Assembly (NCBI RefSeq): GCF_022763305.1
Contig: NZ_JALEGT010000071.1
Location: forward strand, 1-56,699
Origin: Marivita sp.
GTDB lineage: Bacteria > Pseudomonadota > Alphaproteobacteria > Rhodobacterales > Rhodobacteraceae
Length of the DNA stretch: 56,699 nt
Reading direction: 5' to 3'
Shown: piece by piece, positions 1 through 56,699 of the stretch
How the letters are laid out: every line of letters begins with the position of its first letter
Position numbering within the stretch: the stretch's first letter is position 1
Notes under the pieces: model-generated
The model's database searches: none
The model's input: only the letters and a program-made list of their open reading frames with translations
Told to the model about the DNA's origin: nothing
Program-made: the position numbers and the translations under genes

Positions 1-28
1 AATGTTAAAGGTTCTGTTACTTCTTTTC

Positions 29-70
29 CGTTTCACATTGCTGAAACTGGGCGCTCAAAAATGTGAAACG
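29..70. repeat. 10-bp inverted repeat, 22-nt spacer
   Basis: CGTTTCACAT at 29-38 is repeated as its exact reverse complement ATGTGAAACG at 61-70. It lies just outside the terminator of the small gene at 128-394, in the AT-rich flank of the tRNA-Cys island. It could be an operator, a recombination site or a weak stem-loop; nothing in the sequence decides between these. Confidence 0.45.
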
Positions 71-85
71 AAATGAGGGATACGT

Positions 86-118
86 AAAAAGAAAAGGGCT
101 CCCAAAATTTGGAAGCCC
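86..118 (-). terminator. Intrinsic terminator of the ardC/small-ORF operon
   Basis: On the minus strand an 8-bp stem (GGGCTTCC pairing with GGGAGCCC, one G-T pair) with a 7-nt A/T loop is followed by TTTTCTTTTT. It lies ten bases beyond the stop codon of the gene at 128-394 and so closes that transcript. Confidence 0.8.
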
Positions 119-127
119 CTAGCATAT

Positions 128-394
128 TCACTTCACGAGCTTGAGCTTTGGTCGCAATCCAGAATTCATAACTGCACTGAAATTTGCAAGCGCAACATCA
201 AGAATATCTCTGCCGTTTGCTTCAAGCTCTTCCGTTTCTTCAAAGAAATACCTTTTCAACGTTTCGTCTATTTTGTCTAAGTCAACCTGACGATCTGTGA
301 GCAAACAATGCAACGCATATACTGCTTCATGGCAATAATCCTCGCGCACTTCGTCACGTGTCAACGGTGCCCACGGGCTAACGTAATCCTGCAT
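128..394 (-). CDS. Small hypothetical protein downstream of ArdC
   Basis: An 88-residue acidic protein that I do not recognise. It has no membrane segment or signal peptide, and looks helical, with many Asp, Glu and Leu residues. Its start is well supported: AAGGAGG stands eight bases before the ATG and overlaps the stop codon region of the upstream ardC-like gene (13-bp gap), so the two are co-transcribed and close at the terminator at 86-118. Base composition is visibly AT-richer than the chromosome to the right. Position inside the tRNA-Cys island suggests an accessory role in a mobile element, which is inference only. Confidence 0.7.
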   Translation of the reverse strand: MQDYVSPWAPLTRDEVREDYCHEAVYALHCLLTDRQVDLDKIDETLKRYFFEETEELEANGRDILDVALANFSAVMNSGLRPKLKLVK

Positions 395-407
395 TTTCCC
401 TGCCTCC

Positions 408-1292
408 TTAAGCTGCTATTTGTTGGATTGCATCCTGTGCAACGGTAATGAAATCAACGGCTTTCTGTGCTGCGCTTGCTGCTCTGAATATATACCGTTT
501 ATCATTGCGCAAAGCATTTAACCAACCGTCAATGTAAGTTCCGCTTTGTTCAAAATCTGGCGTTAGTCCGATCGTTGCGCACAAAATACAAGCTCCGATT
601 TCGGCGACCAACTCTTCTTTTGCGTATTCCTCGCGGTCGCGTCCATTGCCCAAGCGGTCAAGTCGGCTCTTGTGTCCTGTCCAATGGATCGTTTCGTGTG
701 CAAGTGTTGCGTAGTAGCTGTCCGCGTCAAAGAACGTGGAAACAGGCGGCATGTGAATAACATCTCTCGAATGATGGTAGAACGCCTTCGGCTGTTCTGT
801 TGTCTCGATTTTCGCTCCCGTTTCTGCGAAGAAAGCCTCAAGTATTGGATTAGTAAGCGTTCCAAAGTCGTGTGCCTCCGCCGCTGCGGTCTGGTAATAT
901 TCGTCGGGCAGGCCATCGATTTGATCGGCATTGAAAACTCTGTATCCGCGCAAGTACGGTACCTTGATTTCTTCGCCTGTCACTCTGTCTTCTGTTTCAT
1001 GCGTGTTATAAAAAACAACGAGGGTAGATTTCTCGCCCTTCCTGACCGCGCCGCCCTTCTCCTTGGCTTGTTTAAACGTGAACCAATGCGCGGCTTCAAA
1101 GCCTTTTTGTTGCGCCGTCATCCATAGCATGAGGGTGTTTATCCCTCTGTATTGCTCACCATTTGCCCGAAGTGGGAACACCGCGCCGCTGCCGCCGGTC
1201 CACGGCTGTCGCCATGGCGCTACGCCATCCTCTATCGCTTTGATGATTGCATTTGTCACATGCTGCTGGATGTCGAACTTTTCTTTAGCCAT
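408..1292 (-). CDS. ardC: ArdC-type antirestriction protein (ssDNA-binding domain plus zincin)
   Basis: A 294-residue protein with the ArdC layout: an N-terminal ssDNA-binding domain (about 1-120, with PWRQPW and YRGINTLML, typical of the DUF1738 family) followed by a zincin-like metallopeptidase domain. The zinc signature HETIHWTGH lies in the C-terminal half, and a downstream ELVAEIGA helix supplies the third ligand. ArdC proteins are carried by plasmids and integrative elements and help incoming DNA evade restriction. The start at 1292 is chosen because AGGGAGG precedes it; a longer reading to 1382 has an Arg/Pro-rich extension foreign to the family. The gene appears intact and is AT-richer than the chromosome. 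It is the main evidence for a mobile element at the left edge. Confidence 0.9.
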   Translation of the reverse strand: MAKEKFDIQQHVTNAIIKAIEDGVAPWRQPWTGGSGAVFPLRANGEQYRGINTLMLWMTAQQKGFEAAHWFTFKQAKEKGGAVRKGEKSTLVVFYNTHETEDRVTGEEIKVPYLRGYRVFNADQIDGLPDEYYQTAAAEAHDFGTLTNPILEAFFAETGAKIETTEQPKAFYHHSRDVIHMPPVSTFFDADSYYATLAHETIHWTGHKSRLDRLGNGRDREEYAKEELVAEIGACILCATIGLTPDFEQSGTYIDGWLNALRNDKRYIFRAASAAQKAVDFITVAQDAIQQIAA

Positions 1293-1683
1293 TTGGGCCT
1301 CCCTCGGCTTGCCCTCCCCAAAATCGGGCGGGGCTTCTGGCGAGGTCCGCGAACGCGGCCCTCTCCTGAAACCCTGCCTCACGGCGAGTGCAGGGGGGGA
1401 ACCGCCGCAATTGGAAAATCAAGCGCACAAGGGAGTGGTGCGGCCGCAGCACAGCGAGGCACGGTCCCGCAGTAAGCGCAGTATTTTCTTGTTGAGGTGG
1501 GGGACCGGCGGTCCCCTAAACGCCGCTATAGCGGCAAATCAAACAACGCGGCATGGGCTTTTTCATGGTGCGATTTGTCTCAACACGTCGCATTCAATCA
1601 CATGATGTATGGCGGGCTAGTGTGCGGGCTGAAGGCCCACGTTTCTAAATTGTTCTTAAATATCAGATAGTTAATGAAAAAAT
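1293..1683. other. Non-coding region between ardC and tRNA-Cys
   Basis: About 390 bases with no convincing gene. It holds two perfect small palindromes: GGGACCG-G-CGGTCCC at 1501-1515 and GCCGC-TATA-GCGGC at 1522-1535. The part next to the tRNA (about 1640-1683) is AT-rich. This would be the ardC leader and, if the island model is right, the attachment-site side of the tRNA. No integrase gene or duplicate of the tRNA 3' end is visible here. Confidence 0.6.
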
Positions 1684-1757
1684 TGGAGGCGAGTACCGGA
1701 ATCGAACCGGTGTACACGGATTTGCAATCCGCTGCGTCACCACTCCGCCAACTCGCC
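1684..1757 (-). tRNA. tRNA-Cys (anticodon GCA)
   Basis: The minus strand folds as a 74-nt cloverleaf with the acceptor arms GGCGAGT and ACTCGCC, the anticodon loop TTGCAAA carrying GCA, the T-loop TTCGATT and an encoded CCA end at 1684-1686. The 3' end points toward the AT-rich ardC region, the usual orientation for an element integrated at a tRNA 3' end. Confidence 0.97.
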
Positions 1758-1919
1758 AGAGTGGAGGCCTGATTAGGCGCTTGGGCGATGCGCGTCAAGC
1801 GGTTAACTGCTGTGCGGGCGATCACACGATGTGGCAGTATTTCGCGCGTTCTGCACATTGCTGAACGCGGACAGCTGTGGCAGAAGTCCTAGAGCGAACT
1901 GAACGGATGAGTTTAGCCC

Positions 1920-2573
1920 ATGACAGACTTTGCCGCCCGCCGGACCATGATGGTCGACACGCAGGTACGCCCCTCCGATGTGACCAAGTTTCCGATCATC
2001 GACGCCATGCTGTCGGTCCCGCGGGAAGCGTTTGTGCCGCGCGAGCAGGCCGAAGCGGCCTATATCAGCGAGAATGTGCCCATCGCGCCCGGTCGGGTCG
2101 TGCTGGAGCCGCGTACGCTGGGCAAGCTGCTCGATGCGCTGAACATTGAAGGCAATGAACTCGTGCTCGATGTCGCCGCCGGCTATGGCTATTCCTCCGC
2201 GCTCGTGGCGCGGATGGCCGAAGCGGTGATCGCCGTCGAGGAGGACGAGAGCATGGCTGCCGAAGCGCAGTCCATTCTGTCGGAACAGGGTGCCGACAAC
2301 GTTGTGGTGCATGTGGGCCCGTTAACGGAAGGTGCCGCACAACATGGTCCGTATGATGCCATTCTGATCCAGGGCGGGGTGGAGCAGGTGCCCGACAGCC
2401 TTCTTGACCAGCTCAAGGACGGGGGCCGGATCGGTTGTGTGGTCATGGAAGGCGCGCTGGGCGTTGTCAGAATCGGTTACAAGATCGATGGTGAGATGAC
2501 ATGGCGCTTTGCCTTCAATGCGTCGGCGCCAGTGCTGCCGGGGTTTGAAAAGACGGCGACATTCGCATTGTAA
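1920..2573 (+). CDS. pcm: Protein-L-isoaspartate O-methyltransferase family protein
   Basis: A 217-residue soluble protein of the PCMT family, which uses S-adenosylmethionine to methylate isoaspartyl residues in damaged proteins. The SAM-binding motif I is seen as [15 protein letters not shown] near residues 80-95, preceded by the family's start of [11 protein letters not shown] and VPREAFVP. It lacks some residues of the E. coli enzyme, so repair activity is inferred from family only. It stands 53 bases upstream of tolC on the same strand; pcm-tolC-popZ order recurs in alphaproteobacteria as I recall, which supports both this call and that of the gene at 4107. Confidence 0.88.
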
Positions 2574-2626
2574 TCGTCGCGCGCGGATACAGGTAAGAGC
2601 AGACAGGTCAACAAAGGGCAGCAGGC

Positions 2627-4036
2627 ATGGTGAAACGGTTGAAACTGACGGGACTGGCTGTGGCGCTGGGTCTGGTGATCGCGGCACCGATGGCGCGGGC
2701 CGAGACACTCGCCGACGCGATGATCGGGGCCTATAACACCAGCGGTCTGTTGGAGCAGAACCGGGCCGTGTTGCGCGCCGCCGACGAGGATGTCGCCCAG
2801 GCCGTGGCCGCCCTTCGTCCGGTGATTGCGTGGTCTGCCGATGCCACCCGCCAGTTCGGCACGACCCGCAGCGCGAATACGGGCAATCTGGTGGCGCCGA
2901 CGGTGTCGAACACCGTGTCCGCCAGTCTGACGGCCGATCTCACCGTCTACGACAACGGTCAAAGCAAGCTGAGCATCGAAACCGCGAAAGAGGCGGTTCT
3001 GGCGACCCGCCAGCAGCTGGTCTCGGTCGAGCAGCAGGTCCTGCTCTCGGCGGTGGAGGCCTATCTCGAAGTGCGCCGTACACTGGAAAACGTGGCGCTG
3101 CGGGAAAACAACGTTCGCCTCATCACGCAGGAATTGCGCGCCGCGCAGGAGCGGTTCGACGTGGGTGAAGTCACCCGCACCGACACCTCTTTGGCCGAAG
3201 CGCGGCTGGCCGCCGCCCGCAGCCAGCTGGCCGCGGCCCAAGGTGCGCTGACAATCGCGCGCGAACAATATCTTGCCATTGTCGGTCGTCTGCCGGGCGC
3301 GCTCGATCCGCTGCGCAGCCTTCCGCAACTTCCGGCATCCGTGGATGAGGCCAAGGCGATTGCGGTGCGCAATCACCCGCAGGTCAAGGCGATCCAACAT
3401 CAGGTCGCGGCGGCAGAACTGAACATCCTGCGCGCCGAGGCCGCGATGAAACCGACGGTGCGCCTGTCGGGGCGTCTGAGCGTTACCGAAAGCTTCGACA
3501 ATGAACGCTTCACGCGCGGAGGGTCCATCGGGCTCGAAGCCGGTGGGCCGATCTATCAGGGTGGGCGACTGACCTCGCTGGTCCGGCAATCCATGGCGAA
3601 TCGCGACTCGGCACGCGGACAGTTGCTTCAGGCTGTCGATCAGGTGACGCAGAACGTGGGCAATGCCTATGCACAGCTGCGCATCGCGCAGGCCAGTCTC
3701 GAATCGACCGAGCGTCAGGTGCGCGCGGCCACGGTTGCGTTCCGCGGCGTGCGTGAAGAAGCGGCACTGGGCGCGCGGACAACACTGGACGTTCTGAACG
3801 CCGAACAGGAATTGCTCAATGCGCGCTCTGCACGGATTTCCGCGCAGGTGGACGAGGGGATCGCAGCCTATCGCGTGCTGTCGACCATTGGTCGGCTCAC
3901 CGCGACCGACTTGCGCCTCAATGTTCAGCAATATGACCCGGTCAACTACTATAACCTGGTCAAAGACGCGCCAATTCAGAAAAGCAAGCAGGGTCAGCAG
4001 CTTGACCGTGTTCTGAAGTCCCTAGGGAAAAACTAA
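2627..4036 (+). CDS. tolC: TolC-family outer-membrane efflux/secretion channel
   Basis: A 469-residue protein with a Sec signal peptide (cleavage after APMARA, about residue 25) and two repeated coiled-coil/beta-strand halves typical of TolC. The trimer forms an outer-membrane barrel and periplasmic tunnel used by type I secretion and RND efflux systems. Long Ala/Gln/Glu-rich helices occupy roughly residues 120-240 and 330-420. Length is normal for the family. No membrane-fusion or inner-membrane partner is encoded nearby, so it likely serves several pumps. The start at 2627 has an AGCAGG-type Shine-Dalgarno about six bases before the ATG. Confidence 0.92.
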   Translation: MVKRLKLTGLAVALGLVIAAPMARAETLADAMIGAYNTSGLLEQNRAVLRAADEDVAQAVAALRPVIAWSADATRQFGTTRSANTGNLVAPTVSNTVSASLTADLTVYDNGQSKLSIETAKEAVLATRQQLVSVEQQVLLSAVEAYLEVRRTLENVALRENNVRLITQELRAAQERFDVGEVTRTDTSLAEARLAAARSQLAAAQGALTIAREQYLAIVGRLPGALDPLRSLPQLPASVDEAKAIAVRNHPQVKAIQHQVAAAELNILRAEAAMKPTVRLSGRLSVTESFDNERFTRGGSIGLEAGGPIYQGGRLTSLVRQSMANRDSARGQLLQAVDQVTQNVGNAYAQLRIAQASLESTERQVRAATVAFRGVREEAALGARTTLDVLNAEQELLNARSARISAQVDEGIAAYRVLSTIGRLTATDLRLNVQQYDPVNYYNLVKDAPIQKSKQGQQLDRVLKSLGKN

Positions 4037-4106
4037 GTTTTTTCGCATCTGTTGTGCGATTGTCCATGCCAAGCTACTCTGGTGATCGAGGTAGCAGTGG
4101 TGAACC

Positions 4107-5441
4107 ATGTCTGATCCCGTGACGAACGTGGAAATCGAGGATGTCCTGTCGTCCATCCGCAAGCTTGTTGCGGAAGAAGTTCGGTCGTCTCCGGTGGCGC
4201 GCAAGCCGGAAAAGCCGGGACGCCTGATCCTGACCGCGGCGCATCGCGTCCGCGAAGACACGCCGCCGCCGTCCGAACCCGTGCTTCTGACGCAGCCGAT
4301 TCTTCCCGGAGAGTCACCCGCAGAGGAACGTGCGCTCGACGACATTCCGCGCGACGCCCGTCTGGCCGAGTTCGGTGAAGTCGAAGGCGCGTTTCCCGAC
4401 CTCGACGCGGTGGAGCAATGGGACAGCCAACCGGATGCCCCGTCCGAGACAGGGCATCACGAGGCGGAGGGATGGGCCGATCCAGCCGACCACGAGGCTG
4501 AAGAGCACGCATGGGCTGACCCCGCCGATCAGGAGGCCGCGGCAGATGACTGTTCCGATCACCCCGGGGACGAGGCCCTGTCGCCTGACCAACAGGACGA
4601 GTCTGGCGGTGACCTAACCGACCCCGTGACAGATGCCGCGCGCAGTGAGCTCAATCGCCTGATCGAAGAAGAGGTCTCTGCCGCGCTTGCCCTGACGGCT
4701 GAGGACGATGCGGAGGAACAGCAGGACCTGTCCGAACACCGTGGCCGGAACGACGGGTCGCCGTCGGACGACACCCTGTCCGCGTCGGAAGACCCGGACG
4801 AACAGAGCGCGGAAGAAGCCGCTGACGAGGCGCTGTTCTGGGAATTGCCCGAGGATGAGCCTTCGTCGGAAGACGCATATGGTGTGGACGATCGGGAGGC
4901 CTCAGAGGCTGAAGCGTCGGACCCCCGGCATTCGCAGCCGGATGGGACCGAGCCCATGCCCGCGCCGCCCGCCGCCGCGCCGCTTCTCACACTCGAGGAT
5001 AAGGTTGCCGCGCTGGGCCGTCTGGTGGCGCGGGACAATCCCGAATTCGAGGAAGAGCGGGACCGCCCGGATGCTGACGATCTTGCGGCAGCCGCATCCG
5101 AGCCGATGGTCTGGCCGGAAGCGCCGTTCGAGGACGCCGTCGAGGAACAGCCTGTCGAGGACGCCTCGAACGTGGTGCATGCAGCAGACGCATGGCCGCA
5201 GGCCCAGACCTATCACACCGAGGTGCGGCAGGAGGCCCCAACGGAAAGCCATGCCGTGCAGACGGTCGAGACCGACGATGTCGGAACGCTCGACATGGAC
5301 GAAGAGATGCTTCGCCAGATGGTGATCGACATTGTCCGGCAGGAACTGCAGGGCGCGCTTGGCGAACGGATCACCCGCAATGTGCGCAAACTCGTGCGCC
5401 GCGAGATCCACCGCATGCTGATTTCGCAGGACTTCGACTGA
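4107..5441 (+). CDS. popZ: PopZ-like acidic polar-organising protein (DUF2497-type architecture)
   Basis: A 444-residue, very acidic protein in three parts: a conserved N-terminal helix (residues 1-30, VEIEDVLSSIRKLVAEEV), a long Asp/Glu/Pro/Ala-rich disordered linker (about 40-390), and a C-terminal helical block (about 395-444) ending in RREIHRMLISQDF. This is the plan of the alphaproteobacterial pole-organising protein PopZ: N-terminal partner-binding helix, acidic linker, C-terminal oligomerisation helices. In Caulobacter popZ also lies directly downstream of a tolC gene (rsaFa), which matches the order here. The linker is longer than in the Caulobacter protein. Function (condensate at the pole anchoring ParB-origin complexes) is inferred; sequence identity could not be measured. 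A plain 'DUF2497 protein' name is the cautious alternative. Confidence 0.72.
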   Translation: MSDPVTNVEIEDVLSSIRKLVAEEVRSSPVARKPEKPGRLILTAAHRVREDTPPPSEPVLLTQPILPGESPAEERALDDIPRDARLAEFGEVEGAFPDLDAVEQWDSQPDAPSETGHHEAEGWADPADHEAEEHAWADPADQEAAADDCSDHPGDEALSPDQQDESGGDLTDPVTDAARSELNRLIEEEVSAALALTAEDDAEEQQDLSEHRGRNDGSPSDDTLSASEDPDEQSAEEAADEALFWELPEDEPSSEDAYGVDDREASEAEASDPRHSQPDGTEPMPAPPAAAPLLTLEDKVAALGRLVARDNPEFEEERDRPDADDLAAAASEPMVWPEAPFEDAVEEQPVEDASNVVHAADAWPQAQTYHTEVRQEAPTESHAVQTVETDDVGTLDMDEEMLRQMVIDIVRQELQGALGERITRNVRKLVRREIHRMLISQDFD

Positions 5442-5490
5442 CCCACGACAAGGACGCGCGGATATCCATACGCGCGAAAGGTCAGGTCCA

Positions 5491-5518
5491 AAACAGAAAA
5501 CGCGCCCCGAAGGACGCG
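5491..5518 (-). terminator. Intrinsic terminator (UUCG tetraloop)
   Basis: On the minus strand CGCGTCC-TTCG-GGGCGCG forms a 7-bp stem closed by a UUCG tetraloop and followed by TTTTCTGTTT. It lies 23 bases past the stop of the gene at 5542-5865. In the convergent gap it may also slow transcripts from the popZ-like gene. Confidence 0.85.
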
Positions 5519-5541
5519 CTTTCCTTAAAGATATCGACGGC

Positions 5542-5865
5542 TTAGGCGGCTTCGGCCTGCTGGGCAGCAGCGTTCCGGCGCTCGCTCTCTTCGCGCGACA
5601 GCGCAACCGAGGTGCGCACACCTTTACCGACGAATTCCATCAGCCCTGCAACAACGCGCTCGTTCGGGTCGATCCCGGCGCAGCTGAGCACTTCGCGACC
5701 ATCGCGCGAGCGCGCCCAGCGGGCAATCTGCTCGGGGCCGTTGCCATATTTCTTGTCATCTGCGATCGCGTCATCCAATGCAGCAAGAACCACGGCAGCA
5801 AAAAGCTTGCGCGCGCGATTGCCTTGCTCTGCGTTGAAGGCGGTACCGTCAACGAAATCCTTCAT
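5542..5865 (-). CDS. Small conserved rhodobacterial protein (DUF6280-like)
   Basis: A 107-residue helical protein starting MKDFVDGTAFN and ending in a Ala/Gln/Glu-rich tail. I believe this matches the DUF6280 family found next to efp in Rhodobacterales, but that is memory, not a search; no function is known. The ATG at 5865 is chosen because CAGGACGG precedes it at good distance; the frame stays open upstream to 5976 but crosses the inverted repeat at 5947-5969 and has no good ribosome site. It is transcribed divergently from efp and ends at the UUCG terminator. Confidence 0.8.
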   Translation of the reverse strand: MKDFVDGTAFNAEQGNRARKLFAAVVLAALDDAIADDKKYGNGPEQIARWARSRDGREVLSCAGIDPNERVVAGLMEFVGKGVRTSVALSREESERRNAAAQQAEAA

Positions 5866-5946
5866 GATCCGTCCTGTGATTATTGCTCTTGTGTTTTCCG
5901 GCGTGGAGTTGCTTATGGCGTATTCCTGACGATTCGGATACCCTAG

Positions 5947-5969
5947 TTTTGCATACCTTTTATGCAAAA
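5947..5969. promoter_or_regulatory. Perfect 9-bp inverted repeat in the DUF6280/efp divergent region
   Basis: TTTTGCATA and TATGCAAAA flank a 5-nt spacer. The repeat lies between two divergent genes (start codons at 5865 and 6081), where a regulator could act on either promoter. The half-site resembles that of the LacI-type operators at 17227 and 20818, but the spacing differs (3 bases longer between TGCA cores), so it is probably read by another protein. Confidence 0.5.
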
Positions 5970-6080
5970 CATGCATGGCTTTTCGCGGGTGCGAAACGAA
6001 ATCTGGTTGTCTGGACAGCGTACCATCACCCAGATATAGGGACGGTCAAAGTTGGATCAACCTTTTGACGAAGTTTTGCC

Positions 6081-6644
6081 ATGCCCAAGATCAACGGTAA
6101 CGAAATCCGCCCCGGCAACGTGCTGGAACATAACGACGGCCTCTGGGTCGCTGTGAAAGTCGACCATGTGAAACCCGGCAAGGGCGGCGCCTTTGCCCAG
6201 GTCGAAATGAAGAACCTGCGCAACGGGTCCAAGCTGAACGAGCGTTTCCGTTCTGCCGACAAGGTCGAGCGCGTGCGTCTGGAACAGAAGGACATGCAGT
6301 TCCTTTATGAAACCGACGGCAACCTCGTTTTCATGGACACAGACACCTACGATCAGGTCGAGCTTCCAGCCGACATTCTGGGCGAACGTCGTCCGTTCCT
6401 CCAGGACGGCATGACCATCGTGGTGGAATTCCACGACGCCGAAGCGCTGAACGCGACCCTGCCGCAGAAGGTCACCTGCCAGGTGGTCGAGACCGAGCCG
6501 GTCGTCAAAGGCCAGACCGCGGCCAACAGCTTCAAGCCCGCGATCCTCGACAACGGCGTCAAGGTGATGGTTCCGCCCTTCGTCGGGCAGGAAGAGATGA
6601 TCATCGTGAACACCGAAACCATGGAATATTCCGAGCGCGCCTGA
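6081..6644 (+). CDS. efp: Translation elongation factor P
   Basis: A 187-residue EF-P with the three beta-barrel domains of the family: KOW-like N domain (1-65), OB domain (66-127) and C-terminal domain (128-187). It binds ribosomes stalled at polyproline and promotes peptide bond formation. The tip of the modified loop reads PGKGGA with Lys34, the residue that EpmA beta-lysylates in enterobacteria; no epmA or epmB homologue is seen nearby. The start at 6081 follows [12 protein letters not shown], the usual N terminus. It has its own strong terminator at 6698-6731. The proline-rich FtsY in this same window would be a natural EF-P-dependent substrate (inference). Confidence 0.97.
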
Positions 6645-6697
6645 CCTCGGGACCCGCGCGCAAATCCCCCGAAACCGCCGGGGGACGCATATGGATC

Positions 6698-6731
6698 AAA
6701 AGGCCTCCGGCATCTGCCCGGAGGCCTTTTT
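6698..6731 (+). terminator. Strong terminator of efp whose 3' arm carries the next gene's Shine-Dalgarno
   Basis: AAAAGGCCTCCGG at 6698-6710 pairs perfectly with CCGGAGGCCTTTT at 6718-6730 around a 7-nt loop and ends in a T run. GGAGG at 6720-6724, inside the 3' arm, stands nine bases before the ATG at 6734. When the hairpin forms, that ribosome site is both sequestered and mostly untranscribed beyond. Confidence 0.93.
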
Positions 6732-6733
6732 AC

Positions 6734-7207
6734 ATGCGAGATCTTACCAAAGACGACATACCCGACATGGTGCCGCTGTTTCGCGCGCTGCATCGCCATC
6801 ACGTGACGGCCTTGCCAGAGGTGTTTCACGACGACGGGACCGATGCGCAGTTCGCAGAGCATCTGGCGCAGCTCCTCGACAGCGACGGAGCGGCAGTCGG
6901 CGTTTGGCAAGACGGAGGTCTGGTCGGCTATGCGCTGTTTCTCATTCAGACGCGTCCGGCGGATGTGTTCCGCCACGCTGAAAGACGCGCCTATCTCGAC
7001 CATCTTTTCGTGGGTCCGGATCACCGAAGGGCCGGACATGCCAAAGCGATGATTGCCGCCATGGAAGATCGGCTTGCCGCGCAAGGGATCACCTTATGGA
7101 CGGCGTCGCATTACGCTTTCAACACGGGCGTCGAACGGACATTTTCAGCGGCAGGGGCGCGACCTGACCTTGTGCGGGTCGCGAAACCTCTGACAGGGTC
7201 TGGATAA
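6734..7207 (+). CDS. GNAT-family N-acetyltransferase
   Basis: A 157-residue single-domain GNAT enzyme. Motif A for acetyl-CoA is seen as LFVGPDHRRAGHAKAMI near residues 97-113, and the C-terminal strand-helix (TLWTASHYAFNTGVERTFSAAGA) fits the family. The acceptor is unknown. The start is fixed by position: three bases upstream lies the T run of the efp terminator, and the only ribosome site (GGAGG) is in the terminator stem. It can therefore be translated only from read-through of efp. A link to EF-P modification is possible but unsupported by sequence. Confidence 0.85.
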   Translation: MRDLTKDDIPDMVPLFRALHRHHVTALPEVFHDDGTDAQFAEHLAQLLDSDGAAVGVWQDGGLVGYALFLIQTRPADVFRHAERRAYLDHLFVGPDHRRAGHAKAMIAAMEDRLAAQGITLWTASHYAFNTGVERTFSAAGARPDLVRVAKPLTGSG

Positions 7208-7578
7208 GGGCCAAGCCTGGCAAAACAGGCGTGGCCGCATTTTCGAAAGGTCTTTGCACCGTTCGGCCGGTTTCTGACTTGTTAACATCATGTATCGCAT
7301 ACCCCTGCCCACGGTGCGCACCGAGCGGGAAGGGTCACTCCCATGCCGCGACACATGAACTGACGATCTCTCGAATGCCTTTCGGGGCTGACCGCGAGAA
7401 ACCGGTTTCACCAAGGTCCCGGGGGACACCCCGGCACATGAGAGCCCGTCAGGCCCAAGAGGGGCGGCGCCGCTTTCCGGAACATTGCAGAAGTCACAGC
7501 AGCCGGGCGATGCCCGAGCCACAAGACACCACCCCGGCGGGCTCTGTCCCGTTCGGGGCGCGTGCGCTGCGGACAGAT
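7208..7578. other. Intergenic region between convergent GNAT and ygfZ
   Basis: About 370 bases without a convincing gene; frames that remain open here have rhodobacterial shadow composition and no ribosome site. An imperfect stem (GGCCAAGCCTG pairing with CAGGCGTGGCC, 7209-7236) followed by GCATTTTC may end the GNAT transcript. A second part near 7500-7530 has short GC inverted repeats. Confidence 0.5.
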
Positions 7579-8328
7579 CTAGACCGTCGCCGCTTCCTCG
7601 ATCAACGCCACCTCTGCGCCGTCGGCTGTCATCTTGCCCTGCGCGCGGTCAAAGCGCAGATAGGCCAGACCCTGGCCGCCCGACTGCGTGTAAAGCGTTC
7701 CCGCCGCCTTGCCCTCGGCGAGGAGCTCCGTGCCGACCGGGGCGGCACCGTCGACCGACACCCGGGCCAGCCCCTTGCGCAGTTCGGTCTTGTGCTTCAT
7801 CCGGGCGGTGACCTCCTGACCGACATAACAGCCCTTGCGGAAATCGACGCCGTTCAGCCGTTCGAACCCCATTTCAAGGATGAAACTGTCAGGCGTGAGT
7901 TCGATCCCGCTTTCCGGTACGCCAGCGGCGACGCGCCGCGCGTCCCAGTCAACACTGTCATCGCCGGGCTGCCCGTCATAGCCACGCCAGCCCATCGCCG
8001 GATCGCGCGGATCGCCAAAGGCGCCCTCGGGTGCCGGGCCCAGCCCGCGTGTCACGGACCGGGTGGTTTCTTCGATCCCGACCTTCGAGCGCAGCTTGTA
8101 CATCGTGAGCGCCTGCTTGAGACCCGGCGCCAATGCCCTGTCGACATCCAGCAGGATCGCATCACCCATGGGCACAAGAAAGAAGTCTGCCCGGTACTTG
8201 CCCTGTGGGGTCAGCATGGCGGCATAGACCAGACCCTGGTCCAGTTTCCGCACATCGTTGCTGACCAGCCCCTGAAGAAAGTCCCGCGCATCTGCGCCCG
8301 TGATTTCGAATACCGTCCGCTCAGTCAT
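7579..8328 (-). CDS. ygfZ: Folate-binding protein YgfZ (iron-sulfur cluster assembly helper)
   Basis: A 249-residue member of the GcvT-like YgfZ/IBA57 family, which uses tetrahydrofolate to support Fe-S enzyme assembly. The family signature is clear: KGCYVGQEVTARMKH, with the invariant Cys, near residue 175. The N-terminal half (DFLQGLVSNDV and AAMLTPQGKY) matches as well. The ATG at 8328 is preferred over one at 8367 because GAGG stands seven bases upstream and the shorter N terminus (MTERTVFEITG) is that of the family. It lies 57 bases after the DoxX gene on the same strand and may be co-transcribed with the bufferin operon. Confidence 0.92.
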   Translation of the reverse strand: MTERTVFEITGADARDFLQGLVSNDVRKLDQGLVYAAMLTPQGKYRADFFLVPMGDAILLDVDRALAPGLKQALTMYKLRSKVGIEETTRSVTRGLGPAPEGAFGDPRDPAMGWRGYDGQPGDDSVDWDARRVAAGVPESGIELTPDSFILEMGFERLNGVDFRKGCYVGQEVTARMKHKTELRKGLARVSVDGAAPVGTELLAEGKAAGTLYTQSGGQGLAYLRFDRAQGKMTADGAEVALIEEAATV

Positions 8329-8385
8329 CTCTGCCTCGTTGTCCTGCATGACAGAGATAACCGGCAAGCCCGGCTCTGCAAGGGG

Positions 8386-8958
8386 TCAGGCGGTGGCGGG
8401 CGCGCCCAGCACCAACCGCGAGAGCATCCGGTCGACCGACAGGGCGCCGGCTCCCTTGATCACGAGGGTGACAAGGATCAACATCCAGAAGGCCCGCTGA
8501 TCGAGGATGACGCTGTCGGGCACCCGGTCGAACCACGCGCCCAGCGTTTCGGTATGGGCAATGCCGCCATGGCCATAGAGGTCGGTGAGCGATTGCACGA
8601 CCACGAACCCGATCATGCCGAGCGCGGCCAGACGGGTGAAAAGCCCGATCACCAAGAGCAGTGGCAGAATGAACTCGGCCCATGTGCCGGCGACGACCAC
8701 CGCCCAGTGGAAGACGCCCAACTGCGAGACATCATAGAGCACCGCTTCCATCTGTTTCGGGAAGATCTGCGCATAGGCCCCAGTCGAGGGGAGAAAGATC
8801 CCCATCAGACCATCGCCAAGCTTCGTGGCTGCGGATGCCCAGAAATAGACCAGCAGCGTGGCCGCAAAGACGACGCGGGCCAGCAACGGGATTAGCCCAT
8901 CCAACCGGCGTTCGACCTCGGCAAAGACGGTTTCGTGGAGAAAGGCAAGGCGATCCAT
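8386..8958 (-). CDS. DoxX-family membrane protein, BufD position of bufferin operon
   Basis: A 190-residue inner-membrane protein with four hydrophobic segments (about residues 22-45, 85-105, 105-125 and 155-175) of the DoxX family. DoxX proteins are often the last gene in operons with a DUF2282 peptide, an MNIO enzyme and a DUF2063 protein, for example gigABCD of Caulobacter. It follows bufC by 25 bases and has an AAGGACC ribosome site. A role in electron transfer or in handling the copper peptide at the membrane is suggested by the context only. Confidence 0.85.
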   Translation of the reverse strand: MDRLAFLHETVFAEVERRLDGLIPLLARVVFAATLLVYFWASAATKLGDGLMGIFLPSTGAYAQIFPKQMEAVLYDVSQLGVFHWAVVVAGTWAEFILPLLLVIGLFTRLAALGMIGFVVVQSLTDLYGHGGIAHTETLGAWFDRVPDSVILDQRAFWMLILVTLVIKGAGALSVDRMLSRLVLGAPATA

Positions 8959-8983
8959 GATGTGGTCCTTCGGTCTGGAAAAG

Positions 8984-9718
8984 TCAGGTGTTCAAGGCAA
9001 TTACGGCGTTGTTTGAGAGCAGCAGATCAAGCAGCGCAGCAAGGTCGAAGCTGTCGCCACCGGCGTCGATTGCAGTGCCGAACGGCGCACCTGCCAGCAG
9101 TGCAGTCAGCACGTCACCTGCGCCGGGGCCAAGGACATGGGGTTCGGGATCATATTCGGCGCGCAGGATCAGGACATCTTCGCCCCCGCCTGTCGGTTTG
9201 TCGCCGCCCCGCAAGGTGTAGCGCCAGATCGAGCCTGCAGGCCAGGGCGACCGGAGCAGGATCATCGAGGGGGCAAACGCAAAGCGGGTCGCCAGAAGCG
9301 CGTCTTCGTCCAGCGCCTGCAGCTCGGCTGGGTTGATGCCCGTGCTGTCGGCAGCGTGATAGCTCTGGCGCATGGCAAGATCGATGCGCGCGACATCTGC
9401 GAGATAGGGCAGGTGTTTGAGCTGGTCGAGGGTGGCGACGAACTCGGGCAGGCCCGCCCCGTAATGCATCATGAGCGGCGATTTCGGGGGAGACTGGCGC
9501 AGGAAGGCCCGTGCGACATGGTCGAAATTCTCGCGCCCGATCAGGCTCACCAGCGACGGGAAGCCTTCGGCCAGCGCTTCGCGAAGGGACACGGTGACGT
9601 TGTTGCGGTAGACGCCATAGCGCCGGCCGGCGGGACGGTTGCGGCCGTCGGTGAGGCCCTCCGGCTCTGGCGCGGACGGGTTGAGCAACCCGCCGCGAAA
9701 CTCTGCCTGACGTGTCAC
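8984..9718 (-). CDS. bufC: DUF2063 protein, putative MNIO partner BufC
   Basis: A 244-residue protein with the DUF2063 N-terminal domain (FRGGLLNP... [29 protein letters not shown]-x-x-YRNN motif) and a C-terminal beta-rich half. Such proteins act as the recognition partner that presents the precursor peptide to the DUF692/MNIO enzyme, as MbnC does for MbnB. The start is a GTG at 9718 that overlaps the bufB stop codon as GTGA, implying translational coupling. An ATG much farther upstream (9856) lies inside bufB and was rejected. No gene symbol is settled for roseobacters; bufC is used by analogy. Confidence 0.85.
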
Positions 9719-10572
9719 GCGAGCACCCGCGTCAGGGCGCCTGCGGCGCGACGGGCCTCGTCGGCCAGAACCGGCCAGTCGGGGACATCGGTGTCCCACT
9801 CCACCAGCAAGGGCTTGGGGCCTGAGCGCGCCAGCGTATGGTCCAAGAGCGCCCACACGGGATCCACAACCTCGCGCCCGTGACTGTCGATCAGCAATGG
9901 CGCGCCATGGTCGTCTTCGTCCTCGTCATGGCCGCCCAGATGGATTTCTGCGACAGCGTCCAGCGGGTAGGCGTCGATATAGGCTTGCGGCGAATAGTCG
10001 AGATTGGTGGCCGACACGAAGACGTTGTTTACATCGAGCAGCAGACCGCATCCGGTGCGGCGCACGACCTCGGCCAGAAAATCGGTTTCCGACCAGGTGC
10101 TTTCCGCAAAGGCCAGATAGGAGGACGGGTTTTCGAGCAGCATTTGGCGGCCCAGAACCGTCTGCACCTCGTCAATGTGATCGGCAACGCGGGTCAGCGT
10201 GTCGTTGGTATAGGGCAGGGGCAGCAGGTCGTTCAGGAAGTGACTGTCATGGGTCGACCATGCCAGATGCTCTGAAAAGCTTGCCGGTTTCAGCCAGTCG
10301 CAGAGACGTTTCAAACGGGACAGATGCTCGCGGTCCAAGCGGCCTTCGCCGCCGATCGAGAGACCCACGCCATGCACCGAGATCGGAAACCGTTCGGCCA
10401 GAACATTGAGTTGGGCAATCGGGCGTCCACCGTCGCCCATGTAGTTCTCGGCGTGGATTTCGAACCAGCCGACAGGGGAAGGATCGCTCAGGATGCGCCA
10501 GAAGTGCTGGGGTTTGTACCCGACACCGGGCAGGTTTGGCAAAAGCGGGAAACTGTGTGACGCGTCGGGCAT
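9715..10572 (-). CDS. bufB: DUF692 multinuclear non-haem iron oxidase (MNIO), putative BufB
   Basis: A 285-residue TIM-barrel enzyme of the MNIO family (MbnB/BufB), which oxidises cysteines of ribosomal peptides with an iron cluster. Metal-ligand motifs are all present: SVHGVG (His67), SEHLAW (Glu101-His102), LENPSSY (Glu147), LLDVNN (Asp180, Asn183), EIHLGGH (His211, His215), IDSHG (Asp229, His231) and VEWD (Glu258). It lies 67 bases downstream of the precursor gene and overlaps bufC by four bases. Its own ribosome site is weak (GAGACC) and it sits just behind an 11-bp hairpin, so it should be made in much smaller amount than the peptide. In known bufferin systems the product carries thiooxazoles derived from Cys; the same outcome here is inference. 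Confidence 0.92.
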
Positions 10573-10589
10573 ATCAGGTCTCGTGAGTG

Positions 10590-10615
10590 GTAAGCCGGGC
10601 AGATGCCCGGCTTAC
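10590..10615 (-). promoter_or_regulatory. Perfect 11-bp hairpin between bufA and bufB
   Basis: GTAAGCCGGGC and GCCCGGCTTAC flank a 4-nt loop. No T run follows, so this is not a simple terminator. Its place, after the precursor stop codon and 18 bases before the bufB start, is typical of hairpins that protect the 3' end of an abundant upstream message and give precursor excess over enzyme. Confidence 0.85.
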
Positions 10616-10639
10616 GCTTTGAGGGAGTGTCGGGTCAGA

Positions 10640-10945
10640 TCAGCCCTGCGGCAGGTCGCGGCTCAGTTCTTCGAGCGATCCCATGCGGGCTGTGCCGTCT
10701 GCCATCGCGGGCAGTTCGATCTCGCCACAGGTGCCTGCATCGACCAGCGTCCATGCGTTGCCCTGATAGTCCACGGTCGAGGTGCCGGCGCAGGTTGTGC
10801 CCGGGCCTGCAGCGCAATCGTTCTTGCCGGCGAGCGACACACCGAAGCACTTTTCCTTGGCCTGGGCAGTGGCCGTGGTGGTGTGTGCCGCGAGGCTTGC
10901 CGCGACTGCGCCAACGATTGCAACGGTCTTGAGAGCTTTCGACAT
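10640..10945 (-). CDS. bufA1: DUF2282 bufferin-type copper RiPP precursor (BufA1)
   Basis: A 101-residue secreted peptide. Residues 1-29 form a signal peptide ending TATAQA. The mature part begins KEKCFG and holds four cysteines (33, 44, 52, 73) in the DUF2282 pattern, with [20 protein letters not shown] matching the family core. The last 28 residues (ELP... LPQG) form an acidic tail. Members of this family are precursors of bufferins, periplasmic peptides whose cysteines are oxidised by an MNIO enzyme and which sequester copper. The start at 10945 is preferred to an ATG eight codons upstream because it gives a clean signal peptide and has AAGGACC nearby. First gene of the operon bufA1-B-C-DoxX. 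Confidence 0.9.
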
Positions 10946-11026
10946 GAGAGGGTCCTTTTTGTGTTTCACTTCGAGTTAAACTGGGTCGGCGTGTCGTGTC
11001 CAGCGCCGATGACCCAACCATGACCT

Positions 11027-11075
11027 GCGGCAGGCTGCCGCGCCATTCACGGCGGTGTGTTTCACGCGCGCGTGA
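11027..11075. promoter_or_regulatory. Two palindromes upstream of bufA1
   Basis: GCGGCAG-G-CTGCCGC (11027-11041) and the 14-bp perfect palindrome TCACGCGCGCGTGA (11062-11075) lie 82-130 bases before the bufA1 start. They sit in the only upstream control region of the operon and are candidate binding sites for a metal- or stress-responsive regulator; no such regulator is encoded close by. Confidence 0.4.
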
Positions 11076-11124
11076 CGCTAGGTGAACCAAGCATAGCAGA
11101 AATTTCCTTGATTTTCAGGGAAAT

Positions 11125-11157
11125 GAAAAAGGCCCCGTAACAAAAACGGGGCCTTTT
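11125..11157 (-). terminator. Intrinsic terminator of thrS
   Basis: On the minus strand AAAAGGCCCCGT pairs with ACGGGGCCTTTTT around a T-rich loop, with a closing T run. It lies about 24 bases after the thrS stop codon and insulates thrS from the bufferin operon downstream on the same strand. Confidence 0.93.
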
Positions 11158-11180
11158 CGAAACGTTCCGGGACTGGAATG

Positions 11181-13160
11181 TTACAGAAGATCGGGGGGAG
11201 TCGCGTCTTTGGACAGGCTGCTCACGATATCCGCCAGCGATGTTACAGACGTTTGCTTCTCGCCCAGACGGCGGACGGTCACGGTGCGCTCCTCGACCTC
11301 GCGGTGGCCGATGGCAAGGATCACCGGGACCTTGCCGACGGAATGCTCGCGGACCTTGTAGTTGATCTTCTCGTTGCGGATGTCCGCCTCGGCGCGAACG
11401 CCCGCCTTGGTCAGTTCCGCCACAACCTCCTGCACGTAGTCATCAGCCTCTGACACGATGGAGGCCACAACCACCTGACGCGGGGCCAGCCAGAAGGGCA
11501 GTTTGCCTTCCCAGTTCTCGATCAGGATGCCGATGAACCGTTCGAACGACCCAAGGCACGCCCGGTGCAGCATGAACGGCCGGTGCCGGTCGCCGTCCTG
11601 ACCGATATAGCTGGCCCCAAGGCGCTCCGGCAGGTTCGGGTCGACTTGGAAGGTGCCGCACTGCCAGACGCGGCCGATTGCGTCGGTCAGGTAGAAGTCG
11701 AGTTTCGGGCCGTAGAACGCACCGTCGCCGGGTTCGAGGGTGTAGTCCCGACCCACCGCCTTGATCGCGTTTTCCAGCGCGCCTTCGACATAGTCCCAGC
11801 TTTCGTCACTGCCGACGCGTTTTTCCGGGCGGGTGGCAAAGCGGATTTCGAACTCGGGGAAACCGAGCTCCTGGTAGACGTTTGCAAGGAAGTCGATGAA
11901 CCGTGCGCACTCGGCCTGAATCTGGTCTTCGGTGCAGAAGATATGCGCGTCGTCCTGGGTAAAGCCGCGCACCCGCATGATGCCGTGCAGCGCGCCCGAG
12001 GGTTCGAACCGGGCACACGATCCGAATTCGGCCAGCCGCAAGGGCAGGTCCCGATAGGATTTCAGGCCCTGATTGAACACCTGCACGTGGCAGGGGCAGT
12101 TCATCGGCTTGAGTGCGTTGATGCGGGTTTGATCCTTGTTCCTGGCGCTGGCATCGTCGTTTTCGCCGTCACGGCTTTCGTCGACTTCCACGATGAACAT
12201 GTGGTGCTGGTACTTTTCCCAATGCCCCGACGCTTCCCAAAGCTTGCGATCCACCACCTGCGGGGTGTTGATCTCGAGATACCCGCCGGCGCGCTGTTTG
12301 CGGCGCATGTAGTCCTGCAGGGATGTGTAGACGGTCCAGCCGTTGGGGTGCCAGAAGACCTGACCGGGGGCCTCTTCCTGCATGTGGAAGAGATCCATCT
12401 CGCGGCCCAGCTTGCGGTGATCGCGCTTTTCGGCCTCTTCGAGGAAGGTCAGGTACTGTTTCAGGTCATCGCGGTTCTTGAACGCCACACCGTAGATGCG
12501 CTGCAGCATCGGGCGGGTGTTGTCGCCAAGGAAATAGGCGGCCGAGACGTTCATCAGCTTGAACGCATCCGCAGGCACCTGACCGGTGTGCTGGAGGTGC
12601 GGACCGCGGCAGAGGTCCATCCAGTCGCCATGCCAATACATGCGGATGTCCTCGCCCTCGGGGATCCTGTCGAGGATCTCGACCTTATACGGCTCATTGT
12701 TGTCGGTGTAGTACTGGCGCACCTGATCGCGGGTCCAGAGCTCGGTCCGGACCGCATCGCGGGCGTTGATGATGTCTTTCATCCGCTTTTCGATGGCACC
12801 AAGGTCTTCGGGCGTGAAGGCCTCCTTGCGGTCGAAATCGTAGAACCAGCCATTGTCACGGACCGGGCCGATGGTGACTTTGACGTCGGGCCAGATCTCC
12901 TGCACGGCGCGCGCCATGATATGCGCAAGGTCATGCCGGATCAGTTCGAGCGCGGGCGCGTCGTCAGCCATGGTGTTGATGGCGATCTGCGCGTCGCTCT
13001 GGATCGGCCATTGCAGATCCCAGTGCGCCCCGTTCACGGTGGCGGAGATGGCTTTTTTCGAGAGGGATTTGGAAATGCTCTCGGCCACTTCGGCAGGGGT
13101 GACACCTGCGTCGAAGTTGCGTGCATTGCCATCGGGGAAGGTCAGGGAAATCTGGCTCAT
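11181..13160 (-). CDS. thrS: Threonyl-tRNA synthetase
   Basis: A 659-residue class II synthetase charging tRNA-Thr. Domains in order: TGS (1-62), editing domain with HDLAH (about residue 76) and LCRGPH for hydrolysis of Ser-tRNA, catalytic domain with the class II motifs (MNCPCHVQ zinc Cys, [21 protein letters not shown] motif 2, [17 protein letters not shown] motif 3), and the anticodon-binding domain (about 560-659). Length and all metal ligands are typical. A Shine-Dalgarno GAGGAGCTGG precedes the ATG. The acidic insert [17 protein letters not shown] in the catalytic domain is slightly longer than in E. coli. Monocistronic, closed by the terminator at 11125-11157. Confidence 0.98.
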
Positions 13161-13468
13161 TGGCCCAGCTCCTCGTCAGTTTGGCGCCCACGGAACGCCC
13201 GGTTGCGGGTTATGTATCGTGCGCGGCTTTTGGCAGGGGGGGCGGGGCGCGTCAAGACAGGGCGGGTTGGAAACGACCCGGTGAGTCGGGTGTTTTGCCA
13301 TCGGGCACGCAAGATTCTTGCGCGGTATACCAATGTATTATTGGAAATCGTTTTTTAACAATGGGTTGCCGATTTCTTTCCCTATGGACGAAAGCGACGC
13401 AATTGCTATGTATAACGACATTCCGCTATCGGAAACCTTTTGCGTCACGCGACACGGGAGAGCAGACA
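13161..13468. other. Divergent promoter region thrS / small gene
   Basis: 308 bases between divergent start codons. The thrS-proximal half is GC-rich; 13320-13440 is clearly AT-rich and includes the inverted repeat CCAAT-GTATT-ATTGG and a GGTATACC palindrome, where promoters for the gene at 13469 are expected. A -10-like TATAAC occurs near 13410. No coding sequence with a ribosome site was found. Confidence 0.5.
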
Positions 13469-13714
13469 ATGCCCGGCTACAACAAGACATTCGAACTGTC
13501 CGTCGAAGACATGGAGCTGATCGAGGACGCGCTGCGGACCACCAAGCGGTCCCTGAACTCGGAAGTTCTCAGCCAGGACGCAGACCCGCTGCGCCCCTGC
13601 GAAAGCACCCGCGCCGTAGATGCGTCGATGAAGCGGATCAACGATCTGTTGGGGCGTCTTCACAACCAGAAGAACTTTTACCGCCCCAAGAATGGCGCCT
13701 ATATCGGCGGGTAA
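13469..13714 (+). CDS. Small conserved hypothetical protein
   Basis: An 81-residue protein of unknown function. It begins MPGYNKTFELSVEDMELIEDALR, a helix-rich segment, and ends with a basic, Asn-rich tail. There is one cysteine (about residue 43) and no signal or membrane segment. The ATG at 13469 has GGGAG eight to nine bases upstream. Codon use is that of the chromosome, so it is a resident gene. It stands alone between thrS (divergent) and the MAPEG gene (convergent), under an AT-rich promoter region. I recall similar short proteins in Rhodobacterales but no function. Confidence 0.8.
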   Translation: MPGYNKTFELSVEDMELIEDALRTTKRSLNSEVLSQDADPLRPCESTRAVDASMKRINDLLGRLHNQKNFYRPKNGAYIGG

Positions 13715-13775
13715 CGCCACACAGAGCTGCATGAGCCTTGGGCATTAAGCGTTCGCCCGGGTGGGCGCGGAACGC

Positions 13776-13823
13776 GCCCGCCTTGGGGCGGGCGGACGCG
13801 TGCCTGTCACATGCGTGACAGGC
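13776..13823. terminator. Two hairpins in a convergent gap
   Basis: GCCCGCC-TTGG-GGCGGGC (13776-13793) and the perfect GCCTGTCAC-ATGC-GTGACAGGC (13802-13823) lie between the convergent genes ending at 13714 and 13845. Neither has a T run, so they are more likely message-end protecting or bidirectional stop structures than classical terminators. Confidence 0.55.
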
Positions 13824-13844
13824 GATCAATGCCAACCAATCTTC

Positions 13845-14261
13845 CTAAAACCGCGCGGCAAACACCGCGTAGGCCATGATCAGGCAACACGCCCATCCGA
13901 TCAGGAAGAGCATCGGCCGGATCGGCATCTTGGCAAAGCCCGAAATCATACCGATGGCGTGGATCACACGCACCCAGAAGAACACGATGGCGGTCCAGTA
14001 GGTCAGTCCTGTAAACCCGTCCATCGCGTTCAGGATCAGCACCAGCACCGAAAACGGCAGCGCCTGTTCCAGCAGGTTCAGATGCGCCCTGTGCGCGCGA
14101 TGCACCCATGCCGGAAACTGGTCGAGCGGGGTGGGGCGCACAAACGGGTCCGTTCCGGCAATCGCGTGTTTATTGACGCCGACGATGTAGGGAATCCACA
14201 GGCTCGCGGCGAGGATCATCAGGCAGGTGAGAATGCCGAGTTCGGTGGGGAAGGTCTCCAT
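13845..14261 (-). CDS. MAPEG-family membrane protein
   Basis: A 138-residue protein with four transmembrane helices (about residues 8-28, 65-85, 88-108, 112-134) and the MAPEG loop RAHRAHLNLLEQ, in which Arg and His/Asn bind glutathione in enzyme members. The family includes membrane glutathione transferases and many bacterial proteins of unknown substrate. The ATG overlaps the stop codon of the upstream ArsR-SRPBCC gene (TGATG), so the two are coupled. The co-transcription with a regulator that carries a ligand-binding domain hints at detoxification of a small lipophilic compound; this is inference. Confidence 0.87.
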   Translation of the reverse strand: METFPTELGILTCLMILAASLWIPYIVGVNKHAIAGTDPFVRPTPLDQFPAWVHRAHRAHLNLLEQALPFSVLVLILNAMDGFTGLTYWTAIVFFWVRVIHAIGMISGFAKMPIRPMLFLIGWACCLIMAYAVFAARF

Positions 14262-15004
14262 CACGCGGCTCCCTTCATCGCTTTGCCCGTTTCCAGGTAC
14301 GACTTGAGCGACGAGGCCAGGCGCGCCCAGCCTTCGGCAAAGCCTTCCTGACCTGGGGCCATGTCGTAATGTTCGATGGTCAGCTTGCAGGTCTCGCCCT
14401 GCGGTTCGATCAGGTAGACCATGTGGGACGCGGGTGCGTTCGGCCCCATGAACAGAGGCTCGAACGTCATGGCAATGCGGGTCTTGGGATCCATCTGGGT
14501 GGTGACCTGCCGCAGCATCGGATCGCCATCGGGTTTGATGAACTCGGTCACGTTGTCGGGGCGCGCGTCGCCGCGGACCTCGTTGCACATGAAGTGATAG
14601 GCGGCCATCTGGTCGGCCTTGGTCAGCGCATCCCAGAGCGCATCCTGCGAGCAGCGGATGAAGGTCTGCATTATGAAATCGGGTTTTCCCATGCGGGTCT
14701 CTCTTTCCAATCGGGATTTCAGATCGCTCATCATCTGCGCCTGGGGCCGCAGGAAGGGCGCGACCCAGCGGTCGAGCATCTCCTGCAGGGGAAGAGCATT
14801 CAGGTAGTGGTATTTGAACCGCCCTTGTTTGCGCGGGATGACAAGATGGGCGTCTTCGAGAACCTTGAGGTGCTTCATCACGCCGAACCGGCTCATGTCG
14901 AGCTGCTCTTCCAGTTCGCTGAGTGACTGCCCGTCCTTGCGCCGCAGACTGTCAAGCAGCGCACGGCGGGCGGGGTCGTTGAGGGCTTTGAAGATCGTGT
15001 CCAT
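14261..15004 (-). CDS. ArsR/SmtB-type regulator fused to an SRPBCC (AHSA1) domain
   Basis: A 247-residue fusion. Residues 1-95 are a winged helix of the ArsR family (FKALNDPARRALLDSL, SLSELEEQLDMSRFGVMKHLKVLEDAHLV); residues 105-240 are an AHSA1/SRPBCC domain (start-like fold with a hydrophobic pocket). In many genomes these two are neighbouring genes; here one polypeptide links them by the helical segment LRPQAQMMSDLKSRLERETR. No ArsR metal-binding CxC motif is visible, so the regulator may sense a ligand through its SRPBCC half. It is transcribed divergently from the MFS gene (166-bp gap) and coupled to the MAPEG gene. Confidence 0.87.
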   Translation of the reverse strand: MDTIFKALNDPARRALLDSLRRKDGQSLSELEEQLDMSRFGVMKHLKVLEDAHLVIPRKQGRFKYHYLNALPLQEMLDRWVAPFLRPQAQMMSDLKSRLERETRMGKPDFIMQTFIRCSQDALWDALTKADQMAAYHFMCNEVRGDARPDNVTEFIKPDGDPMLRQVTTQMDPKTRIAMTFEPLFMGPNAPASHMVYLIEPQGETCKLTIEHYDMAPGQEGFAEGWARLASSLKSYLETGKAMKGAA

Positions 15005-15169
15005 GGAGTCGATTATAGGTTACTTATTAGTCACGTGACAATATGGTAACTTATCTGTCTCACTATCGAGTGCCAAGCCTCTGGTTTGGCGGATTTTTTC
15101 CGTATTTCGGGGAACTCTTCTGCCACGAACCGCGTTCATGAGCGGCCATCCCAGATACAGGAGGACTGC

Positions 15170-16417
15170 ATGTCCGAGCCGCTCACCAACGCCTATGAAG
15201 ACATCACCGGGGCGGACGATTCGGTTCGGGACCGCGAGGCGCGCAACGGGCTTCGGCACATGATCAGCCTGTCGATGACCAAGGTGGCGGACGGGCTGAT
15301 CGATCCCAAGCTTGTGTTAAGCTGGCTGGCCGGTGCCCTGGGCGCGCCGGCCGCGGTGACCGGGCTTCTTGTGCCGATCCGTGAGGCAGGGGCGCTTCTA
15401 CCGCAGATCGTGTTCGCGGGGTGGGTGCAATCACTGCGGCATCGCAAATGGGCCTGGGTTATTGGCTCGGCCGGGCAGGGGATCGCCGCGCTGGCCATCG
15501 TGTTTGTCGCTTTGACGATGGAGGGTTTTGCCGCTGGGGTCGCGCTCTGTGCTGCCTTGGCCGTGCTGGCGGTCGCGCGGGCGGCCTGTTCCGTCAGCTA
15601 CAAGGACATTCTGGGCAAGACGGTCGGCAAGACGCGCCGGGGCGCGGTGACGGGGGTTGCCGGGTCGGTGGCCTCGGTCGCGGTGATCGGCTTTGCGGCG
15701 CTGCTGATGTCGGGGCTTTTGCGCGACGTGATGCCGGTCGTGGTGGCGATCACCTTGGCGGCCGCACTGTGGGGGGCTGCGGCGATCCTGTTTTCGTTTC
15801 TCGAGGAACGAGCGTCCGAGGACACAGAGGATACAACAGTCGACTTCACCCCGTTGAAGGAAAACCGGCAGTTCCGGTTGTTCATCGCCGTGCGCGGGTT
15901 GCTGACGGTGACGGCTTTGGCACCGCCCTATTTCGTGCTCTTGGGCGGAGGGCAATCGGCGTTGCAGGGCTTGGGCGCGTTGCTTCTGGCCTCGGCGGCG
16001 GCGGCCTTTGCGGGGTCTTATGTCTGGGGACGGTTGTCGGACAAATCCTCGCGCAAGGTGCTGTTCCTGTCGGGGATGTTGGCCGCCGGGTTCGCCACGC
16101 TGGCGGTGCTGGCGGAGGTGAGCGGCTGGGCCGGGACGGCATGGGCGATCCCGGTGATCCTGTTCTTCTTCATGCTGTCCTATCAGGGCGTCCGCTCGGC
16201 GCGGTCGGTCTATCTGGTGGACATGTCGCCCGAGGACGCGCGGTCCTCCTACGCCGCTTTGGCCAACACCGCGATTGGCGTGCTCTTGCTGATCACCGGG
16301 GCGTTCGGCGGGCTGCTTGCACTGGCGGGGCCGGTGGCGTCGCTCATTGGCTTTGCTGTGTTGTCGCTGGCGGGCGGGCTGCTGGCGCTGCGGCTGGATG
16401 AGGTGGAAAAGGGCTGA
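15170..16417 (+). CDS. Major facilitator superfamily transporter
   Basis: A 415-residue inner-membrane protein with about 12 hydrophobic helices in two halves, split by a charged loop (EERASEDTEDTTVDFTPLKENRQ) near residue 220. An MFS-like loop WGRLSDKSSRKVLF follows the seventh-eighth helix pair. The substrate is unknown. The ATG at 15170 has a perfect AGGAGG six bases upstream; an upstream ATG at 15086 lacks one. Divergent from the ArsR-SRPBCC gene, whose product could control it; an export role is possible but not shown. Confidence 0.88.
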   Translation: MSEPLTNAYEDITGADDSVRDREARNGLRHMISLSMTKVADGLIDPKLVLSWLAGALGAPAAVTGLLVPIREAGALLPQIVFAGWVQSLRHRKWAWVIGSAGQGIAALAIVFVALTMEGFAAGVALCAALAVLAVARAACSVSYKDILGKTVGKTRRGAVTGVAGSVASVAVIGFAALLMSGLLRDVMPVVVAITLAAALWGAAAILFSFLEERASEDTEDTTVDFTPLKENRQFRLFIAVRGLLTVTALAPPYFVLLGGGQSALQGLGALLLASAAAAFAGSYVWGRLSDKSSRKVLFLSGMLAAGFATLAVLAEVSGWAGTAWAIPVILFFFMLSYQGVRSARSVYLVDMSPEDARSSYAALANTAIGVLLLITGAFGGLLALAGPVASLIGFAVLSLAGGLLALRLDEVEKG

Positions 16418-16477
16418 CGCCTCTTGGGTTCCGGCGGGCTTTGCGTAAAGTCGTGCCAAACCGGAACGGAGGCAGGC

Positions 16478-17218
16478 ATGACAGAGATACAGTATTTGGA
16501 CGGACCAAACGGGCACCGACTGGCCTATGCACGGACCGCGGGCGAGGGGCCGGTGATCGTGTTCCTGTCGGGCTACAAATCCGACATGGAAGGCACCAAG
16601 GCGGTGCATCTGGAGGCCTGGGCCAAGCTGACCGGACGCGCGTTCCTGCGGTTCGACTATTCGGGGCATGGTGTGTCGGGCGGTGTGTTCGAGGACGGCT
16701 GCATCGGCGACTGGGCGCGGGATGCGCAGGCGGTGATCGAGGCAACCTGCGAGGGGCCGGTGGTGCTGGTCGGATCAAGCATGGGGGGGTGGATCGCGTC
16801 GTTGATGACGCAGCGGCTCAAGCATGTGGTGGGCTTTGTGGGCATTGCCGCAGCGCCTGATTTCACCGAGGACGGGTTCTGGGCCGGGTTCACCGACGAG
16901 CAACGCGCGCAGATCATGCAGGACGGGCAGGTCGTTTTCCCGTCCGATTATGGTGATCCCTATATCGTCACCCGTCGGCTGATCGAGGATGGGCGCGAGA
17001 ATCTCGTGCTGCGCTCGCCGCTGCACATGCCCTATCCGGTGCGGTTGGTGCAGGGGACCGAGGACACCGCGGTCAGCCGCGACACGGCGTTGAAACTCTT
17101 GGATCACATCGAGAGCCCCGACCTGCGGCTGACGCTGGTCAAGGGCACCGATCACCGCTTTTCCGAACCGCAGAACCTGCGCCATATCGAAGACGCGATC
17201 CTCGAGGTGCTGGCCTGA
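16478..17218 (+). CDS. Alpha/beta hydrolase (ABHD10-like serine hydrolase)
   Basis: A 246-residue alpha/beta-hydrolase. The nucleophile elbow is GSSMGG (Ser near residue 99), the acid is probably in QGTEDTAV (about 192) and the His in GTDHRFS (about 222). The oxyanion region reads FLSGYKSDMEGTKA. The protein resembles ABHD10-type carboxylesterases/thioesterases rather than lipases; the natural ester is unknown. GGAGG precedes the ATG at 16478. It follows the MFS gene by 60 bases on the same strand. Confidence 0.87.
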   Translation: MTEIQYLDGPNGHRLAYARTAGEGPVIVFLSGYKSDMEGTKAVHLEAWAKLTGRAFLRFDYSGHGVSGGVFEDGCIGDWARDAQAVIEATCEGPVVLVGSSMGGWIASLMTQRLKHVVGFVGIAAAPDFTEDGFWAGFTDEQRAQIMQDGQVVFPSDYGDPYIVTRRLIEDGRENLVLRSPLHMPYPVRLVQGTEDTAVSRDTALKLLDHIESPDLRLTLVKGTDHRFSEPQNLRHIEDAILEVLA

Positions 17219-17226
17219 TCGCTGGA

Positions 17227-17246
17227 TTTTGCAATCGTATGCAAAA
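17227..17246 (+). promoter_or_regulatory. LacI-type operator O1
   Basis: TTTTGCA-ATCGTA-TGCAAAA, a 20-bp palindrome with 7-bp arms and a central CG step as usual for LacI-family operators. It lies directly upstream of a promoter-like pair (17252-17279) and 64 bases before the HpsN-like gene. The same arms and spacing recur at 20818, near the lacI-type gene at 21609. Confidence 0.7.
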
Positions 17247-17251
17247 ACCGC

Positions 17252-17279
17252 TTGAGAGGCCCGCGCGCCCCGCTATGCT
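17252..17279 (+). promoter_or_regulatory. Probable sigma-70 promoter of the HpsN-like gene
   Basis: TTGAGA (-35) and TATGCT (-10) are separated by 16 bases, 5 bases downstream of operator O1. Transcription would start near 17286, giving a leader of about 24 bases before the ATG at 17310. Confidence 0.5.
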
Positions 17280-17309
17280 GAACCGGACAGAGGATCTGGG
17301 GAGGTGGCG

Positions 17310-18635
17310 ATGGCCGAGTATCTCAAGCGGGGGAAACCCGAAACCGAACGTGCCGAGGATGATGCCAAGACCCGCGCGGTGGTCGAGGCGACGCTGGCAG
17401 ACATCGAAGCGCGCGGCGATGCGGCGGTGCGGGATCTGGCTGCGAAGTTCGACAATTACACGCCCGAGAGTTTCCGCCTGACGCAGGCCGAGATCGATGC
17501 GCTGATTGCGGAGCTTAGCCCGCGCGAGTTGGCGGATATCAAGTTTGCGCAGGAGCAGGTGCGCAACTTCGCGCAGGCGCAGCGCGACTCGATGCTGGAC
17601 ATCGAGGTCGAGACGATGCCGGGGGTGATCCTCGGCCACAAGAACATCCCCGTGCAGTCGGTGGGCTGCTACGTGCCGGGGGGCAAGTTCCCGATGGTCG
17701 CCTCGGCCCATATGTCGGTGGCGACGGCGTCTGTCGCGGGTGTGCCGCGCATCATCGCCTGCACGCCGCCCTGGCAGGGCAAGCCGAACCCGGCTGTGAT
17801 CGCCGCGATGCATCTGGGCGGGGCGCATGAGATCTACGTGCTGGGCGGGATTCAGGCCGTGGGCGCGATGGCCATCGGGACCGAGACCATCGAGCCGGTG
17901 CATATGCTGGTGGGGCCGGGCAATGCCTTTGTCGCCGAGGCGAAGCGGCAATTGTTCGGGCGGGTGGGCATTGATTTGTTCGCCGGGCCGACCGAGACCA
18001 TGGTGATCGCCGATGACACGGTCGATGCCGAGATTTGCGCGACGGACCTGCTGGGGCAGGCGGAGCATGGGTACAATTCGCCCGCCGTGCTGGTGACGAA
18101 TTCGCGGAAGCTGGCGGAAGAGACCTTGGCCGAGATCGACCGGCTGCTGGAGATCCTGCCGACGCGGGACACGGCGTCTGTGTCATGGCGCGACTATGGT
18201 GAGGTGATCCTCTGTGCCGACCATGACGAGATGCTCGCGGTCGCCAATGACATCGCCTCCGAGCATGTGCAGGTGATGACCGACCGGGACGACTGGTATC
18301 TCGAGCACATGACCTGCTACGGCGCGCTGTTCCTTGGGGCGCGGACCAATGTGTCGAACGGCGACAAGGTGATCGGGACAAATCACACTTTGCCGACCAA
18401 GAAGGCGGGGCGCTATACCGGCGGGCTTTGGGTGGGCAAGTTCCTCAAGACCCATTCCTATCAGAAGATCACCACTGACGAGGCGGCGACGCTGATCGGG
18501 GAATACGGCTCGCGGCTGTGTATGCTGGAGGGGTTCGTCGGGCATGCCGAGCAGTGCAACGTGCGGGTGCGGCGCTATGGCGGGGTGAACGTGCCTTACG
18601 GGAAGGGTGCGCCTTATCGGGACGCGGCGGAGTGA
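17310..18635 (+). CDS. Histidinol dehydrogenase-family (HpsN-like) NAD-dependent alcohol dehydrogenase
   Basis: A 441-residue paralogue of histidinol dehydrogenase. The zinc and catalytic residues of the family are kept: QAEH (Gln250, His253), SEH (Glu318-His319), GDK (Asp352) and GHAEQ (His412). The sequence around [16 protein letters not shown] and [11 protein letters not shown] resembles HpsN, the sulfopropanediol 3-dehydrogenase of Ruegeria, more than true HisD, and hisD is not expected in such context. Its substrate is likely a small polyol or substituted propanediol that is oxidised twice to an acid; which one is unknown, as no hpsOPU neighbours are present. GGGGAGG stands upstream of the ATG at 17310; an in-frame GTG at 17304 was rejected. 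First gene of the LacI-controlled cluster. Confidence 0.87.
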
Positions 18636-18650
18636 GCTTGGGAGCGGGAC

Positions 18651-18740
18651 GATGCGGTGACGCATCGTCTGTTTCCGTGGACGGAAACACTGGGGCTCTG
18701 CCCCAGACCCCGGGATATTTTTGGCAAGAAGAAGCAGGGG
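18651..18740 (+). repeat. Multi-hairpin interspersed repeat, copy 1
   Basis: Three hairpins in tandem: GATGCG-GTGA-CGCATC (18651-18666), GTTTCCGT-GG-ACGGAAAC (18671-18688) and GGGGC-TCT-GCCCC (18692-18704), then a tail ACCCCGGGATATTTTTGGC. The first two hairpins recur nearly unchanged at 52800-52838 and the third plus tail at 45436-45517 (opposite strand). It separates the HpsN-like gene from the SnoaL gene. Confidence 0.8.
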
Positions 18741-18746
18741 AGCCTC

Positions 18747-19747
18747 ATGTCTGAGGTCGATAGCGCAAAAGCGGTCATGGCGCCGGTGTTTGCCTCGATG
18801 CGATCTGGCGATTTTGAGGCGCTGGCGCGGGTTGCGCCGGAGGCGCTGTTTCGGATGTGCCATCCGTTTGGTGACCTGCAAGGCGCAGACGCGTTCATGC
18901 GGGAGTGCCTTGCGCCGTTGCAGGTGGCGTTGCCGGATCTGGAGCGGCAGGAGTTTATTCGCATCGCAGGCTTTGATGCGGAGGGCGCGCTTTGGGTTGG
19001 CTCGGGTGGGTCTTATTCCGGGCGGTGGGTCGCGCCCTGGCTGGGCATCCCGCCGACCGGGCGGTCTGCGGTGATGCGGTTTCACGAGTTCTACCGGATC
19101 GAGGGTGGCAGTGCGTCGAGATGCAGGCGATCTGGGACATTCCGGAGATGATGATGCAGGCGGGCGTCTGGCCGATGGTGCCGCAATTGGGGCGGTTTTG
19201 TCATGCGCCGGCGCCGATGACGCAGGACGGGTTGGGGCCGCATGATCCGTCTTTGTCGGCGGTCAGTGCGCAGCATGTGATCGACATGCTCACCGCGATG
19301 GTGCGGCATCCGTCGCAGGGTGGGCCGGAGGTGATGGAGCTGGAGCGGTTCTGGCATCCGGACTTCATGTGGTACGGGCCTGCGGGCATCGGCACGGCGC
19401 GCGGGGTGGAGGAGTTTCGGCGCTTCCACCAGATCCCGTTCCTGAACGCGATGCCGGACCGGGGGCAGCATCCCGAGGGCACGGTGCATCACTTCATGGC
19501 GGAAGGTGCTTATGTGGGTGTGACCGGCTGGCCCAACATGCAGCAGACGCTGTCGGGCGATGGCTGGCTGGGCCTGCCGCCGACGGGGCAGAGGATCACC
19601 CTGCGCAGTCTGGATTTCTGGCGGCTGGAGGATGGGCTGATCCGGGAAAACTGGGTTCTCGTGGACCTTCTGGATGTGTACGCTCAGATCGGGGTGGATG
19701 TGTTCGCCCGGATGAAGGAGTTGGCATGGAGCAGAGGGTATCGCTGA
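18747..19747 (+). pseudogene. Frameshifted double SnoaL-like (NTF2-fold) protein
   Basis: A protein of about 330 residues is split between two frames. The first part (from ATG 18747, AGGGGAG upstream) reads MSEVDSAKAVMAPVF to FHEFYRIEGG; the second resumes as QCVEMQAIWDIPEMMM and runs to the stop at 19747. Both halves are SnoaL-like domains without internal stops, and the frame change falls at about 19104-19112 in GGTGGCAG, as if one G were lost from GGTGGGCAG. Two-domain SnoaL proteins such as the one at 22619 are the model. SnoaL-like domains bind small polar or polyketide-like ligands; no reaction is known for this group. It may be a recent mutation or a sequencing error. The VOC gene starts inside its last 22 bases. 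Confidence 0.8.
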
Positions 19748-20154
19748 TCACGCTGGGCGTGATGGATGCGGAGAAGGCGGCGGCGTTCTATGACGCGCTG
19801 GGTTGGCAGAGGGTCGAGACTCAGGACGGGGTGATCGCCTATGATCTGCTGGGGCAGACATTGGGGCTTTATCCTTTGGACAAGCTGGCCGAGGACATTG
19901 GCATCGACGTGGCGCAGCTTGGGCGCGGGGCGCTGACTTTGGGCTACAATGCACGGGAACGTGCGGGCGTGGATGACGTGATGGGCCGGGTCGACGGTGC
20001 CGGTGGGACCGTGTTGAAAACCCCGCAGGAGGTGTTCTGGGGTGGATATCACGGCTATTTCAGCGACCCCGAGGGCCATATCTGGGAAGTGGCGCAAAAT
20101 CCGTTTTCGCCTTTGCGCGACGGTGATGGCGCATTTCGCTGGAACGGGTATTGA
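19726..20154 (+). CDS. VOC (glyoxalase/bleomycin-resistance fold) protein
   Basis: A 142-residue protein with two beta-alpha-beta-beta-beta units of the VOC superfamily (VSLITLGVMDAEKAAAFYDALGW and GYFSDPEGHIWEVAQNP). The C-terminal Glu of WEVAQNP is the usual metal ligand; an N-terminal His ligand is not obvious, so metal binding is uncertain. Members act as dioxygenases, lyases, isomerases or ligand-binding proteins. AAGGAG lies five bases before the ATG at 19726, which overlaps the end of the upstream SnoaL gene, implying co-translation in the cluster. Confidence 0.85.
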   Translation: MEQRVSLITLGVMDAEKAAAFYDALGWQRVETQDGVIAYDLLGQTLGLYPLDKLAEDIGIDVAQLGRGALTLGYNARERAGVDDVMGRVDGAGGTVLKTPQEVFWGGYHGYFSDPEGHIWEVAQNPFSPLRDGDGAFRWNGY

Positions 20155-20168
20155 GACGCCCGCAAAGC

Positions 20169-20777
20169 ATGTGGAGCCTTGAGACGCTGGGCCGGGTCCG
20201 GTTGTCGAAGCATTTCTACATGCGGGAGTTTCTCTATTCCGAGATCGGGAATTTTCACGCGCTTCAGAACATCCCCGACCATCCGGATCTGGCCATCTCG
20301 CGGGGGCGGGCGTTTTGCGAGACCCTGCTCGATCCTTTGCAGGAGACCTTTGGCCGGATCGCGGTGCGGTCGGGGTTTCGGTCGGCGGCGCTCAACCGGT
20401 TCGGCAATGATAACGGGCTGAACTGCGCGCGCAATGATTATCCGCTCGAGTGCCATATCTGGGATTTGCCCGACGTCGAGGTGGCGGGGGCGAGCATCGT
20501 GATCCCGTGGTTTGCGGATCAGTATGATCAGGGTCGGGACTGGCGCGATCTGGCGTGGTGGCTGTATGACCATCTGCCCTTTGCCGAAGTCTGGTTCTTT
20601 CCCAAGCTCTGTGCGTTCAACATCGCGTGGCGACCGGAGCCGCAGCGGCGGATCGACAGCTATATCGCGCCGAAGGGGACGTTGATCCGCGCTGGGCAGG
20701 AGCCGTCCGAGCCTTTGGAAATGCGGGCGATGCGTTATGTCGATTTCCCGCCGTTTCGCGGAATTTCCTACCCGTGA
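20169..20777 (+). CDS. Peptidase M15-like (DD-peptidase fold) protein, probably non-catalytic
   Basis: A 202-residue protein beginning MWSLETLGRVRLSKHFYMREF, which resembles the N-terminal part of M15A D-Ala-D-Ala peptidase-like proteins, and then SGFRSAALN as in the family's GFR motif. The expected zinc motif (S-x-H-x-x-G-x-A-x-D) is replaced by NDYPLECHIWDLPD, so only part of the zinc site remains. No signal peptide, hence a cytoplasmic role. It could also start at a TTG at 20151 that overlaps the VOC stop codon; the ATG at 20169 was chosen without a strong ribosome site. Its presence in a catabolic cluster is unexplained. Confidence 0.7.
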   Translation: MWSLETLGRVRLSKHFYMREFLYSEIGNFHALQNIPDHPDLAISRGRAFCETLLDPLQETFGRIAVRSGFRSAALNRFGNDNGLNCARNDYPLECHIWDLPDVEVAGASIVIPWFADQYDQGRDWRDLAWWLYDHLPFAEVWFFPKLCAFNIAWRPEPQRRIDSYIAPKGTLIRAGQEPSEPLEMRAMRYVDFPPFRGISYP

Positions 20778-20817
20778 TGCGGGGGCTGGACAGAGGCTCC
20801 TGCCCGGAGTAGCGTGA

Positions 20818-20837
20818 TTTTGCACACCTATGCAAAG
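20818..20837 (+). promoter_or_regulatory. LacI-type operator O2
   Basis: TTTTGCA-CACCTA-TGCAAAG has the same arms and 6-nt spacer as O1 at 17227. It ends 17 bases before the SDR start codon and therefore overlaps the promoter or ribosome-entry region of the SDR-lacI-SnoaL-cupin part of the cluster, which includes the regulator itself. Confidence 0.68.
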
Positions 20838-20853
20838 TGACGGAGCCCCCCTC

Positions 20854-21612
20854 ATGCCCCTGCCCAGAACCCCGTCTTTCCGGCTTGATGGCAAACGGGC
20901 GCTCGTCACGGGTGGGTCGCGCGGGATCGGGCTGGGCTGTGCCGTTTCACTGGCCGAGGCGGGCGCGCATGTGATCGTTGCCGCGCGGAACGCGACGCAG
21001 GTGCAGGCTGCTGTCAACGAGATGGCGCAGGAGGGCATGAGCGCCGAGGCGCTGGTGCTCGACGTGACCGAGACCGACGCGATGCGCGACGCGGTGGCGG
21101 GGTTGGCGCTGCTCGACATTCTGGTGAACTCGGCGGGGCTTGCGCGGCACAGCCCTGCGCTTGAGACCACGCCCGAGGATTTCGATGCGGTGGCGGCGAT
21201 CAACATCAAGGCGGCCTATTTTCTGGCGCAGGCGGTGGCGCGCCAGATGGTCGGGCGTGGTGGGTCGATCATCCAGATCAGCAGCCAGATGGCGCATGTC
21301 GGCGGGATCGACCGAGCAGTCTATTGCGGCACGAAACACGCGGTTGAAGGGATGACCAAGGCGATGGCGATCGAATGGGGGCCGGAGCGGATCCGCGTCA
21401 ACACGATCTGTCCGACCTTCATTCTGACCGAATTGACCAAACCGACCTTTGACGATCCCGACAAGCGCGCCTGGATTGAAAGCAAGATCAAACTGCCGCG
21501 CGTTGGTCAGGTCGAGGACATCATGGGGGCGTGCCTGTTTCTGGCCTCGGACGCGAGTGCGCTGGTGACGGGCAGTTCTCTGCTGATCGACGGGGGATGG
21601 ACGGCGGGATGA
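20854..21612 (+). CDS. SDR-family oxidoreductase
   Basis: A 252-residue classical short-chain dehydrogenase. The cofactor motif is TGGSRGIG (residues 20-27); the catalytic Ser-Tyr-Lys are seen in ISSQMAHVGGIDRAVYCGTKHAV (Ser, then YxxxK). NSAG appears in the usual position. It resembles gluconate 5-dehydrogenase-like SDRs, so a polyol or ketose substrate is plausible. ACGGAG stands before the ATG at 20854. The last codons overlap the start of the lacI gene (ATGA). In the cluster it would be the partner oxidoreductase of the HpsN-like enzyme (inference). Confidence 0.92.
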   Translation: MPLPRTPSFRLDGKRALVTGGSRGIGLGCAVSLAEAGAHVIVAARNATQVQAAVNEMAQEGMSAEALVLDVTETDAMRDAVAGLALLDILVNSAGLARHSPALETTPEDFDAVAAINIKAAYFLAQAVARQMVGRGGSIIQISSQMAHVGGIDRAVYCGTKHAVEGMTKAMAIEWGPERIRVNTICPTFILTELTKPTFDDPDKRAWIESKIKLPRVGQVEDIMGACLFLASDASALVTGSSLLIDGGWTAG

Positions 21613-22622
21613 CACGGCGCGTCACCTCCTTTGATGTGGCGGCCCGCGCCGGGGTGAGCCAGTCGGCGGTGAGCCGGGTGTTCTCGGGTGCCTCGGCCAG
21701 CAAGGCGACGGTGGACAAGGTGCGCGAGGCCGCCGAGGCGCTGGGCTACAGGCCCAATGTGCTGGCGCGGTCGCTGATCACCGGGCGGAGCCGGATCATC
21801 GGGCTGGTGGTCGCTTATCTGGGCAACCCGTTCTACCCGGATGCGCTTGAGCGGTTCAGCCGCGATCTGCAGGACGAGGGCTATCACACGCTGGTCTTTA
21901 CCGTGCCCGAAGGGGCCGGAGACACCGATACGGATCGGATCATTCAGCAGATGCTCGACCATCAGGTGGACGGGATCGTGCTGGCCAGTGTGGGTTTGGG
22001 CGACGCGCTGGCGGCACGCTGCGAGGCGGCGGGCATCCCGGTGGTGCTCTTCAACCGGGGGCAGGCGGGCAGCGGTCTGGCGCAGGTCACATCGGCCAAC
22101 CGGTTGGGCGGGGCCAAGGTGGCGGATTTTCTGGTGGCGGGGGGGCATGCCCGCATCGGCCATGTCGCAGGCTGGCAAGGGTCCTCCACCGGGCGCGACC
22201 GGACCGAGGGGTTCGTCGCGCGGCTTGCCGAGTTGGGGCAGGACTGCATTGGCGTGGAAGACGGGCGCTATGACCATGGCGAGGCGGTGCGGTTGACGGA
22301 CCTTTTGCTGGCCAAGGGTGTCGACGCGCTGTTCGTCGGCAATGACCATATGGCCTTTGCGGTCATGGACCATCTGCGCTGCACGCTTGGTCTGTCGGTG
22401 CCGAATGACGTGTCGGTGGTGGGCTATGACGATGTGCCGATGGCGTCCTTTGCGGCCTATGACCTGACCACGGTGCGCCAGCCCGTGGGGCGCATGGTCA
22501 GGACCACTGTTGCGGCGCTCATTAACCAAATCGAAGACAAATCCGCGCAAGCGGAGGTGACAGAAATCGACGGGCCGCTGATCCTGCGCGGATCGGCCCG
22601 CAAACCGGAAGGCTTCGCATGA
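21609..22622 (+). CDS. LacI-family transcriptional regulator
   Basis: A 337-residue regulator: N-terminal LacI helix-turn-helix (SFDVAARAGVSQSAVSRVFSG, residues 7-27) with the hinge helix YRPNVLARSLITGRS, then a periplasmic-binding-protein-like ligand domain (60-337). The reading starts at the ATG overlapping the SDR stop (ATGA). The hinge residues and the presence of two palindromes TTTTGCA-N6-TGCAAA at 17227 and 20818 suggest that this protein binds them and represses the cluster until an inducer, probably a sugar-like compound, is bound. The SnoaL gene follows with another ATGA overlap. Confidence 0.93.
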   Translation: MTRRVTSFDVAARAGVSQSAVSRVFSGASASKATVDKVREAAEALGYRPNVLARSLITGRSRIIGLVVAYLGNPFYPDALERFSRDLQDEGYHTLVFTVPEGAGDTDTDRIIQQMLDHQVDGIVLASVGLGDALAARCEAAGIPVVLFNRGQAGSGLAQVTSANRLGGAKVADFLVAGGHARIGHVAGWQGSSTGRDRTEGFVARLAELGQDCIGVEDGRYDHGEAVRLTDLLLAKGVDALFVGNDHMAFAVMDHLRCTLGLSVPNDVSVVGYDDVPMASFAAYDLTTVRQPVGRMVRTTVAALINQIEDKSAQAEVTEIDGPLILRGSARKPEGFA

Positions 22623-23581
22623 GAGGGTTCGACAACCGCTTCGCGGATTTCCCCGATTACATCCTCGGGATCACCAAGGAGATTTGGGAGGATCGCGGGC
22701 TTGGGGCGCGGATGAAGGACTATTACCACCCCGAGGTGATTGTCCGCACGCCCGGTGGCATCGGCTTTGGTGAGCCCGCGATGACGGCGGCGACGATGGC
22801 GACCTGTCACGAGTTTCCGGATCGGCAGCTTTTGGGCGAGGACGTGATCTGGTCGGGCACGCCCGAAGTCGGCATGCTGTCGTCGCATCGCATCCTGTCG
22901 ACCGCGACCCATGTGAATGACGGCCAGTTCGGCCCGGCCACGGGGCGCAGGATCGCCACAAGGGCGATGGCGGATTGCTATGCCAAGAACAACATGATCA
23001 GCGACGAATGGCTGATCCGCGACAATGGCGCGATCGTCCGCCAGTTAGGGTTTGATCCGAAGGAATGGGCGCAGGCGCGTGTCGCGGGGCTCGACCCCGA
23101 AAGCCAGCCCTTCCGCCCGGCGGTCGATGTGCAGGGGCCCTATACCGGGCGTGGCAATGACAACGAATGGGGTGCGGCTTTTGCATCGCTGCTGACCCGG
23201 ATCATGGAGGCCGAATTCTCGGTCATTCCGGCGCAATACGACCGTGCGGTGCAGGCGGAATATCCCGGCGGGCAGACCGTGCACGGGACAGCGGGCGTTG
23301 ATGCCTTCTGGCTGGGCCTGCGGTCGGCCCTTCCATCGGCCCGGTTCGAGGTTCACCACCAGATCGGTCTGGATGAGCCGCGCATGCCGCCCCGTGCGGC
23401 GGTGCGCTGGTCGCTGACTGGGACACATGCGGGCTGGGGCACGTTCGGTGCGCCCACCGGGGCCGAGGTGCATGTCATGGGTATCTCTCATGCCGAGTTC
23501 GGCCCGCGCGGGTTGCGCCGGGAATGGACGCTGTACGACGAGACCGCGATCTGGATGCAAATTCTGGCCCATCAGGGCTGA
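22619..23581 (+). CDS. Double SnoaL-like (NTF2-fold) protein
   Basis: A 320-residue protein with two SnoaL-like domains (about 10-150 and 185-310), intact counterpart of the frameshifted gene at 18747. Each domain has the cone-like NTF2 fold features: a Trp/Tyr-rich helix-strand core (YYHPEVIVRTPGG; EYPGGQTVHG) and His/Asp residues that could line a pocket. SnoaL-like proteins include polyketide cyclases, dehydratases and many proteins with no known reaction, so substrate and chemistry are unknown. The ATG overlaps the lacI stop (ATGA) and the cupin gene follows after 21 bases, so it belongs to the same transcript. Confidence 0.85.
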   Translation: MRGFDNRFADFPDYILGITKEIWEDRGLGARMKDYYHPEVIVRTPGGIGFGEPAMTAATMATCHEFPDRQLLGEDVIWSGTPEVGMLSSHRILSTATHVNDGQFGPATGRRIATRAMADCYAKNNMISDEWLIRDNGAIVRQLGFDPKEWAQARVAGLDPESQPFRPAVDVQGPYTGRGNDNEWGAAFASLLTRIMEAEFSVIPAQYDRAVQAEYPGGQTVHGTAGVDAFWLGLRSALPSARFEVHHQIGLDEPRMPPRAAVRWSLTGTHAGWGTFGAPTGAEVHVMGISHAEFGPRGLRREWTLYDETAIWMQILAHQG

Positions 23582-23602
23582 CAACACCAAGGGAACTGAC
23601 CA

Positions 23603-24571
23603 ATGACCCCGCAAGAGATGGAAGCCCGCATCGTCCGCTACGGCGATCTGCGCCCCTGTCGCACCGCCTTCATCGACGCCCACACGCCGGGCAGCAACCA
23701 GAAGGAAAACTTTACCATCATCGGTGGTGGCGTGTCGGAAAGCGCCGACCAGCACGTGCACATCACCGAAACGCCGGGGTTCAATATCGGCGCGGCAGGC
23801 CAGCCGCCCAAGTGCCGCAACTCGCTGCACAGCCATCGCACGGCCGAGGTGTTCTTCGTGCTCAAGGGCCGCTGGAGGTTTTTCTGGGGGCGCTGGGGCA
23901 ATGCGGGTGAGGTCGTGCTGGAAGAGGGCGACATCTTCAACATTCCGACGGGCATCTTTCGTGGGTTCGAGAATATTGGCACCGATTACGGGATGATCAT
24001 GGCGATCCTCGGCGGCGACGATGCTGGGGGTGGCGTGATCTGGGCGCCGCAGGTGATCGAGGATGCCAAGGATCACGGGCTGGTTCTGGGCGAGAACGGC
24101 AAGCTTTACGATACCAAGAAGGGGCAATCGCTGCCCGAGGGAGTGAAGCCGATGCCGCTGCTGACCGATGAGGAGCTGAAGGCGTTCCCCGAACCCAGCA
24201 CGGCGGATGTGATCCCCGGCTATGTGGCGCGGTATTGGGACCTGATGGCGCTGGCCGACCGACAGCCGGCACGGGTGATCGGACCAGAGGGCAAGCTGAA
24301 GGACCGTCCGGGCTTTGACGTGGATTTCATCACGCGCGGGTCGATCCCGGAAGAGATGTACACGGTGGCAAGCCACGAGGTCTTGATGCCCATGCGCGGG
24401 CATTGGCGGCTGAGTTGGGACGGCGGTACCACCGCGCTCAATCCCGGCGATACGGTCGCGGTGCCGCCGGGGCTGGCGCACAGCGTTGTGCCTGCCATGA
24501 CCGGCGAGGCGTCGATGTACCGGGTGCGGTCGACCGACGATCCGGCAGGGCCGACCTGGAAAGCCGCCTGA
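23603..24571 (+). CDS. Bicupin protein
   Basis: A 322-residue protein with two cupin barrels. The first (about 60-140) carries SLHSHRTAEVFFVLKGRWRFFWG with two His and a Glu as in metal cupins; the second (about 230-315) reads GHWRLSWDGGTTALNPGDTVAVPPGLAHSV, with fewer ligands. Cupin dioxygenases and isomerases share this design, for instance gentisate dioxygenase-like enzymes, but the motifs do not settle which. It follows the SnoaL gene by 21 bases and ends the LacI-controlled cluster. The substrate may be the ring or acid product of the earlier steps; not shown. Confidence 0.85.
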   Translation: MTPQEMEARIVRYGDLRPCRTAFIDAHTPGSNQKENFTIIGGGVSESADQHVHITETPGFNIGAAGQPPKCRNSLHSHRTAEVFFVLKGRWRFFWGRWGNAGEVVLEEGDIFNIPTGIFRGFENIGTDYGMIMAILGGDDAGGGVIWAPQVIEDAKDHGLVLGENGKLYDTKKGQSLPEGVKPMPLLTDEELKAFPEPSTADVIPGYVARYWDLMALADRQPARVIGPEGKLKDRPGFDVDFITRGSIPEEMYTVASHEVLMPMRGHWRLSWDGGTTALNPGDTVAVPPGLAHSVVPAMTGEASMYRVRSTDDPAGPTWKAA

Positions 24572-24631
24572 TCTGGCCGTTCGGGTGTCCGGCGCTAGGT
24601 TGACCGCCAGACACCCAGAGCGGAGGCCCGG

Positions 24632-25141
24632 ATGACCCAAGACACCCTGACCCTGCGCCCGGCCGAGGCGGCGGACACCGAAGCGCTTGATCGATTGTTC
24701 GGGCAAAGCTACCCGATCCTGCTCAAGCCCGACTATCCGCCCTCGGTTCTGGTGACGGCGGTTCCGCTGATCTCGAAGGCGCAACCGGCGCTGATCGCGT
24801 CGGGCACGTTTTTCGTCATCTGTGACGGGCCCGACATCGTGGGGGCTGGCGGCTGGACCATGCAAGCGCCCGGCGGCAAGCCCGGCACGCGCGGGGTAGG
24901 CCATATCCGCCATGTCGTGACGGATCACCGCCGCACCCGCGAAGGGATCGGGCGGCGGCTGATGGAGCACATCATCCTGCACGCCCATGCCTGCGGCATG
25001 ATGCAACTGCACTGCCAGAGCACGCGGACGGCTGTTCCGTTTTATGAGGCGATGGGCTTTGTCGCAGAAGGTGAGACCGACATCGACCTGCGCCCGGGGG
25101 TCACCTTTCCCGCCGTTTTCATGAAGCGGTTTCTTGCCTAG
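24632..25141 (+). CDS. GNAT-family N-acetyltransferase
   Basis: A 169-residue GNAT enzyme (LRPAEAADTEALDRLFGQSY start). The acetyl-CoA loop is seen in RHVVTDHRRTREGIGRRLMEHIILHA (about residues 92-116). The C-terminal strand AVPFYEAMGFVAEGE is typical of the fold. Acceptor unknown. It starts 60 bases after the bicupin gene with a CGGAGG ribosome site, so it may be the last gene of the cluster or an independent one. Confidence 0.85.
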   Translation: MTQDTLTLRPAEAADTEALDRLFGQSYPILLKPDYPPSVLVTAVPLISKAQPALIASGTFFVICDGPDIVGAGGWTMQAPGGKPGTRGVGHIRHVVTDHRRTREGIGRRLMEHIILHAHACGMMQLHCQSTRTAVPFYEAMGFVAEGETDIDLRPGVTFPAVFMKRFLA

Positions 25142-25209
25142 GTTGACCTGCGTCATGGCATGATCGTGGCTTTTGGTGTGGAGTCGAACTCCAGCCAAAG
25201 GAGGGGCCC

Positions 25210-25584
25210 ATGCTGACAATCACCAAACCGGAACCGAACCGAGTGGATATCGACCTGTCCGGCAAGATTTCGTCGGAAGAGATGGCGCAGGGGCTCGATG
25301 ACCTGCTTGAGATGTCCCAGGACGTGAACAAGGGCACGATGCTTTATACCATTACGTCCTTCGCCTTTCCCGATCTTGGCGCGATTGCGGTCGAGATGGC
25401 ACGGCTGCCCAAGCTCTTTGGTCTGCTGGGGAGGTTCGACCGCTGCGCCGTGCTGAGCGATGCCGCGTGGCTGCGCACCGCCGCCGAGGTGGAGGGGGCG
25501 TTCATTCCCGGTTTCGACATCAAGGCCTTCGATCTGGGAGAGCGGGAAGCGGCGGAGGCGTGGCTCAAAACCGGCATGGCCTGA
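25210..25584 (+). CDS. STAS/SpoIIAA-like domain protein
   Basis: A 124-residue protein of the SpoIIAA-like (DUF3478) family, an all-in-one alpha/beta STAS fold: KPEPNRVDIDLSGKISSEEMAQGLDDLLE at the N-terminus and DRCAVLSDAAWLRTAAEVEGAFIPGFDIKAFDLGEREAAEAWL at the C-terminus. Members often bind lipids or sit in stress pathways; no function is established for this group. GGAGGGG precedes the ATG. It is unrelated in function to the neighbours as far as sequence shows. Confidence 0.85.
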   Translation: MLTITKPEPNRVDIDLSGKISSEEMAQGLDDLLEMSQDVNKGTMLYTITSFAFPDLGAIAVEMARLPKLFGLLGRFDRCAVLSDAAWLRTAAEVEGAFIPGFDIKAFDLGEREAAEAWLKTGMA

Positions 25585-25653
25585 CTTGGCGCTTGCGGCT
25601 TCGGGGCCGAGAAGGTCTAGTCGCGGCATCCTTTCCTTTTGCAGGGTGCCGCT

Positions 25654-25968
25654 TTGCTTGAACTCAGACCCAATTGCGAATGGTGCGACAAGGACTTGCC
25701 GCCCGACGCCGAAGACGCGCGTATCTGTTCCTATGAATGCACCTATTGTGCGCAATGTGTGGAGACCGTGCTTCACAATGTCTGCGCCACGTGTGGCGGT
25801 GGGTTCACTCCGCGTCCGATCCGGCCCAAGGGCGCGTACCGGGCGGGCAAGACGTTGGGGCTGGCCCATCAGCCGGCAAGCACCGCCCGCGTGCAGTCGC
25901 GGTGGACGGTGGAAGAGGTGGAAGAGTTGAGCACGTTGCTTCGGGATGTCCCGCCTCAGGCGCGGTAG
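25654..25968 (+). CDS. DUF1272 zinc-ribbon-like protein (TTG start)
   Basis: A 104-residue protein matching DUF1272: LELRPNCEWCDKDLPPD followed by ICSYECTYCAQC and VCATCGGG, with Cys pairs that can form a zinc site. The C-terminal half (RPKGAYRAGKTLGLAHQ) is extra and basic. There is no ATG; a TTG at 25654 follows CAGGG by seven bases and gives the family's usual N terminus, whereas an earlier TTG (25639) adds five residues. The function of DUF1272 is unknown. Confidence 0.78.
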   Translation: MLELRPNCEWCDKDLPPDAEDARICSYECTYCAQCVETVLHNVCATCGGGFTPRPIRPKGAYRAGKTLGLAHQPASTARVQSRWTVEEVEELSTLLRDVPPQAR

Positions 25969-26035
25969 GCCTATGGTCGGCGTGGACGTCTGAACATGAC
26001 GAAGACGGCGTCGGGCGACGGCCATCTTCGCTGCG

Positions 26036-26596
26036 TCACGTCCTGATCTCGATCACTTCCCGCTCGGTCACGATCATGTCGAGCGGCTGGTCCGTCGGCT
26101 CAAGCGGCAGGTCGTCCGCCTCTTGTGCGGCATAGGCAAAGCCGATGGCCAGTGTGGGGCGCTGGGCGCGCAGACCTTCGAGCGTGCGGTCATAGAAGCC
26201 GCCGCCATAGCCCAGACGCCCACCCGCGCGGGAAAAGGCGACCAGCGGGACGATCAGCACTTCGGGGGTTATAAGCCGCTCCACCGCTGGCACCGACGCG
26301 CCGAAGGGGCCGTCGACCAGCGCGCAGTCCGGCTCCCATTGCGAGAACACCAAGGGCTGTCCCGCGCCGCGGATCACCGGCACGCCCACCAGCCCGTGGG
26401 CTGCGGCCTCTGCCATCGCGGGCAGGGGGTCGATCTCGGTGCGGATCGGCAGGTAGCCGGACACCGGAACACCGCGATAACCCGCCAGCACTTGGCTCAG
26501 ATGGCCCGCCGCACCGCGATGTCCGGCCTCATGGGCCGCCTTGCGCCGGGCGAAGGCCGCTTTGCGCGCTGCGGCCTTGCGCTCTTCCAGGGTCAC
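26036..26596 (-). CDS. fthC: 5-formyltetrahydrofolate cyclo-ligase
   Basis: A 186-residue enzyme converting 5-formyl-THF to 5,10-methenyl-THF with ATP. Signature pieces: N-terminal Arg/Lys-rich helix (AARKAAFARRK), PIRTEIDPLP, and the phosphate-binding loop GGRLGYGGGFYDRTL near residue 130. The start is a GTG at 26596 that overlaps the mgtE stop codon (GTGA), so translation is coupled with mgtE. Length is normal. An upstream reading to 27082 in this frame passes through mgtE and was rejected. Confidence 0.93.
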   Translation of the reverse strand: MTLEERKAAARKAAFARRKAAHEAGHRGAAGHLSQVLAGYRGVPVSGYLPIRTEIDPLPAMAEAAAHGLVGVPVIRGAGQPLVFSQWEPDCALVDGPFGASVPAVERLITPEVLIVPLVAFSRAGGRLGYGGGFYDRTLEGLRAQRPTLAIGFAYAAQEADDLPLEPTDQPLDMIVTEREVIEIRT

Positions 26597-27987
26597 AGCA
26601 GCACCACGACGGCAAGGCCGAGGAAGGCGAAGAAGCCGACCACGTCCGTGACGGTGGTCACGAAGGCGCCCGAGGCCAGCGCCGGGTCGATGCCCAGCTT
26701 TTCCAGCACGATGGGAATGCCCGTTCCGGCCAGCCCGGCCACGACAAGGTTGATCACCATCGCGGCGGCGATCACGTAGCCCAGTTGCGGAGAGCCGAAC
26801 CAGACCAGCCCGACAAGGCCCATGATCACGGCAAAGGCCAGCCCGTTGATCAGGCCCACCAGCACCTCGCGTCGGATCACCCGCCAGACGTTTGAACCGG
26901 TGAGGTCCTTTGTGGCCAGCGCGCGGACCGCGACCGTCAATGACTGCGTGCCCGCGTTGCCGCCCATGGAGGCGACGATCGGCATCAGCACGGCAAGGGC
27001 CACCACGGTTGCGATCGCCTCTTCGAATTGGGCAATCACGAGGCTGGCCAGAATGGCGGTGATCAGGTTGACGAACAGCCACGGGAACCGCCGCTTTGTC
27101 GTTTCGATCACGCGGTCCGAGAGCGAGCTTTCGCTGTCCACACCGGCAAGGCGCAGCACGTCTTCCTCGTGTTCCTCGTCCAGTACCGCCATTGCGTCGT
27201 CGATGGTGATGACGCCCACCAGCCGTTCGTTCTCATCGACCACGGGGGCCGAGATCAGGTGATACTGGTTGAACGCATAGGCCACGTCGCCTTCGTACTG
27301 TGTCACCGGAATGACGTGAAACGTCTCTTCGACCAGCGATTGCAGCATCACCTCGCGGCGCGATGCCATGAGCTTGCCCAGCGTGACATTGCCCACCGGG
27401 CGCAGGCGCGGATCGACCAGCACGATATGGTAGAACTGTTCCGGCAGATCATCGGAATTCCGCAGGTAATCAATCGCTTCGCCCACGTTCCAATGCTCGG
27501 GGGCCATCACGACCTCGCGCTGCATCAGGCGGCCTGCGGAATATTCCGGGTAGGTCAGCGATTGCTGGACCGCGACCCGGTCGCTGATTTCCAGCGCATC
27601 GAGGATCGCGTCCTGCTGCGGCTGATCGAGATCCTCGAGCAGATCGACCACATCGTCGCTGTCGAGATCGCGCACCGCGTCGGCCAGCACCTGCGGCGAC
27701 AGGATGCCGATCACCTCTTCGCGGATCGATTCGTCGAGCTCGGACAGGATGTCGCCGTCGAATTCCCGGTCGTAGAGTTTTATCAGACGCATCCGGTCGA
27801 AGGCGTTGATCTGTTCGAGAAGGTCGGCGATGTCAGCGGGGTGCAGCGGCTCCATCAGCTCGACAAGCTGTTCGCGGTCGTCCCGGTCCACGGCATAGAG
27901 GATTTGCGCAACCGCCTTGCGGTCGAGGCTGTAGGCAGCCTCCGACTCTTCGACCTCGGGTGCCTCGATGGTTTGATCTTCGCTCAT
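26593..27987 (-). CDS. mgtE: Magnesium transporter MgtE
   Basis: A 464-residue MgtE-type magnesium channel/transporter. N-terminal helical domain (residues 30-140, with LMEPLHPADIADLLEQ), two CBS domains (about 140-270) that sense Mg2+, a linker helix, and five transmembrane helices at the C-terminus (320-460), including SMGGNAGTQS of the pore motif. The start at 27987 has GGGGGC upstream, and the acidic N-terminal tail EDQTIEAPEVEESE is common in the family. It is divergent from the guanine deaminase and coupled to fthC. Confidence 0.95.
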   Translation of the reverse strand: MSEDQTIEAPEVEESEAAYSLDRKAVAQILYAVDRDDREQLVELMEPLHPADIADLLEQINAFDRMRLIKLYDREFDGDILSELDESIREEVIGILSPQVLADAVRDLDSDDVVDLLEDLDQPQQDAILDALEISDRVAVQQSLTYPEYSAGRLMQREVVMAPEHWNVGEAIDYLRNSDDLPEQFYHIVLVDPRLRPVGNVTLGKLMASRREVMLQSLVEETFHVIPVTQYEGDVAYAFNQYHLISAPVVDENERLVGVITIDDAMAVLDEEHEEDVLRLAGVDSESSLSDRVIETTKRRFPWLFVNLITAILASLVIAQFEEAIATVVALAVLMPIVASMGGNAGTQSLTVAVRALATKDLTGSNVWRVIRREVLVGLINGLAFAVIMGLVGLVWFGSPQLGYVIAAAMVINLVVAGLAGTGIPIVLEKLGIDPALASGAFVTTVTDVVGFFAFLGLAVVVLL

Positions 27988-28117
27988 CTTGCCCCCTTGC
28001 CGTGCCGTTCCTGTCACCTTTACGCAATCGGCTCGCAAGAAAACAGAGCAACCGCGCGATTTACCAACTCCGGATCTCAAGATAGGTTCGCAGGGCCAGT
28101 GTCAAAAAGAGCCTCCC

Positions 28118-29407
28118 ATGACAAATCTCACGCTTCATTTGGGCCAGACCCTCTGGTTCGACGGCAATCCCATGATCGAGGGGCCCGAGGCTGCCCGGGT
28201 CGACGCCCATGGCGGCATCGTAGTGCGGGACGGACACATTCTGGCGCGCGGGACGGCGGACGATCTGCGCAGGGCGTACCCGCAAGCGGTGGTGGAGGAT
28301 CACGGGCAGGCCCTGATCCTGCCGGGGTTTGTTGATGCGCATGTGCATTATCCGCAGACGGCCATGATCGCGAGCTGGGGCAAGCGGCTGATCGACTGGC
28401 TCAACACCTATACCTTCCCCGAGGAGATGCGGTTCGTTGATCCGGGCTACGCCGCCGAGATCGCGGGGCGGTATCTGGACCTCGCACTTGCGCACGGGAC
28501 GACCACCATGTGCAGCTATTGCACGATCCATCCCGAAAGCGTGGACGCCTATTTTACTGCAGCCGCAGCGCGCGGGATGCGGGCTCTGGGCGGCAAGACC
28601 TGCATGGACCGCAACGCGCCCGATGGGCTGCGGGATACCGCACAATCGGCCTATGACGACAGCAAGGCGCTGCTGGAGCGCTGGCACGGGCAGGGCAGGG
28701 CATCCTACGTGATCACGCCGCGCTTTTCGCCCACCTCGACCCCGGACCAACTGTCCGCGCTCGGGGCCTTGTGGGCAGAACATCCCGACTGCCTGATGCA
28801 AACCCATCTGAGCGAACAGACCGACGAGATTGCCTGGGTGCGGGGGCTCTATCCCGAGGCGCGGGATTATCTGGATACGTACGAGGCGCATGGGTTGCTG
28901 GGGGCCAACGGTCTCTATGGTCACGCGATCCATCTGGAGCCGCGCGAACGCGACCGCCTTTTGGAGGTGGGCGCGGCTCTGATACATTGCCCGACCTCCA
29001 ACACCTTTATCGGGTCGGGGTTGTTCGACATGGCGGGTCTGATGGCCGAAGGTCAGCGCGTCGGGTTGGCCACGGATACCGGCGGCGGGTCGTCCTTTTC
29101 GATGCTGCGCACAATGGCGGCAGCCTATGAGGTGGCGCAATTGCGGGGCGTCGCGCTGCATCCGTCCGCCTTGCTGTGGCTCGCCACCGAAGGCTCGGCC
29201 CGGTCCTTGCGGATCGCGGACCGCGTGGGGACTTTGGCCCCGGGGTCAGAGGCGGATTTCATCACCATTGACCTCGGATCAACGCCCGCCATCGCACAAC
29301 GCAGCGCCCGGGCAGCGGACATCTGGGAGGCGGTGTTCCCGACGATCATGATGGGCGACGACCGCGCGGTGTCGGGCGTTTGGGTCATGGGCGAGAAGCG
29401 CGTCTGA
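28118..29407 (+). CDS. guaD: Guanine deaminase
   Basis: A 429-residue amidohydrolase that hydrolyses guanine to xanthine and ammonia. Zinc and catalytic motifs: PGFVDAHVHYPQ (His-x-His), QTHLSEQTDE (His, Glu), YGHAIHL (His) and ATDTGGG (Asp), all in order. NxFIGSG and SFSMLRTM also fit guanine deaminases. It uses the ATG at 28118; the reading is open farther upstream but passes into the mgtE leader. It shares a divergent promoter region (130 bases) with mgtE. The first step of guanine catabolism; the 8-oxoguanine-deaminase-like gene at 35291 is a possible partner in purine use. Confidence 0.95.
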   Translation: MTNLTLHLGQTLWFDGNPMIEGPEAARVDAHGGIVVRDGHILARGTADDLRRAYPQAVVEDHGQALILPGFVDAHVHYPQTAMIASWGKRLIDWLNTYTFPEEMRFVDPGYAAEIAGRYLDLALAHGTTTMCSYCTIHPESVDAYFTAAAARGMRALGGKTCMDRNAPDGLRDTAQSAYDDSKALLERWHGQGRASYVITPRFSPTSTPDQLSALGALWAEHPDCLMQTHLSEQTDEIAWVRGLYPEARDYLDTYEAHGLLGANGLYGHAIHLEPRERDRLLEVGAALIHCPTSNTFIGSGLFDMAGLMAEGQRVGLATDTGGGSSFSMLRTMAAAYEVAQLRGVALHPSALLWLATEGSARSLRIADRVGTLAPGSEADFITIDLGSTPAIAQRSARAADIWEAVFPTIMMGDDRAVSGVWVMGEKRV

Positions 29408-29584
29408 GGGGGCCACTCTGTCGGCGCCATGCGCAGACCCCAGTTGACCTTTGCACATGTGGTTTCAAATAGCGGAGCAGCGCAACGGTGTGACCTTGGA
29501 TGTGCCCGTGAAATCGCGGGAATGGGCAATGGACATATCCGAACAAATGACTTCAAGCTGCACGAAAACGGGGAGGATCGAAAT

Positions 29585-30559
29585 ATGGCACTGACTGCAA
29601 TCATCGAAGCTCATGGCGGACCGGACCAGTTCAAACTGGTCGATCTCGAGGTGGGAGAGCCGGGCAAGGGCGAAGTCCGGATTGCCCACAAGGCCGTTGG
29701 CCTGAATTTCATCGACGTCTACCAGCGCACCGGGCTTTATCCGATGCAGTTGCCCCATGCGATGGGTATGGAGGCCGCTGGTGTGATCGAGGCGGTCGGC
29801 GAAGGGGTGACGCATCTCAAGGTCGGGGATCGGGCCGCCTATGCCGCGAATCCGCCCGGTGCCTATACCGAGGCGCGCGTCATGCCTGCCGCGCAGGTCT
29901 GTCCGCTGCCGGAAGGCATTTCCTTCGAGGAAGGTGCTGCGATGATGCTCAAGGGGCTGACCGTCGAATATCTGTTCCACCGGACAACGCCGCTGAAGGC
30001 TGGTGATACCGTCCTGTTCCATGCCGCGGCAGGCGGGGTCGGTCTTCTGGCGTGTCAGTGGGCGCGGTCCGAAGGGATCACCCTGATCGGCACTGCCGGC
30101 ACCGACGACAAGTGCCAGCTGGCGCTCGAGCATGGGGCCACGCACTGCATCAACTACCGCAGCGGCGATTGGGTCGCCCAGGTACGGGAGCTGACGGGCG
30201 GCGCCGGTGTTGACGTGGTGATGGACGCGGTCGGCAAAGACACGTTCGACGGATCGCTGAAATCCCTGAAACCGCTCGGCATGATGATTTCCTTCGGCAA
30301 TGCCTCCGGGCCAGTGCCACCGTTCGAGATCGGGTTGCTGGGAAAAATGGGGTCGCTGAAGATCACCCGCCCGACGCTCTTCACCCATATTGCGGATCAC
30401 GCGACCTGCCAGGCGATGGCGCAGCATCTGGGCGAAAAGGTGCTCTCGGGCGATGTGAAGATCAACATCGGCCAGCGCTTTGCCCTGAAGGATGTGGCCG
30501 CGGCCCACACGGCACTGGAAGCGCGGCAGACAACAGGGTCAACGGTTCTGGAGATCTGA
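29585..30559 (+). CDS. qor: NAD(P)H:quinone oxidoreductase (MDR family)
   Basis: A 324-residue zinc-independent MDR enzyme of the quinone oxidoreductase type: NFIDVYQRTGLYP, GMEAAGVIEAVGEGV, and the NADPH-binding FHAAAGGVGLLACQWAR (about residues 146-160). It reduces quinones by one electron and protects against reactive aldehydes or quinones, by family. GGGGAGGATC lies before the ATG at 29585. It stands alone, 178 bases after guaD. Confidence 0.93.
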   Translation: MALTAIIEAHGGPDQFKLVDLEVGEPGKGEVRIAHKAVGLNFIDVYQRTGLYPMQLPHAMGMEAAGVIEAVGEGVTHLKVGDRAAYAANPPGAYTEARVMPAAQVCPLPEGISFEEGAAMMLKGLTVEYLFHRTTPLKAGDTVLFHAAAGGVGLLACQWARSEGITLIGTAGTDDKCQLALEHGATHCINYRSGDWVAQVRELTGGAGVDVVMDAVGKDTFDGSLKSLKPLGMMISFGNASGPVPPFEIGLLGKMGSLKITRPTLFTHIADHATCQAMAQHLGEKVLSGDVKINIGQRFALKDVAAAHTALEARQTTGSTVLEI

Positions 30560-31058
30560 GCGCGACGCGCTCCATCCAACTCTGTTGCGTCCTTGGTCAC
30601 CACGGACGCAACAAAGACATCGGATCGCTGCGGTACGACAGGTTGGCGCGCCCTTCGGAACCTGAATGCGACTGTGCTTCAGTGACATTTGGAGGGTGCA
30701 GTGACGTCTGTTGCCCGCCACCAAGGCCTGCGAGGTTTCTTGTCGTGATGGGTGGCGCGCAGTCCATCACGCGGGCCTCTACTGATGCCTCACATCGTTT
30801 AATTTTGCTTGGAGGCGTCAGATATCGTTAAGGCGATGTCCCTGACCTCTCCGACGGGGCATGCGTGAGACCAACGAGGCGGTTCGGCTTTGAGGTCAAA
30901 CGCCCCGCGCATCGGCAGTTTAATTAAAACCGCTCCAACAGGGCGTTGCGGCCTCTGTCGATCTCCGACATTGCCGCATGCCTTCAGATTGCCTAAGCTT
31001 TACTGTAGACGCTCGCTTATTTTGCGGAACTGCCAAATTTTTTAGGATTTCCATTTCC
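30560..31058. other. 500-bp non-coding region with a long perfect hairpin
   Basis: No convincing gene. At 30584-30612 GTTGCGTCC and GGACGCAAC form a 9-bp perfect stem with an 11-nt loop; it may end the qor message, although no T run follows. The distal part (30780-31058) is AT-richer, with TTTAATTAAA near 30919, and could hold the promoter of the unknown gene at 31059 or an unannotated small RNA. Confidence 0.5.
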
Positions 31059-31928
31059 ATGGCTGAATTCTATACTATTTTCCCCGACTCCGAACGCCAG
31101 GACAGTTTTCCCGTTCCTCCGGCGTATTATCGCCCCGACGAGATTCTGCACCGTCCCGCGGAGAAGGAGGATTTTGACACGTCGTCCTCATATGTTGCAG
31201 ACGGCACTCTTCCGCCGGAGGCCGTGATGCGGGCACGCAAACTCGAAATCAAGCTTGCCCGACATCACATCATCTCCTGGAAGATACTGCGAACCGCCTG
31301 GAACCGGGCTGTCCTGACCAAGTTGAACACCGTCTGTGCCATTCTGGTCCGGATGCTGACCGAAAGCGAAGGCCGGATCATGCCCGAACCGGGCGCCATC
31401 TGTTGGGCCAAGCGCAATTTGATCGTTGGGCCGTTGGGCAACGATCGCCTTTTCGATCCGGGCGACTCCTTGGATTTCGAAAGTCCGATTGCGATGAAAG
31501 GCCGACGCAAGGCACATGTCGCGGCCATGGTCGAACTTGGCAAACTTCTGCAGGCCTTCGGTGAGAACAACATCGAACCCGATGAATTCAGCAAGAAATT
31601 CATGAAGATGCACCGGTTCTGCATGAAGTTACGCGGCGAAGAGATCTGTGTCTTTGAAAGGGATGAATGGACGTTGATGGCACCGCCCGACCTGGCATGG
31701 GTGAAAAACCCGTGGGTTGCCGGGAATTGGCTGACGGTCAACAGGCCAGCGCCTCTCTGGCATCGCGGGTCCTATTCACCGGCGAAGGCAGAACGCTACT
31801 ACTCGCCCAATGCCTCGGATCAAGAGAAGCGGACGAAGACAGCCATCCTGAAACGCCGGACCCACACGCGTTTCATCCGACAGGCGGGCGAAGACCCGCG
31901 CTATGCGATGTGGAAGTTCGTCACGTGA
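31059..31928 (+). CDS. Hypothetical protein of unknown family
   Basis: A 289-residue protein that I do not recognise. After a Pro-rich N-terminal 45 residues it has a basic helical core (MRARKLEIKLARHHIISWKILRTAWNRAVL and KKFMKMHRFCMKLRGEEICVFERDEW) and a basic C terminus (KRRTHTRFIR). No signal peptide or clear transmembrane segment. Its base composition is less GC-biased than the neighbours' and it follows 500 bp of non-coding DNA, hinting at acquisition. The start at 31059 lies nine to eleven bases after AGGA; an ATG at 30978 is a less likely alternative. Nucleic-acid binding is possible from the charge but not shown. Confidence 0.7.
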   Translation: MAEFYTIFPDSERQDSFPVPPAYYRPDEILHRPAEKEDFDTSSSYVADGTLPPEAVMRARKLEIKLARHHIISWKILRTAWNRAVLTKLNTVCAILVRMLTESEGRIMPEPGAICWAKRNLIVGPLGNDRLFDPGDSLDFESPIAMKGRRKAHVAAMVELGKLLQAFGENNIEPDEFSKKFMKMHRFCMKLRGEEICVFERDEWTLMAPPDLAWVKNPWVAGNWLTVNRPAPLWHRGSYSPAKAERYYSPNASDQEKRTKTAILKRRTHTRFIRQAGEDPRYAMWKFVT

Positions 31929-31985
31929 CACCAGACGCCAACGCCTGTCAGGCAAGGCAGTCCGCTTTTGTAGGCAAAACGGTGA

Positions 31986-32021
31986 AATAAAAAACCGCGC
32001 CCAGATCACCCCGGCGCGGTT
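31986..32021 (-). terminator. Intrinsic terminator of rpmG
   Basis: On the minus strand AACCGCGCC pairs with GGCGCGGTT around a G/T-rich loop, then TTTTTTATT follows. It ends about 30 bases after the rpmG stop codon. Confidence 0.93.
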
Positions 32022-32050
32022 TTCAGTCACTGTCCGTGTGAACGGAAGGC

Positions 32051-32218
32051 TTATTTGATTTTGCCTTCTTTGTACTCGACGTGCTTGCGCGCGACGGGGT
32101 CGTACTTCCGAACAGACATCTTTTCCGTCATCGTCCGCGCGTTTTTCTTGGTCACATAGAAATGACCCGTTCCCGCAGACGAGTTCAGGCGGATTTTGAT
32201 TGTGGTCGGCTTCGCCAT
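32051..32218 (-). CDS. rpmG: 50S ribosomal protein L33
   Basis: A 55-residue L33, located near the E-site of the large subunit. [26 protein letters not shown] is the standard beginning and EYKEGKIK the usual end. This is the Cys-minus form (no CxxC zinc pairs), so zinc independent. AGGAG precedes the ATG. It has its own terminator at 31986-32021 and lies just downstream of rnpB, both on the minus strand. Confidence 0.97.
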
Positions 32219-32339
32219 GGGTCGTCTCCTGCACCGGGCAAGGACTGCCCGTGAATGTCTTCTTGAAGGCTGCCTTCTACCCGTGTCCGCGACTGAGTCA
32301 ACCCTTCTTGCTGAGGTCTTTGCACAAAGGGTGAAGAAA

Positions 32340-32720
32340 AACGCGCGGAGGGCCTGTAAGCCGGATTCTGTCCCCCTTGGGCTGCCCCAAGGTTGGATGA
32401 CCATTCCTCTGGGACCGATGTTGCCACCGGCCTCGTGCTGCCAACCCGGGGATCTGGGCTGAAGCGACCCTGCCGACGCGCGGCGCGATCCCCCTATTCG
32501 GCATTGCTCCCGGTGGGGCTTGCCATGCGGGCGCTGTTGCCAGCCCCCCGGTGGGCTCTTACCCCACCGTTTCACCCTTACCCCGGCGGACCGGGGCGGT
32601 CTGTTCTCTGTGGCGCTTTTCGTCAGGTTGCCCTGCCCGGGCGTTACCCGGCACCATTGCTTCAGGGAGTCCGGACTTTCCTCCCCCATACAGGGGCGGC
32701 CATCCGGCCCTCCGCGCCTT
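32340..32720 (-). ncRNA. rnpB: RNase P RNA
   Basis: The minus strand carries the universal core GGAGGAAAGTCCGGACTCC (+ strand near 32665-32690), CAGGGCAACCTGACG, and the 3' conserved AGAATCCGGCTTACAG. Helix P1 is formed by GCGCGGAGGGCC at the 5' end (32720) and GGCCCTCCGCGC at the 3' end, followed by a T run (32335-32340) that acts as terminator. The RNA is the catalytic part of RNase P, which trims tRNA 5' ends. Ends are estimated from P1 to within a few bases. Confidence 0.95.
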
Positions 32721-32748
32721 GCTGCCCTAGGCGATGGCGTGCATTCGG

Positions 32749-33042
32749 TCAATCCTCAAGAAGGATCGCCCAGTTCCGGCGGCTGTGCAGGATGCGAAGG
32801 ATTTCGACACCGGACCCGCTGTCCGTGTAAAGGATGTTGTGCGATCTGTACGGATGCAGTCGAACGGGCGGGGACGTTTCGCTGCGCAAACGCCCGATTT
32901 GTGGTGTCTCGGCCAGCAGGTCGAACATGTCGAACAGACCTGTCATATAGTCGACTGCGGTCTCGACGCCCCAGGATTCGATGGAGTGGTCGCGAATGGC
33001 GTCGATGTCGCGCAGCGCAATTGGCCTCAGCGTGACCGCCAT
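32749..33042 (-). CDS. parE: ParE/RelE-superfamily toxin
   Basis: A 97-residue toxin of the ParE family ([71 protein letters not shown]), typical of type II toxin-antitoxin modules; ParE members poison DNA gyrase. The pattern RILHSRRNW at the C-terminal end is the usual one. It starts three bases after the antitoxin gene, so both are made from one message. It lies 28 bases from the rnpB 5' end, so transcription of rnpB, on the same strand, could receive read-through from it. Confidence 0.92.
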
Positions 33043-33045
33043 GTC

Positions 33046-33282
33046 TCAGTCACTGCGCCGCATCTTCTGCAGGAACGCCTCACGATCGAAAGGGCGTGCA
33101 GGACCACTTGCCAGCGCGTCGTCAATGATCTGCTGCAAGTCGTCCAGTGCCATCCGACGTTCCTGATCCCGGCGGATCAGGTCTCGGACATAGTCACTTG
33201 CATTGCTGTAACGCCCGGATTCCGTCTGCTTTTCCACCCAGGACTTCATCTGATCCGGCAGTGAGACATTCATCGTCGCCAT
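33046..33282 (-). CDS. parD: ParD-family antitoxin
   Basis: A 78-residue antitoxin. MATMNVSLPDQMKSWVEKQ is the ribbon-helix-helix DNA-binding start and SNASDYVRDLIRRDQERR the conserved second helix of CC2985-type ParD; the C-terminal tail (RPFDREAFLQKMRRSD) wraps the toxin. It represses its own operon. AAAGGGG precedes the chosen ATG; an upstream ATG at 33321 overlaps the palindromic operator and was rejected. Confidence 0.93.
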   Translation of the reverse strand: MATMNVSLPDQMKSWVEKQTESGRYSNASDYVRDLIRRDQERRMALDDLQQIIDDALASGPARPFDREAFLQKMRRSD

Positions 33283-33304
33283 AGCGTACCCCTTTGTGCC
33301 GATA

Positions 33305-33321
33305 TTGGCAAAGTTTGCCAA
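33305..33321 (-). promoter_or_regulatory. Probable ParD operator
   Basis: TTGGCAAA-G-TTTGCCAA is a 17-bp perfect palindrome 22 bases before the parD start, between it and the stop codon of the hydrolase gene. Autoregulated type II modules carry such palindromes over their promoter. Confidence 0.7.
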
Positions 33322-33333
33322 AATGACAAGAGG

Positions 33334-34044
33334 TCAGCGCAGCACGTAAGGCTGATGCAACCACTCCCACAGCGCGTCATTGGTTTCGTCCGGGGTTTCC
33401 AGCGTCGGCAGGTGGCCCGCGTCGTCCAGCACAACCAGCCGCGCGTGCGGGATGAGCTCGGCCATGAAGGTGTGTCGCTTGACCGGGCAGAGCGCGTCAT
33501 GCGCACCACAGAGCACCAGAGCGGGCTGGCGGATCTTGCGTAGGGTCGACTGCTGGTCGCGGCGGCGTTGCAGGGCGCGGGACTGTGCGATGAACACCTC
33601 GGGTCCCAGAGTGTGCGCCATATCCATCACCGTTTGCAGCACGGCAGGGCGGCGCGGGCCGGGGGCGAGGTAATTGGGCTTCAACTCGTCCCGCATCACC
33701 TCGGTCAGCTTGCCGGACTTGACCTTGACGATCTGCGGCTCGCGATTGGCGGCGATCTGCGGTGTTTCGGCCAGACAATTGGTGTCCATCAGCGCCACAC
33801 GTGTGACCCGTTCGGGCGCGCGGCGCAGGATCTCCATCGCCACGATGCCGCCCATGCTCAGCCCCGCCAGCGCGAATTTGGGCGGCAGAAGCGGCAGGAT
33901 GGCCGATGCGATCTCCTCGATCCGCTGCCCGTGGGTGATGGGCGCGACCATCACCGGATGGGTGGCGGAAAAGGTCCGGATCTGCGGCTCGAACAGCCGC
34001 GCGTCGCACATCATGCCGGGCAGAAAGACGACGGGTTCGATCAT
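33334..34044 (-). CDS. Alpha/beta hydrolase
   Basis: A 236-residue serine hydrolase. Oxyanion strand FLPGMMCDARLF, nucleophile in GLSMGGIVAM (Ser near residue 64), Asp in GAHDALCP (about 186) and His in AGHLPTLE (about 215). No signal peptide, so cytoplasmic. Substrate unknown; it is similar to small carboxylesterases. It follows the MetE-like gene with a three-base gap, so they are co-transcribed; the ParDE module lies directly after. Confidence 0.88.
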   Translation of the reverse strand: MIEPVVFLPGMMCDARLFEPQIRTFSATHPVMVAPITHGQRIEEIASAILPLLPPKFALAGLSMGGIVAMEILRRAPERVTRVALMDTNCLAETPQIAANREPQIVKVKSGKLTEVMRDELKPNYLAPGPRRPAVLQTVMDMAHTLGPEVFIAQSRALQRRRDQQSTLRKIRQPALVLCGAHDALCPVKRHTFMAELIPHARLVVLDDAGHLPTLETPDETNDALWEWLHQPYVLR

Positions 34045-34047
34045 GGA

Positions 34048-35181
34048 TCAGAGGCGCTCCGACGCCAGTGCGGCCCCTTTGGCCAGGGTTTCGAGCTTGG
34101 CATAGGCGATCTCGGGGTCCACCGCGCCGAAGCCTGCGAAGGTGCCGAAGCCGCAATCGCTGCCGGCGATCACGCGGTCGGCTCCGACGATGTCGGCAAA
34201 GCGTTCGATCCGCTGAGCGACGACTTCGGGGTGTTCGACGAAATTGGTGGTCGAATCAATGACCCCGGGGACGAGGATCTTGTCGTCGGGGATCTCGGAT
34301 TTGCGGTCGCGGAACACGGTCCATTCATGCGCATGGCGGGGGTTCGAGGTCTCAAATAGAACCTGTCCGGCCTGCACCTTCATCAGCGTCGGAAATACGG
34401 TGTCCATGTCGATGTCGCAGACATGCGGGCCTTCGTAATTGCCCCAGCAGATATGCACGCGCACGCGGGCCGGGTCGATCCCGTCCAACGCGTGGTTCAT
34501 CGCCTCCACATGGGCATCGGCGATCTTGACGAATTCAGCATCGGTGAGATCGGTGAAGATCATATGCCGCGAGAGGGCCAGGTCAGGGCAGTCGAGTTGC
34601 AGCATCAGGCCGCTGTCCACGATGGTGCGGTATTCGTCACGCATCGCGTCGGCCAGTGCGGCGAGATAGGCGTCGCGGGTGGGGTAGTAATCGTTCTGCA
34701 GGAAAAGCGAGATCACACCGGGGGAGGCCGCGTTCATGAAGGCCTCGGTCGCGCCATGGGCGGCCATCCCGGCCTTGAGATTGGCGATGTCGGTTTCCAA
34801 CTCGCCCTGACCCTTGGATTTCACATCACCTACGCACATCGGGCGCGCGTATTTCGGTGTGCCACCATCCTCCTTGAGCCGTTCGAGGAAGGACGGGTAC
34901 ATCTTCAAGTCTGCGGGCGCGTTGCGCGGGCTGTCACCGTCGAAGCCGGTGTAGCGGTCCTTCACGTAGGTGGCGTAGCTGATCTTGGAGGTCTCGCCAT
35001 CCGAGACGATGTCGATTCCGGCATGGGTCTGAAGCCGGACGGTTTCGGACGCGGCTTCGGCCATCGCGGCGTCGAAGGCGGCTGCGTCATACTCCTCGCC
35101 GTTTTCGCGCGCGAAAATGAAATCCACCACCTTCTGCGTGCGCGGCAGAGATCCGACATGGGTGGTCTTGATGCGTGTCAT
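34048..35181 (-). CDS. MetE C-terminal-like (cobalamin-independent methionine synthase family) protein
   Basis: A 377-residue single-domain protein of the UROD/MetE superfamily. Zinc ligands of methionine synthase are kept: HIC (His-x-Cys) in VRVHICWGNYEG, Glu in LFETSNPRHAHE, and Cys in AGSDCGFGTF. It lacks the N-terminal MetE half, so folate use cannot be assumed; related proteins include methionine synthase-like enzymes and epoxyalkane:CoM transferases. The substrate is likely a thiol acceptor such as homocysteine, unproven. The start at 35181 (a Shine-Dalgarno is weak) avoids a longer reading to 35277. Co-transcribed with the hydrolase at 33334. Confidence 0.85.
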   Translation of the reverse strand: MTRIKTTHVGSLPRTQKVVDFIFARENGEEYDAAAFDAAMAEAASETVRLQTHAGIDIVSDGETSKISYATYVKDRYTGFDGDSPRNAPADLKMYPSFLERLKEDGGTPKYARPMCVGDVKSKGQGELETDIANLKAGMAAHGATEAFMNAASPGVISLFLQNDYYPTRDAYLAALADAMRDEYRTIVDSGLMLQLDCPDLALSRHMIFTDLTDAEFVKIADAHVEAMNHALDGIDPARVRVHICWGNYEGPHVCDIDMDTVFPTLMKVQAGQVLFETSNPRHAHEWTVFRDRKSEIPDDKILVPGVIDSTTNFVEHPEVVAQRIERFADIVGADRVIAGSDCGFGTFAGFGAVDPEIAYAKLETLAKGAALASERL

Positions 35182-35240
35182 CGGCTCGGCCCCTTGTCCT
35201 GCATAGGTTTGCAGCGACACTAACAAATCGACCGCCGGGT

Positions 35241-35284
35241 GCCAGATGCTTCTAAGCATCTGGCAAAGCTTTTCCAAAAGCTTT
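35241..35284. repeat. Two adjacent perfect hairpins
   Basis: GCCAGATGCTT-CT-AAGCATCTGGC (35241-35264) and AAAGCTTTT-CC-AAAAGCTTT (35265-35284) abut without spacer, 6 bases beyond the stop codon of the 8-oxoguanine deaminase-like gene. The first is 11 bp, the second 9 bp, both perfect. Neither is followed by a T run. They resemble the interspersed hairpin repeats at 18651, 45436 and 52800 in layout but not in sequence. Confidence 0.75.
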
Positions 35285-35290
35285 GGCGGC

Positions 35291-36622
35291 TCAACCCATC
35301 AGCGCGCGCGCCAGGGCGTTCTGTCGCTCGACGACGCGGGGCAGGTCGATGGTGGTGACATGCCCGTCCCGCACGATCTGGCGTCCCTCGACCAGCAGGT
35401 GTTTCACCCGCGTGGGACCGGCCAGAAGCAATGCTGCCGGATCCCAGCTTCCGGCACTGTCCACGCCGGACACATCCCAGATCGCGATGTCTGCGCGTTT
35501 GCCCACGGCGATCTGGCCGCAATCGGGACGGCCCAGCACCTCGGCTCCGCCGCGTGTCGCGATGTAAAGCGCCTCGCGTGCGCTCATGGCGTCGGCGCCC
35601 TGAACCACCCGTTGCAGCAGCATTGCCTGACGTGCTTCGGCGACCAGATTGCCGGCATCGTTGCTGGCCGACCCATCGACGCCCAGACCAACGGGAACAC
35701 CGGCATCCCGCATCCCGCGCACCGGCGCAATGCCGGATCCAAGCCGGCAGTTTGAACAGGGGCAATGCGCCACCCCGGTACGGGATTTGGCAAAAAGGTC
35801 GATCTCCTGCCCGTCGAGCTTCACGCAATGGGCGTGCCAGACATCCGGCCCTGTCCAGCCCAAGTCTTCGGCATATTGGCCGGGGCGGCAACCGAATTTT
35901 TCGAGGGAATAGGCGATATCCTCGTCGTTTTCGGCCAGATGGGTGTGCAGCATCACGCCTTTGTCGCGCGCCAGCAGCGCCGCGTCGCGCATCAGGTCCC
36001 GGCTGACAGAGAAAGGCGAGCAGGGGGCCACGCCCACCCGAACCATCGCGCCCTCGCGCGGGTCGTGATGGGTGTCGATCACGCGGATGCAGTCGTTCAG
36101 GATCGCTGCTTCGTCTTCAACCAGCGAATCCGGCGGCAGGCCGCCATCGCTCTCGCCAATGCTCATCGCGCCGCGGGTGGGATGGAACCGCATCCCGATC
36201 TCCTGCGCGGCGGCAATGGTGTCATCCAGCCTTGCGCCATTGGGGTAGAGATAAAGATGATCCGAGGTCAGCGTGCAGCCCGACAGCGCCAGTTCTGCCA
36301 ATCCGATCTGGGCCGAGGTGAACATCTCTTCCGGACCGAAGCGCGACCAGATTGGATAGAGCGTCTGCAACCAGCCGAAGAGCAGCGCATCCTGCCCACC
36401 GGGCACCGCGCGGGTGAGCGTCTGGTACAGGTGGTGATGGGTGTTCACCAACCCGGGCGTTACCACGCAGCCTGTGGCGTCAATGGTCTCTTCCGCGCCG
36501 GTCAGCCCGGTGCCAACCTCTGTGATGACACCGTTTTCGACGCGGATGTCCGCCTGTGCCAATTCCGTCAATGCGGTGTCCATCGTGACGATGGTGGTTG
36601 CGTTCTTGATCAGGATGGTCAT
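35291..36622 (-). CDS. 8-oxoguanine deaminase-like amidohydrolase
   Basis: A 443-residue amidohydrolase of the 8-oxoguanine deaminase/AtzB-like group. Motifs: PGLVNTHHHLYQTLTRAVPGG (metal His-x-His and HHHLYQTLTR, close to that of characterised 8-oxoguanine deaminases), HTHLAEND (His, Glu), WHAHCVKL (His) and GLGVDGSASND (Asp). It hydrolyses an amino group from 8-oxoguanine, isoguanine or a related purine; which is uncertain. Start at 36622 chosen over 36640 for a GGGA site. Upstream of the MetE-like gene on the same strand, with two hairpins in between. Confidence 0.87.
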   Translation of the reverse strand: MTILIKNATTIVTMDTALTELAQADIRVENGVITEVGTGLTGAEETIDATGCVVTPGLVNTHHHLYQTLTRAVPGGQDALLFGWLQTLYPIWSRFGPEEMFTSAQIGLAELALSGCTLTSDHLYLYPNGARLDDTIAAAQEIGMRFHPTRGAMSIGESDGGLPPDSLVEDEAAILNDCIRVIDTHHDPREGAMVRVGVAPCSPFSVSRDLMRDAALLARDKGVMLHTHLAENDEDIAYSLEKFGCRPGQYAEDLGWTGPDVWHAHCVKLDGQEIDLFAKSRTGVAHCPCSNCRLGSGIAPVRGMRDAGVPVGLGVDGSASNDAGNLVAEARQAMLLQRVVQGADAMSAREALYIATRGGAEVLGRPDCGQIAVGKRADIAIWDVSGVDSAGSWDPAALLLAGPTRVKHLLVEGRQIVRDGHVTTIDLPRVVERQNALARALMG

Positions 36623-36740
36623 GCCGTTCCCTCCACACAAATCGTGCCCTTTTCGGTGAGGATAACCCGCCGGGGCGACAGAAAAGGAGCGGAAGGACTC
36701 GCCCGGGCGGGGTCAGGTGTAGCGCGGATCGTTGCGTCTG

Positions 36741-37541
36741 TCAGCCGTTCAGAAGCGCCATCGCCGCCGCATGCAGGTCCGGCGTGGCAGCGGCAAGCGT
36801 CGTGCCACCATCATGGGCGGGGCTTCCATCCCATTGGGTGACGACACCGCCCGCCGCTTCGATCACGGCAATCGGGGCCTGTACGTCATAGGCGTTCAGC
36901 CCCGCCTCGATCACGAGGTCGATCTGTCCGGCGGCCAGAAGCGCATAGGCATAGCAGTCGCAGCCGTAACGCGTGAGCTTGACCTTGGGGGTCACACGCT
37001 CGAACGCGCGGCGCTGCTCAGGTGTGCCGATTTCGGGGAAGGTCGAGAAAAGGATCGCGTCCGACAGGCGGGTTGTGGACTTGGTGCCCAGAGGTCCAGA
37101 CCGGCCCGGTCCCGTCCAGTCACAGCGCCCGAGGCCGCCCATGAAGCGTTCGCCGACATAGGGCTGGTCGATCATGCCCAGCACGGGTCCGGTTTCGTCC
37201 GAAAGCGCGATCAGCACACCCCATGTCGGCGTGCCGCTGATGAAGGATCGTGTGCCGTCGATCGGGTCGAGCACCCAGGTGAGACCACTGGTGCCTGCAA
37301 CCGTCCCGTGCTCCTCGCCCAGAATGCCATCTTCGGGGCGCAGTTGGGCCAGCACGTCGCGCATGGCGGTTTCAGCGGCGCGGTCCGCGACGGTGACGGG
37401 GTCGAACCCGCCAGCGAGCTTGTTATCGGCAGCCAGCCCAACGGACCGGAAATGCGGCAGGATCGCCGCGCGGGCGGCATCCGCCATGCGTTCCGCCACT
37501 GACCAGAGGTCAGCGGCATCATCCGTGGAAAATTCTGTCAT
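36741..37541 (-). CDS. hisN: Histidinol-phosphatase of the inositol monophosphatase family
   Basis: A 266-residue phosphatase with the IMPase motifs LDPIDGTRSF (metal-binding DPIDGT at about 92), GEEHG (first Glu) and YDVQAPIAVIEAAGG (DVxA variant near residue 219). Length and CYAYALLAAGQIDLVIEAGLN fit HisN (histidinol-phosphatase) better than SuhB. It hydrolyses histidinol phosphate in histidine synthesis; it is not linked to the hisE-hisF-hisA genes at the right. Assignment between HisN and a generic inositol phosphatase is likely but not certain. Confidence 0.85.
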   Translation of the reverse strand: MTEFSTDDAADLWSVAERMADAARAAILPHFRSVGLAADNKLAGGFDPVTVADRAAETAMRDVLAQLRPEDGILGEEHGTVAGTSGLTWVLDPIDGTRSFISGTPTWGVLIALSDETGPVLGMIDQPYVGERFMGGLGRCDWTGPGRSGPLGTKSTTRLSDAILFSTFPEIGTPEQRRAFERVTPKVKLTRYGCDCYAYALLAAGQIDLVIEAGLNAYDVQAPIAVIEAAGGVVTQWDGSPAHDGGTTLAAATPDLHAAAMALLNG

Positions 37542-37594
37542 GAAAGGCCTCCTGATCGCAGCCCGGACAGGGCTACCTCAGGCGACGGGCGCGC

Positions 37595-37975
37595 TCAAGC
37601 GACGTCTGACAGCACGCGGGCCAGTTCGAACAGGCGACGGCGTTGGTTCTCGGGGATCGCATAGTAGGACCGGATCAGATCCAGCGCTTCCTTGTCGCCC
37701 AGCAGATCGGCCGGGATCGATTCTGTCGCGACATTGGCTGCGGGCTTCTTTTCCGCATCTTCGATGCCTTCGAAGAAGAACGCCACGGGCACATCAAGCG
37801 CATCCGCGATGTCCCAGAGGCGGGACGCGCTGACACGGTTGGCACCGGTCTCGTATTTCTGGATCTGCTGGAATTTGATTCCGACTTTTTCAGCCAACTG
37901 CTGCTGGGTCATACCCACCAGCCACCGGCGGTGTCGCACGCGCTTTCCCACATGTACGTCAACAGGATGTGCCAT
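37595..37975 (-). CDS. XRE-family regulator (PraR-like)
   Basis: A 126-residue regulator. Residues 10-70 are a Cro/C1 helix-turn-helix (KRVRHRRWLVGMTQQQLAEKVGIKFQQIQKYETGANRVSASRLWDIADAL); the C-terminal part ends with YYAIPENQRRRLFELARVLS. This pattern is widespread in alphaproteobacteria and resembles PraR/SMc-type regulators. Targets unknown. The start at 37975 has AAGGGAG at good spacing. It lies 53 bases after the hisN start region, on the same strand. Confidence 0.88.
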   Translation of the reverse strand: MAHPVDVHVGKRVRHRRWLVGMTQQQLAEKVGIKFQQIQKYETGANRVSASRLWDIADALDVPVAFFFEGIEDAEKKPAANVATESIPADLLGDKEALDLIRSYYAIPENQRRRLFELARVLSDVA

Positions 37976-38133
37976 CTTGCTCCCTTTCGCCAAACGCAAC
38001 TACGTCTTTTTGTGTCGGACAGGATGATAGGCAAGGTTGCTTTAGCAAGTCTTAAGCTGAACAACCTATCCGGTTATTGATGGCGCGACGCTATAGCATG
38101 ACAGGTATGAGGGCAAGATAATTGGGAGAGATC

Positions 38134-38187
38134 ATGGGCAAACCGTTCATAATTTCCGATCAGAGCGCCGGTTTTGTAATCATCTGA
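38134..38187 (+). CDS. Possible micro-ORF (17 aa)
   Basis: ATG at 38134 follows GGGAGAG at seven bases and reads MGKPFIISDQSAGFVII before TGA. It lies alone in the 295-bp divergent region between the PraR-like regulator and the quinone oxidoreductase at 38271. It could be a leader peptide or chance; only the ribosome site supports it. Confidence 0.25.
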   Translation: MGKPFIISDQSAGFVII

Positions 38188-38270
38188 CCACAAACTTTGT
38201 TTGCCCCCCGTGACAGGCTGCGCGACCTAAGCCAAAGTCATATCGTCAAAATTTAATATGGGAGCCCGTC

Positions 38271-39236
38271 TTGAAGGCATTTCAGGTACAAAGTCACGAT
38301 GTCGCACCAAATGTGGTCGATGTGGCCATCCCGGAACCCGGCACGGGAGAGATTCGCGTCCGAATCCACGCCTGTGGGTTGAATTTTGCCGACCTGCTGA
38401 TGGTCAAGGGCACCTACCAGGACACGCCCAGGTTGCCCTTCACCCTCGGCATGGAGGTTGCGGGCACTGTGGATGCGCTGGGCGAGGGCGTCGATGGATT
38501 GGCGCCCGGGGACCGGGTGGCGGTGTTCGGCGGGCAGGGGGGGCTTGCGGAATTCGGCTGTTTCGATGCGCGTCGCGTGGTGCGTCTGCCTGATGGGATG
38601 TCGATGATCGACGCGGCGGCATTCCAGATCGCGTATGGCACCAGCCATGTCGCGCTTGAGCACAGGGCGCGGCTGCTGCCGGGCGAAACGCTGCTCGTGC
38701 TCGGGGCGGCGGGGGGTGTCGGGCTGACGGCGGTCGAGATCGGCAAGCTGATGGGGGCGCAGGTCGTGGCCTGTGCCCATGGTGCGGCAAAGCTCGATGT
38801 GGCGCGCGCGGCCGGCGCCGATCATCTGATCGACGCGGAAACGCAGGACATCCGGGCCGAGATGAAGGCGCTGGGCGGGGCGGATGTGGTCTATGACCCA
38901 GTAGGCGGCGATCAATTCATGGCCGCGTTCCGCGCCTGCAAGCCCGAGGCTCGGTTGCTGCCCATCGGGTTTGCGAGCGGCGACGTCCCGCAGATCAAGT
39001 CCAACCACCTGCTGGTCAAGAACCTGTCCGTGCTTGGTGTCTATTGGGGGGGGTATCTGCAATTCCGCCCCGAGGTCGTGACCGGGAGCTTGACCACATT
39101 GATGGACTGGTACGGTCAGGGGCGGCTCAAGCCCCATGTCAGCCATGTGCTGGCGCTTGAGGAGGTTGCGGACGGGCTGGAATTGCTGCGCAGTCGCGCC
39201 TCGACCGGCAAGGTGGTGATCGAAATCGCGACTTGA
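38271..39236 (+). CDS. NADPH:quinone oxidoreductase-like MDR protein (TTG start)
   Basis: A 321-residue zinc-free MDR enzyme. ACGLNFADLLMVKGTYQ and GMEVAGTVDALGEGVDG are the N-domain motifs, and GAAGGVGLTAVEIGKLMGA (about residues 144-160) the NADP loop. It differs from the gene at 29585 in the substrate region (GVYWGGYLQFRPE). The start is a TTG at 38271 with GGAG eight bases upstream; no in-frame ATG or GTG is near. It is convergent with the LysR gene at 39264. Confidence 0.92.
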   Translation: MKAFQVQSHDVAPNVVDVAIPEPGTGEIRVRIHACGLNFADLLMVKGTYQDTPRLPFTLGMEVAGTVDALGEGVDGLAPGDRVAVFGGQGGLAEFGCFDARRVVRLPDGMSMIDAAAFQIAYGTSHVALEHRARLLPGETLLVLGAAGGVGLTAVEIGKLMGAQVVACAHGAAKLDVARAAGADHLIDAETQDIRAEMKALGGADVVYDPVGGDQFMAAFRACKPEARLLPIGFASGDVPQIKSNHLLVKNLSVLGVYWGGYLQFRPEVVTGSLTTLMDWYGQGRLKPHVSHVLALEEVADGLELLRSRASTGKVVIEIAT

Positions 39237-39263
39237 TCCGAACCCGGCAAACGCGGCGCTTTG

Positions 39264-40139
39264 TTATCCGGCGGCGCGCAGATCGACGCCCGAGATCGCG
39301 GCGAATTCCCGGCGCAGCAGGTCGCAGAGTGGCTCTATGATCTGCGGCCGTGCCGTTCCCCGGTACAGCGCCACCGACTGATGACCGAGATCGGGCAGGT
39401 TCGCGCTTGCCGGGATCGGCGCGAATTGTGGTGGTTCATGCCCTTCGAGCACGGAGGTCACCGCGATGTCCGCGCAGACCGCCACTTCGATTGCCCGGTC
39501 GCTGTCCGAGGAGAGGACGAGATCCCAGGGCGTGCCGGTCCGTTCCAGCGTGCCGAGCGCCACCGGACGGAAGGAACAATGGTTGCAGAAGGCGACGGGC
39601 AGGGGGCTTGCCTTCCAGGCCTGTCCGCCCGGCGCGCCATACCAGCGCAGCGGCACCTTCATCAGGATTTCCGCCGCGGCCTCGGGACGGGTCTCGGTGG
39701 TCAGGATCACGTCCACATCGCCGCGTGCGAACTTCTCCTTCAGATCGCTCGAATAGGAGCTGAGCAACTGCAGCTTCACGCGCGGGAAGTCGCGCTGCAT
39801 GGCCTTCATCACATTGGGGATCGCCGGGTAGATGATGTCGTGGGGAACCCCCAGCAGGATCTCACCTTCCCAGACAGTACTGGTGAGCTTGCCGTACACC
39901 TCGTCATTGAGATCGACGATGCGTCGCGCATAGGCCAGCAGCTGTTCGCCGGCCGCCGTCAGCACTACGCCGCGCCCCTGCCGGTCGAGCAGGGTCAGAT
40001 CGAGGCTGTCCTCGAGCCGCTTGATCTGCATCGACACCGCCGATTGCGTGAGGTTCAGAAAGGACGCGGCGCGTGTGACACCGCCCGCATCGGCCACCGC
40101 GATGAACGACCGCAGCGTGGTGATGTCGAGATTGCGCAT
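39264..40139 (-). CDS. LysR-family transcriptional regulator
   Basis: A 291-residue LysR regulator: winged helix at residues 5-65 (TTLRSFIAVADAGGVTRAASFLNLTQSAVSMQIKRLEDSL) and a periplasmic-binding-like effector domain (90-290). The effector region resembles those of regulators near DUF1127 genes. It is transcribed divergently from the DUF1127 gene (125-bp shared promoter), the usual arrangement of LysR with its target. Effector unknown. Confidence 0.95.
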   Translation of the reverse strand: MRNLDITTLRSFIAVADAGGVTRAASFLNLTQSAVSMQIKRLEDSLDLTLLDRQGRGVVLTAAGEQLLAYARRIVDLNDEVYGKLTSTVWEGEILLGVPHDIIYPAIPNVMKAMQRDFPRVKLQLLSSYSSDLKEKFARGDVDVILTTETRPEAAAEILMKVPLRWYGAPGGQAWKASPLPVAFCNHCSFRPVALGTLERTGTPWDLVLSSDSDRAIEVAVCADIAVTSVLEGHEPPQFAPIPASANLPDLGHQSVALYRGTARPQIIEPLCDLLRREFAAISGVDLRAAG

Positions 40140-40263
40140 ATATCACGATCCTTGATGGATGGGTTCAAAAACATTCGTTTCACATATGGTGATAGCAGGC
40201 GCATATGCATCATGCAATGCGATGGTTCTCTGCAAAACCATCACGAACCGGAAAGGATACGAC

Positions 40264-40482
40264 ATGGCTTACTACATCGACAGCGTCCGCGGACATGGCC
40301 GGGCTTCGGCACGTCGACCGCTCCTCGCCCGGATCGCCACGGCGTTTGCGCTGCATCGCAGCCGTGCCCGTCTGGCAACGCTTGATGCGCATCTTCTGGA
40401 CGATATCGGGGTGGACGCAGGCGCGGCCCAAGCCGAGGCACGGCGCCCGATCTGGGATGCGCCCGACTTCTGGCGTGGCTGA
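40264..40482 (+). CDS. DUF1127 small protein
   Basis: A 72-residue Arg-rich protein with the DUF1127 core (LLARIATAFALHRSRARLATLDAHLLDDIGVDAGAAQAEARRPIW). In Agrobacterium and Rhodobacter, such proteins influence phosphate and carbon metabolism and bind RNA. GGAAAGG precedes the ATG. Divergent from the LysR gene; it ends at the AT-rich terminator at 40547-40572. Confidence 0.9.
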   Translation: MAYYIDSVRGHGRASARRPLLARIATAFALHRSRARLATLDAHLLDDIGVDAGAAQAEARRPIWDAPDFWRG

Positions 40483-40546
40483 CCCGGACGGTCCGGCCCA
40501 CCTCCAAGCATGGCCCGTGGCCGGACCTGTCCGCCGCAAGCTGCCT

Positions 40547-40572
40547 AAAAATGCATATGCCATGCATTTTTT
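40547..40572 (+). terminator. Intrinsic terminator of the DUF1127 gene
   Basis: AAAAATGCAT pairs with ATGCATTTTT around a 5-nt loop, followed by a T. A 10-bp AT-rich stem with T run, 65 bases past the stop codon. Confidence 0.8.
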
Positions 40573-40679
40573 GCGCCGATGTCGCGGCTTGAAAGCTTGA
40601 AATGCAGAAATGTAGACCCGATATTTGTCCCATCTCCCCCGCAGGTGCGGTGGGTTTCCAGTTTATTTCGGAGGGATAA

Positions 40680-41423
40680 ATGGCTGAGTATAACACAATC
40701 CGGACGACCGGCGTTGCTGGCGCCCGAGCCGCCCAGATTGATGAGGGTCTGCGCGCGCACATGAACAAGGTGTATGGCACCATGTCGATCGGCATGCTGC
40801 TCACCTTTGCTGTCGCTTGGGCCGTGGGCACAAGCCCCGACCTGCTGGCGGTTTTCCGCGATCCTGCAACGCTTCAGCCGAACATCCTGGGCTGGATCGT
40901 CATGTTCGCGCCGCTGATCATGGTCTTTGCCTTTGGCGCTGCCATCAACCGGCTGTCCGCCGCCGGCGCGCAGCTTTTCTTCTACGTCTTCGCATCGGTC
41001 ATGGGCCTGAGCCTTGCATGGATCTTCGTGGCCTTCACCGGCATGTCGATCGCGCAGATTTTCCTCGTAACCTCGATCGCCTTCGCGGGTCTGTCGCTTT
41101 ACGGCTACACCACGAAGAAGGACATCTCGGGCTGGGGCGCGTTCCTGATCATGGGTGTGATCGGTCTGATCGTGGCGTCCATCGTGAACATCTTCCTCGC
41201 CTCGCCGGCGATCATGTTCGCGATCTCGATCCTCGGTGTGCTGATCTTCGCCGGTCTGACCGCCTATGACACGCAGAACATCAAGAACACCTATCTGCAG
41301 CACGCCGCACATGGCGACAGCGAGTGGATGGCGAAGTCGGGCATCATGGGCGCGCTGAGCCTGTACCTGAACTTCATCAACATGTTCATGTTCCTGCTGC
41401 AGCTGTTCGGCAATCGCGAATAA
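40680..41423 (+). CDS. Bax inhibitor-1/YccA-family membrane protein
   Basis: A 247-residue membrane protein with seven hydrophobic helices from about residue 25 to 240 and the BI-1 signature GLTAYDTQNIKN (pH-sensing Asp pair region) near residue 195. BI-1 proteins in bacteria form calcium-leak channels or associate with FtsH (YccA). GGAGGGATAA precedes the ATG. It is monocistronic, closed by the strong terminator at 41445-41472. Confidence 0.95.
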   Translation: MAEYNTIRTTGVAGARAAQIDEGLRAHMNKVYGTMSIGMLLTFAVAWAVGTSPDLLAVFRDPATLQPNILGWIVMFAPLIMVFAFGAAINRLSAAGAQLFFYVFASVMGLSLAWIFVAFTGMSIAQIFLVTSIAFAGLSLYGYTTKKDISGWGAFLIMGVIGLIVASIVNIFLASPAIMFAISILGVLIFAGLTAYDTQNIKNTYLQHAAHGDSEWMAKSGIMGALSLYLNFINMFMFLLQLFGNRE

Positions 41424-41444
41424 GCGGCACGTCTCTCCAACTGG

Positions 41445-41472
41445 AAAGGCCGGTCTTATGACCGGCCTTTTT
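41445..41472 (+). terminator. Strong intrinsic terminator of the Bax inhibitor-1 gene
   Basis: AAAGGCCGGTC pairs with GACCGGCCTTT around TTAT, then TTT. An 11-bp perfect stem starting 21 bases after the stop codon. Confidence 0.95.
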
Positions 41473-41545
41473 CGTTGCGGGTCATTCCGCCTCATGTCAG
41501 TCCCGAAGAGCGGGCGGACCCTCCAGAATTTTATGGCGCGGCCCC

Positions 41546-41567
41546 AGAAACTTCGTACGAAGTTTCT
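41546..41567. repeat. 22-bp perfect palindrome
   Basis: AGAAACTTCGT and ACGAAGTTTCT adjoin without spacer. It lies in the 255-bp convergent gap between the Bax inhibitor-1 and the signal-peptide gene at 41679, outside their terminators. A followed TAAAACCCTTAAAGAAATA stretch is AT-rich. Function unknown. Confidence 0.7.
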
Positions 41568-41678
41568 GTAAAACCCTTAAAGAAATATTGAGAACGGCAG
41601 ACATAAGAACGTGTGCGCTGCCCGAGGCGCTTCGGTTCTATTCGGTTCTTGATGCGCTCCGTCAACCCCAGGGATGGA

Positions 41679-42080
41679 TCAGACGCCGACCTCGGGTCCA
41701 AGGCACATCATCGGCTCATCATTCTGCTGCGCTTCATAGAGCGTCGTCGCATTTGGGTCGTTCTCGAAGATCGCCCGCAACCCACCGGCTTCCTTGAAGA
41801 AGGTCCAGCATTGCGGCGTCGGATTGTCCTCGTAGACAAAGCAGATCATGTCGCCGTCTTCGTACCAGACACCGTCCTTGCACTGACCATCAAGGAACGA
41901 CCAACGCACGCGGCGGTCCTCCAGATACTCTTCGACCCCGTAGGCCTGTCCGTTCTGGCCGAAATAGAGCGTCTTGCCGGTCACATAGGCTTCGAACTGC
42001 GCGCCATTCAGCGGCTCTGCCGCAAAGCACGGCGCCGCCAACAGAACCGCCAGCGCGGCAGATGCAAATCTCTGTCTCAT
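41679..42080 (-). CDS. Secreted protein of unknown function
   Basis: A 133-residue protein with a signal peptide (MRQRFASAALAVLLAAPCFA, cleavage after about residue 21). The mature part (EPLNGAQFEAYVTGKTLYFGQNGQAYGVEEYLEDRRVRWSF) has a repeated aromatic, Gly-rich beta pattern and four Cys likely to form two disulfides. I do not know its family; similar short periplasmic proteins exist in Rhodobacterales. The ribosome site is weak. Start at 42080 is chosen for the signal peptide; an upstream reading to 42161 has no such. Confidence 0.8.
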   Translation of the reverse strand: MRQRFASAALAVLLAAPCFAAEPLNGAQFEAYVTGKTLYFGQNGQAYGVEEYLEDRRVRWSFLDGQCKDGVWYEDGDMICFVYEDNPTPQCWTFFKEAGGLRAIFENDPNATTLYEAQQNDEPMMCLGPEVGV

Positions 42081-42269
42081 GTCCGCGAGCCTATCCAAAC
42101 CCGGAGCTCTGCACAAATGACATCGGCGTAAGATTTCCGAAATTCCACAGCGGTTGCCCATCCGCGCCTCCTGCAGGGCGGTTCACCCATGTTGAACGTC
42201 GTTTTCAGGCTCGTGGCGATGTCGCGCCTGTGCAAGTTTGCCGCCACATGCGAACAGAGGACGACCCAG

Positions 42270-43955
42270 ATGGCATTGGACGAACGCAAAGGTGTTTGGA
42301 AATCCGGACGCGGCAAAGGCCGCAAGACGCCGAAGGGCCGCCAATATACCGATGAGGCACTGGCCGAGGTGCAGGCGCTGCTCGGCGACCGCCCCCGCCG
42401 CCGGGATCTGCTGATCGAATTCCTGCATCTGATTCAGGACGCGTACGGCCATCTGTCTGCCGCGCACCTGCGCGCGCTGGCCGAAGAGATGCGCCTGAGC
42501 ATGGCCGAAATCTACGAGGTCGCCACTTTCTACGCCCATTTCGACGTGGTGAAAGAGGGCGAGACACCGCCGCCCGCGCTGACCATCCGCGTCTGCGACT
42601 CGCTCTCCTGCGAACTGGCGGGTGCGCAACAGTTGATGGCAGCGCTGGAAGAGGGGCTTGACCCCAAGCAGGTCCGCGTTGTCCGGGCCCCCTGCATGGG
42701 CCGCTGCGACACCGCGCCGGTGCTGGAACTGGGCCACAACCACATCGACCACGCCACCCCGGACAAGGTGCAGGCCGCCATCGCGGCGGGCGACACCCAT
42801 GCGCATCTCCCCGACTATCAGGACCTCAACGCCTACCTGAAAACCGGCGGCTATTCCGCCCTGACCCAACTGCGCGCCAATGGCAACTGGGAAGACGTGC
42901 AGGAACAGGTGCTGGCGTCCGGCCTTCGCGGTCTGGGTGGCGCAGGCTTCCCGTCGGGCAGGAAATGGGGCTTCGTGCGCGCCAATCCCGGCCCGCGCTA
43001 TCTGGCCGTGAACGGCGACGAGGGCGAACCGGGCACGTTCAAAGACCGCTTCTACCTCGAACGCGTGCCACATCTCTTCCTCGAAGGCATGCTGATCGCT
43101 GCCTGGGCGGTCGAGGCCGAGACCTGCTTCATCTATATGCGGGACGAATACCCGGCGGTGCTCGAAATCCTGCGCCGCGAGATCGCCGCCTTGGAAGCCA
43201 CCGGCATGGTCGCCCCCGGCTATATCGACCTGCGCCGAGGGGCAGGGGCCTATATCTGCGGCGAAGAATCCGCGATGATCGAATCCATCGAAGGCAAACG
43301 CGGCATGCCGCGCCACCGCCCGCCCTTCGTGGCGCAGGTCGGTATCTTCAACCGCCCCACCTTGGTGCATAACGTGGAAACCCTCTACTGGGTCGCGCGG
43401 GTGTGCCGGGAAGGGCCGGAATGCCTGAACACCACCGAAAAGAACGGCCGCAAAGGCCTGCGCTCCTACTCGGTGTCGGGCCGTGTCGCCAATCCCGGTG
43501 TCTACCTGCTGCCTGCGGGCAGCACGATCACAGACATCATCGAGGCCGCAGGCGGCATGGCCGAGGGCCACAGCTTCAAGGCCTACCAACCCGGTGGCCC
43601 GTCGTCCGGCATCCTGCCTGCGACGATGAACGACATCCCCCTCGACTTCGACACGCTGCAACCGCACGGCTCCTTCATCGGCTCCGCCGCCGTCGTCGTT
43701 CTGTCCGACAAAGACAGCGCCCGCGATGCCGCACTCAACATGCTGCGCTTCTTCGAGGATGAATCCTGCGGCCAGTGTACCCCCTGCCGCGTGGGCTGCG
43801 AAAAGGCGGTCAAGCTGATGCAGGCCGAGCATTGGAACCAACCGCTGCTCGAGGAACTCTGCACGGCAATGGCCGATGCGTCGATCTGCGGGCTGGGGCA
43901 GGCCGCGCCGAACCCGATCTGCCTGACGATGAAGCATTTCCCCGACGAGGTCTGA
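42270..43955 (+). CDS. NuoE-NuoF fusion (NAD-dependent formate dehydrogenase beta-type subunit)
   Basis: A 561-residue fusion. Residues 1-150 are a NuoE/24-kDa-like part with the 2Fe-2S ligands CDSLSC and CMGRC; residues 155-560 are the NuoF/51-kDa part with NADH-binding GLGGAGFPSGRKW, FMN site NGDEGEPGTFKDR, GAGAYICGEES and the 4Fe-4S motif ESCGQCTPC with a fourth Cys (VGC). This is the beta subunit of soluble NAD-formate dehydrogenases (FdsB/FdhB). It passes electrons from the partner to NAD+. No alpha (molybdenum) or gamma subunit is adjacent, so it is an orphan in this window. The ATG at 42270 has GAGG.. upstream. It is on the same strand as ftsY, 63 bases before it. Confidence 0.9.
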   Translation: MALDERKGVWKSGRGKGRKTPKGRQYTDEALAEVQALLGDRPRRRDLLIEFLHLIQDAYGHLSAAHLRALAEEMRLSMAEIYEVATFYAHFDVVKEGETPPPALTIRVCDSLSCELAGAQQLMAALEEGLDPKQVRVVRAPCMGRCDTAPVLELGHNHIDHATPDKVQAAIAAGDTHAHLPDYQDLNAYLKTGGYSALTQLRANGNWEDVQEQVLASGLRGLGGAGFPSGRKWGFVRANPGPRYLAVNGDEGEPGTFKDRFYLERVPHLFLEGMLIAAWAVEAETCFIYMRDEYPAVLEILRREIAALEATGMVAPGYIDLRRGAGAYICGEESAMIESIEGKRGMPRHRPPFVAQVGIFNRPTLVHNVETLYWVARVCREGPECLNTTEKNGRKGLRSYSVSGRVANPGVYLLPAGSTITDIIEAAGGMAEGHSFKAYQPGGPSSGILPATMNDIPLDFDTLQPHGSFIGSAAVVVLSDKDSARDAALNMLRFFEDESCGQCTPCRVGCEKAVKLMQAEHWNQPLLEELCTAMADASICGLGQAAPNPICLTMKHFPDEV

Positions 43956-44018
43956 GCCTTCCATCTTGCCCGGATAAGGACTAGGTGAAGGGGAACGACC
44001 CAGACACGGACGGTCCCC

Positions 44019-45431
44019 ATGTCCTTTTTCGGCAAGCTGAAATCCAAGCTCTTCAAATCCTCGTCCAAGCTGGACGAGGGGTTGGACGCCATCGTTTCCG
44101 ACGGTGGTGAGGAAACCCCGACCCCCGAAGCGCCGCCACCCAGCGACCCGAACCCGCCATCCCGGCCAGAGCCGCAAACGCCGCCGCCGGACGTGCCCGC
44201 ACCGCCGACGCCGGAAGAGGTGCCTGAACCGGAGACCCCTGCGCCGGACCTGCCCGAACCCGACGCGCCCTCCGAAGTGCCGCAGCCCGACCTGCCGGAG
44301 CCGGAAGCCCCGCAGGAAATCCCGCAGCCCGATCTGCCGCAGGACACGCCGCCTTCACCCGGCCCGGATATGCCCGCGCCCGAGCCGACCCCGGTCAGCC
44401 CGCCACCTCCTCCGGTGGAGACCCCACGCCCCAGCGACCCGATCCCGTCCCCGCCCACCGAAATGCAGCCCGCTGCGCCGCTGGAAATACCCGTGCAATC
44501 GGTCGGCCTCGTCGACGAAACCCCGGTCGCCGAGGCGCGCAAACCCGGCTTCCTTGGCCGCCTTCTGGGCCGGACGACCGCCCCCACCGAAATCCGGCGC
44601 GAGCTGGATGACGACATGCTGGAACAGCTCGAAGAGCTGCTGATCCAGGCCGATATGGGCGTCGACACGTCTCTGCGCGTGACCGCCAACATCGCCGAAG
44701 GCCGCTTTGGCAAGAAACTCAGCGTGCGCGAAATCAAGGAACTGCTCGCAGGCGAAGTGGCCCGCATCATGGACCCGGTCGCCAAGCCGATGCCGCTTTA
44801 CCCGACCAAGCCGCAGGTGGTGCTGGTCGTGGGTGTGAACGGCTCGGGCAAGACGACAACCATCGGCAAACTCGCCAGCCAGTTCCGCGCCGCCGGAAAA
44901 AAGGTGGTGATCGCCGCAGGCGACACGTTCCGCGCCGCTGCCGTCGAACAGTTGCAGGTCTGGGGCGACCGTGCGGGTGTGCCGGTTCTCACGGCTCCCG
45001 AAGGCTCGGACCCCGCCAGCCTTGCCTTTGATGCCATGACAAAGGCACAGGCCGAAGGTGCGGATCTCCTGATGATCGACACCGCGGGACGCCTGCAGAA
45101 CCGTCAGGACCTTATGGAGGAACTGGCCAAGATCGTCCGCGTGATCCGCAAGAAAGACCCCGACGCGCCGCACAACACGCTTCTGGTGCTCGACGCCACG
45201 ACAGGTCAGAACGCACTCAGCCAGGTCGAGACCTTCCAGAAACTTGCCGATGTCACAGGCCTCGTGATGACCAAACTCGACGGCACCGCCAAGGGCGGGG
45301 TTCTGGTGGCACTCGCGGACAAGTTCGGCCTGCCGATCCACGCCATTGGCGTTGGCGAACAGATCGACGATCTGCAACCTTTCGACCCCGAGGAATTTGC
45401 GGCCGCCCTGACGGGGCTTGGCACCGAATGA
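44019..45431 (+). CDS. ftsY: Signal recognition particle receptor FtsY
   Basis: A 470-residue SRP GTPase that receives SRP-bound ribosomes at the membrane. The N terminus (MSFFGKLKSKLFKSSSKLDEGL) is a lipid-binding amphipathic helix; residues 30-165 form a proline-rich linker of repeated PEPDLP/PxP units in place of the usual acidic A domain; the NG domain follows with GTPase motifs GVNGSGKTTTIGKLA (G1), DTFRAAA, DTAGRLQNR (G3) and TKLDGTAKG (G4). The linker is long and GC-rich and could require EF-P for its translation. Start has only a weak ribosome site. It follows the formate-dehydrogenase-like gene and is followed by a multi-hairpin repeat. Confidence 0.95.
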   Translation: MSFFGKLKSKLFKSSSKLDEGLDAIVSDGGEETPTPEAPPPSDPNPPSRPEPQTPPPDVPAPPTPEEVPEPETPAPDLPEPDAPSEVPQPDLPEPEAPQEIPQPDLPQDTPPSPGPDMPAPEPTPVSPPPPPVETPRPSDPIPSPPTEMQPAAPLEIPVQSVGLVDETPVAEARKPGFLGRLLGRTTAPTEIRRELDDDMLEQLEELLIQADMGVDTSLRVTANIAEGRFGKKLSVREIKELLAGEVARIMDPVAKPMPLYPTKPQVVLVVGVNGSGKTTTIGKLASQFRAAGKKVVIAAGDTFRAAAVEQLQVWGDRAGVPVLTAPEGSDPASLAFDAMTKAQAEGADLLMIDTAGRLQNRQDLMEELAKIVRVIRKKDPDAPHNTLLVLDATTGQNALSQVETFQKLADVTGLVMTKLDGTAKGGVLVALADKFGLPIHAIGVGEQIDDLQPFDPEEFAAALTGLGTE

Positions 45432-45435
45432 GACT

Positions 45436-45517
45436 TTCTCCGGTTTCCAAATACTTCGGGGTGAGGCGCGCAGCGCCGAGGGGCAGAGCCCCTGAGACGG
45501 ATTTTGCAAAATCCGTC
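45436..45517 (-). repeat. Multi-hairpin interspersed repeat, copy 2 (opposite orientation)
   Basis: Hairpins GGCGC-GCA-GCGCC (about 45463-45476), AGGGGC-AGA-GCCCCT (45479-45493) and a 22-bp perfect palindrome at 45496-45517 (arms GACGGATTTTG and CAAAATCCGTC). The end toward ftsY reads, on the minus strand, ACCCCGAAGTATTTGGAAA, which matches the tail of copy 1 (ACCCCGGGATATTT) and the one at 52886. It sits between the ftsY stop and the EamA start. Confidence 0.8.
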
Positions 45518-45525
45518 CGCCTCCC

Positions 45526-46431
45526 ATGATCAGCGACTGGCTTGTTTCCATCGAAGGCACCGAAGCCGGGCAGCAGCTTGCCCTCTGGCTGGCGCTTCTG
45601 GCCGCCGTGCTGCACGCCGCGTTCGGCGCTCTGCAGAAAGGCAAACATGACCCGTGGATGTCGCGCGGGGCGATCGACATCAGCTACGGGCTGATGGCGG
45701 CCCCCTTTGCGCTTTTCGTCGTCCCTTGGCCAGAACCCCATATGTGGCCGATCTTCGCGGGCGCGTTCATCATCCATCTGGGCTACAAGCTCCTTCAGGC
45801 GCAGGCCTATACCAAGGGTGCCTTCACCGTGGTCTACCCGGTGGTGCGCGGCACGGGGCCGCTTTTTGCGGTCATCGGCGCCTATCTGATCTTCGGTGAG
45901 GTCTTCACCGGCACGCAATGGCTGGGCCTTGCCGTGTTGCTGGCGGGCATCTTCGGCCTTGCGGTCTACAACCTGATCTTTCTCAAAACAGCCCGCGACA
46001 CGCTGCCTGCCGCGCTGGCTCTGGCCGTGGCCACTGGCCTTTTCGTCGCGCTCTACACCACCTATGACGCATACGGCATCCGCGCCACTGCCGATCCGTT
46101 CACCTTTCTGGCGTGGTTCTTCATGATCGACGGCATCGCCATGCCGATCATCGCCGCACTGCGCTATCGCAACATGACCCACAAACCCGCCCTCGGCCCG
46201 CTGGCTGTCAGAGGCGTGATCGGCGGGCTGGTGGCTTTTTTCAGTTTCGGCTCCATCATGGTGGCCACACGCCTCGACCAGGTGGGCGAAGCGGCGGTGC
46301 TGCGCGAGACATCGACCGTCTTTGCCGCGATCATCGGCTGGGTGTTCCTTAAGGAAACCGTGGGTCCGCGAAGGATTGCGCTCATGGCCCTGATCGCGCT
46401 AGGGGCTGTCATCGTGGAATTCGGAGGCTGA
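45526..46431 (+). CDS. EamA/DMT-superfamily transporter
   Basis: A 301-residue membrane protein with ten hydrophobic helices in two EamA repeats (about 15-140 and 155-290). Substrates of the family range from amino acids to nucleotides and are not predictable here. It begins directly after the palindrome at 45496-45517, with a poor ribosome site (CCGCCTCCC before ATG). It is co-transcribed with yciB, which starts three bases after its stop. Confidence 0.88.
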   Translation: MISDWLVSIEGTEAGQQLALWLALLAAVLHAAFGALQKGKHDPWMSRGAIDISYGLMAAPFALFVVPWPEPHMWPIFAGAFIIHLGYKLLQAQAYTKGAFTVVYPVVRGTGPLFAVIGAYLIFGEVFTGTQWLGLAVLLAGIFGLAVYNLIFLKTARDTLPAALALAVATGLFVALYTTYDAYGIRATADPFTFLAWFFMIDGIAMPIIAALRYRNMTHKPALGPLAVRGVIGGLVAFFSFGSIMVATRLDQVGEAAVLRETSTVFAAIIGWVFLKETVGPRRIALMALIALGAVIVEFGG

Positions 46432-46434
46432 GAC

Positions 46435-47034
46435 TTGGCACAACGGCATGTCCCGCAATGGGTGAAATCGGCACTGGAACTGGGCCCGGTGATCGGGTTC
46501 TTCGTCGCCTATCTCTGGGTCAAGGACGAGGTGTTCACCTTCGGCGGCACCGAGTATGACGGCTTCATCGTCGCCACCGCCGTCTTCATCCCGGTGATCC
46601 TTGCGTCCATGGGGCTGCTTTGGTGGCTGACCGGGCATATCAGCCGCATGCAGATCGTCACGGCCGTTCTGGTGGTGGTGTTCGGCGGGCTGACCGTCTG
46701 GCTCAACGATGACCGCTTCATCAAGATGAAACCAACCATGGTCTATTCGCTGTTGGGGGGCATTCTGGCGCTCGGTTTGCTGCGTGGTCAAAGTTACCTG
46801 CGCGTGGTGATGGGAGAACTTCTACCGATGGAGCAGGAGGGCTGGATGATCCTGACCAAGCGCATGACCGGCTTCTTTTTCCTGCTGGCTGCGTCGAACG
46901 AGATCATCTGGCGCACGCAAAGTACGGAGGTCTGGGTCTATTTCGAGACCTTCGTTCTGACCGGGGCCACCTTCGTGTTCTTCATCGCGCAGGCCGGGCT
47001 GATCCAGAAATATAGCACAGCCGAGGAAGACTAA
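46435..47034 (+). CDS. yciB: Inner membrane protein YciB (septation/IspZ family), TTG start
   Basis: A 199-residue membrane protein with five hydrophobic helices and the YciB features (VKSALELGPVIGFF; GLTVWLNDDRFIKMKPTMVYSLLGG; GWMILTKRMTGFFF). It is linked to cell envelope integrity and cell division in enterobacteria. The start is TTG at 46435, with GGAGG eight bases upstream; no other start is near. Its stop codon TAA overlaps the stop of the convergent lrp gene. Confidence 0.93.
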   Translation: MAQRHVPQWVKSALELGPVIGFFVAYLWVKDEVFTFGGTEYDGFIVATAVFIPVILASMGLLWWLTGHISRMQIVTAVLVVVFGGLTVWLNDDRFIKMKPTMVYSLLGGILALGLLRGQSYLRVVMGELLPMEQEGWMILTKRMTGFFFLLAASNEIIWRTQSTEVWVYFETFVLTGATFVFFIAQAGLIQKYSTAEED

Positions 47035-47471
47035 CCCCGCCTGTCGATCTTGGTCGTCAGGTGGATGAAGCTCTCCGAGCTTTGAACGCCTTTCGCCTCG
47101 GCAATATTGTCCAGGGTGCGGTCCAGATCCTGCGTCGTCTTCGCACTGATCTCGACCACCAGATCCACCCGCCCGGACACGGTGAACACCGCCTCCACAT
47201 TCGTCAGCGACTGCAGCCGTGACAGCACCGCAGGCCCCGTGCGCGGCGCGATCGACACCAGCACGGTCGCCCGGATGGGCGCGGCCAGCGCATCGCCCCC
47301 GCGCAGGGTGAACCCGGCGATCACGCCCCGTTCCAGCAACCGGTCGATGCGCGTCTGCACTGTTGTGCGGGCCAGACCCAGCTTGCGCGCCACTTCCGCC
47401 ACCGGCATCCGCGCGTCGCGGCGCAGGAGAGCGATCAATTCGGCGTCTGTTTCGTCGATCTGTAGGCTCAT
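47031..47471 (-). CDS. Lrp/AsnC-family regulator
   Basis: A 146-residue regulator: helix-turn-helix (DETDAELIALLRRDARMPVAEVARKLGLARTTVQTRIDRLLERGVI, residues 5-55) and an AsnC/RAM effector domain (70-140, GRVDLVVEISAKTTQDLDRTLDNIA). It lies divergent to the ornithine-decarboxylase-like gene with a 103-base shared promoter, as expected for local control. Start at 47471 was chosen over an upstream reading to 47648, which would cross that promoter. Confidence 0.93.
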   Translation of the reverse strand: MSLQIDETDAELIALLRRDARMPVAEVARKLGLARTTVQTRIDRLLERGVIAGFTLRGGDALAAPIRATVLVSIAPRTGPAVLSRLQSLTNVEAVFTVSGRVDLVVEISAKTTQDLDRTLDNIAEAKGVQSSESFIHLTTKIDRRG

Positions 47472-47574
47472 TCCGTCAGTCTGAGCGCAAATGAGTCTGT
47501 TTTGCAAGAACTGCCGACGCAAACCGACGACATTCGCAGGCACAGTTGAGAAAACAGAACCACATGAGGCAGTC

Positions 47575-48756
47575 ATGGTTGCAGGGGCACAAGACAACAC
47601 GGATGCAAGGTTCGACCGCGCACGCGTCGCGACGCTGATCCAGAGCACAGAGCCGGATGATCCGCTGGCGATCCTGCGGCCCGAGGTCCTGCGGCGTACG
47701 GCGCAAAGCTTTCGGCGCGGGTTTCCCGGACAGGTGAGCTATGCGGTCAAGGCCAATCCCGCACCCGACATCCTGCGCATTCTGGTGCAGTCCGGCATCA
47801 CCGTGTTCGACGTGGCCTCGGTGCCCGAGATGTTGGCCGTCCGCGCCATCTGCCCCTCGGCGCGGCTGCATTACCATAACCCGGTTCGCTCCCGGTCCGA
47901 AATCGCGCAGGCCAAGGCGCAGGGGGTTGCGTCCTGGTCGGTGGACCGGATGTCCGAACTCGACAAACTGGGCGACCTGCCCAAAGGCACCGAGGTCGCG
48001 GTGCGCCTGTCGCTCAGGCGCGGTGGGGCAGCATATGATTTCGGCAGCAAGTTCGGGGCCGCGCCTGACGTCGCCGCCGACCTTCTGCGCGCGGTTGCAG
48101 CCCGGGGCCTGACCCCGTCGCTGACCTTCCATCCCGGCACGCAATGCACGGATCCGACAAGCTGGGCCGACTACATCGCCGCGTCCGCCAGCGTGGCCAA
48201 GACTGCCGGTGTGACGCTGACTTCCCTGAATGTCGGTGGCGGCTTTCCGTCCCTGCCGCGCGGCGGGGCGGCTTTGCGCCAACGCCTGTTCGACACGATC
48301 GACGCTGCAACAAAGGCGCATTTCCCGGACGGCACGCCGCAGCTTTGGTGCGAACCGGGGCGCGCGATGGTGGCCGAGGCGACGTGGCTCCTGCTGCGCG
48401 TCAAGGCGCGGGGCGACGGTGTTCTGACCCTGAATGACGGGCTCTACGGAGCTTTGGGCGAATGGCGCGACATGCCGGTGCCCAGCCGCTTGATCGCGTT
48501 TGATGCGCAGGGCCAGCCACTGGCGGGACCACCCAAACCCTTCACCATCTTCGGCCCCACCTGCGACAGTCTTGATCGGGTGCCTGACCCGTGGCGTCTG
48601 CCGGCCGCAATCGCAGAGGGGGACTATATCCTGATCACCGGGGCGGGCGCCTACAGTCTTGCGCTGGTCACCCCGTTCAACGGCTATGGCACACGCCAAG
48701 TGATGAACCTCGACTCTCTGCCCGAACCTGCTGGACAGTGCCGCCTCGCAGGCTAG
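47575..48756 (+). CDS. Ornithine/diaminopimelate decarboxylase-family enzyme
   Basis: A 393-residue fold-type III PLP enzyme. The PLP lysine is Lys59 in YAVKANP; the phosphate loop is seen in LNVGGGFPSLPRGG; EPGRAMVAE and GPTCDSLDR (Cys330 near the active site) complete the set. This is the group II ornithine decarboxylase pattern, giving putrescine from ornithine, although lysine or diaminopimelate decarboxylase cannot be excluded. Start at 47575 has GAGG upstream; a longer reading to 47491 lacks one. Divergent from the lrp gene, which probably controls it. Confidence 0.88.
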   Translation: MVAGAQDNTDARFDRARVATLIQSTEPDDPLAILRPEVLRRTAQSFRRGFPGQVSYAVKANPAPDILRILVQSGITVFDVASVPEMLAVRAICPSARLHYHNPVRSRSEIAQAKAQGVASWSVDRMSELDKLGDLPKGTEVAVRLSLRRGGAAYDFGSKFGAAPDVAADLLRAVAARGLTPSLTFHPGTQCTDPTSWADYIAASASVAKTAGVTLTSLNVGGGFPSLPRGGAALRQRLFDTIDAATKAHFPDGTPQLWCEPGRAMVAEATWLLLRVKARGDGVLTLNDGLYGALGEWRDMPVPSRLIAFDAQGQPLAGPPKPFTIFGPTCDSLDRVPDPWRLPAAIAEGDYILITGAGAYSLALVTPFNGYGTRQVMNLDSLPEPAGQCRLAG

Positions 48757-48797
48757 TGTTCCTGCCGAAAGACCATGGTCATACGCGCGAGGAAAAC

Positions 48798-51095
48798 ATG
48801 GATAAATTTGGCAAGTCGCAACCGGTCAAACGGGTTGAAGATGTGCGATTTCTCACCGGGGCCGGGCGCTATGTCGACGACATCGCTCCTGCAGATGCGC
48901 TGCGGGGATATGTGGTCCGCTCGTCTGTGGCCCATGCCAGCATCGAAACGCTGGACGTGACCGCGGCGCGCAGCGCGCCCGGTGTGCATCTGGTGCTGAC
49001 GGCTGCCGATCTGGCCGAGGCGGGCTATACCGAGGGGCTTTGGGGCACCACGATCCCGAACCGGGACGGCAGCATGGGCGCCTCGCCCTTCCGTCCGGTC
49101 CTGGCCACGGACACCGTGCGCTACGTGGGCGAAGCGCTGGCGTTCATCGTCGCCGACAGCCTGCAGGCGGCGCGTGATGCGGCAGAACTGATCGAATTTG
49201 ACTACACCGACAAGCCGGCGCATCTGGGCCTCACCTCGGGTGGAGAGCCGCTGCATCCCGAAGCCCCGCGCAACGTGGCCTTTGACTGGGGCATGGGGGA
49301 CGAGGCCGCGACAGCGGAGGCGTTCAAGACCGCGCACCGCACCGTCAGCCTCGAGGTCGAGGACAACCGCATCATCGTCAACGCGATGGAGCCGCGCGGC
49401 TGTTACGCCGAGATGGAGGGTGACCGCCTGCACTTTGCCGTCAATGCGCAAGGCGTGTGGGAGCACAAGAAACATATCGCCCGCGTGCTGAACATGGCCG
49501 AAGAAGACGTCCGCGTCACCAACCCCGACACCGGCGGCGGGTTCGGGATGAAGGCGATGCCCCACCCCGAGAATTTCCTGACCGCCATCGCCTGCAAGAT
49601 GCTTGGCAAGCCGGTGCGCTGGATGTCCGAACGCACCGAAGGCATGTTGTCCGACAACGCGGGCCGCGATCTGCGCCACACCGCCGAATTGGCCTTTGAC
49701 GAACACAACCGCATCACCGCCTACCGGGTGCAGACCGTGGCCAATATGGGGGCCTACAACTCGCATTTTGCGCAGGCCATCCAGACAAGCCTGTTTTCCA
49801 AGGTGCTGATGGGGGTCTATGACGTGCAGACCTCGTGGCTGCAGGTCGAAGGCGTCTACACCAACACCACGCCAGTCGATGCCTATCGCGGGGCCGGGCG
49901 TCCCGAGGCGATCTACCTGCTGGAGCGCGTCATGGACCGCGCCGCGCGCGAACTGGGTCTGGACCCGTGGGAATTGCGCCGGATCAACTTCATCAAGCCG
50001 CACCAGTTTCCCTACAAGACGACGACGGGCGAGACCTACGACGTGGGCGATTTCGACCGTGTGCTCTCCCGCGCCGAAAGCTTTGCCGACCGTGCCGGGT
50101 TCGACGCCCGCCGCGCCGCGTCCGAGGCGCAGGGCAAGCTGCGCGGGCTGGGGCTGTGTTACTACATCGAAAGCATCCTTGGCGCGCCGGTCGAGGATGT
50201 GAAGGTCACCTTCGACGAGGATGGTGGCGCGTCGATCTATGTCGGCACGCAATCGAACGGGCAGGGGCACGAAACCGTGTTCACGCAGTTCCTGTCCGAC
50301 CAGACAGGCATCCCGGCTCATATGATCCGCTTCGTGCAGGGCGACAGCGACCTGATCGCGCGGGGCGGTGGCACGGGGGGGTCACGTTCGGTTACGATCC
50401 AGAACACGGCCACACTTGCGGCGGTCGAAAAGATCATCACGGCCTTCACGGCCTTCCTTGCCGAACAGAACGGCGTCGACGAGGCCGAGATCAGCTTTGA
50501 TGACGAACAGTTCCGCGTCGGCACATCGAACGTCACACCGACAATGCTCGAAGTCGCCCAGATGGCGCGCGAGGCGGGGCGGACGGATCTTCTGACCTTC
50601 GACGCCACGGCGACCCTCGATGCGCGCAGCTTCCCCAACGGGGCGCATGTGGCCGAGGTCGAGATCGACCCCGATACCGGCCACGTGACCGTCGACCGCT
50701 ACACGGTGGTGGATGATTTCGGCAACCTCATCAACCCGATGCTGGCCGAAGGTCAGGTGCATGGCGGGGTGGCGCAGGGGCTGGGTCAGGCGCTCACCGA
50801 ACGGGTGGTCTATGACGAGGACGGGCAGCTCCTCACGGCAACGTTCATGGACTACGCCATGCCGCGCGCCGATGATATCCCCATGATTGGGTTTACCACA
50901 GAAGCGACACCGTCGGTCACCAACCCGATGGGCATGAAAGGCTGCGGCGAGGCGGGCACCGTCGGCGCGCTGGCCGCGGTCGCCAATGCGGTGCAGGACG
51001 CGATGTGGCAGCGCGGCGTGCGGCAGGCCGACATGCCGTTCACGCCGCAGCGGGTCTGGGGCATGTTGCAGGATGCGCGCATCGCGGCTGAGTGA
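48798..51095 (+). CDS. Orphan molybdenum hydroxylase large subunit (CoxL-like, form II type)
   Basis: A 765-residue xanthine-oxidase-family large subunit. The MPT-cofactor motifs are GGGFGMK (residues 246-252) and AYRGAGR (362-368), and the catalytic Glu718 lies in GCGEAGTVGA. The active-site loop AYRGAGR marks the form II/aldehyde-oxidase group; CO-oxidising form I has AYRCSFR. The small (2Fe-2S) and medium (FAD) subunits are not adjacent. It likely oxidises an aldehyde or heterocycle. AGGAAAAC precedes the ATG. 41 bases after the decarboxylase gene, same strand. Overlaps the DUF2235 gene. Confidence 0.9.
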   Translation: MDKFGKSQPVKRVEDVRFLTGAGRYVDDIAPADALRGYVVRSSVAHASIETLDVTAARSAPGVHLVLTAADLAEAGYTEGLWGTTIPNRDGSMGASPFRPVLATDTVRYVGEALAFIVADSLQAARDAAELIEFDYTDKPAHLGLTSGGEPLHPEAPRNVAFDWGMGDEAATAEAFKTAHRTVSLEVEDNRIIVNAMEPRGCYAEMEGDRLHFAVNAQGVWEHKKHIARVLNMAEEDVRVTNPDTGGGFGMKAMPHPENFLTAIACKMLGKPVRWMSERTEGMLSDNAGRDLRHTAELAFDEHNRITAYRVQTVANMGAYNSHFAQAIQTSLFSKVLMGVYDVQTSWLQVEGVYTNTTPVDAYRGAGRPEAIYLLERVMDRAARELGLDPWELRRINFIKPHQFPYKTTTGETYDVGDFDRVLSRAESFADRAGFDARRAASEAQGKLRGLGLCYYIESILGAPVEDVKVTFDEDGGASIYVGTQSNGQGHETVFTQFLSDQTGIPAHMIRFVQGDSDLIARGGGTGGSRSVTIQNTATLAAVEKIITAFTAFLAEQNGVDEAEISFDDEQFRVGTSNVTPTMLEVAQMAREAGRTDLLTFDATATLDARSFPNGAHVAEVEIDPDTGHVTVDRYTVVDDFGNLINPMLAEGQVHGGVAQGLGQALTERVVYDEDGQLLTATFMDYAMPRADDIPMIGFTTEATPSVTNPMGMKGCGEAGTVGALAAVANAVQDAMWQRGVRQADMPFTPQRVWGMLQDARIAAE

Positions 51096-52131
51096 TACCG
51101 TTCTTGGCTGGTTCCGCCGGAAATTCGCGGCGGACCAGTCGCGGATCACGGTCCGCCGGGGCGCCCGCACCCATGTGATCATCCTCGACGGGACGATGTC
51201 GTCGCTCGAACCGGGATGTGAGACCAATGCGGGGCGCCTGTTCCGACTGTTGCAGGAGGTGGGAGGCGACCTGTCGCTGTACTACGAGTCCGGGCTGCAA
51301 TGGTCCGACTGGCGCAGCGCGTCGGACATCGCAGTGGGGCGCGGCATCAACCGCCAGATCTGCCGCGCCTATGGATTTCTGGCCTCGCGCTACCGGCCGG
51401 GGGACCGCATTTTCCTGTTCGGGTATTCCCGGGGTGCCTATGCCGTGCGTTCGCTCGCGGGGGTGATCGACCGTGTGGGGCTGGTCAAGGCCGAACACGC
51501 TACCGAACGCAACATCCGTCAGGTCTATGCGCATTATCGACAGGCTTCCGACAGTTCGGCGGCGCAGGATTTTGCCCGCCTCTATTGTCATGACCGGACG
51601 CAGATCGCGGTGGTCGGGGTCTGGGACACGGTCAAGGCGCTGGGGATGCGGCTGCCGATCATTTGGCGGTTCACCAATGACAAACACGCGTTTCACAATG
51701 ACCAGCTTGGCCCGTCGATCCAGTGCGGTCTGCATGCGCTGGCCTATCACGAACGCCGCATGGCCTACGAACCGGTGCTCTGGTCCTGCCCGCCGGGCTG
51801 GACGGGTCATGTCGAACAGGTCTGGTTCAAGGGTGTGCACAGCGACATCGGCGGTCAGTTGCGCGGTCGGGAAGAGGCGCGGCCGCTGGCCAATATCCCG
51901 CTGGTCTGGATGCTGGAGCGCGCGGAACACGCTGGATTGCCCCTGCCCGAAGCCTGGCGCAGCCGGTTCGAACTGGACCCTCACGCGCCGTCGAGCGGCA
52001 ATTGGAGCGGGTGGGGCAAGCTCTTTCTCTATCGCAGGCACCGCCGGGTGGGTGCCGATCCCTCCGAGCGCATTCATGAATCGCTGCATGTTAGCGAACC
52101 GGTGGGCGTGCCCGAACCGATGCAGCCGTGA
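51073..52131 (+). CDS. DUF2235 alpha/beta-hydrolase-like protein
   Basis: A 352-residue protein. THVIILDGTMSSLEPG is the usual beginning of DUF2235 proteins (T6SS phospholipase effector relatives), and RIFLFGYSRGAYAVRSLAG holds the nucleophile Ser. VWDTVKALGMRLP and QVWFKGVHSDIGGQ give the acid and the His. Such enzymes may be lipases or esterases; no T6SS gene is near. The start at 51073 lies inside coxL, overlap 23 bases; a later start is possible but not obvious. Function is inferred from family. Confidence 0.85.
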   Translation: MRASRLSDTVLGWFRRKFAADQSRITVRRGARTHVIILDGTMSSLEPGCETNAGRLFRLLQEVGGDLSLYYESGLQWSDWRSASDIAVGRGINRQICRAYGFLASRYRPGDRIFLFGYSRGAYAVRSLAGVIDRVGLVKAEHATERNIRQVYAHYRQASDSSAAQDFARLYCHDRTQIAVVGVWDTVKALGMRLPIIWRFTNDKHAFHNDQLGPSIQCGLHALAYHERRMAYEPVLWSCPPGWTGHVEQVWFKGVHSDIGGQLRGREEARPLANIPLVWMLERAEHAGLPLPEAWRSRFELDPHAPSSGNWSGWGKLFLYRRHRRVGADPSERIHESLHVSEPVGVPEPMQP

Positions 52132-52217
52132 ATTCTGACGAATCTGTGACCGGAGCCCCGGTTTTCGCCCTTTAAAACCCCTGCAGCGTACCTATTTGAT
52201 TCTCAAGGAGCGCGGGC

Positions 52218-52310
52218 ATGGAACACCCGCAGCACCTACACTGTCCCTCGTTCCAACACTTGCGCCCAAGGCCTCCTTGGGCGCTTTTTCTTTCTCGCGC
52301 GGCAGGGTAG
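52218..52310 (+). CDS. Possible His-rich leader peptide (30 aa) over a terminator
   Basis: ATG at 52218 follows AAGGAG at seven bases. It reads MEHPQHLHCPSFQHLRP then runs on through the terminator stem to TAG at 52310. Four of the first 14 codons are His. The arrangement (strong ribosome site, short His-rich frame, terminator, then a gene) looks like a translation-controlled attenuator or a small RNA; the downstream gene is not a his gene, so regulatory meaning is unclear. Could be chance. Confidence 0.35.
   Translation: MEHPQHLHCPSFQHLRPRPPWALFLSRAAG
52262..52289 (+). terminator. Strong intrinsic terminator
   Basis: GCGCCCAAGG pairs perfectly with CCTTGGGCGC around a 3-nt loop, then TTTTTCTTTC. 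It lies 130 bases after the DUF2235 stop and 30 bases before the CoA-binding gene, so it either ends the DUF2235 message or controls the latter. Confidence 0.93.
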
Positions 52311-52319
52311 AGAACGGTC

Positions 52320-52787
52320 ATGACCTATTCCGACGATTTCCTGCGCACCGTCCTCAAACGTACCAAGACCGTTGCCGTGGTGGGCGTGTCGCTCAATCCG
52401 GTGCGCCCGTCCTATTACGTGGCCCGCTACCTGTCGCTCAAGGGATTCACCGTGATCCCGGTCAACCCGGGCCATGCCGGTGCCCGGCTTTTTGGGGCCG
52501 AGGTCAAGGCGTCGCTGGCGGATATCGACGCCAAGGTCGATATGGTGGACATTTTCCGCCGCTCTGACGCGGTGCCGCCCATCGTGGACGAGGCGCTGGA
52601 GCGGTTCCCGGACTTGCAGACCGTCTGGATGCAGATCGGTGTCGAGAACGCCGAGGCGGCCGCGAAAGCAGAGGCGCGCGGCGTGGATGTGGTGATGAAC
52701 CGCTGTCCCAAGATTGAGTATCAGCGGTTGTTCGGCGAACTGCGCATGGGTGGGTTCAATACTGGGATCATCTCCTCCAAGCTCTGA
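52320..52787 (+). CDS. CoA-binding protein (YccU family)
   Basis: A 155-residue Rossmann-fold protein of the CoA-binding YccU group: KTVAVVGVSLNPVRPSYYVARYLSLKGFTVIPVNPG and VWMQIGVENAEAAAKAEARGVDVVMNRCPKIEYQRL. Members bind CoA, but no reaction is known. It starts 30 bases after the terminator at 52262, with a weak ribosome site. The repeat at 52800 follows immediately after its stop codon. Confidence 0.9.
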   Translation: MTYSDDFLRTVLKRTKTVAVVGVSLNPVRPSYYVARYLSLKGFTVIPVNPGHAGARLFGAEVKASLADIDAKVDMVDIFRRSDAVPPIVDEALERFPDLQTVWMQIGVENAEAAAKAEARGVDVVMNRCPKIEYQRLFGELRMGGFNTGIISSKL

Positions 52788-52799
52788 GGCCGGGCGGGC

Positions 52800-52905
52800 G
52801 ATGCGTCGACGCATCGCGGCGTTTCCGTTGACGGAAACGGCTAGGGTCGTCCGTTGGTGCGCCCTTGGTTCAAGCCCAAAGGACGACGCCCCAAACCCCG
52901 AAGTG
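52800..52905 (+). repeat. Multi-hairpin interspersed repeat, copy 3
   Basis: GATGCG-TCGA-CGCATC (52800-52815) and GTTTCCGT-TG-ACGGAAAC (52821-52838) closely match copy 1 at 18651-18688. A GTCGTCC/GGACGAC pair follows (about 52846-52885) and then CCCCGAAGTGTTTTCGAAC at about 52896, matching the tail of the other copies. It fills the convergent gap between the CoA-binding gene and hisE. Confidence 0.8.
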
Positions 52906-52923
52906 TTTTCGAACCCGAGAAGT

Positions 52924-53232
52924 TCAGGACCGGTTTGCTTTTTCCTGCAGGCCGGACTGCCCCTGACGCTGGGCGAGTTCCGCCATCACGTCGGCCAGAG
53001 CCACATCGCGGGATTTCAGCAACACCAGCAGGTGGAACAGCACGTCGGCCGCTTCCGATGTCAGGCGGTCGCGGTCGCCCTTGATGGCTTCAATGATCGC
53101 CTCGATGGATTCCTCACCGAATTTCTCGGCGCATTTCTCGGGGCCTTTGGCCAGCAGTTTGGCGGTCCAGCTTTCCTCGGTAGAGGCACTCGCGCGTGCG
53201 GCGACGATCCGTTCTAGCTCTTCCAGCGTCAT
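52924..53232 (-). CDS. hisE: Phosphoribosyl-ATP pyrophosphatase
   Basis: A 102-residue MazG-type helical enzyme that removes pyrophosphate from phosphoribosyl-ATP, the second step of histidine synthesis. [43 protein letters not shown] has the EExxE / ExxD metal-binding Glu and Asp residues. The ATG overlaps the hisF stop (ATGA), so both are translated together. Length is normal. Confidence 0.96.
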
Positions 53233-53990
53233 GTCAGCCTCACCGGGATGCCAGCGGCGGCCATGTGGGCCTTGGCCTCGCCAATCGTGTATTCGCCGAA
53301 ATGGAAGATCGAGGCGGCCAGCACGGCGCTGGCACCGCCTTCGGTCACACCTTCGACAAGGTGATCCAGCGTGCCGACGCCGCCGGACGCGATCACCGGG
53401 ACATCCACCGCATCGGAAATCGCGCGGGTGAGCGGCAGGTTGAACCCCGCCTTGGTGCCGTCGCGGTCCATCGAGGTCAGAAGGATCTCCCCTGCGCCCT
53501 TGGCGACCACGGTCTTCGCGAACTCCACCGCGTCGATGCCCGTGGGTTTGCGGCCGCCATGGGTGAAGATTTCCCATCGACCTGGCTCCACCGTCTTGGC
53601 GTCGATGGCGACCACGATGCACTGGCTGCCGAACTGGTCTGCCGCCTCGGCCACAACGTCAGGCTTGGCGACAGCGGCGGAGTTGAACGACACCTTGTCG
53701 GCCCCCGCCAGCAGCAGAGCGCGCACATCCGCAACGGTACGCACGCCGCCACCCACGGTCAGCGGGATGAAGCATTGTTCCGCCGTGCGCGTCACCACGT
53801 CGAACATCGTACCGCGGTTTTCATGGGTGGCGTGGATGTCGAGAAAGCAGATCTCGTCCGCCCCTGCCGCGTCATAGGCGCGGGCGGCGTCCACGGGATC
53901 ACCGGCGTCGCGCAGGTCGACGAAATTGACGCCCTTGACCACACGGCCATCAGCGACATCGAGACAGGGAATGATGCGGGTCTTCAACAT
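53229..53990 (-). CDS. hisF: Imidazole glycerol phosphate synthase cyclase subunit
   Basis: A 253-residue (beta/alpha)8 barrel that forms imidazole glycerol phosphate and AICAR from PRFAR with ammonia from His[29 protein letters not shown] is the N-terminal signature (catalytic Asp11), [17 protein letters not shown] carries the second catalytic Asp, and [10 protein letters not shown] the phosphate site. The ATG at 53990 is used because the N terminus [11 protein letters not shown] is standard. It overlaps hisE by four bases. hisH is not in this window. Confidence 0.97.
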
Positions 53991-54078
53991 GCCTGTCGCG
54001 TACCCCGAAGATCGCCGCTTGTGAAGCCTGCGCATGTCGCATTATGCGTGGGACCCATCGAAAAGAAGGAGGTTTCCC

Positions 54079-54837
54079 ATGTCCGACAGTTTTGCGCGCT
54101 ATCCCAGCCTGTCCGGCAAGACCGTGTTCATCACCGGCGGTGCGTCGGGCATCGGCGCCGAAATCGTCACGGCGTTCGCCGCGCAGGGGGCCAAGGTGGG
54201 CTTTGTCGATCTGGACGGCCCCCGGGCGCAGGCGCTGGTGGAGGCGACAGAGGGAGACGTGGCCTGGGAAGAGGCCGATCTGCGCGACATCCCGGCGCTG
54301 CAGGCCGCCTTTGCCCGATTGAAAGACCGCTTTGGTCCAGCCGAGATCCTGGTCAACAACGCCGCTCGCGACGACCGCCACGATTGGCGCGAGGTCACGC
54401 CCGAGTATTGGGATGAACGGCAGGCGACCAACCTGCGGCATATGTTCTTTGCCATTCAGGCGGTGGCCCCCGACATGATCGAAGCCGGTGGTGGGTCGAT
54501 CATCAATCTCAGTTCCAACAGCTGGTGGGAAGCCGTCGGCAACATGCCAGCCTATGTCACGGCCAAGGCGGCCGTGCATGGGCTGACCCGCACCATGGCG
54601 CGCGATCTGGGTGGGCATCGCATCCGCGTCAACACGGTGGTGCCGGGCTGGATCATGACCGAGCGGCAGAAAGAGCTCTGGGCCACGCCCGACGCGCTGG
54701 AGGCGCACAGACAGAACCAGTGCCTGCCCGACCTGATCGAGCCGGTCTATGTGGCGCGGATGGTGCTGTTCCTCGCCTCCGACGACGCGGCGATGTGCAC
54801 GGCCAACAATTTCATGGTGGAAGCCGGGTCGATCTGA
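54079..54837 (+). CDS. SDR-family oxidoreductase
   Basis: A 252-residue short-chain dehydrogenase with TGGASGIG (residues 19-26), NNAA, and the Ser-Tyr-Lys triad in NLSSNSWWEAVGNMPAYVTAKAAV. The C-terminal GWIMTERQKELW is like that of aldose 1-dehydrogenases (L-rhamnose, D-galactose or L-fucose), but no sugar genes are near. AAGGAGG precedes the ATG at 54079. It sits opposite to the his genes between hisF and hisA, so it seems inserted there. Confidence 0.9.
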   Translation: MSDSFARYPSLSGKTVFITGGASGIGAEIVTAFAAQGAKVGFVDLDGPRAQALVEATEGDVAWEEADLRDIPALQAAFARLKDRFGPAEILVNNAARDDRHDWREVTPEYWDERQATNLRHMFFAIQAVAPDMIEAGGGSIINLSSNSWWEAVGNMPAYVTAKAAVHGLTRTMARDLGGHRIRVNTVVPGWIMTERQKELWATPDALEAHRQNQCLPDLIEPVYVARMVLFLASDDAAMCTANNFMVEAGSI

Positions 54838-54912
54838 CCGGTCACGGCAACGTGCCTTTCAAGTGACCTGCATCTCGCGGAGGCTGATGGGATCAGCCAG
54901 AGGGGGAAACTT

Positions 54913-55365
54913 ATGAAACACCTGATCTTCGCCACCAGTTTGGCCCTTGCGGCCACAAGCGTCACGGCAGGCGACAATGGAATGATGCGCAAGGACAGCG
55001 CGATGGGCGTGGCCGAGACCGTGGATTCGATGGTCTCTGCGATGGAAGAGGCCGGGATCACGATCTTCGCGCGGGTCGATCACGGCGCAGGCGCGCAGTC
55101 GATCGGCGCGGATGTGGGTGAGATGCAGCTTCTGATCTTCGGCAACCCGAAGGTCGGCACCCCGGCGATTCAGGATGATCCGGTGGCGGGGCTTTTCCTG
55201 CCGCTCAAGGTGCTGGTCTACGAGGACGCGATGGGCGCCACGAAGTTCGTCTATGAGGAGCCTTCCGCAATGCTGGGCAAGCTGGGCGGCGTGTCTGAAG
55301 ACGCCGCCTATCTGCAGACCATGGCGGGTGCGCTTGCGAAGTTCACCGATATGGTGGCGAACTAG
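54913..55365 (+). CDS. DUF302 secreted protein
   Basis: A 150-residue protein with a signal peptide ([20 protein letters not shown], cleavage after Ala19) and a DUF302 domain ([29 protein letters not shown] ... [33 protein letters not shown]). DUF302 proteins occur in periplasm and are linked to sulfur or redox metabolism in places, with no fixed function. It starts 76 bases after the SDR stop. Its TAG stop overlaps the hisA stop (CTAG palindrome), so the two genes are tightly convergent. Confidence 0.9.
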
Positions 55366-56084
55366 CCGCGCAACGCGGCCAGCGCCGCTGTCAGGTCGAT
55401 GGCGCCATCGTAAAGCGCGCGTCCCGAGATTGCGCCGTTGAGGCCCGCGCCGCAGTCGCGCAGGGCGATCAGGTCGCCCAGCGAGGATACACCGCCCGAG
55501 GCAATCACCGGGATCGACACCGCGCGCGCGAGGTCGGCGGTGGCTTCCAGGTTCGGGCCCTGCATCGCGCCGTCGCGGTTGATGTCGGTGTAGATGATCG
55601 CCGCCACACCCGCATCCTCGAAGGAGCGGGCAAGGTCGGTCACCATCACGTCGGTTTCCTCGGCCCAGCCCTTGGTCGCCACACGTCCGTTGCGGGCGTC
55701 GATGCCGACGGCGACATGGCCCGGAAAGGCGCGTGCCGCCTCGCGCACCAGATCGGGGTTTTCCACCGCGACGGTGCCCAGGATCACCCGCTGCAGACCT
55801 TTGTCGAGCCAGCGCTCGATTGTGGCCATGTCGCGGATGCCGCCGCCCAGCTGGGCGGGCACCTTGCAGCGGTCGAGAATGGCTTCGACCGCCGCCGCGT
55901 TCACCGGTTCCCCGGCGAAGGCACCGTTGAGATCCACCAGGTGCAGCCATTCGCAGCCCGCTTCGACAAATTCCATCGCCTGTGCGGCGGGGTCGTCGTT
56001 GAAGACGGTGGATTTCTCCATATCGCCGCGCAGCAGCCGCACGGCCTGTCCGTCTTTGAGGTCGATGGCGGGGTAGAGGATCAT
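55362..56084 (-). CDS. hisA: ProFAR isomerase (HisA)
   Basis: A 240-residue (beta/alpha)8 isomerase that opens the ribose of ProFAR in histidine synthesis. [17 protein letters not shown] (catalytic Asp8) and [17 protein letters not shown] (second Asp) are the two active-site Asp regions; [10 protein letters not shown] is the phosphate loop. Length is normal. CGGAGACG precedes the ATG at 56084. It is separated from hisF by 1.37 kb of opposite-strand genes. Confidence 0.97.
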
Positions 56085-56219
56085 GGGTCGTCTCCGGTCA
56101 GATGTCGCACGCGCTTTGACATGACGGAACGGCACATGCAACGCGACCCCGCGTCAATCTTGATCGGTTTGAAAACCTCGGGTCAGAGTTTCCGCACCAC
56201 TCTGAGGGAGGAGACAGAG

Positions 56220-56606
56220 ATGAAACTCATGACACTTGCCGCAGGCCTCGCGCTGGCCGCCAGCGCCGCCTTTGCCGATCCGGTGGAAGGCACGTGGAAG
56301 ACCCAGCCGGGTGATGATGGCAATTACGGGCTCGTTACGATCAGTGCCTGCGGGGCCGAAATCTGCGGCGTGCTGGGGCAGGGATATGACGCAAGCGGCA
56401 AGAAGATCGCATCGCCGAATATCGGCCGTCAGATGATCTGGGGCATGAAGCCCGAAGGCAATGGCAGCTACAAGGGCGGCAAGATCTGGGCGCCGGATCG
56501 GGACAAGACCTACAATTCGAAGATGACGCTGAATGGCAATCAGCTGAAGGTGGAAGGCTGTGTTCTGGGGATCTGCCGTGGCCAGACCTGGACGCGGGTG
56601 AAGTGA
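56220..56606 (+). CDS. DUF2147 secreted protein
   Basis: A 128-residue protein with a signal peptide (MKLMTLAAGLALAASAAFA, cleavage before DPVEG) and a DUF2147 beta-barrel-like domain (GTWKTQPGDDGNYGLVTISACGAEICGVLGQG ... WAPDRDKTYNSKMTLNGNQLKVEGCVLGICRGQTWTRV). Four Cys may pair as two disulfides. The family is found in the periplasm; no activity is known. GGAGGAGACAG precedes the ATG. Followed by a GC-rich hairpin (56614-56633) and the poly-G end. Confidence 0.9.
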   Translation: MKLMTLAAGLALAASAAFADPVEGTWKTQPGDDGNYGLVTISACGAEICGVLGQGYDASGKKIASPNIGRQMIWGMKPEGNGSYKGGKIWAPDRDKTYNSKMTLNGNQLKVEGCVLGICRGQTWTRVK

Positions 56607-56613
56607 GTTGTCT

Positions 56614-56633
56614 CGCGGGGGCAGGCCCCCGCG
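56614..56633 (+). terminator. GC-rich hairpin after DUF2147
   Basis: CGCGGGGGC and GCCCCCGCG flank AG; 9-bp perfect. It lies eight bases after the stop codon. The T run expected for a terminator cannot be judged because the sequence turns into poly-G. Confidence 0.6.
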
Positions 56634-56635
56634 AC

Positions 56636-56694
<59 letters not shown>

Positions 56695-56699
56695 CGGCC

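Follow-up and report, generated by a model that had tools for sequence, protein, structure and literature searches.

A bufferin-1 operon from a Marivita-like bacterium and the conserved tandem palindrome upstream of bufA1

Described bufferin systems and their control

Bufferins are modified peptides that make up a large and new class. For the Buf1 system of Caulobacter vibrioides (CC3254-CC3257), the genes for a DUF2282 precursor, an MNIO enzyme, a DUF2063 protein and a DoxX protein are reported to follow one another in this order (PMC3511200). Of the four conserved cysteines of the precursor, the central ones are described as modified and the outer two as engaged in a disulphide, the product chelating periplasmic copper (PMC12452194), and these enzymes are reported to have 5-thiooxazoles as their shared product (PMC13097082). 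In published bufferin work, the signal peptide is said to be the leader as well (reference cited in PMC13419390). A comparable set of genes is found in gigPABT of Cupriavidus metallidurans, described as encoding a small exported peptide with four cysteines, the metal-binding GigA, a DUF2063 protein and a DoxX-like protein (PMC10304878). The oxazolin hvfABCX genes of Haemophilus influenzae and the fontiphorin fonABC genes are also reported to share an MNIO and a PME-type-1 partner that install 5-thiooxazoles, and HvfA carries a signal peptide, as BufA1 probably does. However, the oxazolin and fontiphorin precursors differ by their EGKCG repeats.

The published accounts of bufferin control considered here invoke sigma factors. 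The Caulobacter operons are reported to be under the ECF sigma F/NrsF pair, to have GTAACC-N16-CGAA promoters and to respond to dichromate (PMC3511200). In Cupriavidus, gigPABT is divergent from the rpoQ-rsqA sigma/anti-sigma genes and its control by RpoQ is assumed (PMC10304878), while RpoS was suggested for Legionella. We describe here a relative of Buf1 located in a stretch of 56,699 nucleotides (hereafter, the window) from a Marivita-like genome of the Roseobacter group. As compared with Buf1, it has the same genes in the same order and a precursor with four conserved cysteines, but it has thrS and a tandem palindrome upstream and no exact sigma F promoter, in a genus without NrsF.

Gene content, maturation proteins and neighbours

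The genes and protein regions considered in this section are the following:

10640..10945, minus strand: bufA1, bufferin-1 precursor of 101 aa, DUF2282 family (Pfam PF10048, 8e-24, 83.8 bits for a cut-off of 22.4)
10865..10945, minus strand: probable Sec signal peptide of BufA1, residues 1-27 (by eye: hydrophobic N-terminus, A-T-A before Q28)
10790..10816, minus strand: BufA1 core, central Cys44 to Cys52, located by alignment; the pair is reported modified in Buf1
10643..10726, minus strand: acidic tail of BufA1, residues 74-101, with a conserved motif from R87 to 99
9715..10572, minus strand: bufB, MNIO bufferin maturase of 285 aa (NF050167, PF05114)
8984..9718, minus strand: bufC, DUF2063 partner of 244 aa, GTG start (PF09836, 5.2e-22, residues 4-94)
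8386..8958, minus strand: doxX, DoxX-family membrane protein of 190 aa (PF07681, 3.2e-6, 28.1 bits for a cut-off of 23.6)
7579..8328, minus strand: ygfZ (CAF17-like), outside the system (TIGR03317, 86.7 bits)

The original prediction, made from the sequence, was of a complete bufA1-bufB-bufC-doxX operon, and this holds, the four genes occupying 10945 to 8386 of the minus strand. Searched against Pfam, as had been proposed, the four proteins exceed the cut-offs of DUF2282, MbnB_TglH_ChrH, DUF2063 and DoxX, respectively. The predicted coupling of bufB and bufC is also real, the GTG start of bufC sharing a GTGA with the bufB stop; the other spacings are 67 bases (bufA1-bufB), 25 bases (bufC-doxX) and 57 bases (doxX-ygfZ). 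The order had been likened to a Caulobacter gigABCD. Order and comparison with CC3254-CC3257 are right (PMC3511200) but the name is not, gig referring to the Cupriavidus gigPABT genes (PMC10304878).

All four gene relatives lie on one strand in each of the 80 named loci (the best 80 of 539 relatives), which argues that the gene set is not a matter of chance. The order bufA-bufB-bufC-doxX of the window is the same in those relatives that were inspected among these 80. Within the same best 80 of 539, the closest named species is Marivita geojedonensis (BufB, 91% identity), and Marivita is the only genus name given to the 12 nearest loci. On a wider scale, of 248 family genomes, every one from a different genus, 178 have DUF2282 and 178 have BufB; 177 genomes have both and each protein occurs alone in one. 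Among 61 relatives, own genome included, BufB and DUF2282 are each present in 41. In one genome (G260; loci L244, L245, L249), BufB was matched and no DUF2282 protein scored above the cut-off, a gap that may be missing data since this assembly is 75% complete.

BufB is the strongest assignment, with 374 bits to NF050167 (MNIO_BufB; NCBIfam cut-off 310) and 5.5e-104 to Pfam MbnB_TglH_ChrH. The predicted intactness of the enzyme is supported by alignments to 3bww and 8hci, where H67, E147, D180, N183, H211, D229, H231 and E258, which we take to be the MNIO metal-ligand motifs, are all kept. Thus, neither a peptide outside DUF2282 nor a loss of metal ligands in BufB was found. In HvfB, activity is reported to require N175, D242 and H244 (PMC13419390); matched by motif, the DVNN and DSHG sequences of BufB are their likely counterparts. 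The three maturation proteins fall well below the NCBIfam cut-offs of the oxazolin families, with 232 bits against 360 (BufB, HvfB), 34.7 against 142 (BufC, HvfC) and 27.1 against 80 (DoxX, HvfX). For BufC, an RRE search gave one profile with a weak match to TglI (8hci_C, E 0.039) and a wider profile with no match, and a PDB search with BufC alone returned only phosphatases with weak E values.

In BufA1, the four cysteines announced by the prediction are at positions 33, 44, 52 and 73. The alignment that had been proposed to examine them, made with 46 sequences from several alphaproteobacterial families, shows all four to be invariant together with G35, N42, G49 and G89. A PDB search with BufA1 gave no match. 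Second or tandem BufA1 copies occur within one buf cluster at L191 (G023), L096, L110 and L186 (G060).

The C-terminal tail had been singled out as worth comparing. It is indeed acidic (28 residues, 6 D/E, 2 K/R) but it is not special to this peptide, since the motif R.GS[LM]..[LQ].RD[LIV]P is present in all 78 distinct BufA1 sequences of the named loci (best 80 of 539; 79 sequences were available, L044 being left out as its bufA1 has no start on the contig). The linker ahead of the motif varies, with 8 residues in 10 sequences, 13 in 67 and 18 in one. A looser form of the motif is found in 141 of 149 distinct sequences, the eight others including the tandem second copies of two Shimia loci; these second copies (L096, L110) end with PSLE.LDRDLP, not GSLE. 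In other families, GSL stands near the BufA1 end in six of the eight loci whose ends were visible (L184, L187, L188, L189, L190, L192) and is absent in L183 and L186; BufA1 of L184 terminates with HGSLEPLMRDPG, near the elaborated form of the tail. With GSL in six of these eight other-family loci and the loose motif in 141 of 149 sequences, the tail is most simply read as an elaboration, within the lineage, of a GSL end that is shared more widely. The idea that it might be a follower bound by an RRE was lowered by the report that the signal peptide acts as leader (reference cited in PMC13419390).

Downstream, the 57-base gap to ygfZ, the other feature put forward for comparison, is as predicted, but ygfZ is 3' of the operon only in the 12 nearest of the 80 named loci (best 80 of 539), 11 of which also have efp close by. 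Because ygfZ is confined to these 12 loci, it is weak evidence for a shared function. It is very unlikely that ygfZ and the buf operon form a co-regulated unit of iron-sulfur repair against copper damage. The same strand, the short gap and the 12 loci would agree with such a unit; however, no ygfZ match was obtained in the remaining 68 of the 80 named loci (best 80 of 539), and ygfZ occupies the same position in a member of the genus without bufBC-doxX.

Since the operon has the core genes of the described systems, the same mechanism can be proposed for it, the chemistry, copper binding, export and disulphide being transposed from the published relatives. BufA1 would be made with a Sec signal peptide. 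A cytoplasmic BufB-BufC complex would then oxidise the central Cys44 and Cys52 to 5-thiooxazoles, leaving the outer Cys33 and Cys73 for a disulphide, and the modified peptide would be exported and would bind excess copper in the periplasm, with DoxX as a putative membrane accessory. A regulator, probably an activator, would control the operon from the tandem palindrome described below, taking the part played elsewhere by an ECF sigma factor and NrsF encoded next to bufA1. Taken together, it is very likely that the locus is a bufferin-1 operon of this type, producing an exported copper binder modified by BufB-BufC and driven from the element without a neighbouring sigma factor or NrsF. It appears unlikely that the operon rather answers another metal or an oxidant (gold, chromium, cadmium), copper buffering being secondary. 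The dichromate response mediated by sigma F in Caulobacter (PMC3511200) and the induction of gig by gold complexes as well as by copper (PMC10304878) would fit such a role, whereas Caulobacter Buf1 is reported to chelate copper and to aid growth in excess copper (PMC12452194).

The region between thrS and bufA1

The features upstream of bufA1 are:

11181..13160, minus strand: thrS, conserved upstream neighbour
about 11122-11160: inverted repeat and T run between thrS and the element, read from the sequence and not returned by a scan
11047..11073, minus strand: element that fits its pattern with 0 mismatches, a pair of ACG-N4-(C/T)GTGA-like units set 15 bp apart
11062..11075, no strand assigned: palindrome TCACGCGCGCGTGA within the element

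The thrS gene is upstream of the operon in 78 of the 80 named loci (best 80 of 539). Of the two others, L044 starts inside bufA1 and L060 has about 700 bases upstream. A Gibbs search of 78 upstream regions returned a single block of 37.3 bits, the best of three runs (17.0, 30.7 and 37.3). Its conserved columns, derived from 56 of the 78 loci after removal of near-copies, also include C-T-(C/G)-A-C, 9-13 bases before the first unit. With up to 2 mismatches, the element is found in 76 of the 78 named loci and in 0 of 1560 shuffles, the pattern having been learned on these same 78 loci; the two loci without it are at 3 and 6 mismatches. The chance expectation for the window at this threshold is 0.08.

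With 0-1 mismatch allowed, the element is also nearly unique within each genome of the genus. Each of the 16 genomes, out of 17, that have BufB carries such a match at its bufA1 promoter, and only three further matches, each with 1 mismatch, occur in the genus (G001, G008, G009). In 100 family genomes, which are not wholly independent of the pattern since it was built from family members, the strict core gave 28 matches, spread over 26 genomes; 20 of these matches immediately precede bufA1 (a share of strict matches, not of bufA1 loci), and the reversed pattern gave 3. Seven of the eight strict matches away from bufA1 have no common gene context by eye, the eighth being the site between spondin-like and xdhC-like genes described next. 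In the window's own genome (G000, contig C84:14658-14686; L116, about 1501-1527), a TGTGCTTCACGCGTTTGCGA-like block with 2 mismatches to the buf element lies between spondin-like and xdhC-like genes, named from sequence reading, and this block recurs in 6 genus genomes. A regulon shared with the xdhC-side site is not claimed, since the conserved block there extends towards xdhC. Single palindromes occur at 19 places in the own genome, where they were compared with overlapping open frames.

Judged from position, the transcription start most likely falls in the interval separating thrS from bufA1, with the conserved tandem palindrome just upstream, and the element is probably an activator site for a DNA-binding regulator. 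That the repeat has another nature, for instance as a repressor site, an RNA structure or a target of a nucleoid protein, is a serious possibility, even if a doubtful one. The element has no known factor, the start site is not fixed because the search of this stretch of the window gave no consensus sigma-70 promoter, and near uniqueness in each genome at 0-1 mismatches would be odd for the target of a regulator encoded elsewhere. Against this, L054 and L058 show by eye a TTCAAC-17-TAnnnT promoter-like pair directly after the last CGTGA, which would place the -35 immediately downstream of the repeats; no such pair is seen in the window. No paper on bufferin control in this bacterial group, or on the element, was found by title or abstract start in a search covering mostly literature outside subscription.

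The sigma F system of Caulobacter does not appear to extend to this genus. NrsF was found in 0 of 17 genus genomes with a positive Caulobacter control, and the exact GTAACC-N16-CGAA promoter has no match in the window; allowing 2 mismatches gives 3 matches in L212 for a chance mean of 1.97, all inside thrS. Other families, and deeper members of this one, do have ECF sigma factor and NrsF genes adjoining bufA1. Both genes are confirmed by Pfam in L194, which belongs to the same family, and in L188 and L185, which belong to others; in L023, again of the same family, Pfam confirms the sigma factor. These four are the Pfam-checked loci, the calls otherwise relying on tblastn at E 1e-5, some of them weak; in L288 both genes are downstream.

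The two situations were compared in 107 loci, a non-random set (24 earlier loci, 80 mostly from the top of the list and 3 short ones) including 9 from other families. thrS is adjacent in 60 when counted within 1200 bp (5 more loci have it 1285-2704 bp off), the element is present in 54 and NrsF in 17. NrsF co-occurs with the element or with thrS in none, and since the upstream stretches span 0.7 to about 5 kb, a more distant sigma/NrsF pair would be missed. Because the deeper members were picked once sigma genes had come to light, the proportion of sigma loci should not be read as an estimate. Among the 54 loci with the element, 45 have it beside thrS and 9 do not, one of these 9 being from another family (L187, 2 mismatches). 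At the same threshold of 2 mismatches, the element is absent from 53 loci, 15 of them beside thrS, and thrS, element and NrsF are all absent from 21, two of which have a sigma gene alone. Of the 19 loci that have a sigma gene, 13 show a GTAAC-N-(15 to 17 bases)-CG[AT][AT] pattern before bufA1, versus 9 of the 88 without one. On the BufB tree, the sigma trait changes 5 times and the element 18 times. Phylogenetically independent pairs, with 1 of the 107 rows dropped, gave 4 supported pairs and p = 1, a comparison without power. With so few pairs, the mutual exclusion of element and NrsF may correspond to one or a few evolutionary events. L327 and L302 have an adjacent thrS and a sigma-F-like promoter pattern with no element and no nearby NrsF; these two loci are possible intermediates of a promoter change.

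DUF2282 proteins with two cysteines

Four cysteines are kept in 147 of 149 distinct DUF2282 sequences (172 before removal of duplicates), these 147 not being individually confirmed as BufB-positive. The two exceptions are proteins from genomes without BufB. In G008, a member of the genus of the window, the protein (L182:3648-3944) is encoded by a single gene between thrS and ygfZ; if a GTG start is assumed, both central cysteines are gone, with C-Y-G, the last cysteine and the tail RRGALEPLDRD kept. In G170 (L246:5718-6011), the only such case among the 248 family genomes, the gene neighbourhood is different, the same two cysteines are gone, and the outer pair and a tail RRGALEPLERD are kept. 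The two proteins are 52% identical and the tree is compatible with one origin or two. With both used as queries, no third case was found in 394 family genomes, at most 12 candidates being scored per genome (188.9 bits for G170, 110.5 for the next).

Precursors without an MNIO are reported to be rare and presumably either to act without modification or to be defunct (PMC12452194). The open frames of G008 and G170 keep a signal-like N-terminus, the outer cysteines and the tail, which suggests that these proteins act without modification rather than being defunct. It is quite possible, though we propose it tentatively, that this Roseobacter/Rhodobacter family changed in two respects. Beside thrS, ECF sigma F/NrsF would have been lost and another regulator would read two CACG-N4-CGTG palindromes with a spacing of 15 bp, nearly always at this single promoter in a given genome. 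Where BufB is lost, DUF2282 proteins deprived of the two copper-binding cysteines would survive in another role that requires no modification.

In conclusion, the genes of the window are those of a sound, ordinary bufferin operon, and it is the control region and the two-cysteine relatives that deserve the attention of specialists. In this marine group, the operon seems to be controlled by a different element than in its best-studied relative. The two-cysteine DUF2282 proteins bear on the question, raised in PMC12452194, of whether MNIO-less precursors are dead or serve a function that is modification-free, and the conserved, nearly single-copy element offers a precisely defined sequence for seeking the sensor in marine bacteria.
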